From positions 34,461-98,460 of the forward strand of contig CANCHK010000001.1 in NCBI GenBank assembly GCA_947377865.1: a DNA stretch of 64,000 bases, written 5' to 3'. The DNA comes from Opitutia bacterium. Lineage in GTDB: Bacteria > Verrucomicrobiota > Verrucomicrobiia > Opitutales > UBA953. The notes beneath the pieces were generated by a model, which saw only the letters and a program-made list of their open reading frames with translations, was not told where the DNA came from and did not search any database. Below are positions 1 to 64,000 of this stretch, piece by piece; position 1 is the first letter of the stretch, and each line of letters opens with the position of its first letter. Made by a program: the position numbers and the translations under genes.

Positions 1-367
1 GCCCAAGGCCGATGCCCCCAAAGCCGAAACGGCCGTCGCCAAGCCGGCCGCGAAAGCCGCCCCTAAGGCGAAGAAGCTAATGGGCATCCCAGAAATTCCC
101 GAGGGCGTCTCCATCGAGGACGGCGTGAAACTGCAAAACGCGTGGGTCAAGGCCCAGGAGGACCCCTCCCTCAAGGCCGGCGAAGAGAAGCCGAAGGGCG
201 AAGCGGACGGAAAGAAGAAGAAAGTCAGCCCCCGTGCTGCCGCCGACGAAGCCCTTACCAAGGCGATGATGAAGGCCGACCCCTCCCTTAAGCCCGAACT
301 CGTCCGCACGTACCTCGAAGCCTCGCACCAGAAGGCGAAAGACCCGACGAAAGGTAAGAAGAAGTAA
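1..367 (+). CDS. 3' end of a secreted Lys/Ala-rich protein, first member of a small paralogous family (5' truncated by window)
   Basis: Frame open from base 2 (PKADAPKAETAVAKPAAK...) through ORF 80-367; 'PEGVSIEDGVK' resembles 'EGVSPEDMKK' and 'DGVTPEQLNK' in the next two CDSs. Confidence 0.7.
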   Translation, partial: PKADAPKAETAVAKPAAKAAPKAKKLMGIPEIPEGVSIEDGVKLQNAWVKAQEDPSLKAGEEKPKGEADGKKKKVSPRAAADEALTKAMMKADPSLKPELVRTYLEASHQKAKDPTKGKKK

Positions 368-524
368 GAGAGCCGCAGAATCGAAGACTGAGTCGATGAC
401 AGAGGACTGCATCGAGGACAGAATAGACAAAACACCACTCGGCTAAGCCCCGTTTCGCTCGTTCATCAGTCTGCCCTCTGTCATCGACTCCGTCCTCGAT
501 TCAGCCTTCAATCCTTAATCACTC

Positions 525-1448
525 ATGCGCTTCGTCCTCCTTCTTTTCGCCGCCCTGTTCGCCCTGAGTGGCTTTGCCGCCGACACTCCGGCCGACACCC
601 CGGCGGCTAAGAAGCCTGCCCGCCAGGCCAAAAGCCAGAACCAACTTCCCGACAGCGTCGTCGGGGTTCCTGACGAGGAGTACGCCAAAATCCGCCGAGC
701 GCTGATGATGTCTTACGGCAACGAAACCATCTCGGCCGCCCGCAAGCGCCTCGCCGAGCTCAAGGAACGTACCCGTTTCACCACTGGTCGAAACGAAGCC
801 GAAGACCTCCGTCTGGATTTCGAGAAAGCCCGCGATGAGATGGTAAAAGCGACGCTCGATTCCGTGCTGAAGATCGACCCGTCGATCAACAAGGATTCCG
901 TGGTGTTCACGCTTAACGCCGTCGAAGAGGCCACCAAGAAGCGCGGCCAGGAAGCGACGCAACGGGCCCGCGAGAAAGAAGCCGAGGAGGCAAAGGAGCG
1001 AAAGAAGTCTGCTCCAGAAGCCAAACCCGACACGCCCGGCGCCAAAGCAGATGAATCGAAGCCAATGACGACGGCCCAGCTACTAGCCGACGTTGAAGGC
1101 GTCTCGCCCGAAGACATGAAGAAATTCCGCGTTGCCGCCCTCGCCGCCCAGAAGGACCCTCAGGTTAAAGAACTGAAAGCCAAGCAGAACGAAATGCGTA
1201 AGCAGGCTGAGTTCGCCTCTGTCGACGAGAAGAAGAATATGCGCAGCGACTTCGAAGTCCTAACGGCGGACATGCGTAAGGCCAACATCGCTGCCATCGG
1301 TAAGGCAGCCCCTTCCCTCGCCAAGGAAACCCTTGAAAAGATCATGGAAGCCATCGAAGAGCGCACCAAGACTGCGGCCTCAAAAAAGGCGACGACCAAG
1401 TCCACCAAGACCCCGCTCAAGCCCTTCCCGTTCGGGGATAAGAAGTGA
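525..1448 (+). CDS. Secreted protein with two copies of a ~100 aa charged helical domain
   Basis: 307 aa; signal peptide MRFVLLLFAALFALSGFAADT; internal duplication (VVGVPDEEYAKIRRAL... and DVEGVSPEDMKKFRVAAL...). Confidence 0.75.
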   Translation: MRFVLLLFAALFALSGFAADTPADTPAAKKPARQAKSQNQLPDSVVGVPDEEYAKIRRALMMSYGNETISAARKRLAELKERTRFTTGRNEAEDLRLDFEKARDEMVKATLDSVLKIDPSINKDSVVFTLNAVEEATKKRGQEATQRAREKEAEEAKERKKSAPEAKPDTPGAKADESKPMTTAQLLADVEGVSPEDMKKFRVAALAAQKDPQVKELKAKQNEMRKQAEFASVDEKKNMRSDFEVLTADMRKANIAAIGKAAPSLAKETLEKIMEAIEERTKTAASKKATTKSTKTPLKPFPFGDKK

Positions 1449-1477
1449 GACGCGGCGCCAAGGACGCCGCGAGGGGT

Positions 1478-1609
1478 AGGGGTAGGGGTAGGGACACGGA
1501 CAGGAGCCAAGCATGAGGCAAGTCTCGGGGACAGCTACAGGCTACTCTGCCCTGCGTCTGGATCTGCCCCTAGGTATCGAAACCTGTCCGTGTCCCTACC
1601 CCTACCTCT
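1478..1609. repeat. Long inverted repeat between paralogous CDSs
   Basis: gtaggggtagggacacggacagg 1482-1504 / cctgtccgtgtccctacccctac 1583-1605 (23 bp perfect, extends a few bp outward with one G.U). Confidence 0.85.
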
Positions 1610-1692
1610 CATCAAACATCCATTCAGCCCTCTTGTTTAGTATCAACTTCCCCCCGTTGTTGGGGTTAACTTTATAACCCTCCCCTACCCCT

Positions 1693-2241
1693 ATGAATAA
1701 GCTCTTCCCCCTGCTCTTTGCCGCCGCCATCGGTTCCGCCGCGACCTACTTCGTGATGGACGCTCGGCATTCCGCCGCTGTTCCCGCCGCGACTATCGCC
1801 GTCGAGAAGACCCCCACCCCCAAGTTCGCCGGAAAGTCCGCGACCCCCAGTGCCGAGACTCCAGCCTCAGACAGCCCGCGCAAATCCGGTGGCTCAAAGT
1901 TCGCCGGCAAAGGAAGCTTCCTTCCCGAAGAGATCGACGGCGTCACGCCTGAGCAGCTCAACAAGTGCAAGACGGCCATGTTTAAGACCTTCCAGGACGA
2001 AGGCGTCAAAGCCGCCCGCGAAAAGCTAACCGAACTCCGCAAGGAAGCCGAATATGCTTCCGACGACGAGAAGAAGAACCTGCGCACGCAATTCGAAGAT
2101 GCCATGCTGGAAGTCCGCAAGGCGACCAAGGTCGCCATGATGGCAGCCGACGCCGATATCACCGACGACGCTGCCGACAAGGTCTTGGACGCCGTCGAAG
2201 AGCGCCTGAAGCAGCGCATGCAAAACGGTAAGAAGAAGTAA
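1693..2241 (+). CDS. Secreted protein with one copy of the same ~100 aa domain
   Basis: 182 aa; N-terminal hydrophobic segment; DGVTPEQLNKCKTAMF...DEKKNLRTQFEDAMLEVRKATK aligns with DEKKNMRSDFEVLTADMRKAN of the preceding CDS. Confidence 0.75.
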   Translation: MNKLFPLLFAAAIGSAATYFVMDARHSAAVPAATIAVEKTPTPKFAGKSATPSAETPASDSPRKSGGSKFAGKGSFLPEEIDGVTPEQLNKCKTAMFKTFQDEGVKAAREKLTELRKEAEYASDDEKKNLRTQFEDAMLEVRKATKVAMMAADADITDDAADKVLDAVEERLKQRMQNGKKK

Positions 2242-2313
2242 TCGAAAAACAGAGGGGTGGGCTGACTGAATACAAGGGGTAGGGCTGACCACCCTTGGTC
2301 AGCCGTGTCTTTA

Positions 2314-2430
2314 GGTAGGGGCGCGACTGCGTCGCGTCCGTTCGCCGGGGAACGTGCGAATCACCGGGCATAATCCTTGGGCCCAGCCGACATCCTCAAC
2401 CCACGGACGCCACGCAGTGGCGCCCCTACC
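2314..2430. repeat. GGTAGGG two-hairpin element (family A)
   Basis: Left gcgac-tgc-gtcgc, core cgtgcgaatcaccgggca, right gccac-gca-gtggc, ends GGTAGGGGCG / CGCCCCTACC. Confidence 0.85.
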
Positions 2431-2612
2431 CAAGACAAAAGATACCCACCAAAAGGGGGACCGGAGACTGGATGGTTAGCTGGAGGGGGTCGTTTCCCTC
2501 TGTCATCCGCCATCGATTCAGCCCTCTTGCATACCACCTCCCCTGTCCGATTCCGCCCATGGATTCCATTTTTCCGACCTAACCCCATTCAGTCTGGAAC
2601 TCCCCCGACCGA

Positions 2613-4997
2613 ATGGCATCTAATACCCCCATGTCCCCTCGCGTCCTTTCCCTCCTCGGATTGTCCCTGCTGGCCACCGTCTCCGGCCGTGCCCAGTCCG
2701 CCGACACGGTCTTCATCGAAGCCGAGTCCCTTGCCTCGCATGGCGGCTGGAAACTCGACACTTCCTTCACAAACATTGTCGGTTCGCCTTACCTTCTGGC
2801 CCACGGTCTGGGTAAGCCCGTCGCCGACGCCACGGGCTCGGTCCATATCGAGTCTGCCGGCGAATACCGCGTCTGGGTGCGCACCAAGGATTGGGTTGCC
2901 CACTGGAACGCCCCTGGTACGCCCGGACGATTCCAACTCATCGTCAACGGACAGCCCGTCGCCGCCGAGTTCGGCACCAAGGGCGCCGAGTGGAATTGGC
3001 AAGAAGGCGGCAAGGTCACCCTACCCGCGGGCGATGTGAAGCTCGCGCTCCATGACCTGACCGGTTTTGCAGGCCGTGCCGACGCCATCCTTTTCAGCAA
3101 GGACACCTCCTTTACCCCGCCCGAAGGCGAAGCGCTCGTCGCCGCCCGTTCGAAGTGGAACAACCCCAAGGGCCCTGAAGACCAAGGTGAGTTCGATCTC
3201 GTCGTCGTCGGCGGTGGTTACGGCGGCATGGGCGCGGCGCTCTCCGCCTCTCGTCAGTCTCTCAAGGTAGCCTTCATCCAAGATCGTTTCGTGCTCGGCG
3301 GTAACGGCAGCTCCGAAATCGGCGTCTGGGCGATGGGCGGCACCACCCGCGGCAAGTACCCTCACCTCGGCGAGATCATCGAGGAGATCGGTGATCGTTC
3401 GACCGATAGCCCTGGCCGCGTCGACAGCTTCGGCGACGACCTCAAGGAAAAGGTTGTTCGGAACGAGAAGAACATCACCCTCTTCCTCGGCCACTTCGCC
3501 ACCGGCGTCATCATGGAAGGCAATCGCATCGCCGCCGTGAAGGCCATCGACGTCAAGACCGGCCTCGAGAAGGTCTTCCGCGCGAAGTTCGTGGCAGATA
3601 CCACCGGACACGGCTGGGTCGGCGCCTACGCTGGCGCGAAGTATCAGATCGAAAAGGACAAGCGCATGGGCATGTCCAACATGTGGTTCTATCAGGACGA
3701 AGCGCAGGCCGTCTCCTGGCCTGCCACCCCATGGGCGTTACCGCTCGAGCTCGGCGACTTCCCTCCCCTCAATAAGTCCAAGGCAAAGATTGATGATAAG
3801 CCCTTCATGAAGGCCGAATGGTTCTGGGAATCTGGATTCGACCAGGACCCGATCAATGGCCTCGAGTATATCCGTGACTGGAATTTCCGTGCGATCTACG
3901 GCGCCTTCTCCGCGCTCAAGAACGGGGCGGAAAAGGATAAGTACGCCCACGCCGACCTCAAGTGGGCCTCCCACGTCGGCGGCCCGCGCGAATCCCGCCT
4001 GCTCACGGGTGATATCGTGCTGAACAAGCAGGACATCATCACGCGCAAGGAGTTCGACGACGGCTGCGTGCCGACCACCTGGGACATCGACCTCCACTAC
4101 GCCCGCGAACAGTACGCCAAGAAATTCCCGGAAAACCCGTTCATCTCACGCGCTGCCTTCGGCTACGTCGGCGCGGACGGCAAAGGCATCGCCGCCGTGG
4201 ACCGTCGCAACGGCTACCCGCTGCCCTACCGCCTGTTCTACTCCGAGAACATCGGCAACCTCTTCATGGCCGGCCGACATATCTCCGTCACACATGAGGC
4301 CCTCGGCACCGTCCGCGTGATGCGCACCATCGGCATGATGGGCGAGGTCGTCGGCAAAGCGGCCTACCTCGCCGTACGTGAGAACAGCGATCCGCGCGGC
4401 GTCTACCAGAAGCACCTCCCTGACCTCCTCAAGCTCCTGGAACAGCCTGGCCGCATGCGTCGCAGCGACCTGCGCTCGGACCTCTTCCTCGATACCTCGA
4501 TTGCCGACTATAAGGAACTCCCCGTCGGCCGCATGAACCTTGATCTCACCAAGGGAACTCCGTCGAAGCTCAGCGAGGACGATGTCAAAGAACTCGCCAA
4601 ACTCGGGGGTATCGTCGTCGACGACGCGCAGGCGAAGTACGAAGGCAAGTGGACCGAAGGCCACGGCCTCGCCCACCTCGGCGCGGGCTACCACTATGCC
4701 TCCGGCTCCGGCAATCGCGCCACCTACACTTTCGAGGTCAAGGACGCCGGTAAGTACGAGCTCCGCGGCTACTGGCAGGGCCACGAGAACCGCTCGGGCA
4801 ACTCCTTGCTGACGATTAACCGAGCTGGCGAGAAGCCCGTCACCCTCCGCCTCAACCAGAAGGTCGGCGAAATCGAACAGGCCAATAAGCTCGGCAAGTT
4901 CCAGTTCGCCGCCGGCACTCACACGCTCGTGCTTTCTACCGAAGGCGCCAAGGGCAGCGTGCAGGCCGACGCCTTCCAGCTGGTCCTCGCCGACTAA
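2613..4997 (+). CDS. Secreted FAD-dependent oxidoreductase (FAD_oxidored/PF12831-like) with C-terminal golvesin-like domain
   Basis: 794 aa; signal peptide; dinucleotide fold FDLVVVGGGYGGMGAALSASRQSLKVAFIQDR...LGGNGSSEIGVW; C-terminal AKYEGKWTEGHGLAHLGAGYHYASGSGNRATYTFEV...GKYELRGYW. Confidence 0.85.
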   Translation: MASNTPMSPRVLSLLGLSLLATVSGRAQSADTVFIEAESLASHGGWKLDTSFTNIVGSPYLLAHGLGKPVADATGSVHIESAGEYRVWVRTKDWVAHWNAPGTPGRFQLIVNGQPVAAEFGTKGAEWNWQEGGKVTLPAGDVKLALHDLTGFAGRADAILFSKDTSFTPPEGEALVAARSKWNNPKGPEDQGEFDLVVVGGGYGGMGAALSASRQSLKVAFIQDRFVLGGNGSSEIGVWAMGGTTRGKYPHLGEIIEEIGDRSTDSPGRVDSFGDDLKEKVVRNEKNITLFLGHFATGVIMEGNRIAAVKAIDVKTGLEKVFRAKFVADTTGHGWVGAYAGAKYQIEKDKRMGMSNMWFYQDEAQAVSWPATPWALPLELGDFPPLNKSKAKIDDKPFMKAEWFWESGFDQDPINGLEYIRDWNFRAIYGAFSALKNGAEKDKYAHADLKWASHVGGPRESRLLTGDIVLNKQDIITRKEFDDGCVPTTWDIDLHYAREQYAKKFPENPFISRAAFGYVGADGKGIAAVDRRNGYPLPYRLFYSENIGNLFMAGRHISVTHEALGTVRVMRTIGMMGEVVGKAAYLAVRENSDPRGVYQKHLPDLLKLLEQPGRMRRSDLRSDLFLDTSIADYKELPVGRMNLDLTKGTPSKLSEDDVKELAKLGGIVVDDAQAKYEGKWTEGHGLAHLGAGYHYASGSGNRATYTFEVKDAGKYELRGYWQGHENRSGNSLLTINRAGEKPVTLRLNQKVGEIEQANKLGKFQFAAGTHTLVLSTEGAKGSVQADAFQLVLAD

Positions 4998-5000
4998 CGG

Positions 5001-7619
5001 ATGCCGTCGCCCCGCGTCAGCGCCTGGCTGGTCAAAGGCTGGCGTCTCACGGCGCTGGTACTGGCCGCCCTGCTCCTGCAACGCACGACGCCGCTCACGG
5101 AATCGGCGCTGACACGTCTGGGGCTCGACGACGCCAAGGCGTTCTTCCCTGGCGCCAAGCGCCTGAAGTCCGGCCCTAACCAGACACTGCTGGTCCAGGA
5201 CCAATACGGCAACCGCCTCGGACGGCTGGTCACAACTTCGCCCGACGCCGACAGCATCCTCGGCTACTCCGGCCCAAGCAACGTGCTCGTCGCACTGGAC
5301 AACCAGGAGAAGATCGTCGGCACCCGTATCATTTCCAGCGACGACACCCCGGAACACGTCGACGAACTGCGAGGCCGACCGGCGTTCGAGAAGTCATTCA
5401 AAGATTGGCGCCCCACAACGCAACCGGCGCCGAAGCTCGAGGCCTACGCGGGCTCGACGCTCACGGCCTATGCGATTACCGAATCGATCCAGAAGCGCCT
5501 GTCTGGGAATTACGTCTCACTGCGCTTCCCCACCGCGCTCTCGCTGAAGGAAGTCCAAGGCGCGGGCTTTGCTGACGCCACCAGCTTCGAACCCAACGTC
5601 CCTCGCCTCGGCTGGAACCTCGTGCGCGGGCCCAATCGCGCGCTGCTCGGCTATGTCGTGCGCTCCTCGCCTTCGGCGGACGAAGTCATCGGCTACGCCG
5701 GCCCGAGCGAGACGCTCATCGCGGTGGAACCCGACGGCCTCCGCCTCCGCAAGGTCATGTTGCGCTCGACCTACGATACCTCGGAATATGTCAGCCGCAT
5801 CAAGGACCAGGAACCCGACCCCCAGGGTCGGACCTTCTTCAAGGAGCTGACGAAGTGGAACACGCGCGAGTGGGCCGAATTCGACTTCCGCAAAGGCGAG
5901 CTCGATACCGTCGCCGGCGCAACGCTCACCAGTTACGCCATCGCCAAGGGACTCCAGACGCGCTTCGCCGATGACGCGCATGGCGGACATCGCGAGAAGC
6001 AGGACTCCCGGCAGCGCCTCCAGACCGCGGCACTCTGGTGCTTCCTCGTCGGCGCCTTGCTGATGACCTTCACGCCGCTGCATGGCCGGCCTGTCGTCCG
6101 GACCATCTGGCAAGTCCTGCTTGTCGGTGGCCTTGGCCTCTGGCTCGGCCAACTGCTTTCCCTCTCCCTCTTCGCCGGCTGGGCCCGTCACGGCATCCCT
6201 TGGAGCCAAGCGCCCGCCCTGCTCATACTCGGAGCCGTCGCCCTACTCGTCCCCTGGGGTTCCCGACGTCAACTCTACTGCCACCATGCCTGCCCCCATG
6301 GGGCCGCCCAGGAGCTCCTCGGCGGCTTTAAGAGGCTCCATCTTACCGTCCCCGCTCACTGGCATGCCTGGCTGGGCAAAGTGCCTGCCATCGCCCTTGC
6401 CGGGGCCTTTCTGGCCGCCTTGGCCTGGCCGCGTTGGAGCCTGGGCCAAGCCGAACCCTTTGACGCCTGGATTCTAGGAGTCGGGGTGGCCATTCCGCTA
6501 ACCTTGGCCGTGGTAGGGTTGGTCGCCGCAGTTTTCGTTCCGCAAGCCTACTGTAAATATGGCTGCCCGACTGGCGCCCTCTTCAAATTCGTCCGCTCCG
6601 CGAACCAGGCCGAGTCTTGGGGGCGCCGTGACATCTGGGCAGGTCTCATCCTTGCGCTGGGAGCCGTCGTAACATTCCTACCCCGCTCGGAGTTAGCCGA
6701 AGAAGGACCTGCGGAGACCTCGGCGCGCCAGGCCATCACCGAACTACACGGAGCGGCTTTCGGCACGACTTGGACGGTGAAGGTGCGTGGTAGCGACGTC
6801 GATGCCGAGATCCTCAAGCGCGAGCTCGAAGCCGAGATCAACCGCGTCGAGTTCTCGCTCTCGCATTGGCGCGAATCTTCCGTGACCGCTGACTTCAACC
6901 ACCTTGAGTCCACGCAGCCCTTCGGCATCTCGGGAGAACTCGCTGACACCGTCGAATTCGCCCTGAAACTCAGCGCCGCCTCCGATGGCATGTACGATAT
7001 CACGGTCGCTCCGTTGACGAACCTCTGGGGCTATGGCCCATCGGGCAAGCAACCCGACCCCACGCCGGAACAGATCAAGGCTGCGCTCGTGAAAGTCGGG
7101 TGGCAGAAGCTCAAGCTCGATAAGGAGAACCTCTCTCTGGCCAAGAGTCACGAAGGGGTGAACCTCGACCTCGGCTCCGTGCTGCAGGGCTACGCCGCCG
7201 ACCGTGCCGCGGCAATCCTCCGCGCCCAAGGACAGAACGACTTCCTGATCGAGGTCGGAGGCGAGATCCTCGCGGCCGGGTCGTGGCGCGTGGGCATCGA
7301 AGACCCTTTCAATCCGCGGCTGATGCTGCAGACAATGCTACTGTCGGACCGAGCGCTCAGCACCTCTGGACTTTACCGCGCCAAAAAGCTGGCCGCCGGC
7401 AAGCCCGTCTCGCACATCCTCTCGCCCAAGACCGGACGACCCGTGGAGCCCACGCTCGAGATGGCCGTGGTATATCACGAAAGCTGCTTCCAGGCGGACG
7501 GTTGGTCGACCGCGCTGATGGCGGCTGGATTCACGCAGGCCAAAATCATCGCCCAGCGCGAACAGCTTGACGTCATCCTCGTCACCCCGGACAAGAAGGT
7601 GTGGCGAAGCGGTAAGTGA
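5001..7619 (+). CDS. Fusion protein: two FMN-binding domains, NosR-like polytopic membrane region with CxxxCP motifs, C-terminal ApbE-type FAD:protein FMN transferase
   Basis: 872 aa; EAYAGSTLTAYAI and DTVAGATLTSYAI; CHHACPHGAAQELL and CKYGCPTGALFKF; ApbE-like GAAFGTTWTVKV...NLDLGSVLQGYAADRAA...EVGGEILAAG...HILSPKTGRPV; starts 3 nt after the previous stop. Confidence 0.85.
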   Translation: MPSPRVSAWLVKGWRLTALVLAALLLQRTTPLTESALTRLGLDDAKAFFPGAKRLKSGPNQTLLVQDQYGNRLGRLVTTSPDADSILGYSGPSNVLVALDNQEKIVGTRIISSDDTPEHVDELRGRPAFEKSFKDWRPTTQPAPKLEAYAGSTLTAYAITESIQKRLSGNYVSLRFPTALSLKEVQGAGFADATSFEPNVPRLGWNLVRGPNRALLGYVVRSSPSADEVIGYAGPSETLIAVEPDGLRLRKVMLRSTYDTSEYVSRIKDQEPDPQGRTFFKELTKWNTREWAEFDFRKGELDTVAGATLTSYAIAKGLQTRFADDAHGGHREKQDSRQRLQTAALWCFLVGALLMTFTPLHGRPVVRTIWQVLLVGGLGLWLGQLLSLSLFAGWARHGIPWSQAPALLILGAVALLVPWGSRRQLYCHHACPHGAAQELLGGFKRLHLTVPAHWHAWLGKVPAIALAGAFLAALAWPRWSLGQAEPFDAWILGVGVAIPLTLAVVGLVAAVFVPQAYCKYGCPTGALFKFVRSANQAESWGRRDIWAGLILALGAVVTFLPRSELAEEGPAETSARQAITELHGAAFGTTWTVKVRGSDVDAEILKRELEAEINRVEFSLSHWRESSVTADFNHLESTQPFGISGELADTVEFALKLSAASDGMYDITVAPLTNLWGYGPSGKQPDPTPEQIKAALVKVGWQKLKLDKENLSLAKSHEGVNLDLGSVLQGYAADRAAAILRAQGQNDFLIEVGGEILAAGSWRVGIEDPFNPRLMLQTMLLSDRALSTSGLYRAKKLAAGKPVSHILSPKTGRPVEPTLEMAVVYHESCFQADGWSTALMAAGFTQAKIIAQREQLDVILVTPDKKVWRSGK

Positions 7620-7723
7620 GGACTGATTTAATTAGGTATCGGCGGTTGGCGGTTAGCGGTCGGCGGTTGGAGAAAGACAGCGCGCCAAAGGGGGACCGGA
7701 GACCGGATGGTATTTTCGGGTCT

Positions 7724-7829
7724 CAGGTCTCGGCTGCAGGTACGGGGACAGGATCAGGTTCGGGAATCAGTCCCGGGCCCCGAACCTGCATCTGCTCACC
7801 CGTACCCGGTTCCCGATCACCGAGACCTG
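7724..7829. repeat. Long nested inverted repeat (three helices) in convergent intergenic region
   Basis: caggtctcgg 7724-7733 / ccgagacctg 7820-7829; ggtacggg 7739-7746 / cccgtacc 7799-7806; caggttcggg 7755-7764 / cccgaacctg 7779-7788. Confidence 0.75.
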
Positions 7830-7913
7830 AAAAATGCGAGCCCCCGCCAATTATCCGGTCTCCGGTTTCCCTTTGAGTTTCGTCTGTGTTCCCAACCGCT
7901 GCCACCTGTCTTG

Positions 7914-7970
7914 GGTAGGGACGGCTCTCCGAGCCGTCCGCACGGCGGGCTCGGAGAGCCACGCCCTACC
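7914..7970. repeat. Compact family A element
   Basis: ggtagggacggctc-tcc-gagccgtccg ... cgggctc-gga-gagccacgccctacc. Confidence 0.75.
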
Positions 7971-8066
7971 AGACGCAAGAGCGGCTGACCAAGGGTGGCG
8001 ACCCTACCCAAGGCAAGCACTCTCCCGATACTCCAAACTCGATACTCCATACTCTAACAACAGGCA

Positions 8067-8094
8067 CAAAAAAAGGGCGGCCGAAGCCGCCCTT
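8067..8094 (-). terminator. Rho-independent terminator of the giant gene
   Basis: On minus strand: aagggcggc-ttcg-gccgccctt followed by T-run; lies just downstream of stop at 8117. Confidence 0.85.
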
Positions 8095-8116
8095 CCCTGT
8101 CGAGTCACCTGACTGC

Positions 8117-11100
8117 TCAGGCCTTCTTCTCCTGGCGCTTGCGGCGACGGATCGCGGCGGCCGCGAGGGCCAGCGCGCCGAGGCCGAAGCCGTAGGTCGA
8201 GGGCTCCGGCACGGCGGTAGTGAAGGTGCTCAAGGTGATCGCGCCCGCATTGAAATCGATCGACCAAAGACCCGCGCTGGAGCTGTCTCCACCGGTGTAG
8301 CGGAACTGCGATGTATCGAAGGTAAACAGGTCGCTGATATTACCGACGTAAGCGGAAGAATAGGTACCGATGGCGAAGTCGACATGACCGCCGGGCAGGG
8401 GCTTGGCTAGATTGAGGGCGTTCGCAAACCCGCCAGCGAGATCGATGGACTTAATCATGATCGTGATGCGACTGGAGGGGTTAGCGCCCGAGAAATTAAC
8501 TGCGCCAAAGTCGAAGTTATCGAAACCAATGCCGGCGGCTAGGCCAGCATCGTAGATCTTGAACTCGATTTTGCTGCCGCCGTTGAGCGTGAGGCTGGTC
8601 GAGCTGAAATTCCCGATTGCCGCGCCGACGCCAAGGGTGGCCCCGGACTCAACTGTGATGTTGTTAGCGATCGCGGCTGGAGTGACGAAGTCGCCCTGGT
8701 TGCTGTAGATGTGGCCACCGGTAGAGACGGTGACAACGCCCGTGCCCAAGGCATTCTCATGGTTCACCACCAATGCGCCGTCGGAAACGGTCACGGAACC
8801 GCTCATCGCGGAGTTATCACCTCTCAGGATCATCGTCCCCAAACCCTTCTTGTTGAACGAAGAGACGCTCGAGTAGGCATCATCGGAGATGGTGCCCGAG
8901 AAATCCAAGGTCTTGTTGGCCGAGACAATAACGTCGGTGGCCACGGTAGTAGGAGCACCCGGAGCGCCGTTGACGAATCCGACGTTCTTGGCCGAGATCA
9001 CGGCATTATCTGTGACGTTCAACGACCCCGTGAGAAGCAGGGAGTTTAAGTTACTTGAAGCAACGTTACCGCTGGCGATGGTACCGCCGTCGAGCGTGAG
9101 GTCGTGAATGAGACCGAAGGTTGCATCAGTACCGGCGGCATTGATGAAGCGGAGGATGCCACCATGAATTTCGACATCCGGACCCAAGCCGGTGAACCCC
9201 ATGGCATCGTCGACCGAGACATTGAGCGCCCCACTCGAGTTGATGACAATTTGTCGGACAGACTCCAGGGTCGACGTACCCGCTGCCTCGAGGATACCTG
9301 CATCCACCCGGACGTCGCCCGAGAAGCCGAAGTTATAGCCAGTCAATTTGGTGGTACCGGTTCCGGACTGCAGCAGCAGACCGTCATTCGTAGCCAGACT
9401 CGAGATTGAGCCTCCGAACTCATAGGTATTCGAACGATTGAAGCTCAGGGTCGCGCCCGTGCCGATCGTCAGAGATGTCAGGCCCTCGAGCGAGCCGGTG
9501 AGGCCGCCGTCGCCGATCTGGAGAGTGCCGGCCAAGATACTGACGTTGAGGCCAAAGGCGTTGGTGGTATCGCCGACAATCTTCGCGACCGCATAATCGC
9601 CCGTGAACTTCAGGTCACCGCTGCCGGCGAAGGTGTTCGCGAGCGTGTAAGCCTTCGTGGTCGTGGATGTTCCGGCGACGGCATACTCAAGAGTGCCGTA
9701 GACATTGACTAGCCCAGGCCCGATGGCCCCGTCTCCGGTGATAAGCAAGGTGCCAGAGTAAACCGTGGTGCCCCCCGCGAAAGTATTCCTGCGGGTAAGC
9801 TCCAAGGTGCCGTTGCCCTGCTTTTCAAGCGCCAGGAGGCTGAGCGGCATGGCGGCGCTGTTATTATCGGCCAGAAGACCATCGAAGGTCAGCGTCGTGC
9901 TCGGCGCGATATCCAAGGTCAGGGTGGATGTCGCGTTGGCGGAGTTGGTAATGAAACCACTTCCAGCGATTGATTTGCTGCGCTGGTTGTTGCCGTTCAG
10001 GTCGTAGCCGGCGCCCGAAGCCACCGTGAGCAGCGAATTAGCCGAGAGGTTGTCGGTCGTTCCGGCCTTGATGACGCCAGCGGCAACCGTGAGGCCCGCG
10101 TCGCCCAGGTTGAGCATCGAGGAGCTACCCAACTGCAGGATGCCGTTGCCCGCTTTTGTCAGACCCGTACCAGAGGTGAGACCGGTGGTAAGGGTACCGT
10201 TGAAGGTCGTAGTGAGACCCGCGGTGGCGAAGGTGATTGTGCGTGCAGCAGAGCCAAGACCAATGGAGCCCGCCAGAGTGAGCGCGGCGTTGCCGCTGCC
10301 ACCGATGGTGAAGTCACCGTTCACGACGACCGCATTATGCAGCGTGCGAGCGGCGTTGTCGGCGAACAGGGAAGTTCCGCCAGCGATGGTCAGAGTACCC
10401 GTACCGAGCGGACCCTTGGTCAGAGAAAGACCGTCCGAGTTGGCACCGATCATGAGACTGCCAGCATTCAGGCTGACGCCTGTCGTGAACACGCTTTCCG
10501 AGCTCGTGAGAGCCAAGGTGCCGAGTCCTGACTTCTGGAGCGAGCCAGTCATGCTAACATTCTGGCCGATCGGAGCAGAGATATTGAGCCCGACGACTCC
10601 CTTACCAGCGTTGACCGTGATGGTGGGGCTGGCGGAGGAGAATTCGAGCGAAGTCAGCGTGCTCGAACCCGTACCAATGGTCGGAACCGTGGACAGGGAT
10701 TCGTTCCGCGACGTGACGGGGTTAGCCGAAGTGAGGATGAAACGGCTAACGAAACCGGTTCCGGTCGGAGTACCGAGATTGAACTCGGGGTTCACTGCGC
10801 CGCCTTCGTTGACGAAGGAGACGCTCGTGAGCGACTGGCTCAGGTCTGCACCCGCCCGAGAGGCGTAATTACCGAAGAGCAGTCGTCCGCCGCCGTTGAT
10901 CGTGACGGAAGTGCCGGCGCCGACCTGACCCGCCTGCGTGGACGACATGGTGACGGTCGCATTGCCGATCGTGAGAGCGCCACCGGTGGGAAGCGCAGCC
11001 CACGAGTCGCGGGAACTGATAGTCTGGGTGCCTTGCAGCGATGTGTTCGTGCTGGTCGTATCGACGACCAAGGAGACGTTGGGGGTGACCGTGAGGATCT

Positions 11101-14100
11101 TGGTTCCACCCGGGAAATTGGCGTTGTAAATCACCATGCCCGCCGTGAAGCCGGTCGTGTCCGACATTGTAATGGTGTTGGTTGTCGGCGCAATCGAGGC
11201 CAACGCGAACGAAACCTGTCCTCGCGAGCTCAGGCTCAAGGTGCCGGCGTTTACGAATGTACCGCCGCTGAAGTCGTTGTTGGCGAACTGGGGCGCGAGC
11301 TGGAGGGTGCCGTTGCCGAAGGAGACGATGGCCGTGGAACCGGTGATCCTGGGCTGGATCGTGGTGGTATTCTGGGAAGCGAAGAGGTACAGGTTCCCGT
11401 CTGCGCCGGAGCCGGCGATGGTGTTATTGGCCTTGGCGGCCGCCAACGTGAACGCGACGTTGCCGCTCGTGACCAGGCCGGCGCCAAGCGTCAGGGTGGC
11501 CCCATCGGCGAAGGTGACGGTATGGGCGTTGGCGCTGAGGCGCCAGGTGTTGGCAACATTGGAGCCGGTCGCGATGGTCCGGGTCGCCGAATTATCATAG
11601 TTACCACTCGCGACGCTGCTGGCGGCCGTCGTGGGGATGGAGGTCGCTGTGAACGAGGACATCTGGCCGACACCGGTGGTGTCGGAGTAGGTCGCGAAGG
11701 CGTAGGTGTCACCAGAAGCAACCGCCCAACCCCCGATGATGCCATTCGTCGCCACCGTGCTGGACTGGCCGAAGGCGGAGCCGTTGAGATTCGAAAGGAA
11801 GACGAGACTCGAACCCGATGGGCTGATCTGCCCCAGCGTGTTCGTACCGGTGGAGTTGAGGGTACTCCGACCGGAGAAGAGCATAGTCGTCTGAGGCGCT
11901 CCCGTGCGGGCAAGGTTACCGATGTTCACTCGCACCGAGGAGGCCGAACCGATGATCGGCTGGGTCTCCAGCACATTGGCACCGCCGAGCAGGGACACCG
12001 TGTCGAAGGCCGCGACGGTGTCCACGGAACCGGCACCGATAATACGGACGGTACCACCGAGCAACGAGACAGGGACCGTCTGGGCAAAGCGGGTCGGCAC
12101 GGTGACCGGATCTACATTCTGTCCGAAGTTATCCCAGACCAAGGCACCATAGTTAACCTTGACCGCCGTGGTGGCGGACAGTGCACCGGCGTCGACGAGC
12201 CGCAGGGTGCCGCCACGGATGACCGTTTCGCCGACGTAGTCGGAGATATCGGTAAACGTCGTGGTGTTATTGCCCGAACGAACGAAGTTGAGATTGCCGG
12301 AGATCGAACCGCCGAAGGCGCCGCCACCGGTCGAGGTGAGGGTAACCGTCGAGAGGGCGGAGTTCGCGATAGTACCACCGTTGCCGGTGGTCGAATTAAC
12401 GCTCGTGAGGGCACCAAAGGCCTGCGAATGGCCGAGCAGGTCGATAATCGCATTCAGGCCGTTGAGCTGGAGATCGCTCACGCGGGCTGCACCGACGGAC
12501 TCGCCGACGCTGATGGTATTATCCAAGCCCGAGGCGAGATTAAGGAAACCATCATTGACCGTGACGACGCCGTTGAATCCGGCGAGTGCGTTCAGGTTCA
12601 TCGTGCCGCCGCCGGATTTCACAAACCCGACGGAGCTACCCAGGCCGAAAGCAGAATTAAGGTTAAGAATCGCGCCAGTGAGAACGTGGAACTGCGGAGC
12701 CTGGGCGGAAGAACCGCGCAGGGCTACGTTGAACTCAGCGGTGCCGCTCTTGACAAGCAAGGCGGAGGCGTTGGCCAGCGTCAGGGTCATGGCCGCACCG
12801 TCTACGCCATAGCTACCGAAGGCGCTCGGCAGGCTCGAACTGAGCGAGGAGGCGGAACCGATGGTCAGCGTATTGACCGACGAGGAAACGCCGATCGACG
12901 CAGTACCCGAAAGACCCGCATTCTGCTGAGACTCCCAGGTGGAGGCATCGAAATTGAGATCGCCCGAGGCCAAGGCGCGCCAGGTACCGGCAGCCTTGAC
13001 GAGGAAGCCGTCACCAAGTCCGTTGAGGGCAGAGGCAACCAGCACGTCGCCGCGGACAGCATTAGCCGTGCCGGAAGAACCCTGTCCTGCGACCAGATTG
13101 GCGTTGGTCACGACCAGCTGGGCGGTGCCAGCCAGACCCGAGATGACGAGGGAGCCAGCACTAGGCGCGGCAAAGTTCGCGACGGTCAGGGTAAGCTGAC
13201 GACCAGTATCCGGCGTCAGCTCGATGCGGCCAGATCCGGTCGCGAGACCGAGATTGGCGACACTTTCAGCGGAGTTCGCACCAGAGTTGCCATTGAGCGA
13301 GAGCGTGCCTCCGAGAATATTGACCGTACCACCGATAGCTGCACCCAGACGGTTAACGACGTTAGTGCCGACGTTATCCAATGCGAGTTTGGCCCCAGAC
13401 TGGACGTTGAAGACAGTGTTCTCGGCGGACGAGGAAACCAAGGCCTTGCCAGCGACGGAGTACTGGAGAGAACCGCCGCTCACGGTGATGGCACCGAAGG
13501 AGCCGAGTGCGTCCTGCGCAGTGGTGAAGGTCATCGTGCCGACGCCAACCTTGGTCAGCAGGCCATAGGCCGCGTCATTGAAGCGGATGAGTCGTCCAGA
13601 GAAGGCGGTCGACTTTCCATCGAAGCCGACAGTGAGCGTCGGCGTTCCCGAAGAGCTGAAGACGTCGCCGGCACCGGACAGGGAGCCCCACGAGGTGGAA
13701 TAGCCGTTGAGGTCGAAGCTGGTGTTCGCTCCGAGGTTCAGATTCGCAAAGCGGGAACCAGCATTCGTGTAACCTGTCTTGAGGCCGCCGCCGACGACGT
13801 CGACCTGACCGCTGAAGCCAGATTGGGCGTTGAACTGCAGGACACCGTCGCCGGTCTTGCTGATACCACCGGCCGTGCCGACGACCGCCTGCAGGACCAA
13901 GGAGGCCTGCAAAGGAGCGACGTCAGTGGAACCGTTGATGTCGATGGTGCCGACCGATACCGTCTTCATGCTGGCACCGAAGTCGACGCGACCTTCGATC
14001 AGGCTGGTCGTGCCCACGTTAGCCGAGGTCACCACGATGCCCGACGAACCGATAGTCAGCTTGCTGGCCGTGCCCCCGGTAATGGCGGTGTTAAAGGTCC

Positions 14101-17100
14101 GCACCGTCGGAGTGGTCGTGCCACCCAGGTTATTAAAGACCAAGCCCGCCTGCGTGTTGTCGCCGGAATAGGTGATGACGGCCCCACCGTTGAGCGTCAC
14201 GACGTTGGCCGAAGCGACCGCACCCGCGAAAATCTGGGTGAAGGCAGCGTTATTAAGGACGAGTCCCTTGGCAGGGTCGTTCGCCGCCGGGATCAAGGAG
14301 CCGGCATTCACCGTAAGCGTGCCTTCGTTGATCGTCGTCCCACCCGTGTAGGTATTGACGGCGGACAGAGCGACCGTACCGGTACCGAACTTCACGAGGC
14401 CAACACGCGAAATGCCGTCAGCAATGACCGAACGGATTGTCATAGAACCTGCGCCGCCGGAGTAGAGGAACAACTCAGACCCGCCGGAGGTAATCGTACC
14501 CGTGCCAACCACCGACGAGCCGATGTACCAACCGCTCGTGGCGTTGCTCAAGATGCCGCCGGAGCCCACCGTGAGGGTCTTTCCGGTGGAGATGCTAACC
14601 GTCCCCACCGCGACGGCGGAGGTCGCCAGCGCATTGACGGTAACGTCGGTGCTGACGGTCGAAGCCGCGGTCGTGATCTTGATGTTCTGCGACGAAGTGC
14701 TGCTGTTGGAAAGGACGGTGGACGAATAGGCCTGGAAGCCGATCTGGCCGAGGCCGCCGACGCCGAGGCCGGGCAGGTAAGAGGCGAAGTCGCCGGTGCT
14801 CGTGACGGCCCAGCCGCCGATGATGTTGTTCTGCAGGCCGCCTCCGACAGAAGCCGTCGAGACGCCGCCGATTGACCCGAAGGTCATCCGGGCGGTATTG
14901 CCAGCCTGTCCGTTAGGACCAGAGAAGAGCAAGGTGCCGCCGGTCTGCCGGACGAGCGAGGCTGCACTCAGGACCGCAGAGTTGATTCCGGTGCCGCCGA
15001 CCGTGACGACGAACGAGCTGGCGCCGCCGGAAACCGTCACCGCGCCGATGGTTTCCGAAGTATTGGTCTGCGCCCTTCCCTTCAACGTGAAAGTGCCACC
15101 AGCCAAGGTGATTGCCGTGGCGTCGCGGAGACGGTCATTGCTGTTCTTCGCCGCGTTAGCGCTGTCGAGAATTAGGGCGCCGAAGCCGAGCGTCAGTTGA
15201 GTCGTGGCCGTCAACGCAGCCTGGTCGGTGAGCGTCAGGGTGCCTCCATTGACAAGGGTGTCCTGCGCGTAGGTCTGCGCGCTGTAAAGGGTGAGGATGT
15301 TTGCGCCCTGCTTCGTAAAGCGGACGTCTCCCGTGATCGCACCCGCCCAATCGCGTGCGCTGTTATCCTGGTTGACGACGAGTCCGGCGATGCCTCCGGT
15401 CGTAGTGACCGTGCTGCTGACAGTGGCTGTGGCGTAGTTCTGGTCGGAGAACAAGGCGCCGAGCTGCTGGGTATTGCCGTTGAGATCGAGGGTTCCGGAG
15501 ATCAGGGCAAACTGATTGCCCGCCTGGATTGCATTCTTAATACCCGTGCCGAGCTTGACCGTGCCTTGGTTGAGCACGAACTGGCCGCTCAGGGAGTTCA
15601 TGCCAATGCCAGCGAGCCCCTTGACCTGCGAGGTCGGGGGAGCGATGACGAGCGTGCCGGCGCCAGCCTTGACGAAGGAGATCGCAGCGTTGCCGACACC
15701 GTTGCCCCCGCTCATCGCGGAAGTGATGGTCAACTGGGCCGTTCCGATCGTCCAGATATTGAGCGGCGGAAGGTTGCTAGGCTGGTTGAGCGTGCCACCG
15801 GCGAAGGTAGTGTCGCTACCATTACGGATTAAGACACCGCCCGAGGCTAGGCTAAGGCGTACGCCCGAGGCCAGGCTGAGATCGGCACCGGCTTCAATCG
15901 TGAGAGAGTTCGGGGCCACATCGGCCGAGAAAGTCGTCGTGGCGCTCGAGGTAAAGAGCAGGTTCTTGTCGGTGACACCGAGACCGAAATCAGGCAGTTC
16001 CAAATACTCGGAAGGACTGAGGTCGCGGATGATGCGATCGGCCGAAAGCGACGTGCCGCCGCTGCCGGCGTTATCGACGGTCGCGAAGGAGAATCCATCC
16101 GGCTGGTTGGTGACGCCAGAGCGGCCGATGACGGCCCACGGAAGAATACCCTTAGACGGGACGCCGATGCCGCCGTTCGCGCCGTTGAGGGTCACGCCAC
16201 CGGCAAAGACGACGTTACTGCGGCCAGGATCGTTGGTTAGGGCGAATAAGTCGTCGCCACGGAAGAGGACCGAGGCTCCCTGCGGGGACGAACTCTGGGC
16301 CGGAGCAATATTATCCGGGGCGTTATTGAAGACCAAGGTCATCTTACCCGCGAAATTCTTATCGAGGGTGATGATCGAAGCACCGCGACGGAACTCCGGC
16401 TTGGCGATATACTCGAGAATGGAGTCGTTGACGAAATTGCTTCCGCTGAAGATCAATTCGCCGCCGCGGAAACGGAAATTATTGTCACTGTTCGCGCTGG
16501 CACCCAGGCGACCGTTGGCCGAGATGTGGTCTGTGCCGCTCAGGGTCACGTTGGAGTCGTCGAGCCATAAGGTTGCACCGACCTCAAGCGAGACCTGCGC
16601 CGGCAACGTGCCGGCGGAAAGGAAGCTCAGCGATCCGAGCACACCAGTCGTAGCGGAAGAAATCGTGAAGCTGTTCGTTCCCACGGAGGTGATCACGGCG
16701 CGCAACGGAATCGTCGACGGGTAAGCCGAAGTGACGACAAAGAGGCCTTCCTTCAGGCCTAGGCTGGCGACGGTATCCGAGCCACGGAGATTGATGGTCG
16801 TACTGCCGGAAGGATCGGTAGGCGTGGTGGTCGTCGAACTGACCTTGGTGCCGCCGTTCAGTACGACGGTTCCTTCGCGGATGCTGAAGTATTGGGCGGC
16901 GGTGAGTGCGAATGCCTGCGGGGTGCTGATGGTGAGCGTACCGGTTCCGTACTTGTTGATGGCGTAGAAACCAGTGGCCGTACCCGAATAGGTCAAGGGG
17001 CTGGACAGGTTGATATTACCAGCGGCATTGAAGCTCAGCTGACGGTTCGCCGTGGCATTGATGCCTCCGGTGAGGTTCAAGGTAGTGCTAGCAACCGCCC

Positions 17101-20100
17101 CGATGGACGCGTCGTAGTCCTGCGTAATCCGGCCGGCATAGGTGTTGGTTCCAGAAACGTTGGCCAGCTGACCGCCAAAATCGATGCCGCCGAAGAACAC
17201 ATTGCCGGTGCCCTGAAGGGAGAGCGCGTTCGAGAAGGTGGAGCCCCCTGCGAGCTCCAGGGCGGTGCCCACGGCCGCCGTGGAAGGAGAGATGGCGATG
17301 GCGCCGCTCCCTGCCGCGCCGGTTATGCCGAGGCGAACGATGCCGCTGTTGAAGGTGATACCGCCGGTCCAGCCAATATTCGCGGCAGAGAGGGTGAGCC
17401 TGCCGGAGCCGTTCTTGACCAGGGAGTTGGACAGCGCAGAGAAGCCAAAGGCGCTGTTCAGGGTTAACGTAGCTCCAGCAAGCACATCGATGGAATTGAT
17501 GGCAGCGTTGAGGTTGATGGTGCGCGACGTAGCAAAGGTGCCGGTGACGCCGAGGCCGGTGGCCGTCGTGGCACCACTGGACGCATTGGTCAGCGAGTTA
17601 AGGGTATCACCAAGCGCCGCGTCGGAACCGAAGGTGAGGCGACCAGCTGAGACCGTAATGGTCTTCCCTGCCCCGCCAAAGCTGTTGCTGCCATTGAGTA
17701 CCAGTTCGCCGGAACCGAGCTTGGTCAGCGTATAGCCGGCGGAGACGTCGTCGATATTCCCGCCCACGGTGAGCGAACTGCCGGAGACGGTAAGCGAGGA
17801 GTTGGACTTGAGGGTCACCGCGCCGGCGCCGAGGTCATAGGCGTTGGTACCGGTGAAGGTGAAGCTGTTCCACTCCTGGGCGTTGCCGCCGGAATTGACC
17901 AGGGCCGCGCCGGTGGTGTTGTTGAAGGTGACTCCGGAAGCGAACTTCAGCACACCCGTGCCGAAGGCGGAGGCATTGCCGATATTGACCGTACCCGCAT
18001 TGAGGCTGAGGCCACCGGAACCGGTGCCGGCACCATTGAGGGTCAGCACGCCAGCGCCGGACTTGAATACCCGGGCGTTGAAAGTCGTGGCGCCGGAGAC
18101 CGTGAGCGCGGAGCCGTTGGCCCCGGTGCCTACCACCGACCACGTCTGCGTCGAATCGGCGATCAAGGGCGCGGAAATCGTCACCACCCCGGCGTTCGCC
18201 TGGACGGAGATCCCGTTGTTCGAATTACCAGGCGAAAGGGTCAGGCTACCACCCGAACCAGGCGCGATGGAGAAAGCCGTCACGCCGCTCGGCGTGGAAG
18301 TGAAAGTCAGGCTATCGACAGTGAACGCGGCGTCGAGGGTCGTGGCGATGGTCGGGCCGGAGGTGTTGCTGGCGCTGAAGATGAGGCTTTCGGACGCCGA
18401 AGGAACGGCCGTGGCGATCGTGGTACCCGCCGAGTTTTCGGCCCAATTACCGGCGACATTCCAGGAAGCACCGGTCGCGCCCCGGAAATAACGGGGGACG
18501 TAAAGGGAGGCAGTCAGGTAAAGCGTGGAAGTGCCGCCCGAGGTGACGGCGTCGAGCTGGTAATTCAGGCCGGCCGGGGCGGTGCCAACCAGCCAATCGG
18601 TGCTGGCGAGATCCAATCCGCCGACGGCAGTCATCAGCGTGTAGCCGTGATTACCCGTGGCGATACTGCTGAGAGCGCTCAGGTTGACGGTGACCGAAGC
18701 TCCCAACGTCGACCCAGCCGCCAAAGCAAGCGAGTCGTTGACGCCGAGCGTGCCGATGTCGAGGCCGAGTGTGGAACCATCGGCAAGATTGAAGACCTTG
18801 GAGGCCAGCGAAACGGTGGAGCCGTTTGCCAAGCTGAGCGTCGCCGCGTTGGCAACGTTGACCGTGCCGACGACGTCACCGGAGGTGAAGCCCTTCGTCA
18901 GGGTGCCTTCAGAGACCGTAATGGCTCCGCTGCTGCCGATATTGACCGTGCCGGAAATTGTCAGGGAGCCAGGACCTACCTTTGTGACGCTCGCCCCGGT
19001 ACCGGTGATGGCTCCGGACACCGCGATATTGCTGGCGCCACCGAACGTGAGCGCACGCGTGCCGGCGGCGATCGCGGTCGTTCCACCGAAACTGAGCGTG
19101 CCGGAATCGGACTGAATCAAGGCGTCCGCGAGAAGCGTGACCGTCCCGTTCATCGCGTTGGTATTCGAAAGATTACGGATTGCGCCTGCGCCGCCAAAGC
19201 CTGTACCGCTGACCGAAATCGGCTCTGCGGCGACGGTGGTGCCGCCCGCGAACTCCACGGAAGCGCCTGAGGCGACGGTGGTGCCACCGACGGTGGAACC
19301 AAGGGCCGAGGCATGGCTTACCCGGAGCGTGCCGCCGTTGACGGCGATCGCGCCGTCAAAGGAAGAGCTGTCGCCCGACAGGATGAGCGTGCCGTTCCCG
19401 GTCTTGGTCAAAGAGGCGGAGGTGCCGGTCATGGCACCCGTGACGGAGACGTCTCCCGAGCCCGTGACGGTCAGCGCCCGCGTGCCGGCGGCAATCGCCG
19501 TGGCGTTGCCGAGGGTGAGCGTGCCGAGATCCGACTGGATCGTCGCGGCGCCGTTCAAGGTTACCGTGCCGCCAAAGGAATTGTTGCCGGAAAGGTTGCG
19601 CAGGGCGCCATTGGAAGCCGAACCCGTGCCGGAGATACCGAGGGCTTCGGCGCCGACGGTGATAGTGTTCTGGAGCTCGAGTGAGGCATTCGCACCGACC
19701 GTAGTGCCGGCCACGAGGGAGCCCAGCGCCGTATTATGGGAGATGGATAGGATGCCGGCGTTGACCGACGTCGTTCCGTCGTAGCCGTTGGCGCCCGCAA
19801 GCGTGATGGTGCCGGTGCCGTTCTGGGCAAGCGTACCCGAACCCGTGATGACGTTTGAGAAGGTGGCCGAATCGCTGCGATTGAACGTCAGCGCGGCGTT
19901 ATTGGTGACCGAGACCGTGCCGAGCGTACCCGAGGTCGCACCGGCGCCGACCTGGACCGTGCCGGAGGAAATCGTGAAGACGCCCGAGAAGGAATTGGTT
20001 CCGTCGATGATGAGGGTGTCGGAGCCGGCGCCAGCGGACTTGGTGAAGCCGGTACCACCATTGATCTGCAGGACATTCTTGAGCGTGCCGGACTGCAGGT

Positions 20101-23100
20101 TGAGCGCTCCGGTACCGGAGCCCACAGGGAGAGCGGAACTGCCGATGGCGTATTGGGTGACACTGGTGCCCATGCTGAGCGTGCCGCCATCGAGCGTCAG
20201 GGTGCTATTCACCGTTCCGGCGGTCTTCGTATAGGCAAGAGTCGCGCCAAGATTGAGGGTACCGTTCGTGATCGAAAGGATGCTCGTGGCGGTAGCGGCG
20301 GCATTAGAAGCAGCCGCCAGTTTGAGGGTCGTGACATTGACCGTACCACCTGTGATATTAAGGGTCGCGAGACTGGCATTACCCGAGCCGGTATTGGCCG
20401 AGCTGTTCGTATTCATGTTCAGCGTGGAGATCGTGACCGTACCTCCGCTGATGCTGGTGGTCGCCTGGACCGGAGCGATCGTCTGGGCAGTAGTGGTGCC
20501 GCCAATGGAATCACTACCCATCGTCACAGTGCCGATGGTGACCGTGCCGCCGCCGATATTGAGGGCCGCGATTGCTGCGCCATTGGTCGTCGCCGCCGTG
20601 CTGGTATTCTGGCCCATCAGCAAGGTGCCGCTGATGGTGACCGTGCCGGTTCCACCGGAAGCCATCAGGTTGAGCGTGCCGGTGTTCGTGTTGCCGAACT
20701 GGTAGGCCCCCGTACGGGTACCCAAGTTGACATTCGTGGCGACGAGCGTCCCGGTATCGAAGGTGAAAGTTCCGGTCTTGCTACCCGGAGTCCCCGAACC
20801 GCCGGAATTACCGCCGATGCTCAGGGTGGTGACCAGGATGTCGCTGTTATGCCCGGCGAGGTTCATCAGGCCGGTCGAAGCAAAACCGGTGGTCGAGGCA
20901 CCGGACGCGACCGCGATGCTCGTGGCCGCCGTCGCATCCGCTCCATCAAGACCGCGCAGTTTGAAGGTCCCCGTCGCGACACCGGTATCCCAGGAGAGCT
21001 GCCCGTTGGCACGGTTGGCGACACCGGAGAGATAAAGGTTGTTCGCGTTGAAGACGTTGGCCGTATCACCGAGATAAACGTAGTTGGTGACGCTACCGTT
21101 AGGTGTATCCAACGTGATGTCCGCGGCGATAATCGTCGACGTCTTGGCTAGATAAGCCTTGGAAGCCGTGGTGGCCGTCCCGCTAGAGTTGGTCGGATCG
21201 CCGACCCTGAACGTGCCGAGACCGAGGTTGGCATAGAAGGTCGTCAGTCCCGACATCGTCAGGGTGGCGGCGTTGCTGTAGGCATCCGTGGTATGGGCAC
21301 CTAGCTGGAAATTAGCGTTGGTCCCGTTGCCCGGAGCACCGATCGAGAAGGTGCCAGCGCCTGAGACGGTAAGCAGGGTCGTACTCGCCGTGGTATTATT
21401 GACACCCACGACAACGCCGCCGTCGATATTAAGCTCCCGTCCACTTCCGATGACGATGGTGTTGACGGTCGCGCTGTTGGTCTGGACGGTCAACGAATTG
21501 AAGCTCGCACTGGCGTTACTCAGGTCGAGTTTCGATCCGCCCGTGCTCGCTAGAGCGCCCATCGTAAGGCTGGTAAGGGTGTTGGTGCCGGTAAGAATGA
21601 GGATACCAGCCCCCTGGATAGAAGTAGCACCGGTGTAGGTGGAGGCAGACCCGACCGTCAAGGTGCCGGCCGTGACGGTGACGCCTCCCAAGTGCGTCAA
21701 CGCACCCACGGAAAGGATACCGGTTCCAGCCTTGGTGAGCGTAGAACTTCCAGTCACGTTGCCCCCGAAGGTGAGCGTGTTGGCCGAGACGGTGATAGTC
21801 GGATTGCCCGAGACGGCGAGGGAGGACGTACCGATGCTGAGGCTGCTTGAACCGGTAAAGGTGAAAGAGCCCGTGACCGAGCCGATGCCCGCACCAGTCA
21901 GCACCTTGGCACTACCGGAGGAATTATTCAGCGTGCCGCCAGAGATCGCCAGCGTGCCGCCGCCCAGAGCGCCGGCGGAATTGAGGTTCAACGTGCCGCC
22001 GCTCATCGCCAGGCCGGTCGCGAAGGTGTTGGTGCCGGAGAGGGTCAGCGTGCCGGTGACCAAGGAAGCCGAGGCGAAGCCGTTGTTGCCGCTGAAGCTG
22101 GCCGTACCAGAATTAATCGTGACCGCACCGCCGATCGACGGATTGTTGCCGGAAGCCGTCAGGGTGCCGCCGGTGAGCGTCACGCCGCCGCTGAGGGTAT
22201 TCGCTCCGGACAGATTAATTGTGGCCGAAGTGCCGGTGAGCGAGGTGAGGGTATTGGTACCGGTCACCGTCAAGGTTGTACCCGAGGCGGCCGTGACGTC
22301 GCCCATGGTACCGCCGGTGCCGATATTCAGGGCGCCCGCGGTCAAGGCCAGGGTTCCGTCGATGGTGACAGCACCGGTGATGGTCAACGTGCCGGCGCCC
22401 GCCTTGGTGAAGCCGTAGCTACCGGCGCCGTCCGTGAGCGAGCCGACCGTGAGGACGCGTGAAGCGGTCGTAACGGTCGCGGTCAGCGACTGACCCATGG
22501 TCGCCGCACCCGTGCCGAAACTCAGGTCATTGGTCCCCGTGAAGGTGAAGGCGCCGTTCCAGTTCGTGGCATTGTTCGCCAAGGTCAGCGACGAGCCCGA
22601 GGAGTTATCGAACGTGGTCAGGGCGCCCACGGTGAGGGCGCCGGAACCCAGAGCCGTCGACGAACCGAGACGCAGCGTGCCGGCGGCGATCGTCAGGCCG
22701 CCGCTGCCGGTGTTCGTTCCGGAAAGGGTGAGCACGCCGGCTCCCGTCTTGCGCACCGGAGCGGTGAAGGTGATGTTCCCGCTGACGTTCAGCGAGGAAG
22801 TACCGGTGCCGTCGACCGACCAGGTCTGACTCGTGGCGCCGGAAGTAGAAGTGATGAGCGGAGCGGAGATCGTAACGGCGCCGGCATTCGCGGCGACGAC
22901 GATGCCGCCGGAAGTGCTGATGGGGGCGATGGTCAACGTACCGCTGCCGGCACCCTGCGAGAGAAGGATGGAGGTCGTGGCCGTCGAAGTCCCCCCGATA
23001 AACTGCAGGCCTTCGATGGTGTAGCTGCCGTCCAGGGTGGAGGTCAGCGCCCCGCCGACGAGACTGCTGGCACTGAAGATGACGGTGTCCGTCGCGACGG

Positions 23101-26100
23101 GAGTCGCCGCATAGTCGATTGATCCGTCCGCTTGGGTAGACCAATTGGAACCAGGAACCAGCGTCGCCCACGAACCAGTGGCCTGAGCGTTATTCCAGTA
23201 ACGGGGCGTGTAAGCGAGGACGTCCAAGCTAACGAGCGTATCCGTCGTAGTGATCGTGAAGTTGTAGCCGGAAGGGGCAGTACCGAGACCGTACGAGGCC
23301 CCGCTCAGGCCGCTCGGAGCGGAGAGCAGCTCGAAACTGCCCGAGCCGAAACCAGAGATAGTCAGAAGATTGATGGTGACTGTGCCGGCGGTTACAGCGG
23401 TTCCGCCCGTGCCGACAACAATCTTATCACTGATGCCGGTAGAGCCGAGCTCGAAGCCAAGGGTCGCGCCACTGGCCAAAGTCAGGGCCCCGGTCGTTCC
23501 ACCCAAGGTCAGTACTTCGGCGGCGGAATTGACGAGATGCAGGGTGCCAGCGGAACCTACGTTGATGGCGGACACGCCGCTCGTGCCGAAACCGGCCTGC
23601 AGGGTGCCGGCATTGACGGTCACGGCGTTCAGTCCGGAGTTCCACGCGGTGGAACCCGTGAGGACAAGCTTACCTACGCCCGACTTGGTCAGGTTGCCGG
23701 TGCTGCTAGCGCGCACACTAGGCAGAGTAAGTACGCCAGCCGCATCAGCGACCTCGATGGTCGCGCCGCCCAGTCCGAACTCGACAGCGTGGTTGGTCGA
23801 AAGAGTCAGCGAGCTTGCCGGCGTGTAGGCCAACGTGCCGCCGTTGACCGAGATGATATTGGTGGCGCTGGCGTCGCCAAGATTAGCGTCGGCAGAGAAC
23901 TGCAGCTTACCCTCGGTGACCGAGACCGTGCCGCTGAACGTGTTAGACGCAGACAGGGTGACGGTGCCAGCTGTGGTCTTAGTGATGCCGCTGCTTCCCG
24001 TGAGGATGCCAGAGACCGTGCCGGAGCGCAGGCGGAAGTCAGAGGAAGAAGAGAGCGTACCAGTAGTGCCGGTGATGGTACCGGAATCCAGAGTGACCAC
24101 ACCGACCGTCTCGGCGAAGGTGGCGAGGTCGAGTGTGCCGCCGCCGACCGTCACAGCTCCCGTGTCGGCGAGCACTTCATTGCCGCCTAGGGCAAGGGTG
24201 CCGCCGGTGATGTTGGTCCCTCCCGCGTAGGTGTTACTGGCGCCAAGGGTGAGCTTACCGTTACCGACCTTGGTGAGTCCGGCCGCGGCATTGGTCGTCG
24301 AAAGTCCGGTAAAGGCAACCGATGCGCCCGTGCCGCCGCCGCCAATCAGGTCAAGCTTGGGAACGGTGCCGGCGACGTAGGTTCCAGGATTGGTGATGAC
24401 GATGCCGGTGACCTTAGCCAAGACGGGGTCGATGATGGCATAGCCTTGGGCGGGCGTGCCGCCGGGGATCATGCCGGTGGTGCTGAACCGGACTAGGGGG
24501 GCGCCGATGTAACCGATGCCACCGTTAAGTGTCATGTCCGCCTGGGTGATGCCCACCCCAGCGGCCGCACGGAGCGGCGCATGGAAGGCGACGTCGAAGC
24601 CGGCGGTATCGACGGTCAGACCGCCGACGAAGTTCGGGGCGACCGAACGGAAGCCCGCCGTCGTGCCTCGGCTGTTGTCGCCCGTCTGGTTGTCGACGGC
24701 CCCGTAAAGCACGGCATTGATCGTCGCGCCTTGGACGGTCGCCGGCAGGAAGCTCGTCAGGTTATTGCTGGCCTTGAGCGTGCCGCCGGAACCGGCGAAA
24801 TTGATGACGACGTCGCCGGAGGTCGGAAGGCTGGTCGAGATATTGGCACCGGTGCTGAAAACACCCTTGGCCAGGTTGACGAAGACCTGGTTGCCGGGAT
24901 TGTTGCCGGCGGTGGTCGAATTCCCGATACGAAGCGTCTGATTGCCCGTCCTGAACTCGCCACCCGCCATGTTCAGCGACGCAAGCACGTTAGGAACAGT
25001 GGTGTTGATGAGAAGGCCGAAAGGATTGGCCGCTCCCGTATGGTCGATCAGGCCGCCGTCCAAGACGTTGAAGGACGCGTTGCCGTAGTTGAGGAGCCAG
25101 TCGCCGTTGGTATTGTCCAGGAAACCCGCGGTACCGGCATTGCCCGCGGCCCCCGCGATACCGACATTGACCACGGAGACGCCGTTGCCGCTCGATGAAG
25201 CCATGAAACGGCTGCCGCTACCGGAATCGTTATAAGTGCCGCCGGTGAGGTTGAAATAGCCGTAGCCGTAACCTTGCGCGACCCATTGGGATCCACCGGT
25301 CCCCGGGGTGACGGTCACGACGCCGGCGGTCTGGTTATAGGCATTGGCTGAACCCGCGACGCTTCCTTGCGTCGTGGCATAAAGCGTCATGTTGGCGGAA
25401 ACGTTAGTCACCGTCTTGCCGCCCGACCCGGTCGCGGCCATGTCCAGCTTGGTGGAAGCCGGGTTCCCGATGATGGCCGCATTGACGTTAAGGATGCCGC
25501 CAAGAACGGTCAGGCTGCCAGTGATACTCTGGGCGGCATTAATGTTGAGGGTTCCTTGGCTGACGAAGGTCGCACCGGTCGAATTGATCAAGCCAGTGAG
25601 ATTGAGCGTGCCGGTGCCCGTCTTCGTGAAGACGCTTGCGCCTTGGCCGTTGGAAATATTCGAGGCGAGGGTCAAGACCCCGGAACCATAGACATGGGCG
25701 ACCAGGTCGGAGTTGGTCGCCGTGTTGCCTTGGATATTGCCGCCGGTGATCGTGAACGCGTCGCTACCTTGGAAGATGAAGCCACCAGCCGTCAGCGTCA
25801 GCGTATTTCCGGTGCCGATGGTCAGGGCTTGGCCCGAACCGTTTGGCTGCAGCTTCATCTTATCTACCGTCCAATTGCCAGTCAGGCTAAGGTTCTGCGT
25901 GATCCACGGAGTCAGCGTAGTCGAGCCGGTAGTCGTCACAGGATTAAGCGCGTAATCCGTGAACGCAGTGCTCGCCGTGTTGACACCGGTATTCTTGATG
26001 AAGTCGATGTTCCCATCGCCGGTCGTAAACACGATCTTTCCACGCGGTGCGCTGCCGGATACGGCGCTGTAATCCGTACCAAGCTTGAGCACGGACGTCA

Positions 26101-29100
26101 CGGGAGCAGTCACGAGCAGGGACATGCCCGCTGACGTCGCTGTAACCGCACCGAAAGCCACGGTGGGCAGGTTCGCGGAACCATTCGGGTCGATGGTCAG
26201 GAAATTGGCGCCCGATGAAGTGGTAATCGCACCGAGCGTCGCATTGAGCGCGGTGGTCGTGCTGGCCTTCCAGGTCAGGCCGCTGCCGCCGTATAGCGTG
26301 ATGCTACCAGTCGCGGACCACATGCTGGCGAGCGAAGAGGCGGAATGGTCGAAGAGGATCGAGCCGGCGTAGACCGTGATGCCGCCGGTCGCGATATGGG
26401 CGCCGGAGGCACCATCTAAGGTCAGCACGCCGGATCCTAGCTTGTACAGGCCGAGGGTGCCGACGCCGCCGTTGGCGAACACGCCGCTGAAGGTGGTGCT
26501 GGCTTGGTTCATGCCGACCTGCACGTTCGTGGCAGTGCTGGCGTGGGTATTATTCACCGTGCCGGAGCCAGTCAGGGAGGCGAAATACTGGGTGCTGAAG
26601 CCGTTGGTCGAGAATGTCGCGCCGGACTGGACCTCCAGCGAGGAGAACTGTGATGTCGCCGAGGTCCAGCCCGCCTTGACGGTGCCAGCGGCGATCACCA
26701 TTGCCCCCGTGTACGCGCTGGGACGACTATAACCGAAGGCGATCGAGGTCGTCGCGGTGACCGAACGAGCGTTGTTGATCGTGATGGTATTGCCGGTGAC
26801 GGAGGTGACGGCGTCCCCCGCGGTCAGGCCGGCTGCCGACGTCATGACGACCATGCCGGGCAAGACGCCGGTCGCGTCAGCGACGGTGAAGCTAGTAGAA
26901 CTCGTGGTGGCTATCCCGGTCGTCGGATTGAGGATGACTCCGCCCAGCACCAGGGTGCCCAGACCTTTCTTAGTGAGGCCGTAACTGCCCTGCACAAGAC
27001 CGTAGGCGGTGAGCGTAGTCCCGGAATCCGCGACGGTCCAGGACTGATCGGACCCGAGGAATACGGAGGCCGTGGTAGCAACCGACGCAGGCGCCCCGGA
27101 CTGCACGTCGATACCGTCAGCGGAAGAGGCTGGGGCGAGCGTAAGCGTGCCGAACTGTCCGGTGGTAACGCTAGCGGACGTGTTCAGGGCCACCGAAGCA
27201 ATGGCAGGAGTGCCGAAGACATTGTTGAACACCAAACCGCCCGAGAAGACAGGTCCGTCGACGAAGACCGCTTGCGAGGGGCCCGCGATGCCCGCGGCGT
27301 TGAAGATGACCTTGTTCGCGATGCCGGGAAGGCCGGAGATGACGTTCAGGCCGGCCGAGTCGGACGTGAAGTTGCTGCCGCTGCCATTGAAACCGAACCA
27401 ATTGTTATTCACCCCGCCCTTCCAATAGGCGTCACCCGAAAGGGCGGCGACCGTCAGTGTCACGGCCGTGTCGGTGGCAGACAGCGCATAGGTGCTGCCC
27501 TGCCCTGCCTGCGAAGTGATCGCTGAGAGGGCCATCGTCTTGGTTCCTCCGCTGAGGCCGGAAGCGGCGGTGATCAGGTCGTAGGTGCCAGCGCCGAAGT
27601 TACCAATCGGGCGGAGCTGGAAATTGACGGTGTTCGCGAGGGTGGCGGCACCGTTCAGGACGAACTTGTCCGAGCTGGCGACGGAGCCAAGTTCCATGCC
27701 CAGGGTCGAGGTGCCGCTGCCGGCGCCGAGGTCGAGTCCGGAAAGCCTCCACGTCTGACCTGCGGCGTTGAACAAATTGAGGGTGGCACCGCCGGCGACC
27801 ACGAAGTTCGCGGAGTTCTTGAAGGTCAGCGGAGCCTGCAGATTCAGGGTGCCGGCGCTGACGGTCGTCAAGCCGCCATGCTCCAACGCCGCGCCATTAT
27901 TGACCGTCATCGTGCCGTTGCCGGCCTTGGTCAGCGACAATGTGCCAGTGGAGCTATTCTTGAACGTGAAGGTTCCGAAGACGGGGGTGCTGACCGTAAG
28001 ATTACCAAGGCTGACGTTCGCATCATTGAGACCGAAGGTCACGGTACGCGCCGTCGAGGAATTGGCATCGAGGATCGAGTTGCCAGCCGAAGTGGCCGTG
28101 AGGCCGTTGAAGTTCTGCGTGTACCCGTTGAGGTTGAACGTGGACGTGATTCCCACGGCCGGGTTCATCGTGACGCTGGCGCCAGAGGCCCCGGTCGTCA
28201 GAGGATTATTAACGCCCAACTTGATCGTGCCCGTGGAACTCAGGGTGGTGACCGCGGGCAACGACGCGTTCAGATTAGCCGTACCAGCGCCCGTGGTGCT
28301 AGTAAGCGTCAAGGACGTGAGTGCGGCCTGCGTCGCATTGACGTTCGCCGTACCCGCACCACTCAGGGTCAAGGACGTCAAGGCGGCCTGCGTCGCATTG
28401 AGGTTCGCCGTACCGGCACCGCTCAGGGTCAAGGTCGTCAAGGCGGCCTGCGTCGCATTGAGGTTCGCCGTACCGGCACCGCTCAGGGTCAAGGTGGTCA
28501 ACGATGCCAAGGCAGCGTTGATATTCGCGGTGGCCGCGCCGGCGTAGGTGAACGTAGCCAAGGCAGGCTGGGCAGCGGTGATATTCAACGTACCGGAGCC
28601 GCTCAGAGTCACGGTCGCCAGGGCGGACATGCCCTGACCGAGGTTGGTGATGCCGGTTCCACTGTGCGTGAGCGTCGCGATCGTCGTCTGGGCGGCGTTG
28701 ACGATCAACGTGCCGGTGCCGCTGTTCGTGATGGCGTTGGACGCCTGCTGGTCGGCGCCGACACCCAAGGAGCCGGAGCCGGCGAAGGTGATGTTGGCGA
28801 AAAAGCCCGTGGCGGTGGTGGTGCTCGGGACATTCCAGAGGGTCGCGCCGGTACCGTTGAAGGTAAGGGTACGACTGGACTGCATCGCGTTCCACGTGGC
28901 GGCGTTGGCGTTGGAGAACGTGAGCGTCTTGCCGCTGGCGATGTTGTTGATGAAGGTGTTGTTCGCCGTGGTATTCCCGAAGGTCCATGCGCCGGTGAAC
29001 GTCAGCGAATAATCCCCTATGAAACCGGTGTTATAACTGGTTGTCGTGACGTTGGAAGCGATCGGATTGCTCAGGGTGCGGTCCGCGCCATAAGCGAAGA

Positions 29101-32100
29101 CCTGGCCGTCGTTGAACTTCAGGGTGCCGCTGCCGAAGGCGGTGTCGCTGCCCGCCCCTAACGTACCCTTGGTCACCTGAGTGTCTGAGGTGTAAGTGTT
29201 GTTACCCGTCAGTACCCACGTGGCGCCGCCGTCGACGATGACGGTGAGTGCATTATTGCTGCTATCATTGGCCAAGATGGAGTCGATCCGGTTGGCAAAG
29301 GTGCTGCTTCCGCGCAGGTAAAGGGACCTGAGTCCAGCCGCCCCGGTGTTCTGGACATTGGTGAGCACTAAGGCGCCGGTGCCGTTGGCATGGATCTGCG
29401 GATTGACGGCGCCGGCGCCGATCTCGATGTAACGGTCGCTCGTCTCGCCAGGGCCCACATAGTTGAGCACGGATGAGACGAGGGTGACGGCGTTGGCGAC
29501 TAGGTTTGCGCCGGTGCTCGTGCCGACGCTACTGCCGGCCGAACCGGAACTGTTGCCGAGTGAATTGACGGTCAGCGTACCGGACGCAATCGCAGTGACA
29601 CCAGTGTAGGTGTTGGCTCCAAGCAACTGAAGCACCGTATTGGACGCCGCAATAGTCAGGGCACCGCTACCGCTGTTACTGAGCACGCCCGAAATCGTCG
29701 CGTAGTCGGTGCCCGTCGACGGATTATCGGTCACCGTGATCGTGTGCGCGTTCCCGGCGAGGTCGATGTTGTTCCTGATCTCGACCTCGGCCAACGCGGT
29801 GGCGCTGTTCAGGTTGAGATTGGCGTTCGCTGCAGTGTAGAAGCCTCCGCTGTTAAAGGTCAGCGTCGAGGGCGTGGACTGCCCGCCGATGTTGACGGTC
29901 AGCTTTTCGGTGTCGGAAGCGAAACCGCTGGCCGTCGCCTGGAGCGTGATCGTACCGGTGCCAGCCGCGGCTGAAGCCGTAAGTGAACGGGTCAGGCTGC
30001 CGGACATTTGCAGGATGCCGGCGTTGATGACGATCGGGCTGTTCGCCGGGATTGTGGAAACGATCGAGCCCGCGGGGCCATAGGTTCCGACCAGCGTACC
30101 GGCGGAAATCGTAGTGAGTCCCGTGTAGCTGTTCGACGAATTGCCAAGCACCCAGATGCCGGCGCCGGACTTGGTCAAGGAGGTGTACTGTGCGACGCCC
30201 GTTGCGTTCGTGTTGTTTGTCAGCTGCGGGAAGAAGGTGCTGTCTCCCAACGAGCTGCCGGCCAAGGTGAGACCCTGGGCGGCGGCGTTGGCATTGGCGG
30301 CGGAACCGAATACGATCGGATTCGTGTTGCTGAAGACGAGCGACGAATTGAAGGCCGACTGGTTCTCGATCAGTCCGCCCGGATTGCTGGCGGCCGAGTT
30401 GAGCGTGAAGAGGCGGTCAGTACTGACGGAGCTCAGTCCAGTGTAACGGATGCCAGAATACTGGTTGCCCGTGAAGACCCAGGATGCGGCGTTCGTCGCG
30501 GTGGAAGTGGCATCCCCCTTCCCGATGGCGGAAGCGGCGCCGATGTTCGCGAGGTTCATCACCGAAGTACGGGTGAAGGTACCCGAGATGCCGTTGGTCG
30601 CCGCAAAGGTGAAGACGCCGGTGAACGTGCTCAGGCCGGACCAGACGGTATTGGCGCCCAACGTCATCACGTTGAGCTTCTGGGCACCGGCTTCTTCCTG
30701 GAAGATGCCGGAGAAAACCGTGCCGGCTACGGAGCTCACATAAGCCTGAGAAGTCGTGCTAGAGTTGGTGATCGTACCGGCGCCATCCAGGGGGCCGATT
30801 GGCTGGGTCGTGCCGTTGAGATCCAGGGTGGCACCCTGGCGAACGACCAGACTGGGCGCGCCGCTGGAACTACCATAAGTTCCCGGACCAATCACCGCGC
30901 CGGTGTTGAGTTTCACCTTGCCCTCGTTGATGGTATTCGTGGCCGAAGCGGAACCGACGAGGACTGTGTCGATCAGCAGGGTGCCGAGGCCGTTCTTAGT
31001 CCATCCTCCGGTCGACGTGCTGGTGATCGGCGTCTGCAACGTGAGCAGGTCGTTCGCCTGATTGACGCGGATAACCACCGCACCCGTGCCGCCTGACGTG
31101 ATACCGGAACCGCCTTTGATGGTCGAGCTGCCACCGTCAACCAGGATTGGCGCCTCGCCGTTAGCTCCGAGCTGGATGGTCAGCAAGTTGGACGCCGCGA
31201 GCGTGAGGGTGTTAGCCGAGAGTTTCAGCGAAGACACCGTCATTGCCGTCTGCGCGGTGATGTCACCGGTGATGCGATTATGCTTCGCGGCGGTGAGCGT
31301 CGCCGCGCCCGCGATGGCATCGACGAAGCCCGTGGTCGTGCCGTAGGTAGGCGCCGCGATAACCACCGCGGTCGTGCCGCTGGAGTAGGCGAAGTTCGAG
31401 CCGTTGACGTAGATATGTCCGTTGCCGAAGAGGGCGGTCGCCGAAGAGGCGGCCGCAGCGGTGAAGGTGACACTCCCCGCGGGCGAAGAGGAGAGGTCGA
31501 TATTGATACCAGAGGTCTTCGCTACAGTACCCAAGGAGGCGAAGATCAGTCCGGCCGTACCGGTGCCGTTGGCCGTCAGCTTGATGGTGCCGGCGCCGTT
31601 GGTAGGCGTAAGCGCGCCAAGAGATTCGGTGGTCGCCGTATTGGAGACGGCGACGAGCTCGAGGGTGCCGCCAGCCCAGTAATTATTGGCATTCTGGTTG
31701 AAGATAACCGCGCCGGTGGACTTGATGACATCCGACGCAGCCAGGACAGCCTTGATCTTCAGCGTGCCTCCGGTGATGGTGGTCGCACCGGTGTAAGTGT
31801 TCGCGCCGGAAAGGGCCCAAGTTCCCGTGTCGTTCTTCGTGATGCCCATCGTGCCCGTGAAGTCGGGCAGGATACCGGAGAGGAGATTGTCGGTGGTATT
31901 GGTCCCGCCGAGGACGAGGGCGCGGGCGGCGGCGTTGCCGATGCCCGTGAAGTTAGAACTGATAACGACCGGGTTGGCGCCCGGCTGGCTGGCGTTAATG
32001 TAGGCGTTAACCGTCGTCGTATTGATGTTGATGACGCGGCTCGTCGTCAGGCCCAGTGCCGTCGGCGTCGTCGACGTGCCGATGGTGAGCATCCCCGGAG

Positions 32101-33835
32101 TCGTCGTGGCGTTGCCGAGAATAATCGCTTGGGTCGAGGCGTTGTTGAGGGAACGGAAATCGGTGATCGCGACAGCTCCGCTCGGGCCGGTGATCGAGCT
32201 CGGCGTAACGCCGGAGATCGTCACGGGCCCATCGATATTGGATCCGGTCCCCTGGATCGTCAGGGTGCCGATGCCGCTCTTGGTAAGTCCTTTGGTATAG
32301 GTCGCGTCCGCCGTGATGGCGATGCTTCCTCCGACGACTACGTCTCCTCCGCTGACGGTGAAGGTGATGACGCGAGCGGCGGTGATATTGCTGCCGGTGT
32401 AGGTGTTATTGAAGACATCACCGCTGAACGTAGTGGTGCCGGTGCCCAAGGAATTGACGATGGTGACGGAGTTGCTTCCGCTATTGGCAGAAGCGAGGCT
32501 GGTGCTGGTAAAGCTGAAGCCGGTTCCGTTACGACCCGTAAGGCTCGTCTGGTAACCGCCGTAGATTGATAGATCACCGAACGCGTTGATCTGGTTGATC
32601 ACCGACTGGCCTGGCGTACCCTGAGCGTAAACACTACTGCTGCTGTTGGCTTGGTACACGTTCTTACCCCAGTTCAAGGTAGCGCCGCTGGTGGTACCGG
32701 AGCGGAATTCCATGGCGCCACCGTAGAGATTGAAAGTGCCTGAAGACCCCGTGCCGGCGTTGGTCCCCGTCATGGTGGGATCCACGAACCGGATCGTGCC
32801 CGTCTCGGAGCGGAACGTGCCGCTGAAGCCCGACGCGGAACTTGGCGCGATGATCAACGTGCTGGTGCTGGCATACTTTTTGATCTGCGTCGCGGTGCTT
32901 CCGCCCGTCATGACGCCGCTGATCAAGGTGCTGCCGATGCCGTAACCGTTATTGGAACCGACGATGAAGGTCGAAGTGCCGAACGTGAGCGTGCCCGAAA
33001 TCGTCAGCAGGCCGCCGACAGAGGTGAATTCGGATTCGGCGGCGGCCGAAAGGGTGACGGCGCCCGAGAGCGTGTTATTTCCGAAGCTCGCGATGCTTCC
33101 GCCACCGAGGTTGTTCGGACCATAACCTGGGGCCGAGATATCACGGGAAATCGTAATGCCCGCCGCGCCGATCGTGCCCTGGAGTAAAAGCTGCCCCCCG
33201 AGGCCGCCCTTACTGCCACCCGATGCAATGACGATCTGCGACGTGGAAGCGCCCAGCGCACCTGCGCTAGTGATGGCCAGCGTGCCGCCCGAAATCGTGG
33301 TGGTGCCCGTGTAGCTATTGCCGGAGTTGGTCAGCAGAACGGCCCCCAAACCAGTCTTGGTGAGGCCCGCGCTTCCCGCGACAACGGTATTGATCGTCGC
33401 CTGCTGACCCGGGGCGACGGTGATGGTGGGTGCGCCACTGGCGCTCGCCAACGTGAGCGTATTAGAGCCTGCAATTGCATAACCCGTAGTGCCAAAATAG
33501 AGCCCGCCAACCGTCACATTATCCGTCAGGGTGACTGTTCCCGCGGTCGGGCCGATGAAATTGGCGACGTCATAATTCGCGTTCGTCCAGGCGACGTCAG
33601 CCGAGCCGTTATACCAATTCAGCAGAGGGGAGCCCGACGCAGAATTGTTCCAATTTCCCGCTCCACCAAGATTCGTCCCAAGCGTGCTGTCATTTCCGGA
33701 CGCGGCGGCATCGCTATCCCAGTAGAGATTGGCGGCCATGGCCTTCGGGGCCGTGGAATTGCCGATGCCGATCAGGGCTGCGGCCACCATGAGGGTGGCA
33801 CGAGGCAAGAGGGTTCGACGCTTCGAAAGTTTCAT
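8117..33835 (-). CDS. Giant autotransporter-associated beta-strand repeat (PATR) protein with PEP-CTERM sorting signal
   Basis: ORF open to 33916 (8599 aa); likely start ATG at 33835 (MKLSKRRTLLPRATLMVAAALIGIG signal peptide, ~8572 aa); dozens of 'LTKTGAGTLTLSGTNTYTGGTTINAGTL'-like repeats; C-terminus VPEPSTYGFGLGALALAAAAIRRRKRQEKKA. Confidence 0.93.
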   Translation of the reverse strand: MKLSKRRTLLPRATLMVAAALIGIGNSTAPKAMAANLYWDSDAAASGNDSTLGTNLGGAGNWNNSASGSPLLNWYNGSADVAWTNANYDVANFIGPTAGTVTLTDNVTVGGLYFGTTGYAIAGSNTLTLASASGAPTITVAPGQQATINTVVAGSAGLTKTGLGAVLLTNSGNSYTGTTTISGGTLAITSAGALGASTSQIVIASGGSKGGLGGQLLLQGTIGAAGITISRDISAPGYGPNNLGGGSIASFGNNTLSGAVTLSAAAESEFTSVGGLLTISGTLTFGTSTFIVGSNNGYGIGSTLISGVMTGGSTATQIKKYASTSTLIIAPSSASGFSGTFRSETGTIRFVDPTMTGTNAGTGSSGTFNLYGGAMEFRSGTTSGATLNWGKNVYQANSSSSVYAQGTPGQSVINQINAFGDLSIYGGYQTSLTGRNGTGFSFTSTSLASANSGSNSVTIVNSLGTGTTTFSGDVFNNTYTGSNITAARVITFTVSGGDVVVGGSIAITADATYTKGLTKSGIGTLTIQGTGSNIDGPVTISGVTPSSITGPSGAVAITDFRSLNNASTQAIILGNATTTPGMLTIGTSTTPTALGLTTSRVININTTTVNAYINASQPGANPVVISSNFTGIGNAAARALVLGGTNTTDNLLSGILPDFTGTMGITKNDTGTWALSGANTYTGATTITGGTLKIKAVLAASDVIKSTGAVIFNQNANNYWAGGTLELVAVSNTATTESLGALTPTNGAGTIKLTANGTGTAGLIFASLGTVAKTSGINIDLSSSPAGSVTFTAAAASSATALFGNGHIYVNGSNFAYSSGTTAVVIAAPTYGTTTGFVDAIAGAATLTAAKHNRITGDITAQTAMTVSSLKLSANTLTLAASNLLTIQLGANGEAPILVDGGSSTIKGGSGITSGGTGAVVIRVNQANDLLTLQTPITSTSTGGWTKNGLGTLLIDTVLVGSASATNTINEGKVKLNTGAVIGPGTYGSSSGAPSLVVRQGATLDLNGTTQPIGPLDGAGTITNSSTTSQAYVSSVAGTVFSGIFQEEAGAQKLNVMTLGANTVWSGLSTFTGVFTFAATNGISGTFTRTSVMNLANIGAASAIGKGDATSTATNAASWVFTGNQYSGIRYTGLSSVSTDRLFTLNSAASNPGGLIENQSAFNSSLVFSNTNPIVFGSAANANAAAQGLTLAGSSLGDSTFFPQLTNNTNATGVAQYTSLTKSGAGIWVLGNSSNSYTGLTTISAGTLVGTYGPAGSIVSTIPANSPIVINAGILQMSGSLTRSLTASAAAGTGTITLQATASGFASDTEKLTVNIGGQSTPSTLTFNSGGFYTAANANLNLNSATALAEVEIRNNIDLAGNAHTITVTDNPSTGTDYATISGVLSNSGSGALTIAASNTVLQLLGANTYTGVTAIASGTLTVNSLGNSSGSAGSSVGTSTGANLVANAVTLVSSVLNYVGPGETSDRYIEIGAGAVNPQIHANGTGALVLTNVQNTGAAGLRSLYLRGSSTFANRIDSILANDSSNNALTVIVDGGATWVLTGNNTYTSDTQVTKGTLGAGSDTAFGSGTLKFNDGQVFAYGADRTLSNPIASNVTTTSYNTGFIGDYSLTFTGAWTFGNTTANNTFINNIASGKTLTFSNANAATWNAMQSSRTLTFNGTGATLWNVPSTTTATGFFANITFAGSGSLGVGADQQASNAITNSGTGTLIVNAAQTTIATLTHSGTGITNLGQGMSALATVTLSGSGTLNITAAQPALATFTYAGAATANINAALASLTTLTLSGAGTANLNATQAALTTLTLSGAGTANLNATQAALTSLTLSGAGTANVNATQAALTSLTLTSTTGAGTANLNASLPAVTTLSSTGTIKLGVNNPLTTGASGASVTMNPAVGITSTFNLNGYTQNFNGLTATSAGNSILDANSSTARTVTFGLNDANVSLGNLTVSTPVFGTFTFKNSSTGTLSLTKAGNGTMTVNNGAALEHGGLTTVSAGTLNLQAPLTFKNSANFVVAGGATLNLFNAAGQTWRLSGLDLGAGSGTSTLGMELGSVASSDKFVLNGAATLANTVNFQLRPIGNFGAGTYDLITAASGLSGGTKTMALSAITSQAGQGSTYALSATDTAVTLTVAALSGDAYWKGGVNNNWFGFNGSGSNFTSDSAGLNVISGLPGIANKVIFNAAGIAGPSQAVFVDGPVFSGGLVFNNVFGTPAIASVALNTSASVTTGQFGTLTLAPASSADGIDVQSGAPASVATTASVFLGSDQSWTVADSGTTLTAYGLVQGSYGLTKKGLGTLVLGGVILNPTTGIATTSSTSFTVADATGVLPGMVVMTSAAGLTAGDAVTSVTGNTITINNARSVTATTSIAFGYSRPSAYTGAMVIAAGTVKAGWTSATSQFSSLEVQSGATFSTNGFSTQYFASLTGSGTVNNTHASTATNVQVGMNQASTTFSGVFANGGVGTLGLYKLGSGVLTLDGASGAHIATGGITVYAGSILFDHSASSLASMWSATGSITLYGGSGLTWKASTTTALNATLGAITTSSGANFLTIDPNGSANLPTVAFGAVTATSAGMSLLVTAPVTSVLKLGTDYSAVSGSAPRGKIVFTTGDGNIDFIKNTGVNTASTAFTDYALNPVTTTGSTTLTPWITQNLSLTGNWTVDKMKLQPNGSGQALTIGTGNTLTLTAGGFIFQGSDAFTITGGNIQGNTATNSDLVAHVYGSGVLTLASNISNGQGASVFTKTGTGTLNLTGLINSTGATFVSQGTLNINAAQSITGSLTVLGGILNVNAAIIGNPASTKLDMAATGSGGKTVTNVSANMTLYATTQGSVAGSANAYNQTAGVVTVTPGTGGSQWVAQGYGYGYFNLTGGTYNDSGSGSRFMASSSGNGVSVVNVGIAGAAGNAGTAGFLDNTNGDWLLNYGNASFNVLDGGLIDHTGAANPFGLLINTTVPNVLASLNMAGGEFRTGNQTLRIGNSTTAGNNPGNQVFVNLAKGVFSTGANISTSLPTSGDVVINFAGSGGTLKASNNLTSFLPATVQGATINAVLYGAVDNQTGDNSRGTTAGFRSVAPNFVGGLTVDTAGFDVAFHAPLRAAAGVGITQADMTLNGGIGYIGAPLVRFSTTGMIPGGTPAQGYAIIDPVLAKVTGIVITNPGTYVAGTVPKLDLIGGGGTGASVAFTGLSTTNAAAGLTKVGNGKLTLGASNTYAGGTNITGGTLALGGNEVLADTGAVTVGGGTLDLATFAETVGVVTLDSGTITGTTGTLSSSSDFRLRSGTVSGILTGSSGITKTTAGTVTLSASNTFSGTVSVTEGKLQFSADANLGDASATNIISVNGGTLAYTPASSLTLSTNHAVEFGLGGATIEVADAAGVLTLPSVRASSTGNLTKSGVGKLVLTGSTAWNSGLNAVTVNAGTLQAGFGTSGVSAINVGSAGTLHLVNSAAEVLTLGGTTGALTLASGATLGFELGSTGISDKIVVGTGGTAVTAGTVTINLLTISGFGSGSFELLSAPSGLSGASYGLGTAPSGYNFTITTTDTLVSLDVLAYTPRYWNNAQATGSWATLVPGSNWSTQADGSIDYAATPVATDTVIFSASSLVGGALTSTLDGSYTIEGLQFIGGTSTATTSILLSQGAGSGTLTIAPISTSGGIVVAANAGAVTISAPLITSTSGATSQTWSVDGTGTSSLNVSGNITFTAPVRKTGAGVLTLSGTNTGSGGLTIAAGTLRLGSSTALGSGALTVGALTTFDNSSGSSLTLANNATNWNGAFTFTGTNDLSFGTGAATMGQSLTATVTTASRVLTVGSLTDGAGSYGFTKAGAGTLTITGAVTIDGTLALTAGALNIGTGGTMGDVTAASGTTLTVTGTNTLTSLTGTSATINLSGANTLSGGVTLTGGTLTASGNNPSIGGAVTINSGTASFSGNNGFASASLVTGTLTLSGTNTFATGLAMSGGTLNLNSAGALGGGTLAISGGTLNNSSGSAKVLTGAGIGSVTGSFTFTGSSSLSIGTSSLAVSGNPTITVSANTLTFGGNVTGSSTLTKAGTGILSVGALTHLGGVTVTAGTLTVGSASTYTGATSIQGAGILILTGTNTLTSLTMGALASTGGSKLDLSNASASFNSLTVQTNSATVNTIVIGSGRELNIDGGVVVGVNNTTASTTLLTVSGAGTFSIGAPGNGTNANFQLGAHTTDAYSNAATLTMSGLTTFYANLGLGTFRVGDPTNSSGTATTASKAYLAKTSTIIAADITLDTPNGSVTNYVYLGDTANVFNANNLYLSGVANRANGQLSWDTGVATGTFKLRGLDGADATAATSIAVASGASTTGFASTGLMNLAGHNSDILVTTLSIGGNSGGSGTPGSKTGTFTFDTGTLVATNVNLGTRTGAYQFGNTNTGTLNLMASGGTGTVTISGTLLMGQNTSTAATTNGAAIAALNIGGGTVTIGTVTMGSDSIGGTTTAQTIAPVQATTSISGGTVTISTLNMNTNSSANTGSGNASLATLNITGGTVNVTTLKLAAASNAAATATSILSITNGTLNLGATLAYTKTAGTVNSTLTLDGGTLSMGTSVTQYAIGSSALPVGSGTGALNLQSGTLKNVLQINGGTGFTKSAGAGSDTLIIDGTNSFSGVFTISSGTVQVGAGATSGTLGTVSVTNNAALTFNRSDSATFSNVITGSGTLAQNGTGTITLAGANGYDGTTSVNAGILSISHNTALGSLVAGTTVGANASLELQNTITVGAEALGISGTGSASNGALRNLSGNNSFGGTVTLNGAATIQSDLGTLTLGNATAIAAGTRALTVTGSGDVSVTGAMTGTSASLTKTGNGTLILSGDSSSFDGAIAVNGGTLRVSHASALGSTVGGTTVASGASVEFAGGTTVAAEPISVSGTGFGGAGAIRNLSNTNAMNGTVTLLADALIQSDSGTLSFGGTTAIAAGTRALTFGGASNIAVSGAITGTGASVTKVGPGSLTISGTVNIGSSGAITVSEGTLTKGFTSGDVVGTVNVANAATLSLANGSTVSLASKVFNLADGSTLGLDIGTLGVNDSLALAAGSTLGASVTVNLSALSSIATGNHGYTLMTAVGGLDLASTDWLVGTAPAGLNYQLDAVTSGGTSTLYLTASLYVPRYFRGATGASWNVAGNWAENSAGTTIATAVPSASESLIFSASNTSGPTIATTLDAAFTVDSLTFTSTPSGVTAFSIAPGSGGSLTLSPGNSNNGISVQANAGVVTISAPLIADSTQTWSVVGTGANGSALTVSGATTFNARVFKSGAGVLTLNGAGTGSGGLSLNAGTVNIGNASAFGTGVLKFASGVTFNNTTGAALVNSGGNAQEWNSFTFTGTNAYDLGAGAVTLKSNSSLTVSGSSLTVGGNIDDVSAGYTLTKLGSGELVLNGSNSFGGAGKTITVSAGRLTFGSDAALGDTLNSLTNASSGATTATGLGVTGTFATSRTINLNAAINSIDVLAGATLTLNSAFGFSALSNSLVKNGSGRLTLSAANIGWTGGITFNSGIVRLGITGAAGSGAIAISPSTAAVGTALELAGGSTFSNALSLQGTGNVFFGGIDFGGQLANVSGTNTYAGRITQDYDASIGAVASTTLNLTGGINATANRQLSFNAAGNINLSSPLTYSGTATGFYAINKYGTGTLTISTPQAFALTAAQYFSIREGTVVLNGGTKVSSTTTTPTDPSGSTTINLRGSDTVASLGLKEGLFVVTSAYPSTIPLRAVITSVGTNSFTISSATTGVLGSLSFLSAGTLPAQVSLEVGATLWLDDSNVTLSGTDHISANGRLGASANSDNNFRFRGGELIFSGSNFVNDSILEYIAKPEFRRGASIITLDKNFAGKMTLVFNNAPDNIAPAQSSSPQGASVLFRGDDLFALTNDPGRSNVVFAGGVTLNGANGGIGVPSKGILPWAVIGRSGVTNQPDGFSFATVDNAGSGGTSLSADRIIRDLSPSEYLELPDFGLGVTDKNLLFTSSATTTFSADVAPNSLTIEAGADLSLASGVRLSLASGGVLIRNGSDTTFAGGTLNQPSNLPPLNIWTIGTAQLTITSAMSGGNGVGNAAISFVKAGAGTLVIAPPTSQVKGLAGIGMNSLSGQFVLNQGTVKLGTGIKNAIQAGNQFALISGTLDLNGNTQQLGALFSDQNYATATVSSTVTTTGGIAGLVVNQDNSARDWAGAITGDVRFTKQGANILTLYSAQTYAQDTLVNGGTLTLTDQAALTATTQLTLGFGALILDSANAAKNSNDRLRDATAITLAGGTFTLKGRAQTNTSETIGAVTVSGGASSFVVTVGGTGINSAVLSAASLVRQTGGTLLFSGPNGQAGNTARMTFGSIGGVSTASVGGGLQNNIIGGWAVTSTGDFASYLPGLGVGGLGQIGFQAYSSTVLSNSSTSSQNIKITTAASTVSTDVTVNALATSAVAVGTVSISTGKTLTVGSGGILSNATSGWYIGSSVVGTGTITSGGSELFLYSGGAGSMTIRSVIADGISRVGLVKFGTGTVALSAVNTYTGGTTINEGTLTVNAGSLIPAANDPAKGLVLNNAAFTQIFAGAVASANVVTLNGGAVITYSGDNTQAGLVFNNLGGTTTPTVRTFNTAITGGTASKLTIGSSGIVVTSANVGTTSLIEGRVDFGASMKTVSVGTIDINGSTDVAPLQASLVLQAVVGTAGGISKTGDGVLQFNAQSGFSGQVDVVGGGLKTGYTNAGSRFANLNLGANTSFDLNGYSTSWGSLSGAGDVFSSSGTPTLTVGFDGKSTAFSGRLIRFNDAAYGLLTKVGVGTMTFTTAQDALGSFGAITVSGGSLQYSVAGKALVSSSAENTVFNVQSGAKLALDNVGTNVVNRLGAAIGGTVNILGGTLSLNGNSGANSAESVANLGLATGSGRIELTPDTGRQLTLTVANFAAPSAGSLVISGLAGTAQLVVTNANLVAGQGSSGTANAVRGDVLVASALNGLGDGFLVKAAGTWRALASGDLNFDASTWESQQNAGLSGTASIGVSSSVNTLTIGSASSLSSSLPSAFGSYGVDGAAMTLTLANASALLVKSGTAEFNVALRGSSAQAPQFHVLTGAILNLNSAFGLGSSVGFVKSGGGTMNLNALAGFNGVVTVNDGFLNLASGLDNTISVGESVGAARVSDLQLNGLNAIIDLLGHSQAFGALTSVNSTTGNGGTIANSALSTVTLTSTGGGAFGGSISGNLNFVRSGNNTTTFTDISDYVGETVIRGGTLRLVDAGALSATTAVKVNYGALVWDNFGQNVDPVTVPTRFAQTVPVSLLGGTVRIIGAGSVDTVAAFDTVSLLGGANVLETQPIIGSASSVRVNIGNLARTGAPQTTMLFSGRSTLNSTGTNTLGQISPSGSSLVFLSNLNGSAFGQSSTVATNGIIGGWAVASGDTYAFATYSDTTGVGQMSSFTATSIPTTAASSVASGNYDNSATRTIATGSNVANTWRLSANAHTVTFADGATLTLGAGLVTSGNVAFTLAAAKANNTIAGSGADGNLYLFASQNTTTIQPRITGSTAIVSFGNGTLQLAPQFANNDFSGGTFVNAGTLSLSSRGQVSFALASIAPTTNTITMSDTTGFTAGMVIYNANFPGGTKILTVTPNVSLVVDTTSTNTSLQGTQTISSRDSWAALPTGGALTIGNATVTMSSTQAGQVGAGTSVTINGGGRLLFGNYASRAGADLSQSLTSVSFVNEGGAVNPEFNLGTPTGTGFVSRFILTSANPVTSRNESLSTVPTIGTGSSTLTSLEFSSASPTITVNAGKGVVGLNISAPIGQNVSMTGSLQKSGLGTLALTSSESVFTTGVSLNAGSLMIGANSDGLSLTKGPLGTGTLTIAGGTSLFADNAARTLHNAVVVNGDFTIGGSGNAALTLAGSIGLGSAARTITFATAGLTTTFNGTLTTGLTSGTGLTKAGNGILQLGSSSMLNLGDAGLTVAAGVIKAGTTDNLSANSLLTVASGAGYDLNGNNQRSKSIAGSGFITNSANATSTLTLDIAPSTTLTFDGLLADNNSAAMPLSLLALEKQGNGTLELTRRNTFAGGTTVYSGTLLITGDGAIGPGLVNVYGTLEYAVAGTSTTTKAYTLANTFAGSGDLKFTGDYAVAKIVGDTTNAFGLNVSILAGTLQIGDGGLTGSLEGLTSLTIGTGATLSFNRSNTYEFGGSISSLATNDGLLLQSGTGTTKLTGYNFGFSGDVRVDAGILEAAGTSTLESVRQIVINSSGALNVSVDDAMGFTGLGPDVEIHGGILRFINAAGTDATFGLIHDLTLDGGTIASGNVASSNLNSLLLTGSLNVTDNAVISAKNVGFVNGAPGAPTTVATDVIVSANKTLDFSGTISDDAYSSVSSFNKKGLGTMILRGDNSAMSGSVTVSDGALVVNHENALGTGVVTVSTGGHIYSNQGDFVTPAAIANNITVESGATLGVGAAIGNFSSTSLTLNGGSKIEFKIYDAGLAAGIGFDNFDFGAVNFSGANPSSRITIMIKSIDLAGGFANALNLAKPLPGGHVDFAIGTYSSAYVGNISDLFTFDTSQFRYTGGDSSSAGLWSIDFNAGAITLSTFTTAVPEPSTYGFGLGALALAAAAIRRRKRQEKKA
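8120..8212 (-). other. PEP-CTERM sorting signal (VPEP, hydrophobic helix, Arg/Lys tail)
   Basis: VPEPSTYGFGLGALALAAAAIRRRKRQEKKA is the last 31 residues of the giant protein. Confidence 0.9.
28308..28487. repeat. Three near-identical 60-bp in-frame tandem repeats inside giant gene
   Basis: Units 28308-28367, 28368-28427, 28428-28487 (gtcaagg[a/t]cgtcaaggcggcctgcgtcgcattgaggttcgccgtaccggcaccgctcagg); encodes (T/S)LTLSGAGTANLNATQAAL x3. Confidence 0.9.
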
Positions 33836-33939
33836 GAGAATAAATAGGGAGAGGCCACCGGGTGGTGACATCAATTGGGGGTACCAAGAATATTGAGGCG
33901 TTAACCCCACTCGCACAACCGTTTTTGGCCGTTTTTAGG

Positions 33940-34080
33940 CCCAACTAGGGGGTGTATGGGTTTTGGGGTAGGGATTTGCTTTTATTTGTTAAAATTACGT
34001 TAAATTAAGCATTAAATTACGTTAAAATCATAAATTAGTCATTTATATGACTTTATACGCATTAAAAACTTATTCACAGC
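33940..34080. promoter_or_regulatory. AT-rich island upstream of giant gene with direct and inverted repeats
   Basis: 13-bp direct repeat aaattacgttaaa at 33992-34004 and 34014-34026 (22 bp apart); inverted repeat agtcat-ttat-atgact 34037-34052; strong AT contrast with surroundings. Confidence 0.55.
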
Positions 34081-34170
34081 CCCATTAATCGAGGGAAAAG
34101 GAAGCCTCCCCAGTTTCGCAGGTAACGTACGGTTGCCACGCAGGGGAGCCCCTACCCTCACCACGGGGCC

Positions 34171-34836
34171 TTACCTCACGACGCCCTTAAGGGCCGTGAA
34201 CCACTTGGTCGCCATCTTCTCGGCTCCTTGGGCATTCGGGTGGACCTTGTCCAAGATAGTGTCCTTCTGCGGATCGAAGCCGGTGAACTGATCCACAATC
34301 ATGACCGGGGCATCCGGGCGGTGCAACTCGCGAGCCAGCAGGACCTCGGACTGGTTGAGCTCCGGGATATAGCCGTACTTGGGCAGCTTGCCGCTGGGGA
34401 TCACGAGCGCGAGCAGGATGACGACCTTGGGGTTCTGCTTCCGGGCCGCTTCGATGATTGTACGCTCGGCGGCGATGATGCCAGGGACGGGCTTCTCCTC
34501 GGCCGAGTGATTGTGACCGCAGTGAAGCAGGATGATGTCGGGCTTCGCCTGCTTTAATTTCTGAGGCATGATGCCAGCCAGAAACTCAGCGTTCCTACCT
34601 CCGTAGCCCTCGTGCCAAAGGGGGCCATTCGGCCCATCGCTCTGCTGCGAACCGACGAACACGTAATTCAATCCAGTGGCGCGGAGCTTCTGATCAAGCG
34701 GCAACCGATACGTCACGAACGTCTTGCCGCCCTGGGTGATCGAATCACCGACGGCAAGGATGCGGATGGGCTCGGCGGAGGCCGAGAAGATGAAAGATGA
34801 GAGATAAAGGAGGGAGGATAAAATGGCTGATTTCAT
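34171..34836 (-). CDS. SGNH/GDSL hydrolase-like secreted protein
   Basis: Start MKSAILSSLLYLSSFIFSASAEP; VGDSITQGG, HCGHNH and DKVHPNAQG blocks. Confidence 0.8.
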   Translation of the reverse strand: MKSAILSSLLYLSSFIFSASAEPIRILAVGDSITQGGKTFVTYRLPLDQKLRATGLNYVFVGSQQSDGPNGPLWHEGYGGRNAEFLAGIMPQKLKQAKPDIILLHCGHNHSAEEKPVPGIIAAERTIIEAARKQNPKVVILLALVIPSGKLPKYGYIPELNQSEVLLARELHRPDAPVMIVDQFTGFDPQKDTILDKVHPNAQGAEKMATKWFTALKGVVR

Positions 34837-34960
34837 TGGGTGGGATGAGATAAGGAAGAACAGAGGACTGAGTCGATGACTGCATTGAGGACTGAATCGA
34901 GTGCTGAATCGATGGGAAAAGCGGAGAGGGCTGAATGGAAAAGTCCTGACGCCTGCATCG

Positions 34961-35016
34961 GGTAGGGCCGAGCATCCCTGCTCGGCCGCGGCCGGCCAAG
35001 GATGGCCAGCCCTACC
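34961..35016. repeat. Compact family A element
   Basis: ggtagggccgagca-tccc-tgctcggccgcggccggcca-agga-tggccagccctacc. Confidence 0.75.
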
Positions 35017-35049
35017 CAAGACAGGCACTGTCGTGACGCGGTCCCTGCC

Positions 35050-36387
35050 CTACCCGATCAACTTCAACACCTGCTCAGCCAACAACGCCATACCGAGACC
35101 GGAGATGCCGATAAGGGTCTCGGTGATCGTCCACGTGCGCAGGGTCTGTCCGACAGTCAGGCCGAGGCATTCCTTGACCATCCAGAAACCGCTGTCGTTG
35201 AGGTGCGAAAGGAAGAGCGAGCCGCAGCCAATCGAGATGACCATCAGCTCGGGACTCGTGCCGGGATGCGTCGCCAAGACCGGCGCGATGAAACCCGAAG
35301 CGACGGTGATGGCGACGGTCGCAGAACCTGTGGCGACGCGGATGAAGGCCGAGACAAGCCACCCATAGACCAATAACGGCAAGCCCGCAGTGGCCGCGAT
35401 TTCGGCGAGCTGCTTGTCCACGCCAGCCGTACGCATTACGAGCGCGAAGCCGCCGCCGGCACCGACGAGGATGAGCGTCATACCGATGCCGGAGACACTT
35501 TGTTCGGAGAATTTCAGGAGCTCGCCAGCGGATCTTCCGCAGCGTTTCCCAAAAGCCCACATGGCGAAAAGTACCGATAAAAGCAGGGCGATGACGGGGT
35601 TGCCGACGAAGAGCCCGACCTTCCCCCAGAGGGCTTCCTTGGCCTGAAGCAGCTCCACCAATGTACCCATCAGAAGCAGGATGACGGGCAGCAAGACGGT
35701 GAAAATCGTGAGCCCGAACGTCGGCAGGGTCTGCCCGGCCGAGACCGAAGGCGTGAACTCCGGCGTGGCGACTTCGACCCGCTTAACGGCGAGTTTCGCG
35801 AAGAACGGACCCGCGATGGCGGCAACCGGAATGCCGAGCACCAAAGCCCACAGGATGACCTTACCCATGTCGGCATGGAGCGCATCGATTGCGATGACGG
35901 GGCCGGGGTGCGGCGGCATCAGGCCGTGCATCACGGAGAGGAACGAGAGCAGCGGCAGCACCAAGCGCAGGAACGGCTGGCCGGTCTCCTTGGCGAGGGT
36001 GATGACGATCGGAAGAATCAGCAGTAGGCCCACGGCGAACCAGGTCGTCATGCCGACGCAGAGCGCGAGCAGGATGATGCAAAGGCCAATCCGCGAGGGC
36101 CCGAGCGTGCGGATGAACTGCTTGGCAAGCACCCCTGCCCCGCCGGATTCGGCGAGGAGTTTCCCAAACACAACGCCGAGCACGATAATCGAACCGGTGC
36201 TGGCCAAGGTGTTTCCGAAGCCCGTCTGGAAGGCCTTCAAGACCTCCGCCATCGTGAGGGCTCCCTGCGTGGCGACGACCATCGCGCCGAGCGTCAGCGA
36301 GCTGATGAGTAGCGCAATGAACGGGTTAAGCTTCAGCCAGGTCACCAACAGGACCAGGACGGCGATGGCGAGCAGGGCGTAAAGCAT
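35050..36387 (-). CDS. GntP-family gluconate/idonate:H+ symporter
   Basis: 445 aa, highly hydrophobic; FGKLLAESGGAGVLAKQFI, HGLMPPHPGP and GSATVAITVASGFIAP typical of the GntP family. Confidence 0.88.
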   Translation of the reverse strand: MLYALLAIAVLVLLVTWLKLNPFIALLISSLTLGAMVVATQGALTMAEVLKAFQTGFGNTLASTGSIIVLGVVFGKLLAESGGAGVLAKQFIRTLGPSRIGLCIILLALCVGMTTWFAVGLLLILPIVITLAKETGQPFLRLVLPLLSFLSVMHGLMPPHPGPVIAIDALHADMGKVILWALVLGIPVAAIAGPFFAKLAVKRVEVATPEFTPSVSAGQTLPTFGLTIFTVLLPVILLLMGTLVELLQAKEALWGKVGLFVGNPVIALLLSVLFAMWAFGKRCGRSAGELLKFSEQSVSGIGMTLILVGAGGGFALVMRTAGVDKQLAEIAATAGLPLLVYGWLVSAFIRVATGSATVAITVASGFIAPVLATHPGTSPELMVISIGCGSLFLSHLNDSGFWMVKECLGLTVGQTLRTWTITETLIGISGLGMALLAEQVLKLIG

Positions 36388-36399
36388 GGCGCGAAGGAA

Positions 36400-37191
36400 T
36401 CAGGGTTTCGGCGGGGCGACCGTGGCACGAGTAGCACCCGTGCTGATGCCCCCGTCAACCAACAAGGTCTGTCCAGTCACGTAGCGGCTCTCTTCGGAAG
36501 CGAGGAAGACCACTGGCCCAGCGAGGTCGTCGGGCGCACCGGGGCGCTTGAGCGGGATGCGGTCGCAGAGGTATTCGACCCACTCGCGGTTCTCGTAAAG
36601 GACGGCATTCTGGGCGGTCTTGAACCAACCTGGCGCGAGGCAATTAACGGTGACACCATGGCGACCCCAGTCATCGGCGAGGCTCATGGTGAGCTGCTTC
36701 ACGCCACCGCGGCTGGCGCCATAGGGCGCAAGGCCGGCGTAACCCGCGACGCAGGTGACGGAGCCGATGTTGACGATGCGTCCGTAGCCGCGCGCAATCA
36801 TACCCGGCGCGACGGCCTGCGACGTGAAGAACGTGCCGCGGAGATTGGTATCGAGGACCATGTTCCAATCCTCCCAGGTGACCTCGAGGGCGGGCTTGCG
36901 CGCGTTGCATCCGGCATTGTTCACGAGGATGTCGATGCGACCCATCTGCTTCTCCACCGAAGCCACGGCAGCTTGAATGCTGGCGTGATCGCGGACATCG
37001 AGATCAACACCGCACGTGCGGCGGCCGAGGGCCTCGATCTCCTTGCGGAACGGGGCGAGCTTGGAGGCGTCGCGGCTCGACATCGCGATGTCGGCGCCGG
37101 CCTGCGCAAGGGCGCGGGCGAAGTATTGTCCGAGGCCGCGGCTGGTGCCAGTGATGAAGGCGACCTTGCCGGTGAGATCGAAGAAAGCCAT
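36400..37191 (-). CDS. SDR-family oxidoreductase (gluconate/ketogluconate 5-dehydrogenase-like)
   Basis: 263 aa; TGTSRGLGQYFARALAQAGA, NNAGCNARKP, YGASRGGVKQL, PGWFKTAQN. Confidence 0.85.
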   Translation of the reverse strand: MAFFDLTGKVAFITGTSRGLGQYFARALAQAGADIAMSSRDASKLAPFRKEIEALGRRTCGVDLDVRDHASIQAAVASVEKQMGRIDILVNNAGCNARKPALEVTWEDWNMVLDTNLRGTFFTSQAVAPGMIARGYGRIVNIGSVTCVAGYAGLAPYGASRGGVKQLTMSLADDWGRHGVTVNCLAPGWFKTAQNAVLYENREWVEYLCDRIPLKRPGAPDDLAGPVVFLASEESRYVTGQTLLVDGGISTGATRATVAPPKP

Positions 37192-37203
37192 GGATTCTAG
37201 GGG

Positions 37204-38244
37204 TCAGACTTGAGGAGCGAGGATGACCTTCATCACGCCCGGAGCGCCGGCGTAGAGCTTCGCGAACCAGTCGGCACCTTGCGCAAGCGGGGCGACCGCC
37301 GAGATGATCTTATCGACCTTGATCTGCTTGGTAGCGAGGAGCTCAATGCAGCGCGGGATCTCGCCCGCGGAGGCGCAGGAACCCTGCAGGCGAAGCTGAC
37401 GGGTAACGACGACCTGGAGCGGGAGTTCGGTCTTCGGCGTGAGGTTGCCAACGAGCGTCACCGTGCCGCCCTTGCGCACGGCGTGGATTGCGGAAAGCAC
37501 CGTCGCATTAAGGCCGACGCACTCGAACGCGGCGTCGGCACCTTGGCCTTTGGTGAGCGATTTGACGAACTCCGTGAGGTCGCCGCCAGTCTTGGGATTG
37601 AAGCTGTGCGTAGCGCCGAGTTCCTTGGCGACGGCGAGGCGCGAGTCCTCGGTGTCGACGGCGATGACCTGAGCGAACCCCGCGATCTTGGCGGCTTGGA
37701 GCGTTAGGAGGCCGATCATGCCGGTGCCGACGACGATGGCGGTGTCGCCGGGGGCGACGGGCGTGAGACGGACGGCGTGCACGCCGACCGAGACGGCCTC
37801 GATCATGGCGGCTTCGGCGAAGCCGAGTTCAGCGGGAAGTTTATGGAGGATACGGGCGGGGACGGTGACGAATTCGGCGAACGCGCCGTGACGGCGGTAG
37901 TCACCACAGGAGACGCCGAGGACTTGGCGGTTGTCGCAGAGATTAACGTCGCCACGCTGGCAGTGGACGCAGTCGCCGCAGAAGACGGTGGAGTCGAAGG
38001 TCACGCGATCGCCCGGGGCGAAGCCCTTTACCTTGGCGCCGACGCCGGTGATGACCCCCGCGGCTTCATGGCCCATGACCAGGGGCGGGATGCGGCGGCC
38101 CGTGGAACCATCGTAGCCATGGATGTCGGAACCGCAGATCCCGCAGGCGCGGACTTGGATGAGGACGTCGTCCGGACCGCAGACCGGATCGGCCACGTCC
38201 ACGTAAGACATCTTCTTATATTCGGTGAGGAGCAGGGCTTTCAC
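37204..38244 (-). CDS. Zinc-binding medium-chain dehydrogenase (sorbitol/L-idonate dehydrogenase-like)
   Basis: CGICGSDIHGYDG, GHEAAGVITGVGAKVKGFAPGDRV, CGDCVHCQRGDVNLC; likely GTG start at 38244 (VKALLLTEYKKM). Confidence 0.85.
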   Translation of the reverse strand: MKALLLTEYKKMSYVDVADPVCGPDDVLIQVRACGICGSDIHGYDGSTGRRIPPLVMGHEAAGVITGVGAKVKGFAPGDRVTFDSTVFCGDCVHCQRGDVNLCDNRQVLGVSCGDYRRHGAFAEFVTVPARILHKLPAELGFAEAAMIEAVSVGVHAVRLTPVAPGDTAIVVGTGMIGLLTLQAAKIAGFAQVIAVDTEDSRLAVAKELGATHSFNPKTGGDLTEFVKSLTKGQGADAAFECVGLNATVLSAIHAVRKGGTVTLVGNLTPKTELPLQVVVTRQLRLQGSCASAGEIPRCIELLATKQIKVDKIISAVAPLAQGADWFAKLYAGAPGVMKVILAPQV

Positions 38245-38289
38245 AGAGCTGAGGAAGGCGGGTTTTGGCGAGAGGAGCAAGACTAGGGA

Positions 38290-38532
38290 GGGCCGAGTCG
38301 ATGGCAGATGACCGAACAGTGCACGGAGGGCTGAATTGAGGACTGCGTAGAGGACTGAATGGAGGGCTGAATTGATTTTGTACCACCCGCCACCGGCCAC
38401 CCGGGGCTGCCACCCGCCACCCGAAATGGAGCGATGGCTGAGTCGATGACAGATGACGGAGGGCAGAACTCATCACGGAGGACTGAATGGAGGACTGCGT
38501 TGAGGGCTGAGTGGACGGCTGAATGGAGAAGT
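38290..38532. repeat. Family C degenerate short-unit tandem repeats
   Basis: Iterated gaggactgaatggagggctgaattg-type units; same words at 386-430, 463-512, 34861-34945, 44985-45066, 50047-50085. Confidence 0.7.
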
Positions 38533-38781
38533 CCAGCCACCTGCCACCCGAAGCGGGGAGATGACTGAATCGATTTCTTATCACCCGCTACCCGAACCTG
38601 AACCTGATTACCCGTACCCGGCTCCTGATTACTGAGACCCGAGACCTGAAAAATGAATACCCCAGCCAATCATCCGGTTTCCGGTCTCCCCTTGCTCGAC
38701 TGTGTTCCCAACCGCTAACCGCCAACCGCTAATACCACCCTTTGGTTTGCCTCTCTCCGGACACCACCCTACCCATTCCGC

Positions 38782-39741
38782 ATGAAGTTCCTCCCCGCCT
38801 TCTTGCTTTCCGTGCTATGCGCCTTCGCCGCCGAAGGCCCGAAACAATCCATCGAGAAGCTCGACCCCGCCCTGGATGCGCTCTTGGACAGCAGCACCAA
38901 GATCGAGACGCTCGCGACGGGCTTCACCTGGGCCGAGGGCCCAGTGTGGTACAAAGGACGCATCGTCTTCTCCGACGTCCCGAACAACGTCGCTTATCAG
39001 TGGGTCGAAGGCGATGCGATGGCCTCCGTCTTCCTCAAGCCCAGCGGAACGGACGAGGCTTCGGCCAACCAAGGCTCCAACGGCCTGAGCGTCGACGCCC
39101 AAGGCAATATGCTCCTCTGCCAGCACGGCACCCGTCGCATCGCGCGCCTCGGCCCAGACGGCAAGTTCCAGGTGCTCGCGGCGAAGAACCAAGACGGCGC
39201 CCGCTTCAACAGTCCTAACGATCTCTGTGTGACCAAGGACGGCACCATCTTCTTTACCGACCCGCCCTATGGCGTACCGAAAGGCGAGAAGACCGAGACT
39301 CCTTATCACGGCGTCTATAAGCTCACGACCGACGGCAAGGTATCGCTCGTGACCAAGGAAGTGCAGTGGCCCAACGGTATCGCCCTGAGCCTCGACCAGA
39401 AGTCCCTCTACCTCGCCATCTCGGACAGCAAGAACACCCGCGTCGCAGTCTGCGGCCTCGATGGTTCCGGCCTGCGCGACGTGTTCGTCGCCGCCAAGCT
39501 GAAGAGCAAGGAACGCCAAGGCGGTTGCGACGGCATGAAGCTCGACATGAACGGCAATATCTGGACGAGCGGTCCTGGCGGCATCCTGATTGTCACGCCG
39601 GAGGGTAAGCACCTCGGCTCGATCCTCTGTGGCCAGCCAACGGCAAACCTTGCCTGGGGCGATGATGGCCACTCTCTTTATATCACGTCCAAAGATCGAC
39701 TCCTGCGCGTAAAGACGAAGGTCAAGGGCGCGGGATTCTGA
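38782..39741 (+). CDS. SMP-30/gluconolactonase/LRE family protein, secreted
   Basis: 319 aa; signal peptide; GFTWAEGPVWYKGRIVFSDVPNNVAYQW, SNGLSVDAQGNMLLCQHGTRRI, FNSPNDLCVTKDGTIFFTDPPYG. Confidence 0.9.
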   Translation: MKFLPAFLLSVLCAFAAEGPKQSIEKLDPALDALLDSSTKIETLATGFTWAEGPVWYKGRIVFSDVPNNVAYQWVEGDAMASVFLKPSGTDEASANQGSNGLSVDAQGNMLLCQHGTRRIARLGPDGKFQVLAAKNQDGARFNSPNDLCVTKDGTIFFTDPPYGVPKGEKTETPYHGVYKLTTDGKVSLVTKEVQWPNGIALSLDQKSLYLAISDSKNTRVAVCGLDGSGLRDVFVAAKLKSKERQGGCDGMKLDMNGNIWTSGPGGILIVTPEGKHLGSILCGQPTANLAWGDDGHSLYITSKDRLLRVKTKVKGAGF

Positions 39742-39756
39742 CCGCGCGCTGACTTA

Positions 39757-39854
39757 GGTAGGGACGGCTCTCCGAGCCGTCCGCACTTCGGCGGGTTCGG
39801 AGAACCCGCCCTACCAAAGCCCGCCCACGGACGCGACGCCGTCGCGCCCCTACC
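39757..39854. repeat. Composite family A element
   Basis: ggctctccgagcc, gggttcggagaaccc and gcgacgccgtcgc hairpins between GGTAGGG and CCCCTACC. Confidence 0.75.
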
Positions 39855-39915
39855 TTAAGACCCCAGCCAATCATCCGGTCTCCGGTTTCCCTTTGAGCGA
39901 TAGTCTTCTGTCTCG

Positions 39916-40074
39916 GGTAGGGCGGGCTCTCCGAGCCCGCCGTTGAGCCGAACGAGGGTCGCAACTCTGTCCGCGACCGGACGGCTCGGAGAGCCGTCCC
40001 TACCAGGGGCCGTTGAGCCGAACGAAGGACGCAGTTCCGTCCGCCCACGGACGCGACGCCGTCGCGCCCCACCC
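39916..40074. repeat. Composite family A element
   Basis: gggctctccgagccc, ggctcggagagcc, gcgacgccgtcgc hairpins; ccgttgagccgaacga(a/g)g occurs twice. Confidence 0.75.
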
Positions 40075-40190
40075 ACAGACATCCACAGACCCTTAGCCGA
40101 AATTCCGATACGTTCGTGCCTATTGTCGGGTAAGTTGACCCCTTTCAGATTGGCAACCTTTGGGGCGGGGGTATGTCCTAACTCCTACCC

Positions 40191-41231
40191 ATGAAGCACC
40201 CCCTCGCCCTCCTCGCCCTCCTCGCCGCGTTCGGCCAAGCCGCCGTCGCCGAAGAAGTGAAGCTCGTCGAACAGAAGGACAAGCAGCAGATCGACGTCGT
40301 CGTCGACGGCCAGCCCTTCACCTCCTACGTCTACTGGTCCAACCAGAAGAAGCCCTTACTCTCCCCGCTGCGCACCTCGCAGGGCAACATCTTCACTCGC
40401 GGCTTCCCGCTCGAAAAGGTCGCCGGTGAGCGCACTGACCACCCCCACCACATCTCTTCGTGGTTCAACTACGGTAACGTCAACGACTGCGATTTCTGGA
40501 ACTCCCCGCCCGAAGGCTTCGACCGCGACAGCAAGATCCCCTATGGCGCCGTCCGTCATAAGAGCATCAAGTCGATTAACAGCGGCAACGGTTCCGCCAC
40601 CCTCGAGGTCTCGTCCGACTGGATTATGAACGACGGCTCCAAGGTGCTACAGCAGGATGAACAGCTCGTCTTCCGCGCCTCCAAGGACCTGCGTATCATC
40701 GACCGTATCATCACCCTGACCGCACAGGAGAAGGACGCCGTCTTCAAGGACTCCAAGGAAGGCGCCATCGCCATCCGCCTGACCCGTTCGCTCGAAGAAC
40801 CCTCCACCAAGGCCGAGATCTTCACCGACGCCGCCGGCAAGCCCACCGCCGTCGCCAAGCTCGACAACACCGGCGTCAACGGCGTCTACCTCAGCAGCGA
40901 AGGCAAGGTCGGCGAGAAGGAAGCCTGGAGCACGCGTGCCAAGTGGATGACCCTCTCCGGTAACGTGAAGGGCGAAGACGTGTGCATCGGCATCTTCGAC
41001 CACCCGAAGAACAGCACCTACCCGACGTACTGGCATAACCGCGGCTATGGCCTCTTCGCCGCCAATCCGTTCGGCGCCAAGGAATTCACCAAGGGCAAGA
41101 CCACGCTCAACTTCACCATCAAGGCCGGCAAGTCCGAGACCTTCCGCTTCCGCATCCTGATCCACTCCGGCAAGCTCACCGCAGAGCAGACCGAAGCCCA
41201 GTATCAGCAGTTCCTCAAGGACGTGCAGTGA
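40191..41231 (+). CDS. DUF6807 (PmoA-like) family secreted protein
   Basis: 346 aa; signal peptide; YVYWSNQKKPLLSPLRTSQGN...TDHPHHISSWFNYGNVNDCDFW. Confidence 0.8.
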   Translation: MKHPLALLALLAAFGQAAVAEEVKLVEQKDKQQIDVVVDGQPFTSYVYWSNQKKPLLSPLRTSQGNIFTRGFPLEKVAGERTDHPHHISSWFNYGNVNDCDFWNSPPEGFDRDSKIPYGAVRHKSIKSINSGNGSATLEVSSDWIMNDGSKVLQQDEQLVFRASKDLRIIDRIITLTAQEKDAVFKDSKEGAIAIRLTRSLEEPSTKAEIFTDAAGKPTAVAKLDNTGVNGVYLSSEGKVGEKEAWSTRAKWMTLSGNVKGEDVCIGIFDHPKNSTYPTYWHNRGYGLFAANPFGAKEFTKGKTTLNFTIKAGKSETFRFRILIHSGKLTAEQTEAQYQQFLKDVQ

Positions 41232-41251
41232 GCGCGCACGCGCGCACGACC

Positions 41252-41276
41252 AAAGGGGCCGCCAGGCCCCTTTTTT
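41252..41276 (+). terminator. Rho-independent terminator
   Basis: aaaggggcc-gcca-ggccccttt followed by T-run. Confidence 0.9.
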
Positions 41277-41281
41277 ATTTG

Positions 41282-41398
41282 GGTAGGGGCGCGACTGCGT
41301 CGCGTCCGTGGGCGGACGGACATCGGAACAGTCGAAAGACTTGCCCGGTAAATCCAACTCGCTTCGGCGAACGGACGCCACGCAGTGGCGCCCCTACC
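41282..41398. repeat. Family A element, core inverted relative to 2314-2430
   Basis: Left gcgac-tgc-gtcgc followed by gtgggcggacgg; core cttgcccggtaaatcc; right cggcgaacg then gccac-gca-gtggc. Confidence 0.85.
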
Positions 41399-41419
41399 CA
41401 AGGCAGCCGAGGGTAACAG

Positions 41420-41502
41420 CAAAGGGAGACCGGAAACCGGATAGCATGCTGCGGACATAAGACCCCCCAGCTAATCATCCGGCCTCCGGTTTCCCCTTGA
41501 GT
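41420..41502. repeat. Family B intergenic repeat, both orientations
   Basis: aaagggagaccggaaaccggat ... agctaatcatccggcctccggtttccccttgag; also near 2452, 7688, 7842, 38662, 39864, 44718-44800, 59610, 63800. Confidence 0.7.
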
Positions 41503-41518
41503 TCAATGCCTTTGTTTC

Positions 41519-41661
41519 GGGTGACGGGTGACGGCCCTCAGGGCATCGGCCTTTCAGGGTTCGGCCGATCGGCCCTCGGCAGCCGGCTCCAGGCTCCTGC
41601 GGCTGATGGCCGAAATGCTGGAGCCCGAATCCCTGATACCTGCGGCCGTCACCCGTCACCC
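41519..41661. repeat. Long nested inverted repeat / structured RNA candidate
   Basis: gggtgacgggtgacggcc 41519-41536 / ggccgtcacccgtcaccc 41644-41661 (18 bp perfect); tcagggttcgg 41554-41564 / ccgaatccctga 41625-41636; ggctccag 41585-41592 / ctggagcc 41618-41625. Confidence 0.8.
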
Positions 41662-41747
41662 TAGATCGTCTAACCGCCAACCGCTATCAGCCTACGCCGG
41701 CCGAGTCTCGACATCCCTCATTCTCTGGCCGAAATTCCCGCATCGCC

Positions 41748-42704
41748 ATGAAGACCCGTAAGCTCGGCCACTCTCCGCTGCATCTCACGCCTGTCGGGCT
41801 GGGCACCTGGGCCATCGGCGGCGGCGATTGGAAATTCGGCTGGGGCGCCCAGGACGACGCCCTTTCGATCCGAACGATTCACGAAGCAATGGCCGTGGGC
41901 ATCAACTGGATCGACACCGCAGCAGTCTACGGCCTCGGCCGCTCCGAAGAAGTCGTCGGTCGCGCCCTGAAGGAGATGAAAGAAAAACCGATCATCTCCA
42001 CGAAGTGCGAGCGCTGCTGGGATCCGGACGGTTCCATCGTGCCGCGCCTCAAGCGCGCGAGCGTGAAGCAAGAATGCGAAGACAGCCTCCGCCGCCTCCA
42101 GATCGACGTCATCGACATGTACCAGATCCACTGGCCGCAGCCGGACGAAGACATTGAGGAAGGCTGGTCCGCCGTCGCCGAGCTCGTGAAGGAAGGCAAG
42201 GTCCGCTACGCTGGCGTCAGCAACTTCAGCGTCGCCCAGCTCGAGCGCATCCAGCCCATCCACCGCGTCACCTTCCTCCAGCCGCCCTACAGCATGCTGA
42301 ACCGGAGTATCGAGACGGCACTCCTACCCTACTGCGAAGCCAACGACATCGGGATTGTCTCCTACAGCCCGATGCAGAAGGGCCTGCTCAGCGGCAAGGT
42401 CACCAAGGAATGGGCCGACGCCCTTCCGACCGACGACCACCGCCGCGCGGACCCGCAGTTCAACGAGCCGCTCCTCTCCAAGAATATCGCCCTCACCAAG
42501 GCCCTCGCCGAAATTGCGCACCGCTATGGTCGCAACTCCGCCGAGCTCGCCATCGCTTGGGTACTGCGTCAGCCGCGCGTGACCGCGGCGATCGTCGGAG
42601 CCCGCAAGCCAGGCCAGATCAAGGAGACCGTTTTCGGGGGCAATTTCACGATCAAGCCGGACGATATCGCGAAGATCGAGGAAGCCTTGGCCGTCCGGGG
42701 CTGA
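41748..42704 (+). CDS. Aldo/keto reductase
   Basis: 318 aa; GLGTWAIGGGDW, WIDTAAVYGLGRSEEVVGRAL, DMYQIHWPQPD, YAGVSNFSVAQLE. Confidence 0.92.
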   Translation: MKTRKLGHSPLHLTPVGLGTWAIGGGDWKFGWGAQDDALSIRTIHEAMAVGINWIDTAAVYGLGRSEEVVGRALKEMKEKPIISTKCERCWDPDGSIVPRLKRASVKQECEDSLRRLQIDVIDMYQIHWPQPDEDIEEGWSAVAELVKEGKVRYAGVSNFSVAQLERIQPIHRVTFLQPPYSMLNRSIETALLPYCEANDIGIVSYSPMQKGLLSGKVTKEWADALPTDDHRRADPQFNEPLLSKNIALTKALAEIAHRYGRNSAELAIAWVLRQPRVTAAIVGARKPGQIKETVFGGNFTIKPDDIAKIEEALAVRG

Positions 42705-42777
42705 TAACGAGGGGAAGGCGGGGACTTAACCTGCCCTTAAGGTCGCTTCGGGTATGATAGTAGCCTAACCCAAAGTC

Positions 42778-44661
42778 ATGCGCCCCCAGTCCACCGCCCT
42801 CTTGCTCGCTACGCTCGGCTTCGCCGCCGCCGCGCACGCGCACATCCCGCCAATCGACAACCAGTATCGCACGCCGTCCGAGGCCCCTGCGATCGTCCAG
42901 CCGACGGTGAAATACGTGATAACCAGCACTTATCTCGCCGCCGCCTCGGGAAGCGCTCCGCTGATCGCCACCCCTTTCCAGGCCTTCTCTAAGAACGTCA
43001 GCGTACGCTGGGATGACACGTATCTCTACGTCGAGGCCAAGGGCCTGCCCGACCACCCGCTCATGGCCGGCATCAAGTCCTGGCAGCAGCAGGTGCCGAT
43101 CCCGCAGACCTATGCGGGCGCCACCGCCTGGCGTATCCCGCTCAAGCCCGTGCCCGCTAAGGAACCGATGTCCGCCAAGACGCACTTCATGCGCGGCGCC
43201 ATCGCCCTCGCCGCCAACGGGGTGCCGATCTTCAACGCACTGAACAACCGCGGCGATGATGCCAAGGCTTTCGGCGAACTCGACAGCTGGGGCGGCCACT
43301 GCGGCAAAGCCGACGACTACCATTACCATGACGCCCCGGTCTTCCTCGAAAAGGAACTCGGCAAGGGCAAGCCCATCGCGGTCGCCCTCGATGGCTACGC
43401 GATCTACGGCTACAACGAACCCGATGGCGCGACGCCAGGCAAACTCGACGCCTTCGGCGGCCATGAGACCAAGCCGCTCGGCTACCACTACCACGCCCAG
43501 AAAAAGTATCCTTACATCAACGGCGGCTTCCACGGCGAGGTGAAGGAAGTCGACGGTCAAGTCGACCCTCAGCCCTCTGCCAGCCACGTGCGCCGCACGG
43601 GCTCGAGTTATACGCAGAGTCCGCTCCGCGGTGCGGTGATCAAGGACTTCACGGTCGATGGCAACAAATACGCCTTGAACTACACGCTCAATGGCAAAGC
43701 CCTCAGCGTGAAATACAAGCTGAACGAGGACAAGACATGGACCTTTGTCTACTCCAACCCCGATGGCTCCACGGCCACGGAAACCTACACACCGAGCGAA
43801 CGCGGTCCCGGCGGCGGCAAAGGCAAAGCCGGCGAAAAGGGCAAGGGCGGCGAGAAAGGCAAAGGCAAGGGTGCGGAGAAGGGAAAGCGCCCGCCTGAAG
43901 AAAGCGGAGATCCCAAGCCGAAGGGCGAAGATGTCGAAGCCACAATCGACGAGACTGCTGGCGACCAATCCGCGCCTCCCGCAGGCGAAGGTAAAGGGGG
44001 CGAAAAAGGAAAAGGTAAAGGCAAGGGCGGCAAGAAGGGCGACAAGCCAGGCATGGTGAAGCCCTCGATGGAAGATACCATCAAACTCAACGTCTACGCC
44101 GATAACTGGTTCATCCTCTACATCAACGGTAAGCTCCGCGTCGTCGACCCGATTGACTACATGCCGCACAACGTCGTCTCCGTCGACATTCTCCCAGAGT
44201 ACCCGATGACGATCGCCATCATGGGCCGCGACAACGCCGACCCGAAGACCGGCCTGGAATACGGCGACCATATCGGCGACGCCGGCCTGATCCTGAAGTT
44301 CTCTGACGGCACCGTCACGAACGCGAAGTGGAAGGCGAAAAACTACTTCAAGGGCCCGCTCAACGGCGACGTAAAGAACCCTAAAGTCGAGCACACCCCC
44401 GTCCCAGCCAACTGGTTCGCCGTCGACTTCGACGACAGCAAGTGGGCCAACGCCACCGAATACACCGAGGAACGCGTGAACCCGAAAGAGTCTTTCACCA
44501 AGGCCAAGGAGAACTTCGCCGGCGCGAAGTTCATCTGGTCCGAGGACCTCGACCTCGACAACACCGTCCTCTTCCGCACCAAGGTCGAAGCCCCGGCCGG
44601 TTACAAGCAGCGATGGACGACCAAGTCCGAGTTCGACCTATCGAAGCCGTTGGGGCAGTGA
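42778..44661 (+). CDS. YHYH-domain protein with Lys/Gly/Glu-rich low-complexity linker
   Basis: 627 aa; GHCGKADDYHYHDAP, ALDGYAIYGYNEPDG, PLGYHYHAQKKYPYINGGFHGEV; linker GPGGGKGKAGEKGKGGEKGKGKGAEKGKRP. Confidence 0.85.
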   Translation: MRPQSTALLLATLGFAAAAHAHIPPIDNQYRTPSEAPAIVQPTVKYVITSTYLAAASGSAPLIATPFQAFSKNVSVRWDDTYLYVEAKGLPDHPLMAGIKSWQQQVPIPQTYAGATAWRIPLKPVPAKEPMSAKTHFMRGAIALAANGVPIFNALNNRGDDAKAFGELDSWGGHCGKADDYHYHDAPVFLEKELGKGKPIAVALDGYAIYGYNEPDGATPGKLDAFGGHETKPLGYHYHAQKKYPYINGGFHGEVKEVDGQVDPQPSASHVRRTGSSYTQSPLRGAVIKDFTVDGNKYALNYTLNGKALSVKYKLNEDKTWTFVYSNPDGSTATETYTPSERGPGGGKGKAGEKGKGGEKGKGKGAEKGKRPPEESGDPKPKGEDVEATIDETAGDQSAPPAGEGKGGEKGKGKGKGGKKGDKPGMVKPSMEDTIKLNVYADNWFILYINGKLRVVDPIDYMPHNVVSVDILPEYPMTIAIMGRDNADPKTGLEYGDHIGDAGLILKFSDGTVTNAKWKAKNYFKGPLNGDVKNPKVEHTPVPANWFAVDFDDSKWANATEYTEERVNPKESFTKAKENFAGAKFIWSEDLDLDNTVLFRTKVEAPAGYKQRWTTKSEFDLSKPLGQ

Positions 44662-44668
44662 TGAGAAA

Positions 44669-44703
44669 GGTATTAGCGGTTGGCGGATAGCGGTTGGCGG
44701 TTG
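44669..44703. repeat. Family D short-unit repeat (gcggttggcgg/tag)
   Basis: ggtattagcggttggcggatagcggttggcggttggg; also 7636-7673, 38709-38737. Confidence 0.65.
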
Positions 44704-44829
44704 GGAGATGCCAACGAGCCAAGGGGAGCGGAAACCGGGAAAGATACTGCGGGCATTATTGAGGACCCCAGCTAATCATCCGGTCTCCGGTCTCCCTTAA
44801 ATTTTTCCTAACCGCTAAACCCTGTCTTG

Positions 44830-44946
44830 GGTAGGGGCGCGACTGCGTCGCGTCCGTTCGCCTTGGCACGTCGGACTTACCGGGCAAGTTAATCGACTAT
44901 TTAATCATCCGTCCTCCCACGGACGCCACGCAGTGGCGCCCCTACC
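44830..44946. repeat. Family A element
   Basis: Same hairpins and core orientation as 2314-2430. Confidence 0.85.
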
Positions 44947-45090
44947 CATTGCACGTCTCCGGTGGCGGGTGGCAGGCATCAGGGCTTTTCCATTCAGCCC
45001 TCCACTCTGTCCTCAATTCAGTCCTCTGTCATCGATGCAGTCATCTGCCCTCGACTCAGTCCTCTCTCCTGACTCAATACCCCCACCCCC

Positions 45091-45801
45091 ATGAAGACGC
45101 TTCCCCTGCTGCTGGCCCTGGCCTCCCTTTCCCTTTTCGCCGCCGACGCCCCCAAGGCCGCCCCGGCTGAGAAAGTCGCCGTGAAAGCAAAGGCGAAGGC
45201 AAAGGCGCCGAACCCAGCGATGACTCCAATCGAGGATGTCGCTGGCCTCCCGCGTGTGCTGCTTATCGGGGATTCGATCTCGATCGGCTACACCCTGCCC
45301 GTCCGCCAGGAACTCGCCGGCAAGGCCAACTTGCACCGCATCCCGACCAACGGCGGCCCGACCAAGAACGGCACGGCGAACCTCGCCAAGTGGCTCGGCG
45401 AAGGCAAGTGGGACGTGATCCATTTCAACTTCGGCCTGCATGACCTCCGCCACATGGAAGACGGCAAGCGCCAGGTAGAGCCGGCGGACTACGAGACCAA
45501 CCTGCGCTCCCTCGTGGCCGACCTAAAGAAGACCGGTGCAAAACTTATCTTCGGCACCACGACGCCCGTGCCTGAAGGCAAGCTCACGCCTCCGCGCACC
45601 TTCGGCGACGTCGCCACCTACAACGACATCGCCCTCAAGGTGATGAAAGAGAACGGTGTCGCGATCGACGACCTCAACGCCGCCGTCGCCCCGGATATCG
45701 CCAAGCTCCAGAATCCGCATGACGTGCACTACAACCCCGAAGGTTATGCTGTCCTCGGCAAGGCCGTCGTGAAGTCGATCAACGCGGCGCTCGCGAAGTA
45801 A
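45091..45801 (+). CDS. SGNH/GDSL hydrolase-like secreted protein
   Basis: 236 aa; signal peptide; LLIGDSISIGYTLPVRQELAGKA, HFNFGLHDLRH, DVHYNPEGYAVLGKAV. Confidence 0.85.
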   Translation: MKTLPLLLALASLSLFAADAPKAAPAEKVAVKAKAKAKAPNPAMTPIEDVAGLPRVLLIGDSISIGYTLPVRQELAGKANLHRIPTNGGPTKNGTANLAKWLGEGKWDVIHFNFGLHDLRHMEDGKRQVEPADYETNLRSLVADLKKTGAKLIFGTTTPVPEGKLTPPRTFGDVATYNDIALKVMKENGVAIDDLNAAVAPDIAKLQNPHDVHYNPEGYAVLGKAVVKSINAALAK

Positions 45802-45809
45802 GGGTAGCG

Positions 45810-45926
45810 GGCAGGGGCGCGACTGCGTCGCGTCCGTTCGCCAAGTTGCGTGCGCATCACCGGGCAGCCTGCTCGACCCTCCAACCTTCGTCCGCCCACG
45901 GACGTGATAGCAATCACGTCCCTACC
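45810..45926. repeat. Family A element with mixed hairpin types
   Basis: Left gcgac-tgc-gtcgc, right gtgat-agca-atcac. Confidence 0.8.
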
Positions 45927-45936
45927 CATTGCAACG

Positions 45937-45992
45937 GGTAGGGCTGGCCATCCTTGGCCGGCCACGGCCAAGCAGGGATGCTCGGCCCCACC
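45937..45992. repeat. Compact family A element, roughly the reverse of 34961-35016
   Basis: ggtagggctggcca-tcct-tggccggccacggccaagcagggatgctcggccccacc. Confidence 0.75.
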
Positions 45993-46207
45993 TTAAGGCC
46001 ATCACGCCCCCGATACTCGATACTCTCGTGCCACCCCTACCCCTACCCCAGGCAGCCGCATTTGACCGTATTTGAAGGTCAAATGCCGGCCGCCCGAGGA
46101 ACATTCCCCTTGGCAGGTTGTTGAAAGAGCGACAGGTTTTCCCTCCCCGTTACCGACCATGCCCTCCCGCATGGCCTTCCTCATTTTTTAACCAAAACCA
46201 GAAACCC

Positions 46208-49200
46208 ATGCGCAAGCTGTCCACCCTCCTCCTGGCCCTGCTCGGATTCGCCTCCGTCTCGGCCCAGAACCTCACCCTCGAGAAGGGTGACAACATCGCC
46301 TTCGTCGGCAGCGGCCTCGCCGACCGGCAGCAGCACCAGGGCAATTTCGAGAGCCTGATCCACCAGGCGTTCCCGACCCACAACCTCGTGGTCCGCAACC
46401 TCGGTTTCTCCGGCGACGAAGTCGGCGTGAAGCCCCACCGCTCCGATGAAGTCGCCGAGCTGGACTACTTCCTAAATATGAAGCCCGGCGCCCTGACCAC
46501 TACGGTCGGCAAGACCGAGGTCACCTACCACGCTGGCGCACACTTTCACGCCAACGTGATCTTCGCTTATTGGGGATTCAATGAGTCCTTTGCAGGACAG
46601 GCCGGCCTCGACACCTTCAAGTCCAACCTCGACGGCTGGCTCAAGAAGACCCTCGCCGCCGATTACGGCAAGGGCAAGGTCCGCGTCGTCCTCTTCTCTC
46701 CGATTGCCCACGAAGACCTGAAGTCCGCCTTCTTCGACGCCAAGATCGCCGCCGAGAACAATAAGAACCTCGCGCTCTACGTCGGAGCCATGGCCACCGT
46801 CGCCAAGGCCAACGGCGTTCAGTTCGTCGACCTCTTCGCGGCCTCGCAGCAGCTCTTCGCCGCGGCCAAAGCCCCCCTCACCATCAATGGCATCCACCTC
46901 AACGCCTCCGGCGACGCAGCCCTGGCTCCCCTCCAGTTCCAGGCCGTCTTCGGCAAGGCCGCCGGCGCCGTGAACGAGAAGGTCCGCGCCGAGGTGAATG
47001 AGAAGAGCACCCAGTGGCACCACCGCTACCGCACGGTCGACCAGTTCAACATCTTCGGCCAGCGCTCCCGCATCAAATATGAAGGCATCGACAATGCCAC
47101 GGTGCTCGGCGCCGAGCTCGCCAACCGCGACCTCAAGACCGCCAATCATGACAAGGGCATCTGGGCCGCCGCCCAGGGCAAGGCCGTCGAAGTGAAGCAC
47201 GACAACCTCAAGGCCGAAATCCCCGTTCCCCCGAATCGCAAAGAACCCGTCCCTTACCTCAGCGGCGAAGAGCAGCTGAAGTACCTGACGCTGCCCGAAG
47301 GCTGCAAGGTCGAGTTCATCGCCGACGAGACCACCATCCCTGAGCTCATCAACCCGGTGCAGATGAACTTCGACACCAAGGGCCGCCTCTGGGTGTCCTG
47401 CTGGCCGAACTACCCTGAGACCAACCCGACCACCAAGGTCTTCGACAAACTCCTCGTCCTCGACCTCGACCAGAAGACCGGCAAGGTAGCCAAGTCGCAC
47501 GTCTTCCTCGATGGCCTCAATTGCCCGACCGGCTTCCAGTTCTATAAAGACGGCGTCATCCTGATCCAGTCGCCCGACATCTGGTTCGCTCGAGACACCT
47601 CCGGCAAAATGGAGAAGGCCGACTGGAAGGAACGCCTGCTCACGGGCATGGACGCGGCCGACTCGCACCACGAGACGAACTCCATTTGCTATGAACCGGG
47701 AGGCGCGATCTACCTCTCCGACGGCGTGTTCCATCGTACGCAGGTCGAGACCTTCAACGGCGTACTCCGCAACACCAACGGCGGGATCTACCGCTTCGAA
47801 CCGCAGACCAGCAAGTTGTACCGCCACGTGCCCTTCGGCTTCGCCAACCCGCACGGCCGCGTCTTCGACTACTGGGGCAACGACATCATCACCGATGCCA
47901 CCGGCAACGCCAACTACTTCGGACCCGTCTTCTCCGGCCACCTGGACAGCGGAGCCCACACCAACCCGGGTACGATCTGGAACCGCCCCTCCCGCCCCTG
48001 CCCCGGCACAGCGATCCTCAGCAGCCGCCACTTCCCCGAAGACTGGCAGGGCACGTTCCTCAACACGAACGTGATCACGGTCCAGGGAATCTTCCGTGCC
48101 AAGTTCACCGAAGAAGGCTCCGGACTCAAGGGTGAGACCCTGTTGCCGAACCTAATCGAGACCGACAAGGAAAAGGCCGGCAACTTCCGCCCCTCCGGCG
48201 TCGCCGTCGCCCCCGACGGTTCGCTCTACGTGATGGACTGGTCGCAGATGCTGATCGGCCACCTCCAGCACCACCTGCGCGACCCGAACCGCGATCACCA
48301 GCACGGCCGCCTCTATCGTATTACCTACCCATCCCGCCCGCTGCTCACGCCGAAAAAGATCGACGGTGAGTCCATCGAGAACCTCCTCGCGCTCCTCACT
48401 GAGCACGAAGACAACGTCCGCCAGCGAGCCAAGATCGAGCTGCATAAGCACGACACGGCCCAGGTCATCGCCGCCACCCAGAAGTGGGCCAAGCAGTTCG
48501 ACCCGACCAAGGTCGAGGATGCGCACCATCTCCTCGAAGCACTCTGGGTTCACCAGTGGCACGATGCCGTAAACCTCGAGCTCCTCGGCCAGTTGCTCAA
48601 GTCGCCCGAGCCCCGCGCCCGCACCCAGGCCGTCCGCGTCGCCATCTACCAACGTGACCGCATCCCGAATGCGATCAGCATCATGGAGAACGCCGTCAAG
48701 GACGCCAACCCCCGCGTCCAGCTCGAAGGCATCCGCGGCCTGAGCTTCTTCAACGGCAAGGACACCGACCGCGCCATTGCCGCCGCCGCATCGCTCAAGG
48801 GCAGCAAGGACCATAACATCGCTTACTGTCTCCGCGAGACGATGAAGCAGCTCGCTTCCCTGCCCGAAGGCAACGGCAAGGTGAACCTGAAGGACTACGC
48901 CGACCCGAAGGAGACCTCGTACGGCCCGACCGACAAGAAGCTCTCGAAGGACGACAAGAAGCTCTACGACAAGGGCAAGGAAGTCTACTTCCGCGAAGCG
49001 CTCTGCGTGACGTGCCACCAGGCCGATGGCCGCGGCGCCGAAATGCCCAAGGAAGCCGGCAAGGAAATCCGCGGCGCCTACCCGCCCCTCGGTCGCACGC
49101 CCGGCTATCCCTACAACGGCTGGCTCGACGGCGACACCGACCGCGCCATCAAGCTCGTCCTCAACGGCCTCATGGGCAAGGTGACGATCGACGGCAAAGA

Positions 49201-49453
49201 ATACGGCGACTACACCACCGGCCAGCCGGTGATGACCCCGCTCGGTCAGATGCTGAACGACGATGAGGTCGCCGCCGTTCTGACCTACGTCCGCCAGTCC
49301 TTCGGCAACAACCTCCCGGTGGTGAAGTCCGCCCAGGTGAAGAAGATCCGCGCCGCGACCGCCGCCCGCACGGCTCCCTACACGCCGGACGAACTCATCA
49401 AGGACCACCCGCTCGGCGCCCCCGTCAAGGCCGAGCCGGCGAAGAAGAAGTAA
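46208..49453 (+). CDS. PVC-type haem-binding CxxCH protein: N-terminal SGNH-like domain, membrane-bound-dehydrogenase-like propeller, HEAT-like region, C-terminal cytochrome c motif
   Basis: ~1081 aa from MRKLSTLLLALLGFASVSAQ; GDNIAFVGSGLADRQQHQGNFESLI; TGFQFYKDGVILIQSPDIWF; CVTCHQADGRG. Confidence 0.87.
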   Translation: MRKLSTLLLALLGFASVSAQNLTLEKGDNIAFVGSGLADRQQHQGNFESLIHQAFPTHNLVVRNLGFSGDEVGVKPHRSDEVAELDYFLNMKPGALTTTVGKTEVTYHAGAHFHANVIFAYWGFNESFAGQAGLDTFKSNLDGWLKKTLAADYGKGKVRVVLFSPIAHEDLKSAFFDAKIAAENNKNLALYVGAMATVAKANGVQFVDLFAASQQLFAAAKAPLTINGIHLNASGDAALAPLQFQAVFGKAAGAVNEKVRAEVNEKSTQWHHRYRTVDQFNIFGQRSRIKYEGIDNATVLGAELANRDLKTANHDKGIWAAAQGKAVEVKHDNLKAEIPVPPNRKEPVPYLSGEEQLKYLTLPEGCKVEFIADETTIPELINPVQMNFDTKGRLWVSCWPNYPETNPTTKVFDKLLVLDLDQKTGKVAKSHVFLDGLNCPTGFQFYKDGVILIQSPDIWFARDTSGKMEKADWKERLLTGMDAADSHHETNSICYEPGGAIYLSDGVFHRTQVETFNGVLRNTNGGIYRFEPQTSKLYRHVPFGFANPHGRVFDYWGNDIITDATGNANYFGPVFSGHLDSGAHTNPGTIWNRPSRPCPGTAILSSRHFPEDWQGTFLNTNVITVQGIFRAKFTEEGSGLKGETLLPNLIETDKEKAGNFRPSGVAVAPDGSLYVMDWSQMLIGHLQHHLRDPNRDHQHGRLYRITYPSRPLLTPKKIDGESIENLLALLTEHEDNVRQRAKIELHKHDTAQVIAATQKWAKQFDPTKVEDAHHLLEALWVHQWHDAVNLELLGQLLKSPEPRARTQAVRVAIYQRDRIPNAISIMENAVKDANPRVQLEGIRGLSFFNGKDTDRAIAAAASLKGSKDHNIAYCLRETMKQLASLPEGNGKVNLKDYADPKETSYGPTDKKLSKDDKKLYDKGKEVYFREALCVTCHQADGRGAEMPKEAGKEIRGAYPPLGRTPGYPYNGWLDGDTDRAIKLVLNGLMGKVTIDGKEYGDYTTGQPVMTPLGQMLNDDEVAAVLTYVRQSFGNNLPVVKSAQVKKIRAATAARTAPYTPDELIKDHPLGAPVKAEPAKKK

Positions 49454-49474
49454 GTTCCCGCTTCGCTTCCCCGC

Positions 49475-49504
49475 AAAGGGCGTGCCATCCGGCACGCCCT
49501 TTTT
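49475..49504 (+). terminator. Rho-independent terminator
   Basis: aaagggcgtgcc-atcc-ggcacgccctttttc. Confidence 0.9.
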
Positions 49505-49580
49505 CATGCCTGTCAATAACTCGGCCGCCGATGACGAGCGGTCCGCTTGCCTCTGGCACGACTTCGGCAAGAGTAGGGGG

Positions 49581-50030
49581 ATGAGACCCGCCCTCTGGAA
49601 GGCCGTCGCCGACCACCTCAAGAAGCACGAGCAGCCCTATCGCCTGACCGCGCGCGACGACTTCAACGCGCGTGTGATCCTCAAGGGCTCGAAGGCGCTC
49701 GTCCGCGCTTTCTACCAGCCGCGCGAAGGCGACGTCCCAGGCGAAGCGACGATCAGCCTGACGCTCGACGGACAGTCCGAGATCGGGGCCATCGCGGCGT
49801 TCCTCTCGAACCAGAAGCGTTACGCAAAGAAGCTACCCTCGACGCTGCACTTCTCCCAGGAGCTCTCGCATCGCCGCCCCGGCGGCCTCGGCGAGGCCCG
49901 TCTAACCTTCAAGGCCAACGTCGTCTCTTGGCATGACACCAAGCTGATTGAGCGCCTCTCGCTCTTCTACGCCGACAGCGCCCACGCCCTCTTCCAGCTC
50001 CACATCGAGCTGATGACGGCAGGAGAGTGA
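49581..50030 (+). CDS. Hypothetical protein
   Basis: Likely start ATG 49581 (MRPALWKAVADHLKK...); upstream extension of the listed ORF overlaps the terminator. Confidence 0.6.
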   Translation: MRPALWKAVADHLKKHEQPYRLTARDDFNARVILKGSKALVRAFYQPREGDVPGEATISLTLDGQSEIGAIAAFLSNQKRYAKKLPSTLHFSQELSHRRPGGLGEARLTFKANVVSWHDTKLIERLSLFYADSAHALFQLHIELMTAGE

Positions 50031-50231
50031 ACGGTCGCGAAGCGACCGGAGAGGACTGAGTCGATGGCGGAGGGCAGAGGACTGGAATGATTAGAGTATC
50101 GAGTATGGAGTATCGGGGTAGTGCATGCCTTGGGGTAGGGTCAGCACTGCGTGCTGACCTAGTTTACCTTTGGCTGAATTGAAGAGCCCCGCCACCTGGG
50201 GCTGCCACCTGTCACCCGAAGATGTGCAATG

Positions 50232-50350
50232 GGTAGGGACGCGACGGCGTCGCGTGCGTGGGCGGACGGAGTTTGGAACGGTCGGAGATTCTGCCCGACT
50301 CATTGTACGTGCCCCTGCGAACGGCGGCCATGGCAATGGCCGCCCTACCC
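50232..50350. repeat. Family A element with mixed hairpin types
   Basis: Left gcgac-ggc-gtcgc, right ggccat-ggca-atggcc; core inverted. Confidence 0.8.
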
Positions 50351-50418
50351 CTACCCCTACCCCAACCCCCACCCCTCCCTCTCTTGCCTCCGGCCCTCGT
50401 GCCCTCCATTCCTCTTAC

Positions 50419-51141
50419 ATGCGCCTCGCCCTCCTCGCCTGCCTCCTCTCGCTCGGTCTTTCGGCCGCCGAATTCACCCTCTCCCCTGATGTGAAGTTCA
50501 AGCCGGACGCGAAGCACTTCGAGAAAGCCGGCCTGCCGCATGCGCTGGACTACCTGGCCTACCTGCCTTCGTCCTATGAGAAGGACAACGCCAAGAAGTG
50601 GCCGCTGGTGATCTTCCTCCACGGCTCCGGCGAACGCGGCACGCCGCTCAATCTCGTCCGTAAGAATGGCCTGCCCTTTGAACTCGATCGACGCGGCGAC
50701 ACACCCTACGTGATGATCGCGCCGCAGTGCCCGGCGAATGAACGCTGGAACGTCGTCGTGCTCGACGCCCTTCTAACCGACCTGCTGAAGACCTATCGCA
50801 TCGACGAGAAACGCGTCGTCATCACCGGCCTCAGCCTCGGAGGCTATGGCAGCTGGGCTTGGTCATGTGAACACCCCGAGCGCTTTGCCGCTGTAATCCC
50901 GGTGTGCGGAGGCATCGATCCGGAGAAGACCGTCACGCTGAAAGGCATGCCGATCTGGGCATTCCACGGCGATAAGGACAAGAACGTCCCGCTCGAACGC
51001 GGTCAGCTCGCCGCCGAGGCCGCCAAGAAGAATGGCGCCGACGTGAAGTTCACCGTCTATCCCGGCGTAGCACATAACTCTTGGGAAAAAGCCTACGCCG
51101 AACCCGAACTCGAAGCCTGGATCCTCGCGCGGAAACGCTAA
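50419..51141 (+). CDS. Secreted alpha/beta hydrolase (esterase-like)
   Basis: Signal peptide MRLALLACLLSLGLSAA; WPLVIFLHGSGERGTPLNLV; ITGLSLGGYGSW; WAFHGDKDKNVPL. Confidence 0.88.
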   Translation: MRLALLACLLSLGLSAAEFTLSPDVKFKPDAKHFEKAGLPHALDYLAYLPSSYEKDNAKKWPLVIFLHGSGERGTPLNLVRKNGLPFELDRRGDTPYVMIAPQCPANERWNVVVLDALLTDLLKTYRIDEKRVVITGLSLGGYGSWAWSCEHPERFAAVIPVCGGIDPEKTVTLKGMPIWAFHGDKDKNVPLERGQLAAEAAKKNGADVKFTVYPGVAHNSWEKAYAEPELEAWILARKR

Positions 51142-51162
51142 GGGTGGGGCGCGACTGCGTCG

Positions 51163-51281
51163 GGTAGGGACGTGATTGCCATCACGTCCGTGGGCGGACG
51201 GAGCTTGGAACGGTCGATTAACTTGCCCAACTCATCGTACGTGCCTCTGCGAACGGCGGCCATAGCAATGGCCGCCCTACC
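51163..51281. repeat. Family A element abutting a truncated arm of another copy
   Basis: ggtggggcgcgactgcgtcg immediately followed by ggtagggacgtgat-tgcc-atcacgtccg ... ggccat-agca-atggccgccctacc. Confidence 0.8.
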
Positions 51282-51404
51282 CTAGCAGGCATGACACCCC
51301 TTGTCCCCATGTCCCCGTGCACACGTGCCCCCTAAATCCACCCTTCCCTTTTCCCCCGACAGGGGCTTAAAAAGACCCCTTCCCTCGTCCCCCTTTACCG
51401 TCCC

Positions 51405-54095
51405 ATGACCTCCGCCCAAGTCCGCCAATCCTTCCTCGATTTCTTCAAATCGAAGCAGCACTCGATCGTCCAGTCGTCGAGCCTGATGCCGGACTCCCCC
51501 AACCTGCTCTTCACCAACGCCGGGATGAACCAGTTCGTCCCGATCTTCCTCGGCCAGACGAAGTGCCCCTACACCCCCGGCCGCGCCGCCGACACCCAGA
51601 AGTGCATCCGCGCGGGCGGCAAGCACAACGACCTCGAAGACGTCGGCCTGGACACCTACCACCACACGTTCTTCGAAATGCTGGGCAACTGGTCCTTCGG
51701 CGACTACTTCAAGCGCGAGGCCATCGACTACGCTTGGGAACTCATCACCGAGGTCTGGAAATTCCCGAAGCACCGCCTCTACGCCACCGTCTACAAGCCC
51801 GACAAATCCAAGGGCGACCCATCCGACTTCGACCAGGAAGCCTGGGACGTCTGGGCCGAGAAATTCCGCGCCGCCGGCCTCGACCCCGAGGTCCATATCG
51901 TGAACGGGAATAAGAAGGATAACTTCTGGATGATGGGCGAGACCGGCCCCTGCGGTCCTTGCACCGAACTCCACGTCGACCTCACCCCGGAAGGCGACAC
52001 GAAGGGCACGCTCGTCAACGGCAGCGATGCCCGCTGCATGGAGATTTGGAACCTAGTCTTCATCCAGTTCAACGCCAACCCCGACGGCACCTTCAGCCCG
52101 CTCCCGGCCCGCCACGTCGACACAGGCATGGGCTTCGAACGCGTCAGCGGCATCATGCAGTGCACGAAGAACTTCAAGGACTTCTCCGGCGTAATCTCCA
52201 ACTACGAGAGCGATGTCTTCACGCCGATCTTCCGTCGCCTCGAGGAACTCTCCGGCAAGAAATACGGCTCCACCCTGCCCGCCGCCGGCTCGATCGGCGA
52301 CACGCAGCAGGAGAAGGACGACGTGGCCTTCCGCGTCATCGCCGACCACATCCGCACGCTCTCTTTCGCGATCGCCGACGGCATCCAGCCGGGCAACTCC
52401 GACCGCAACTACGTCCTCCGCCGCATCCTGCGCCGCGCCGTCCGCTACGGCCGTACGCTCGGCCTGAAGAACGGCTTCTTCCACCAGCTCGTCGGCGTGC
52501 TCGCCGACACGATGGGCGACGTCTTCCCCGAGATCCGCACCCGCCGCGCCGTCGTCGCCGACGTGATCCGCATCGAGGAAGAATCCTTCAACCGCACCCT
52601 CGACAAGGGCATCGCCCTCTTCGAGGACGAAGCCAGCAGGCTCAAGGCCGGCGGCGTCATCTCGGGCGCCATCGCCTTCCGCCTCTACGACGAGCAGGGC
52701 TTCCCGCTCGACCTCACGCAGCTGATGGCCCGCGAACGAGGCCTAACGGTCGACGGCGCCGGCTTCGAGAAGCTAATGGAAGAGCAGCGTAACCGCGCCC
52801 GCGCCGCGCAGAAGAAGGAGATCATCACCCTTTCCGACATCGGTTCCGACCACCCGACGACCTTCGTCGGCTACGACGCCCTCGCCACGCAGGCCAAGGT
52901 CGCCCAGATCGCCAAGATCAAGGACCGCTCTGCCGTCATCCTGGACAAGTCCCCCTGCTACGCCGAGAGGGGCGGCCAGGTCGGCGACGCCGCAATCATC
53001 ACCCTCGGAGGCCGCCAGTGGCACGTCACCGACACCCAGAAGTCCGGACAGACTTGGCTCCACTTCCTCGATGGCGAAGACGCCCCCGAGACCGGCGCGA
53101 CGATCGAGATCGCCGTCGACAAGGCCCGCCGCGACGCCATCCAGCGCCACCATACGGTCACGCACATCCTTCACTGGGCGCTCCATGAGGTCGTCTCCAA
53201 GGAAGCCTCCCAGAAGGGTTCCGCGGTCGACCCGACGAAGCTGACCTTTGACTTCAACGGCGCGGCGCTCACGCCGGTCCAGTTGGCCGACATCGAGAAG
53301 CTCGTCAACGAGCGCATCCTTACCAACGACGCTGTGACGTGGAGCGAAGTCGCCTACGCCTCCGTCAAGGGTCGCCCGGACATCATGCAGTTCTTCGGCG
53401 ACAAGTACGGCGACTCCGTGCGCGTCGTGCAGGTCGGCGGCAAGGCCGCGTCCCTCAACGGCTGGTCGATGGAACTCTGCGCCGGCACGCACGTCCGCCA
53501 CACCGGCGAGATCGGCCTCTTCCGCATCGTCGGCGAGAACGCCATCGCCGCGGGCGTCCGCCGCATCGAAGCCGTCGCCGGCCTCGCCGCCTACGAACGC
53601 GCGAAGTCCGAAGCCGAGCTGCTGAAGGCGCTCGCCTCCTCGACCAACACGCCCGTGACCGACCTCGCCAAGCGCCTCGAGCAGATCATGGAGCAGTCCG
53701 CCTCGCTCGAGAAGAAACTCAAGGTCTACCGCGACAAGGAATCCTCCCAGCTCGCCGACGCCCTCGCCGCCAAGGCGAGCGACCGCGCCGGCCTGAAGTA
53801 CGTCATCTCCCAGGTCAGCGCCGAGACCCCGAACGATCTCCGCGACCTCGGCGCCAAGGTGGCCGGCAAGGTCGGTCCTGCCGCGGTCGTCGTACTCGCC
53901 GCCGTCTTCGGCGACAAGGTCTCCCTCGTGGCCAACTGCGGTCCGGACGCCGTCAAGGCGGGCAAGGCCGCCGGCAAGATCGTCACCGACGCCTGCGGTA
54001 AGCTCGGCGGCAAGGGTGGCGGCAAGCCCGACGCCGCGATGGGCGGCGGCACCGACGTCTCCAAGGTCGCCGAGGCCTTGGGCAGCGTGGCGTAA
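51405..54095 (+). CDS. alaS: Alanine--tRNA ligase
   Basis: 896 aa; LMPDSPNLLFTNAGMNQFVPIFLG, RAADTQKCIRAGGKHNDLEDVG, HTATH-like HHTVTHILHWAL, CAGTHVRHTGEIGLFRIV. Confidence 0.98.
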   Translation: MTSAQVRQSFLDFFKSKQHSIVQSSSLMPDSPNLLFTNAGMNQFVPIFLGQTKCPYTPGRAADTQKCIRAGGKHNDLEDVGLDTYHHTFFEMLGNWSFGDYFKREAIDYAWELITEVWKFPKHRLYATVYKPDKSKGDPSDFDQEAWDVWAEKFRAAGLDPEVHIVNGNKKDNFWMMGETGPCGPCTELHVDLTPEGDTKGTLVNGSDARCMEIWNLVFIQFNANPDGTFSPLPARHVDTGMGFERVSGIMQCTKNFKDFSGVISNYESDVFTPIFRRLEELSGKKYGSTLPAAGSIGDTQQEKDDVAFRVIADHIRTLSFAIADGIQPGNSDRNYVLRRILRRAVRYGRTLGLKNGFFHQLVGVLADTMGDVFPEIRTRRAVVADVIRIEEESFNRTLDKGIALFEDEASRLKAGGVISGAIAFRLYDEQGFPLDLTQLMARERGLTVDGAGFEKLMEEQRNRARAAQKKEIITLSDIGSDHPTTFVGYDALATQAKVAQIAKIKDRSAVILDKSPCYAERGGQVGDAAIITLGGRQWHVTDTQKSGQTWLHFLDGEDAPETGATIEIAVDKARRDAIQRHHTVTHILHWALHEVVSKEASQKGSAVDPTKLTFDFNGAALTPVQLADIEKLVNERILTNDAVTWSEVAYASVKGRPDIMQFFGDKYGDSVRVVQVGGKAASLNGWSMELCAGTHVRHTGEIGLFRIVGENAIAAGVRRIEAVAGLAAYERAKSEAELLKALASSTNTPVTDLAKRLEQIMEQSASLEKKLKVYRDKESSQLADALAAKASDRAGLKYVISQVSAETPNDLRDLGAKVAGKVGPAAVVVLAAVFGDKVSLVANCGPDAVKAGKAAGKIVTDACGKLGGKGGGKPDAAMGGGTDVSKVAEALGSVA

Positions 54096-54150
54096 GAGAT
54101 ATTAGGGGTAGGGGCAGGGATTGGGGTAGGGGTAGGTAATCCTTCCCTTA

Positions 54151-54338
54151 GGTAGGGCTGTCAGCCGTTCGCCGCAGGGCGAACCGAGGTAGGGGTACGA
54201 TTCTTCGTGCACTCCACCGCGGAGGGCGCGGCGAAGCCACGCCCCTACCCTCGGCCGCCCTGCGGCGGCCAGGCGGTTGAGCGAGCGCGCTCAAACCTAC
54301 CCGAGACACCTAGGTCAGCACGCAGTGCTGACCCTACC
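54151..54338. repeat. Composite family A-like hairpin region
   Basis: ttcgccgcagggcgaa, acgattcttcgt, gccgccctgcggcggc, ggtcagcac-gca-gtgctgacc. Confidence 0.65.
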
Positions 54339-54354
54339 CCAAGACAATCCCTCC

Positions 54355-54389
54355 ACCGATACTCGATACTCCATACTCGATACTCTCAA
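54355..54389. repeat. Family E short-unit repeat (gatactcgatactcca)
   Basis: ccgatactcgatactccatactcgatactctc; also near 8031-8052, 46010-46026, 50093-50118. Confidence 0.7.
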
Positions 54390-54466
54390 TGTCCCCCTCC
54401 CCCTCCCCCTATCCGTCCTTTATCATTCATCGTCCATCGCCCATCCTCCCTCACGCCCTCCCCCCC

Positions 54467-55168
54467 ATGCGCCTCTTCGCCTTCCTCCTGCTTCCGCTGA
54501 TGCTCGCCGCCCAAAGCAACGGCCAGCACGCCACCGGTACCAAGACCCACGTGAAGATGCAGGTCGACGCCGACCACCTCTTCCTCCCGGTCTCGATCTC
54601 GATCAAGGGCAAGGACCGCGCCGCGGTCGATGCGCGCGTGGATGAGATCCGCAAGGTCCTCGAGAAACGCTTCGCCGACCAGCCGGGCTGGGAACTCCGC
54701 GAGATCTCGTCCGAGTTCGCCCGCGCGGAAGCGAAGTCCTACGTCTCGCGCGCCGGCAACGGCAGCAAGCTTTTCGGCGATGACGAAGACAAGGGCGACG
54801 TGACCTACGTCGCCAACGCGCGCTGGGAGCTGCACACCGAAGCCGACAAAGGCCTGAAGGGCCTGGAAATCCTGCGCAGCAAGGCCGACGGCCTCGTGAA
54901 GGCGAAGAACGACGACGAGAAGCAGGTCGTGGGCAACCCGGAGTACGCGCTGACGAACCCTGAAGACTACCGCAACGAACTGCTCGACCAGATCAAAGCC
55001 GATTTCGAAGAAGCCAAGAAGCACCTGCCCGAAGGCCAGTGGACGCTCGACCTCTCCGCCCTCGCGAGCCCGGTCAGCGTGACGGCGCTCGGCGGCAAGC
55101 GCTATGAGGTCAGCCTCGCCTACCGGATGGCTTTCGTCACGCCGAAGCCGGAAAAGGCCACGAAATAA
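54467..55168 (+). CDS. Secreted protein, possibly SIMPL-like (low confidence on family)
   Basis: MRLFAFLLLPLMLAAQSNGQ signal peptide; SISIKGKDRAAVDARVDEIRKVLEKRF pattern. Confidence 0.6.
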   Translation: MRLFAFLLLPLMLAAQSNGQHATGTKTHVKMQVDADHLFLPVSISIKGKDRAAVDARVDEIRKVLEKRFADQPGWELREISSEFARAEAKSYVSRAGNGSKLFGDDEDKGDVTYVANARWELHTEADKGLKGLEILRSKADGLVKAKNDDEKQVVGNPEYALTNPEDYRNELLDQIKADFEEAKKHLPEGQWTLDLSALASPVSVTALGGKRYEVSLAYRMAFVTPKPEKATK

Positions 55169-55234
55169 GGCTTTTACAGGCCAGCCGCCCCGGCTTGTCC
55201 TTGCCCTTCCCTGAAGGGTGCCTAGTCGTCATTC

Positions 55235-56047
55235 ATGGCCATCCGCCGCCTCACGCTCGTCGTCAACCGCACCAAGCCCGGGGTGGATGACATCGTGCGT
55301 TCGGTCCAGGAGGCCGCGCAGAAAGCCGGCGTGACCCTCACCGTCGCCGACGGCTGGCCGATCAGCCGCGCCACCCTCAAGGGGGCCGACGCCTGCGGCG
55401 TGGTCGGCGGCGACGGCACCTTCCTCGGCGTGGCCGAGGCCGCCGCACTCGAAGGCGTCCCGCTATTCGGCATCAACCGCGGCAAGCTCGGCTTCCTCGC
55501 CGCCTACCCGAGCGAAGACGTCGGCGCCTCCCTCCAGTCCATCCTCTCCGGCGACTTCCGCGTCGAGAAGCGCGCGCTCCTCGAGATCCGCTTCGCCGAC
55601 GGCAGCTTCGCCCTGGCGCTCAACGACCTCGTCATCAAGACCCGCGACGTCTTCCGCATGGGCCGCTTCTCCGTGCTCGCCGATGGCGCCCGCGTGAACG
55701 AATACCGCGCCGACGGACTCATCCTCGCTTCCCCGACCGGCACGTCGGCCTACAACCTCGCCGCCGGCGGCCCGCTCGTCGACCCTGCCGCCGCGGTCAT
55801 CGTCCTGACCCCGATCTGCGCCCACACGCTCTCGAACCGCTCGGTGATCTTCGACGGCGAGACCGAGCTCGAGATCCGCAGCGAGGACAGCGCCCTGCTC
55901 GGCCTTTCGGTCGACGGTCGCGAGACCCTCGAAGCCCAGCGCCGCCTGCCCCTCATCATCCGCACCGCCAAGGTCCAGCTCGCCCTCCTGCGTCCGAAAT
56001 CGCTCACCCATTTCGACGTCCTGCGGAGCAAGCTGAAGTGGAGTTGA
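55235..56047 (+). CDS. nadK: NAD(+) kinase
   Basis: 270 aa; VVGGDGTFLGVAEAAALEGVPLFGINRGKLGFLA, DGLILASPTGTSAYNLAAGGPLVDP. Confidence 0.95.
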   Translation: MAIRRLTLVVNRTKPGVDDIVRSVQEAAQKAGVTLTVADGWPISRATLKGADACGVVGGDGTFLGVAEAAALEGVPLFGINRGKLGFLAAYPSEDVGASLQSILSGDFRVEKRALLEIRFADGSFALALNDLVIKTRDVFRMGRFSVLADGARVNEYRADGLILASPTGTSAYNLAAGGPLVDPAAAVIVLTPICAHTLSNRSVIFDGETELEIRSEDSALLGLSVDGRETLEAQRRLPLIIRTAKVQLALLRPKSLTHFDVLRSKLKWS

Positions 56048-56074
56048 GGCGGGCGAAGCCCGTCTCAACTCCAC
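56038..56074. repeat. Hairpin overlapping the nadK stop codon
   Basis: gtggagttgaggcgggc-gaa-gcccgtctcaactccac: 17-bp stem with one G.U, 3-nt loop; no T-run. Confidence 0.85.
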
Positions 56075-56272
56075 AGGGGTAGGGACAGGGATAGGGGTCG
56101 GGGTAGTTCGCCGCAGGGCGAACCAAGGTAGGGGCACGATTTATCGTGCACTCCTATGCGGAGGGCGTGGCAAAGCCACGCCCCTACCCTCGGCCGCCCT
56201 GCGGCGGCCTACCCCCACCCCTACCCCTAACCCATTGACCTCTGCGTCCGCCTCCCCTTTATCGCCCCTTCG

Positions 56273-58132
56273 ATGCTGACGATTGCCAATGTTTCCAAGT
56301 CCTACGGACCCCGCACCCTGTTCGCGGACGTCTCGCTGAACATCGCCCGTTCGGACCGCCTCGGTCTCGTCGGCGCGAACGGCGCCGGCAAGTCGACCCT
56401 CTTCAACATCATCCTCGGCAAGGACAAGCCCGACGACGGCCTCATCGAATGGGAACGCGGCGCGAACTTCGGCTTCCTCCCCCAGGAAAGCGCGCCGGTC
56501 GGCGACGAGACCATCCTCCAGATCGCGACGAGCGGCGGCAAGCTTGAGCCCGAGAACGACGACGACTGGGACATCGACTACACCCTGGAGCCGCGCGCGA
56601 AGAAGATCCTCGCCGGCCTCGGCTTCCGCGAGAGCGACCACGAGAAGCTCGCCAAGACGTTCTCCGGCGGCTGGGTCATGCGCGCGCACCTCGCCCGCCT
56701 CCTCGTCAGCGAGCCCACGCTCCTGCTGCTCGACGAACCGACCAATCACCTCGACCTCGAAGCCCTGCTCTGGTTCCAGGACTACCTGACCCGCTACCCG
56801 GGCGGCCTCGTCGTCATCTCGCACGACCGTGCCTTCCTCAACGCGCTCTGCACCGGCATGATCGAGCTGCGCGGCCAGCGCCTGCACGAGTACACCGGCA
56901 ACTACGACGACTTCCTCCTCGAGCGCGTGGCCCGCAAGGAACGCCAGCAGGCGATGTTCAAGAACCAGCAGCGCGAGATCGCCCACCTCCAGACGTTCGT
57001 CGACCGCTTCGGCGCCAAGGCCTCGATGGCCTCCCGCGCGAAATCCAAGGAGAAGCAGATCGCCCGCCTCGAGGAGGTCGCCATCGACGAGCCCGAGGAC
57101 GACCTCAAGAAGATCCAGTTCCGCTTCCCGCAGCCTCCGCGCTCCGGCCTGAAGGTGATGAAGCTCGAGCACGTCCAGCAGGCCTACGGCGAACACGTCG
57201 TCTACCAGGACCTCAACTTCGAGTGCGAACGCGGCCAGCGCACGGTGCTCGTCGGCCCCAACGGCGCCGGCAAGTCCACCCTGCTCAAGATCCTCGCCGG
57301 CGTGATCCCAATCAACGGCGGCGTGCGCGAGGAAGGCGGCAACGTCATCACCGGCTACTTCGCCCAGAACCGCGTCGATAACCTCAACCCGAAGCTGACC
57401 GTCCTCGAGAACGTGATGGAGCTCCGCACCACCGAGAACGGCCTCACCGAACAGCAGGCCCGGGGCATGCTCGGCACGTTCCTCTTCCGCAAGGACGACG
57501 TCCATAAGAAGGTCTCCGTCCTTTCCGGCGGCGAGAAATCCCGCCTCGCGCTGGTCAAGCTGCTGATCAACCCGCCGAACTTCCTGCTCATGGACGAGCC
57601 GACGACGCACCTCGACATCATGTCGATCGACGCGCTCATCGCCGCCCTGAAGACCTACGAAGGCACGCTCTACTTCGTGAGCCACGACGTGCACTTCATC
57701 CGCGAGATTGCGAAGACGGTGCTCCACGTGCACTCCGGGCGCCTGACCCAGTACGCCGGCGACTACGCCTACTACCTCGAGAAATCTAAGTCCGGCAACG
57801 AGCGTGCCGCGCTGACCGCCGGCTTCACCGACGCCCGTCCGAAGCAGGAAGATGCCGCCAAGGTCGAAAAGCCTAAGGCTCCCGCGAAACCCTCCGCCTC
57901 CGACATCCGTAAGCTAAAGGCCGATGTCACGAAGTGTGAACAGCAGGTCTCGGAACTGGAAGCCAAGCAGGCCCAGATCACCGCTGAACTCGCCGACCCG
58001 GCTACTTACACCGGCGGCGTGAACCTCCCCCAATTGAACGCCCGCCTGCGCGATACGATCAACGCCCTCCAGGCCGCCACCGCCGCCTGGGAAAAGGCCG
58101 CGCAGAAGTTGAGCGAGGCAGAAGGCGCGTAA
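56273..58132 (+). CDS. ABC-F family ATPase
   Basis: 619 aa; two ABC cassettes (GANGAGKST, GPNGAGKST; LLLLDEPTNHLDLEAL, FLLMDEPTTHLDIMSI); C-terminal coiled coil. Confidence 0.95.
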   Translation: MLTIANVSKSYGPRTLFADVSLNIARSDRLGLVGANGAGKSTLFNIILGKDKPDDGLIEWERGANFGFLPQESAPVGDETILQIATSGGKLEPENDDDWDIDYTLEPRAKKILAGLGFRESDHEKLAKTFSGGWVMRAHLARLLVSEPTLLLLDEPTNHLDLEALLWFQDYLTRYPGGLVVISHDRAFLNALCTGMIELRGQRLHEYTGNYDDFLLERVARKERQQAMFKNQQREIAHLQTFVDRFGAKASMASRAKSKEKQIARLEEVAIDEPEDDLKKIQFRFPQPPRSGLKVMKLEHVQQAYGEHVVYQDLNFECERGQRTVLVGPNGAGKSTLLKILAGVIPINGGVREEGGNVITGYFAQNRVDNLNPKLTVLENVMELRTTENGLTEQQARGMLGTFLFRKDDVHKKVSVLSGGEKSRLALVKLLINPPNFLLMDEPTTHLDIMSIDALIAALKTYEGTLYFVSHDVHFIREIAKTVLHVHSGRLTQYAGDYAYYLEKSKSGNERAALTAGFTDARPKQEDAAKVEKPKAPAKPSASDIRKLKADVTKCEQQVSELEAKQAQITAELADPATYTGGVNLPQLNARLRDTINALQAATAAWEKAAQKLSEAEGA

Positions 58133-58153
58133 GGCGAAGCCCTCCGGCTTCGC

Positions 58154-58298
58154 GTGCAAAAGTGCAAATCGCGCGTTGCGCTGTGCAAAGGTGCAAACGT
58201 GGCCCATCAACACAGGCTGCTAAGAGGCCTGTTTTATTACTTTTGCACCTTTGCACCGATGCACTTTTGCACGGAATGACGACTTCGTCGTCATTCCC
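58154..58298. repeat. Imperfect inverted repeat of TGCAAA[A/G]GTGCAAA boxes enclosing a terminator-like hairpin, plus adjacent 11-bp hairpin
   Basis: Left cgtgcaaaagtgcaaa...tgtgcaaaggtgcaaacg, right ttttgcacctttgcaccgatgcacttttgcacgg; ggaatgacgac-ttc-gtcgtcattcc 58274-58298. Confidence 0.75.
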
Positions 58299-58352
58299 TT
58301 CTGGCTCTCAGGGAACCCTTCCCTTACACCCCTGTCCTTACCTGACACCCCC

Positions 58353-59405
58353 ATGCGTTCCCTCACCCGCCTCCTGTGCGTGCTGTGCCTCCTGGCCGCC
58401 GCCGTTCCCGCCGCCTTCGGTCATACCGCCGGAGAAGAAATGGCCAAGTCCGCCAACGCCTTCCTCAGCTCGCTCAACGAGGCCCAGCGCGCCAAGGCGA
58501 CCTTCAAGTTCGACGACGCCGAGCGCCTGAACTGGATCTTCGTCCCGGCCGTCCGCAAGGGCCTCCCGATCAAGGAAATGAATCCCGGTCAGCGCCACTT
58601 CGCCCAGGCCCTCCTCTCCACCTCTCTCAGCCAGCGCGGCCACATGAAGGTCGAGTCCGTCATGGCCCTCGAATACCTCCTCTTCCTTATCGAAGAAGGA
58701 AAAGGTGCCAACAAGCGCGACGCCGAGAACTACTTCGTGTCGATCTTCGGCAAGCCGGATGCGCATGGCACCTGGGGCTTCCGCTGGGAAGGCCACCACT
58801 GCTCGCAGAACTTCACGATCGTCGACGGTGAACTCGTTGGCTCAACCCCGTCCTTCCTCGGCACCAACCCCGCTCAGGTGAAGTCCGACACCCTGCACGT
58901 CGGCGACGCGATGCCCGGCCTCGTCGGCTTCGAACTCCTCGACGTCGAAGACGCCACCGGCCGCGAACTCGCCAAGTCCCTGACCGCCGAGCAGCGCAAG
59001 GCCGGCTTCATCCCGGGCGAAACCCCAAAGGACGTCATCACCGGCAACAAGCAGAAGGCCGACGGCATCCTCAAGCATAAGGGTATCGCCTTCTCCGCCC
59101 TCACCGCCGAGCAGAAGAAACTGGCCGGCACGATCATCGCCGAATACGTCGGCCGCGCCCGCTCCGACTTCGCGATCAAGGAAATGGCCGCAATCTCCGC
59201 GACTCCGGAAGACCAGCTCTTCTTCGGCTACAACGGCGGCACTGAAGTCGGCCAGGCCCACTACTACAGCATTCAGGGGCCGACCTTCCTCCTCGAGTTC
59301 GCCAACTTCCAGAACGGCGCGAACCACGTCCACGCCTCTTGGCGCGACCTGAAGAAGGACTTCGGTTACGACCCGCTCGCCGAGCACGCCAAGACCCACA
59401 AGTAA
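58353..59405 (+). CDS. DUF3500-like secreted protein
   Basis: 350 aa; signal peptide; NWIFVPAVRKGLPIKEMNPGQRHFAQALLSTSLSQRG, WGFRWEGHHCSQNFTIVDG, GPTFLLEFANFQNGANHVHASWRDLKKDFG. Confidence 0.82.
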   Translation: MRSLTRLLCVLCLLAAAVPAAFGHTAGEEMAKSANAFLSSLNEAQRAKATFKFDDAERLNWIFVPAVRKGLPIKEMNPGQRHFAQALLSTSLSQRGHMKVESVMALEYLLFLIEEGKGANKRDAENYFVSIFGKPDAHGTWGFRWEGHHCSQNFTIVDGELVGSTPSFLGTNPAQVKSDTLHVGDAMPGLVGFELLDVEDATGRELAKSLTAEQRKAGFIPGETPKDVITGNKQKADGILKHKGIAFSALTAEQKKLAGTIIAEYVGRARSDFAIKEMAAISATPEDQLFFGYNGGTEVGQAHYYSIQGPTFLLEFANFQNGANHVHASWRDLKKDFGYDPLAEHAKTHK

Positions 59406-59426
59406 GCCTGAAGACAGGCTACAGAC

Positions 59427-59452
59427 AAAACCCCGGACAGCCGGGGTTTTTT
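59427..59452 (+). terminator. Rho-independent terminator
   Basis: aaaaccccgg-acag-ccggggtttttt. Confidence 0.88.
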
Positions 59453-59652
59453 ATTGGGCGACCTAAAGGTCGCCCGGGGATCTGCTGGCACGGTGAACTG
59501 CTGCGAAGCCTAAGGTACGGACGTCTTACGGTCGGTACCTTGCCCGGCTCATCGCACGTGCCTCGACCAACGGCGGCCATGGCAATGGCCGCCCTACCCG
59601 AGGCAGTACGCTCAAAGGGAAACCGGAGACCGGATGATCAGCCGGGGCCTGA

Positions 59653-59741
59653 GGTAGGGACGGCTCTCCGAGCCGTCCGTTCGCGGATGGAGTCATGAAT
59701 CGCAATCGGGTCAACGGACGCAACGTCGTCGCGTCCCTACC
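59653..59741. repeat. Family A element
   Basis: Left ggctc-tcc-gagcc then cgttcgc; right gcaacgtcgtcgcgtccctacc. Confidence 0.7.
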
Positions 59742-60075
59742 TCACCGTCACCCCTCTCGCCGCGAGCTCCCTCAAAAACTCCGACGGAGAAGGCGGGCTG
59801 ATGAGGAAATTCTTGAACCAACCAGTGCGACGACGGAGTAGGACCATCCTCTTGGGGTTCATGGTATTGGTCCAATGCTCATTCCAGAAGACCCAATCCT
59901 GCGCCGCCCATTCGATATCGGCCACGGCGACCTTGCGCGCGGTCCAGCCGTAGAAGCGCACGCGCACAAAAGCTTCGTCGACGGTGAACGTCATCCCCAA
60001 AAAGATCGCGTGCAGTATAAAGCCGGTGATCACAAAGGACCCGAGCAGGGGCAGTAGATGCAGGAAGACCTCCAT
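59737..60075 (-). CDS. Small membrane protein, hypothetical
   Basis: 112 aa; N-terminal hydrophobic helices, then soluble tail; lies between divergent features. Confidence 0.6.
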   Translation of the reverse strand: MEVFLHLLPLLGSFVITGFILHAIFLGMTFTVDEAFVRVRFYGWTARKVAVADIEWAAQDWVFWNEHWTNTMNPKRMVLLRRRTGWFKNFLISPPSPSEFLRELAARGVTVR

Positions 60076-60167
60076 TTGATGGAAAAACCTAGGACTAAGC
60101 GGGCGGACTTAAACCCAAAACCAAGCCCACGCTGGACAGCCCCGCCCTGTCAGGATTGCCTGTTCCC

Positions 60168-61874
60168 ATGGCCCGCGCGACGAAGCACCTGAACACGAAC
60201 GCCCTCTGGGCCGACGTGGGCGTGCGCACCCTCCGCCGCCTTGGCCTGACCCACGTGGTAATCTCGCCCGGCTCGCGCTCGACGCCATTGGCCCATACCT
60301 TCGCCGAATCCGCCGGCCTGCACGTGACCGTGGCGCTCGACGAACGTTCCGCCGGCTTCATTGCCCTTGGCCTCGCCAAGGCCACCGGCCGCCCCGCTGC
60401 CCTGCTCTGCACTTCCGGCACCGCTGCCGCGAACTATCTGCCCGCCGTCGTCGAAGCCCGCCTCTCGGCGACCCCCCTGCTCGTCCTAACCGCCGATCGC
60501 CCGCCCGAACTCCGCGAATGCCACTCGGGGCAGACGATCACCCAGAACGGAATCTACGGCGGCTATCCGGTTTGGTCCGCCGAAGCCGCCATCCCTGAGA
60601 CCGACCTCTCCCTGCTCCGCCACTGGCGCCAGCTGCTGGTCGACGCCTGGCAGCGTGCGCAAGGGCCTCTCGCTGGCCCGGTGCACCTCAATCTGCCCTT
60701 CCGCGACCCTCTCGCGCCCTCCGACGCTGAAAAGGGCTTCAAGGCGCCCACGGGTATGAATCTCGAGACCTTCACGGCGGTCCCGCCCTGCGGCATCGTC
60801 CGCCCGACCCTCACGCCCGCCACCGTCGCCAGCCTGCTGCCAAAGACCGAACGCGGCGTCATCGTGGTCGGCCCGCATGCCTTCGAGGATCGCGACGAAA
60901 GCGCCGCGGCCCTCCGCGAGCTTTCTCACTTCACCGGCTGGCCGATCCTCGCCGACGGCGCGGGCACGCTACGCGGCGACCTCGCTGGCGATACTTCGCT
61001 GGTCTCAGGCTACGACCTTATCCTGCGCGACGCCAAAGCCGCCCGCGCCCTACGTCCGCAGGCCGCGGTCTTCGTCGGCCCGCTCCCGACCAGCAAGGTC
61101 CTGCGCGCTTGGCTCAAGGAAGGCGACATCACCGTCATCCAGCTCGGTCGTGCCGGTGAGAACACCGACCCGACGCATTCGCGCTGGAGCCGTCTGGACG
61201 GCCAGCTCGTGCCCTCGGGCGATAAGGTTTCGTCGAAAGCCGCCGCTTACGGCAAGGCCTGGCAGACGGCCCAGAAAGCCGCCGCCAAGAAACTCACGCG
61301 CATCGTGAACGTGGACTGGCCCTTCGAAGGCCGCGTCGTGTCGCTGCTCGACGAAGCCCTCGGTCCGGACGACCGCCTGTTCGTCGGCAGCAGCATGCCG
61401 ATCCGCGACCTCGAGTGGTTCTACCATCCGCCCGGCCCGGGCCCTGAGGTTCTCACCAACCGCGGCGCCAACGGCATCGACGGCACCGTCTCGACCGCGC
61501 TCGGCGCCTCGCTCGACGGCAAGCGCACGGTGCTCCTCTGCGGCGACCTGACTTTCCTGCACGACAGCAACGCACTGCTCTCCGCCTACGGCCATCGCGG
61601 AGACCTCACCGTGCTCGTGATCAACAACCAGGGTGGCGGCATCTTCAATCACCTCGCCGTGGCGAAGAGCGCCCGCTTCGAACAGCTCTGGGGCACGCCG
61701 CAGGCGACCGATCTCGGCAAACTCTGCGCCGCGCACAAAGTACGCCATGACCTCGCCGACGGTTGGAACGACCTACGTCGCCTGCTCGAGATCCGCGGCA
61801 AAGGCGTCCGCGTCGTCGAATTCCGGACCGACCGCGAAGCCGACGCCGCCTGGCGCCAGAAGTCCTTCCGATAA
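60168..61874 (+). CDS. menD: 2-succinyl-5-enolpyruvyl-6-hydroxy-3-cyclohexene-1-carboxylate synthase
   Basis: ~568 aa; LTHVVISPGSRSTPLAHTFAE, DERSAGFIALGLAKATGRPAALLCTSGTAAANYLPAVVEA, LTADRPPELRECHSGQTI, VINNQGGGIFNHL. Confidence 0.95.
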   Translation: MARATKHLNTNALWADVGVRTLRRLGLTHVVISPGSRSTPLAHTFAESAGLHVTVALDERSAGFIALGLAKATGRPAALLCTSGTAAANYLPAVVEARLSATPLLVLTADRPPELRECHSGQTITQNGIYGGYPVWSAEAAIPETDLSLLRHWRQLLVDAWQRAQGPLAGPVHLNLPFRDPLAPSDAEKGFKAPTGMNLETFTAVPPCGIVRPTLTPATVASLLPKTERGVIVVGPHAFEDRDESAAALRELSHFTGWPILADGAGTLRGDLAGDTSLVSGYDLILRDAKAARALRPQAAVFVGPLPTSKVLRAWLKEGDITVIQLGRAGENTDPTHSRWSRLDGQLVPSGDKVSSKAAAYGKAWQTAQKAAAKKLTRIVNVDWPFEGRVVSLLDEALGPDDRLFVGSSMPIRDLEWFYHPPGPGPEVLTNRGANGIDGTVSTALGASLDGKRTVLLCGDLTFLHDSNALLSAYGHRGDLTVLVINNQGGGIFNHLAVAKSARFEQLWGTPQATDLGKLCAAHKVRHDLADGWNDLRRLLEIRGKGVRVVEFRTDREADAAWRQKSFR

Positions 61875-61890
61875 TTCAGCCGAGAATTTG

Positions 61891-61944
61891 TATGGGGTCA
61901 GACCGCTTCTGAGCGATATCAGTCAGAAGCGGTCTGACCCCATA
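61891..61944. repeat. 54-bp palindromic element (22-bp perfect arms, 10-nt loop)
   Basis: tatggggtcagaccgcttctga - gcgatatcag - tcagaagcggtctgaccccata. Confidence 0.9.
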
Positions 61945-62044
61945 CTTAAGATGCGGAAAACAAGAGGAAAGCCATGGGCCTGCATCTACGTTGCCAGACC
62001 ATGGATGCCGGAGAATACTGTCCATAAAATCCCCGCCGATCTTG

Positions 62045-62920
62045 ATGAACCTCGCCCGACTGTTTCTTCTGCTCGCGATCAGCGGTGCACTCATTGCGGC
62101 CGATAAGCCTGCCGCTAAGAAAACCTCGGCTAAGGGCGACGAGAAGACGGCTGCGAAGACCGAAGAGAAGGCCGTGGCGCCAGTTGAAAAGGCCATCCCG
62201 CGCACGGAGCTCAAGGCGTCGGTCGCGCCAGGTGCTACGCTGAAATTCGACTTCCCGGAGCTGACCGTGGACCGCAAGGGCGCGATGGCGGCGTGCAACG
62301 TGCAGCTGCCGGCGAATTACGATCCCGCGAAGAAAGTCCCGCTGGTGGCTTGGCTCGGCGGAGGAGAAGGCGGCAACAACCCGAGCGGCTCATTCCTGCC
62401 CGAGGGCGATTTCATCCTCGTCGGGCTCCCCTACCCCAAGGGCGCGAACAATCCCGTGCAGGCGAACATGGTCGGAGATTTCGCCAAGATCTGGACCTAC
62501 CAACGCTTCATGCTGGATGAGATTGCGAAGGTCATCCCCAACATCGACAAGTCCCACTCGATCATCGCCGGCTTCAGCAACGGAGCTCACTCCATCGATG
62601 GCATGCTCCGCCTGAGCAGCGGCCCGAAGCTCACCGACTACTTCGGCATCTTCGTCTTCGCTGATGGCGGCGGCAGCACCTATACCTCGAAAGGCAGCCT
62701 GCCCGACCTCAAGGGTAAGTTCGCCTACGCCTGCTGGGGTGGAGAAAAAGGCTCGAACAAGGCCGCCACCAGCCTGCTCCCCAAGGCCCTCAAAACTAAG
62801 GGCGCGACGGTCCTCGGTAGCGAGATGACCGGCGTCGGCCACGCGTTCGCCGAAACCGAACACCCCAAGGTCGCCGAGTGGCTAGCGAAGGTCGCCTTGG
62901 CTACCGCGGCGAAGAAGTAA
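62045..62920 (+). CDS. Secreted alpha/beta hydrolase-like protein
   Basis: 291 aa from MNLARLFLLLAISGALIAADKPAAKK; NYDPAKKVPLVAWLGGGEGGN; IIAGFSNGAHSIDGML; GVGHAF. Confidence 0.7.
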   Translation: MNLARLFLLLAISGALIAADKPAAKKTSAKGDEKTAAKTEEKAVAPVEKAIPRTELKASVAPGATLKFDFPELTVDRKGAMAACNVQLPANYDPAKKVPLVAWLGGGEGGNNPSGSFLPEGDFILVGLPYPKGANNPVQANMVGDFAKIWTYQRFMLDEIAKVIPNIDKSHSIIAGFSNGAHSIDGMLRLSSGPKLTDYFGIFVFADGGGSTYTSKGSLPDLKGKFAYACWGGEKGSNKAATSLLPKALKTKGATVLGSEMTGVGHAFAETEHPKVAEWLAKVALATAAKK

Positions 62921-62929
62921 GCCCCAGGC

Positions 62930-63601
62930 CTAGAAATAGGTCTTCAGGAATTCGCCTTCGGTCGCGGACAGGGGCGTGTCGCCGGTGGCCATGGCCGGAG
63001 TCGGCAGGAAGTGCTGGTGCTCGGGCGGTAGGACGAAGAAGCCGAGGCGCTCGTAGATCGCCGGTTTGATCTCGGAGAAGAGCACGAATCGAAGGTCCGG
63101 CTGGGCGAAGCGATGCAGCTCCATGACGGCGCGCAGTAGGAGCGAACCGTAACCCTTACCACGATACTCCGGGGAGGTCGCCACGGAAGCGAAGCCGATG
63201 AGGCTTTCACGGAAGCGCAGGACGTTCAACGCAGCGACGGGCTGCCCCGCGGCGTCCTCAAGCAGGTAACGCGTGCCACGCAGGTGATTCCGATCGGTGT
63301 CCTTGCCGGCGCAGTACTGGTCAAAAGTCTTGTCCTGCTTCCACTCGCCGTAGCCGAAGGCCAAGACGGTACGCATATCTTCGGGCTGCACGAGACGCAG
63401 TCGACCCACCGGCGTGAAACGTGTGCGGCCATCCTCGATCACGCCTTCGAACATCGGTTGCGGGCGGACCCACGTGCGCGCCGCCGGATTATCATACAGG
63501 CAGCGATAGACCACCTGCGGTGAGAGGTCCTCGGAATGCGCGGCGACCCCGAGCCGGAGGTAGTGGTTGCCTTTATAGTGGCGGTAAAGGTTCCAGGACA
63601 T
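62930..63601 (-). CDS. GNAT-family N-acetyltransferase
   Basis: 223 aa; LIGFASVATSPEYRGKGYGSLLLRAVMEL...YERLGFFVLP. Confidence 0.85.
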   Translation of the reverse strand: MSWNLYRHYKGNHYLRLGVAAHSEDLSPQVVYRCLYDNPAARTWVRPQPMFEGVIEDGRTRFTPVGRLRLVQPEDMRTVLAFGYGEWKQDKTFDQYCAGKDTDRNHLRGTRYLLEDAAGQPVAALNVLRFRESLIGFASVATSPEYRGKGYGSLLLRAVMELHRFAQPDLRFVLFSEIKPAIYERLGFFVLPPEHQHFLPTPAMATGDTPLSATEGEFLKTYF

Positions 63602-63668
63602 GGCGGTTGCTACGCAGGGGTAGGGATAGGGGTAGGGGTCGGGATAGGCAAGGCAACGGGTTCCCTAA

Positions 63669-63786
63669 GGTAGGGCGGCCATTGCCATGGCCGCCGTTCG
63701 CAGAGCGACGTGCGATGAGCCGGGCAAGGTCATCGACCGTATGATATCCGTCCGCCCACGGACGTGATGGCAATCACGTCCCTACC
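63669..63786. repeat. Family A element
   Basis: Left ggccat-tgcc-atggcc, core acgtgcgatgagccgggcaaggtcatcgacc, right gtgat-ggca-atcac. Confidence 0.85.
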
Positions 63787-63840
63787 CAAGGCCGCAGCTA
63801 ATCATCCAGTCTCCGGCTCCCCTTTGAGCGTGAGGTCTCG

Positions 63841-63958
63841 GGTAGGGCGGCCATTGCCATGGCCGCCGTTCGCAGAGCGACGTGGCATGAGCCGGGTAAG
63901 GTCAAAGACCCTATGATGTCCGTCCGCCCACGGACGTGATGGCAATCACGTCCCTACC
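63841..63958. repeat. Family A element, near-duplicate of 63669-63786
   Basis: Same hairpins; core differs at a few positions. Confidence 0.85.
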
Positions 63959-64000
63959 CCAACCCCAACCCCTGCCCCTACCCCTAAACTACTTCGCCGG

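Follow-up and report, generated by a model that had tools for sequence, protein, structure and literature searches.

How can a repeat carry the same two outer hairpins as its neighbours around a core that points the other way? The window, a 64,000-nucleotide stretch of DNA from an Opitutia bacterium, holds three 117-bp repeats, named here by their first positions (2314, 41282 and 44830), which sit between genes and, read directly, start with GGTAG and end with CTACC. The initial annotation described the core of the 41282 element as reversed between unchanged hairpins and proposed two routes to this state: inversion between the terminal inverted repeats, or exchange of the arms by recombination or conversion. 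How recognition hairpins change in REP and REPIN populations was left unexplained in earlier studies, as was the preference for unlike pairs (PMC3686654, PMC3733652). In one genus with many fixed sites, the hairpins, the core and the lineage of the REP-associated tyrosine transposase (RAYT) can be followed separately.

One set of letters, two descriptions

The 2314, 41282 and 44830 elements have in common the left hairpin GGGCGCGACTGCGTCGCGTCC and the right hairpin GGACGCCACGCAGTGGCGCCC. In the 2314 and 44830 elements, the A side of the core, CGTTCGCC, comes after the left hairpin, and a CCCACGG edge, the B side, precedes the right hairpin. In the 41282 element, the left hairpin is instead followed by the B side, CGTGGGCGGACGG, with the A side (rc CGTTCGCCG) towards the right. 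When reverse-complemented, the 41282 element aligned over its full length with the 44830 element (82%, E=4e-30) and with the 2314 element (77%). Direct reading and reverse-complement alignment thus bear out the annotated pattern, with the outer hairpins of the 2314 and 44830 elements standing around a reversed core (Table 1). The core is directional, with CGTTCGC on its A side and CGTGGGCGGACGG, with variants, on its B side; the two hairpins, which we call R (GCGAC/GTCGC) and P (GCCAC/GTGGC), are one stem base pair apart. "Same hairpins, core reversed" and "same core, two hairpins exchanged" are two descriptions of one set of letters. Written from A to B, the 2314 and 44830 elements are R-core-P (RP) and the 41282 element is P-core-R (PR). 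A chance origin of the reversed-core match is excluded, because cores of the family match at a median of 69% in register versus 42% with one of them reversed, and because related copies are carried by 51 of 55 genomes of one freshwater Opitutae genus.

Table 1. Positions of the A/B-core elements, the parts of the 41282 element and the gene upstream of it in the window
Feature	Position	Strand	Basis or remark
REP doublet (REPIN/BIME), A/B-core family, PR form: A-side P, B-side R	41282..41398	-	A to B on - strand
Hairpin R (GGGCGCGAC-TGC-GTCGCGTCC), B side of 41282 core	41287..41307	.	read directly
41282 core, A side at right end (reversed relative to 2314 and 44830)	41308..41372	-	alignment
Hairpin P (rc GGGCGCCAC-TGC-GTGGCGTCC), A side of 41282 core	41373..41393	.	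read directly
A/B-core family, RP form (A-side R, B-side P)	44830..44946	+	core-tree neighbour of 41282 lineage
A/B-core family, RP form	2314..2430	+	reading and alignment
A/B-core family, RK form	45810..45926	+	same core subfamily, other arms at locus in G018 and G046
A/B-core family, A side V, B side R-like hairpin with GGC loop	50232..50349	-	
A/B-core family, VK form	51163..51281	-	
A/B-core family, VK form	63669..63786	+	
A/B-core family, VK form, adjoining 63669..63786 copy	63841..63958	+	
DUF6807 gene upstream of 41282 element	40191..41231	+	PF14100, E=1e-73

A modular family of GTAG REP doublets

All three repeats belong to the GTAG-type REP doublets (REPIN/BIME) and are non-autonomous. 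They have the terminal GGTAG, the 9-bp stem hairpins and the many intergenic copies of GTAG REPs, and, like REPINs and BIMEs, they consist of two inverted REPs with a spacer, foldable into one hairpin. Folded as single strands, five of six elements paired arm to arm, including the three R/P copies of the window; the RK copy was the exception. Each element is modular, with a terminal GGTAGGG-hairpin at each end of a directional core of about 62 bp. An Rfam search of the window gave no match to a known structured RNA. The insertion sites, inspected for the target duplication of a MITE, offered no cleanly empty counterpart to a filled site, and the outer 8 bp appear semi-conserved. Hairpin type was weakly linked to the base that borders GGTAGGG on the outside (overall p = 0.08).

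The window's own genome has 66 matching stretches, and the named records bearing these hairpins are mostly freshwater Opitutae MAGs (UBA953, UBA7397 and BS6, for example). Our collection of 127 distinct copies was gathered with R and P queries, so that V and K are under-counted; it combines four main hairpins, R, P, V (GGCCAT..ATGGCC) and K (CGTGAT..ATCACG), with one core family. By their A and B ends, 68 copies are RP, 14 PR, 12 VK, 5 VR and 3 VP; PK, RK and RR occur twice each, KP and PP once each, and the remainder are other variants.

The system is of a known kind, and what it usefully adds is direct evidence for the block exchange of hairpins, which bears on the unexplained orthoswitch of REP classes. 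Like the heterodimers and hybrid dimers of GTAG REPs (Di Nocera et al. 2013, PMC3733652), the elements are GTAG-tagged pairs of inverted palindromes in which unlike partners are preferred; the same study found Opitutus terrae, also a member of the Verrucomicrobiota, highly enriched in GTAG repeats. Unlike those dimers, they have one directional core of about 62 bp common to several hairpin pairs, and their hairpin changes can be traced at fixed sites between species. With REPINs (Bertels and Rainey 2011, PMC3116915) they share the inverted REP doublet with a spacer, the predicted hairpin and the tie to a RAYT.

The preference for unlike ends is strong in the raw counts. Among 110 elements with classified ends, the same hairpin was seen at both ends in 3, compared with about 25 expected from the hairpin frequencies. 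For R and P alone, the excess of unlike ends gave a Fisher p = 5e-13 on raw counts that ignore kinship; assessed by phylogenetically independent pairs, of which 3 were supported, the rule was not significant. Copies with like ends fold into a longer uninterrupted stem, and one possible reason for the rule is that long perfect hairpins may be cleared. The preference for two different partners among GTAG REP dimers of other bacteria also came without an explanation (PMC3733652).

Core orientation is kept at fixed sites

We compared same-site pairs, defined as elements of different genomes (G-numbers; G000 is the window's own) with matching flanks on both sides. Core orientation was the same in about 35 of the 36 pairs and opposite in one, although some pairs are weak in that their flanks hold other repeats, and G019 and G027 are nearly identical at these loci. 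For the 41282 site, the DUF6807 gene, with orthologues in 36 of the 55 genomes, served as the anchor. Here the element has the same place, orientation and arm types in G003, G011, G019 and G027, that is, in five genomes with the window's own; its P arm (A side) is mutated in the near-identical G019 and G027.

When the same loci in relatives were compared for an inverted core between unchanged arms, one look-alike emerged, the opposite pair E066 (G046)/E096 (G045). The right junction is common to both elements, and both have R at the left and P at the right with the core reversed, as an inversion would leave them. Against this, the two cores are 73% alike, close to the background median of 69%, and belong to different subfamilies, with their nearest kin at 87% and 90%; to the left of the two elements the flanking DNA is not the same; and in G002 the E066 form recurs with left junction, core and orientation unchanged. 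On the strength of the core identity and the G002 orthologue we rejected an in-place inversion for this pair and read it as a probable replacement. Two further candidates with inverted flanks, E057/E126 and E038/E044, were discarded as lying at a different position or matching in repeats only.

If recombination or polymerase template switching inverted a core in place between its terminal inverted repeats, the 41282 pattern would arise in one step, with arms and flanks unchanged and the two hairpins still different. Template switching does flip spacers between short inverted repeats in yeast, but there it is tied to homogenisation of the arms (PMC8604942), and elements with the same hairpin twice are rare in our collection. 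At no locus did we find what an invertible DNA switch would present, namely the same core in both orientations, the one exception having a different core. As a general mechanism, in-place inversion is not supported by these comparisons, and we consider it quite unlikely. Of the two proposed routes, the first is not borne out, given the orientation kept in same-site pairs, and the second, arm exchange, is upheld by arm changes at fixed loci. The reported flip is real as a pattern, but seems mostly a matter of hairpin swapping rather than flipping.

Hairpins are replaced as blocks

At fixed sites, one hairpin block takes the place of another and the core keeps its orientation. One syntenic site carries PR in G000, PK in G018 and VR in G005, and another, with matching flanks, carries RP in G019 and KP in G002; most of the genomes compared are MAGs, some of them fragmented, and assemblies can go wrong at repeats of this length. 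Locus 45810 has RK in G000, VK and VP in tandem in G018 and VP in G046, all of one core subfamily and in one orientation. The right flank of the 44830 element recurs in G046 beside an element with V/K arms and a core oriented alike. Two adjacent copies in G018 match letter for letter over the left hairpin and the core, and the right hairpin alone sets them apart; two other copies have cores one position apart and both hairpins different. Between E026 and E111, the exchanged tract would comprise a hairpin plus half the core.

Whole-element or core-only replacement was also seen at some sites. At one of them, E102 and E119 have the same arms and different cores. At the 41282 site, just past the terminator of the DUF6807 gene, an unrelated REP pair lies between the same flanks in G002, G018, G028 and G037 (L055, L056, L061 and L066), so this site has been reused or the whole element exchanged. 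Both cases are what one would see if hotspot sites received different complete elements by independent re-insertion. Applied to the arm changes, however, re-insertion is doubtful: the same-site pairs E001/E061 and E022/E043 and locus 45810 have differing arms on a common core lineage, and tandem copies differ in one hairpin only.

PR and RP forms in the core tree

A further alternative, named in the initial annotation as the one that would overturn it, is that RP and PR are two old subfamilies that spread separately by transposition and never exchanged parts. In core trees, which are built on 61 columns and in which most forks are unsupported, the PR copies do cluster, with 12 changes compared with 15.4 in shuffles (0 of 500 as low), and all but one belong to the region of the tree that also contains the V and K arms. 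The stable orientation at loci and the fact that PR is the form flanking a RAYT gene (see below) also agree with separate subfamilies. Though clustered, the copies of the 41282 type are not one core clade, an arrangement that is rejected at AU p = 9e-5; moreover, arms differ at fixed sites between flanks that stay the same, and cores that are nearly identical bear different arms. Two old subfamilies as such are therefore not what the tree contains, and we regard their separate spread as very unlikely.

Parsimony on the core tree required 47 single-arm changes, or 44 when a complete swap was counted as one. This would leave room for at most about 3 swap-like events among at least 44 changes, which is also the most that allowing inversion would save. 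In the core tree, the 41282 and 44830 elements (E000 and E002) stand next to each other with opposite arms, the outcome expected of a single inversion, and no sampled V or K intermediate lies between them. One old inversion is possible between these two lineages, or at the base of some PR/RP splits.

Transposase genes flanked by PR and VK elements

In G011 and G034, a gene for a protein of 146-147 aa (78% identical between the two genomes) has a complete PR element on both sides, oriented A to B. Protein P0001 matched NF047646 (REP-associated tyrosine transposase) at E=2e-19, with 70 bits against an NCBIfam cut-off of 80 bits, and the TnpAREP of PDB 4ER8 at E=5e-7, with the H-x-H and a Tyr-bearing stretch aligned; it had no Pfam hit. 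By these matches the protein is a predicted member of the RAYT family. In G018 and G042, VK elements stand on either side of a RAYT gene of a second lineage (59-60% identical), and other RAYT lineages of the genus have their own hairpins. The flanking of a RAYT gene by A/B elements was thus found in relatives and not in the window's genome, where we found no A/B-cognate RAYT (this assembly is 76% complete, and the absence is provisional). No RP-flanked RAYT was found in the genus or family. The arrangement of the 41282 copy, with P at the start of the core and R at its end, is that of the elements on either side of the relatives' RAYT.

Synteny at the PR RAYT locus extends over G011, G034, G018, G042 and G000. 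The element upstream is PR in G011 and G034, VR in G042, and VK in the window's own genome as well as in G018. The left junction is common to G034 and G042, where the one has P and the other V, and the right junction is common to G034 and G018, with R in the former and K in the latter; the RAYT gene is broken in G018 and absent at that place in G042 and G000. A series of PR, VR and VK at one locus, around a core of unchanged orientation, suggests that single hairpins were exchanged as blocks. The situation resembles the REP orthoswitch (Nunvar et al. 2013, PMC3686654), in which orthologous RAYT loci of related strains have different flanking REP classes. There, the switch was inferred as a mutation of the flanking REPs, with the mechanism left open, unlike the present series of forms at one RAYT locus around a core of constant orientation.

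Several further observations concern transposase loci. A comparison of L029 (G000:C75), 4450-4478, with L148 showed that about 580 bp are missing from the window's own genome, the RAYT gene with them. The join falls in a 29-bp stretch (B-side arm) that matches both places, which suggests that the RAYT was lost by deletion between the flanking elements. Elsewhere in the same genome, L030 (G000:C83) contains two neighbouring Y1_Tnp genes (3224-4138 and 4713-5624) of about 300 aa, unlike the short RAYTs, with no GTAG repeats close around. In G026 (L297/L320), a RAYT is accompanied by a tandem array of elements of about 123 bp with the same layout and other hairpins and core; the array is likely a relative of the A/B family.

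Proposed exchange of hairpins around a fixed core

From the mosaic arms, the arm changes around a constant core at fixed sites and the RAYT genes flanked by PR or VK, we propose, with a probability of roughly 0.77, that the elements are modular REP doublets moved by RAYTs, whose end hairpins are exchanged as blocks while the core stays fixed in place and orientation. The repeats would have been moved, at least in the past, by cognate RAYTs, with the hairpins probably serving as the parts that the transposase recognises and so setting RAYT specificity. Hairpins would be replaced blockwise, usually at one end per event, from other copies by recombination or gene conversion, in tracts of a hairpin alone or of a hairpin plus half the core, and the core would stay put with its orientation unchanged. 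Since two different hairpins per element are strongly preferred, single swaps would tend to pass through V or K and not through identical ends. A difficulty for hairpin exchange is that a strict rule of two different hairpins makes changes of R and P look coupled.

RAYT cleavage and joining at the hairpin edges may help in the exchange, and we infer that gene conversion and cleavage-joining would each fit the observed blocks. We know of no biochemistry on these Opitutae RAYT enzymes. TnpAREP cleaves and recombines single-stranded REP hairpins beside GTAG in vitro, and groups of the enzyme have co-evolved with their REPs (Corneloup et al. 2021, PMC8266576). A bolder version, which we hold to be rather unlikely, is that RAYTs re-arm resident elements, swapping one terminal hairpin for the one they themselves recognise by cleavage and joining at its boundary. 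If true, re-arming would explain orthoswitches, and a new RAYT lineage could take over an old repeat population without re-insertion. More generally, with VR as an intermediate between two RAYT-specific forms, the question of how recognition hairpins change becomes testable by comparing sequences.

Other repeats beside the elements

A second dispersed inverted repeat (AAGGGAGACCGGAAACCGG ... CCCCAGC.AATCATCCGGTCTCCGGTTTCCCTT), which has no GTAG tag, occupies 41421-41503, 44722-44790 and, in part, 2454-2490 of the window and adjoins all three elements. A copy of this AAGGGAGACCGGAAACCGG-type repeat encloses an A/B element in G046 and in G002. Runs of GGGGTA are also found beside REP elements of the window (1474-1490, 46042, 50350-50374, 54106-54124 and 63965-63983); they are possible G-quadruplex formers, or possible slippage products of the GGTAGGG end.
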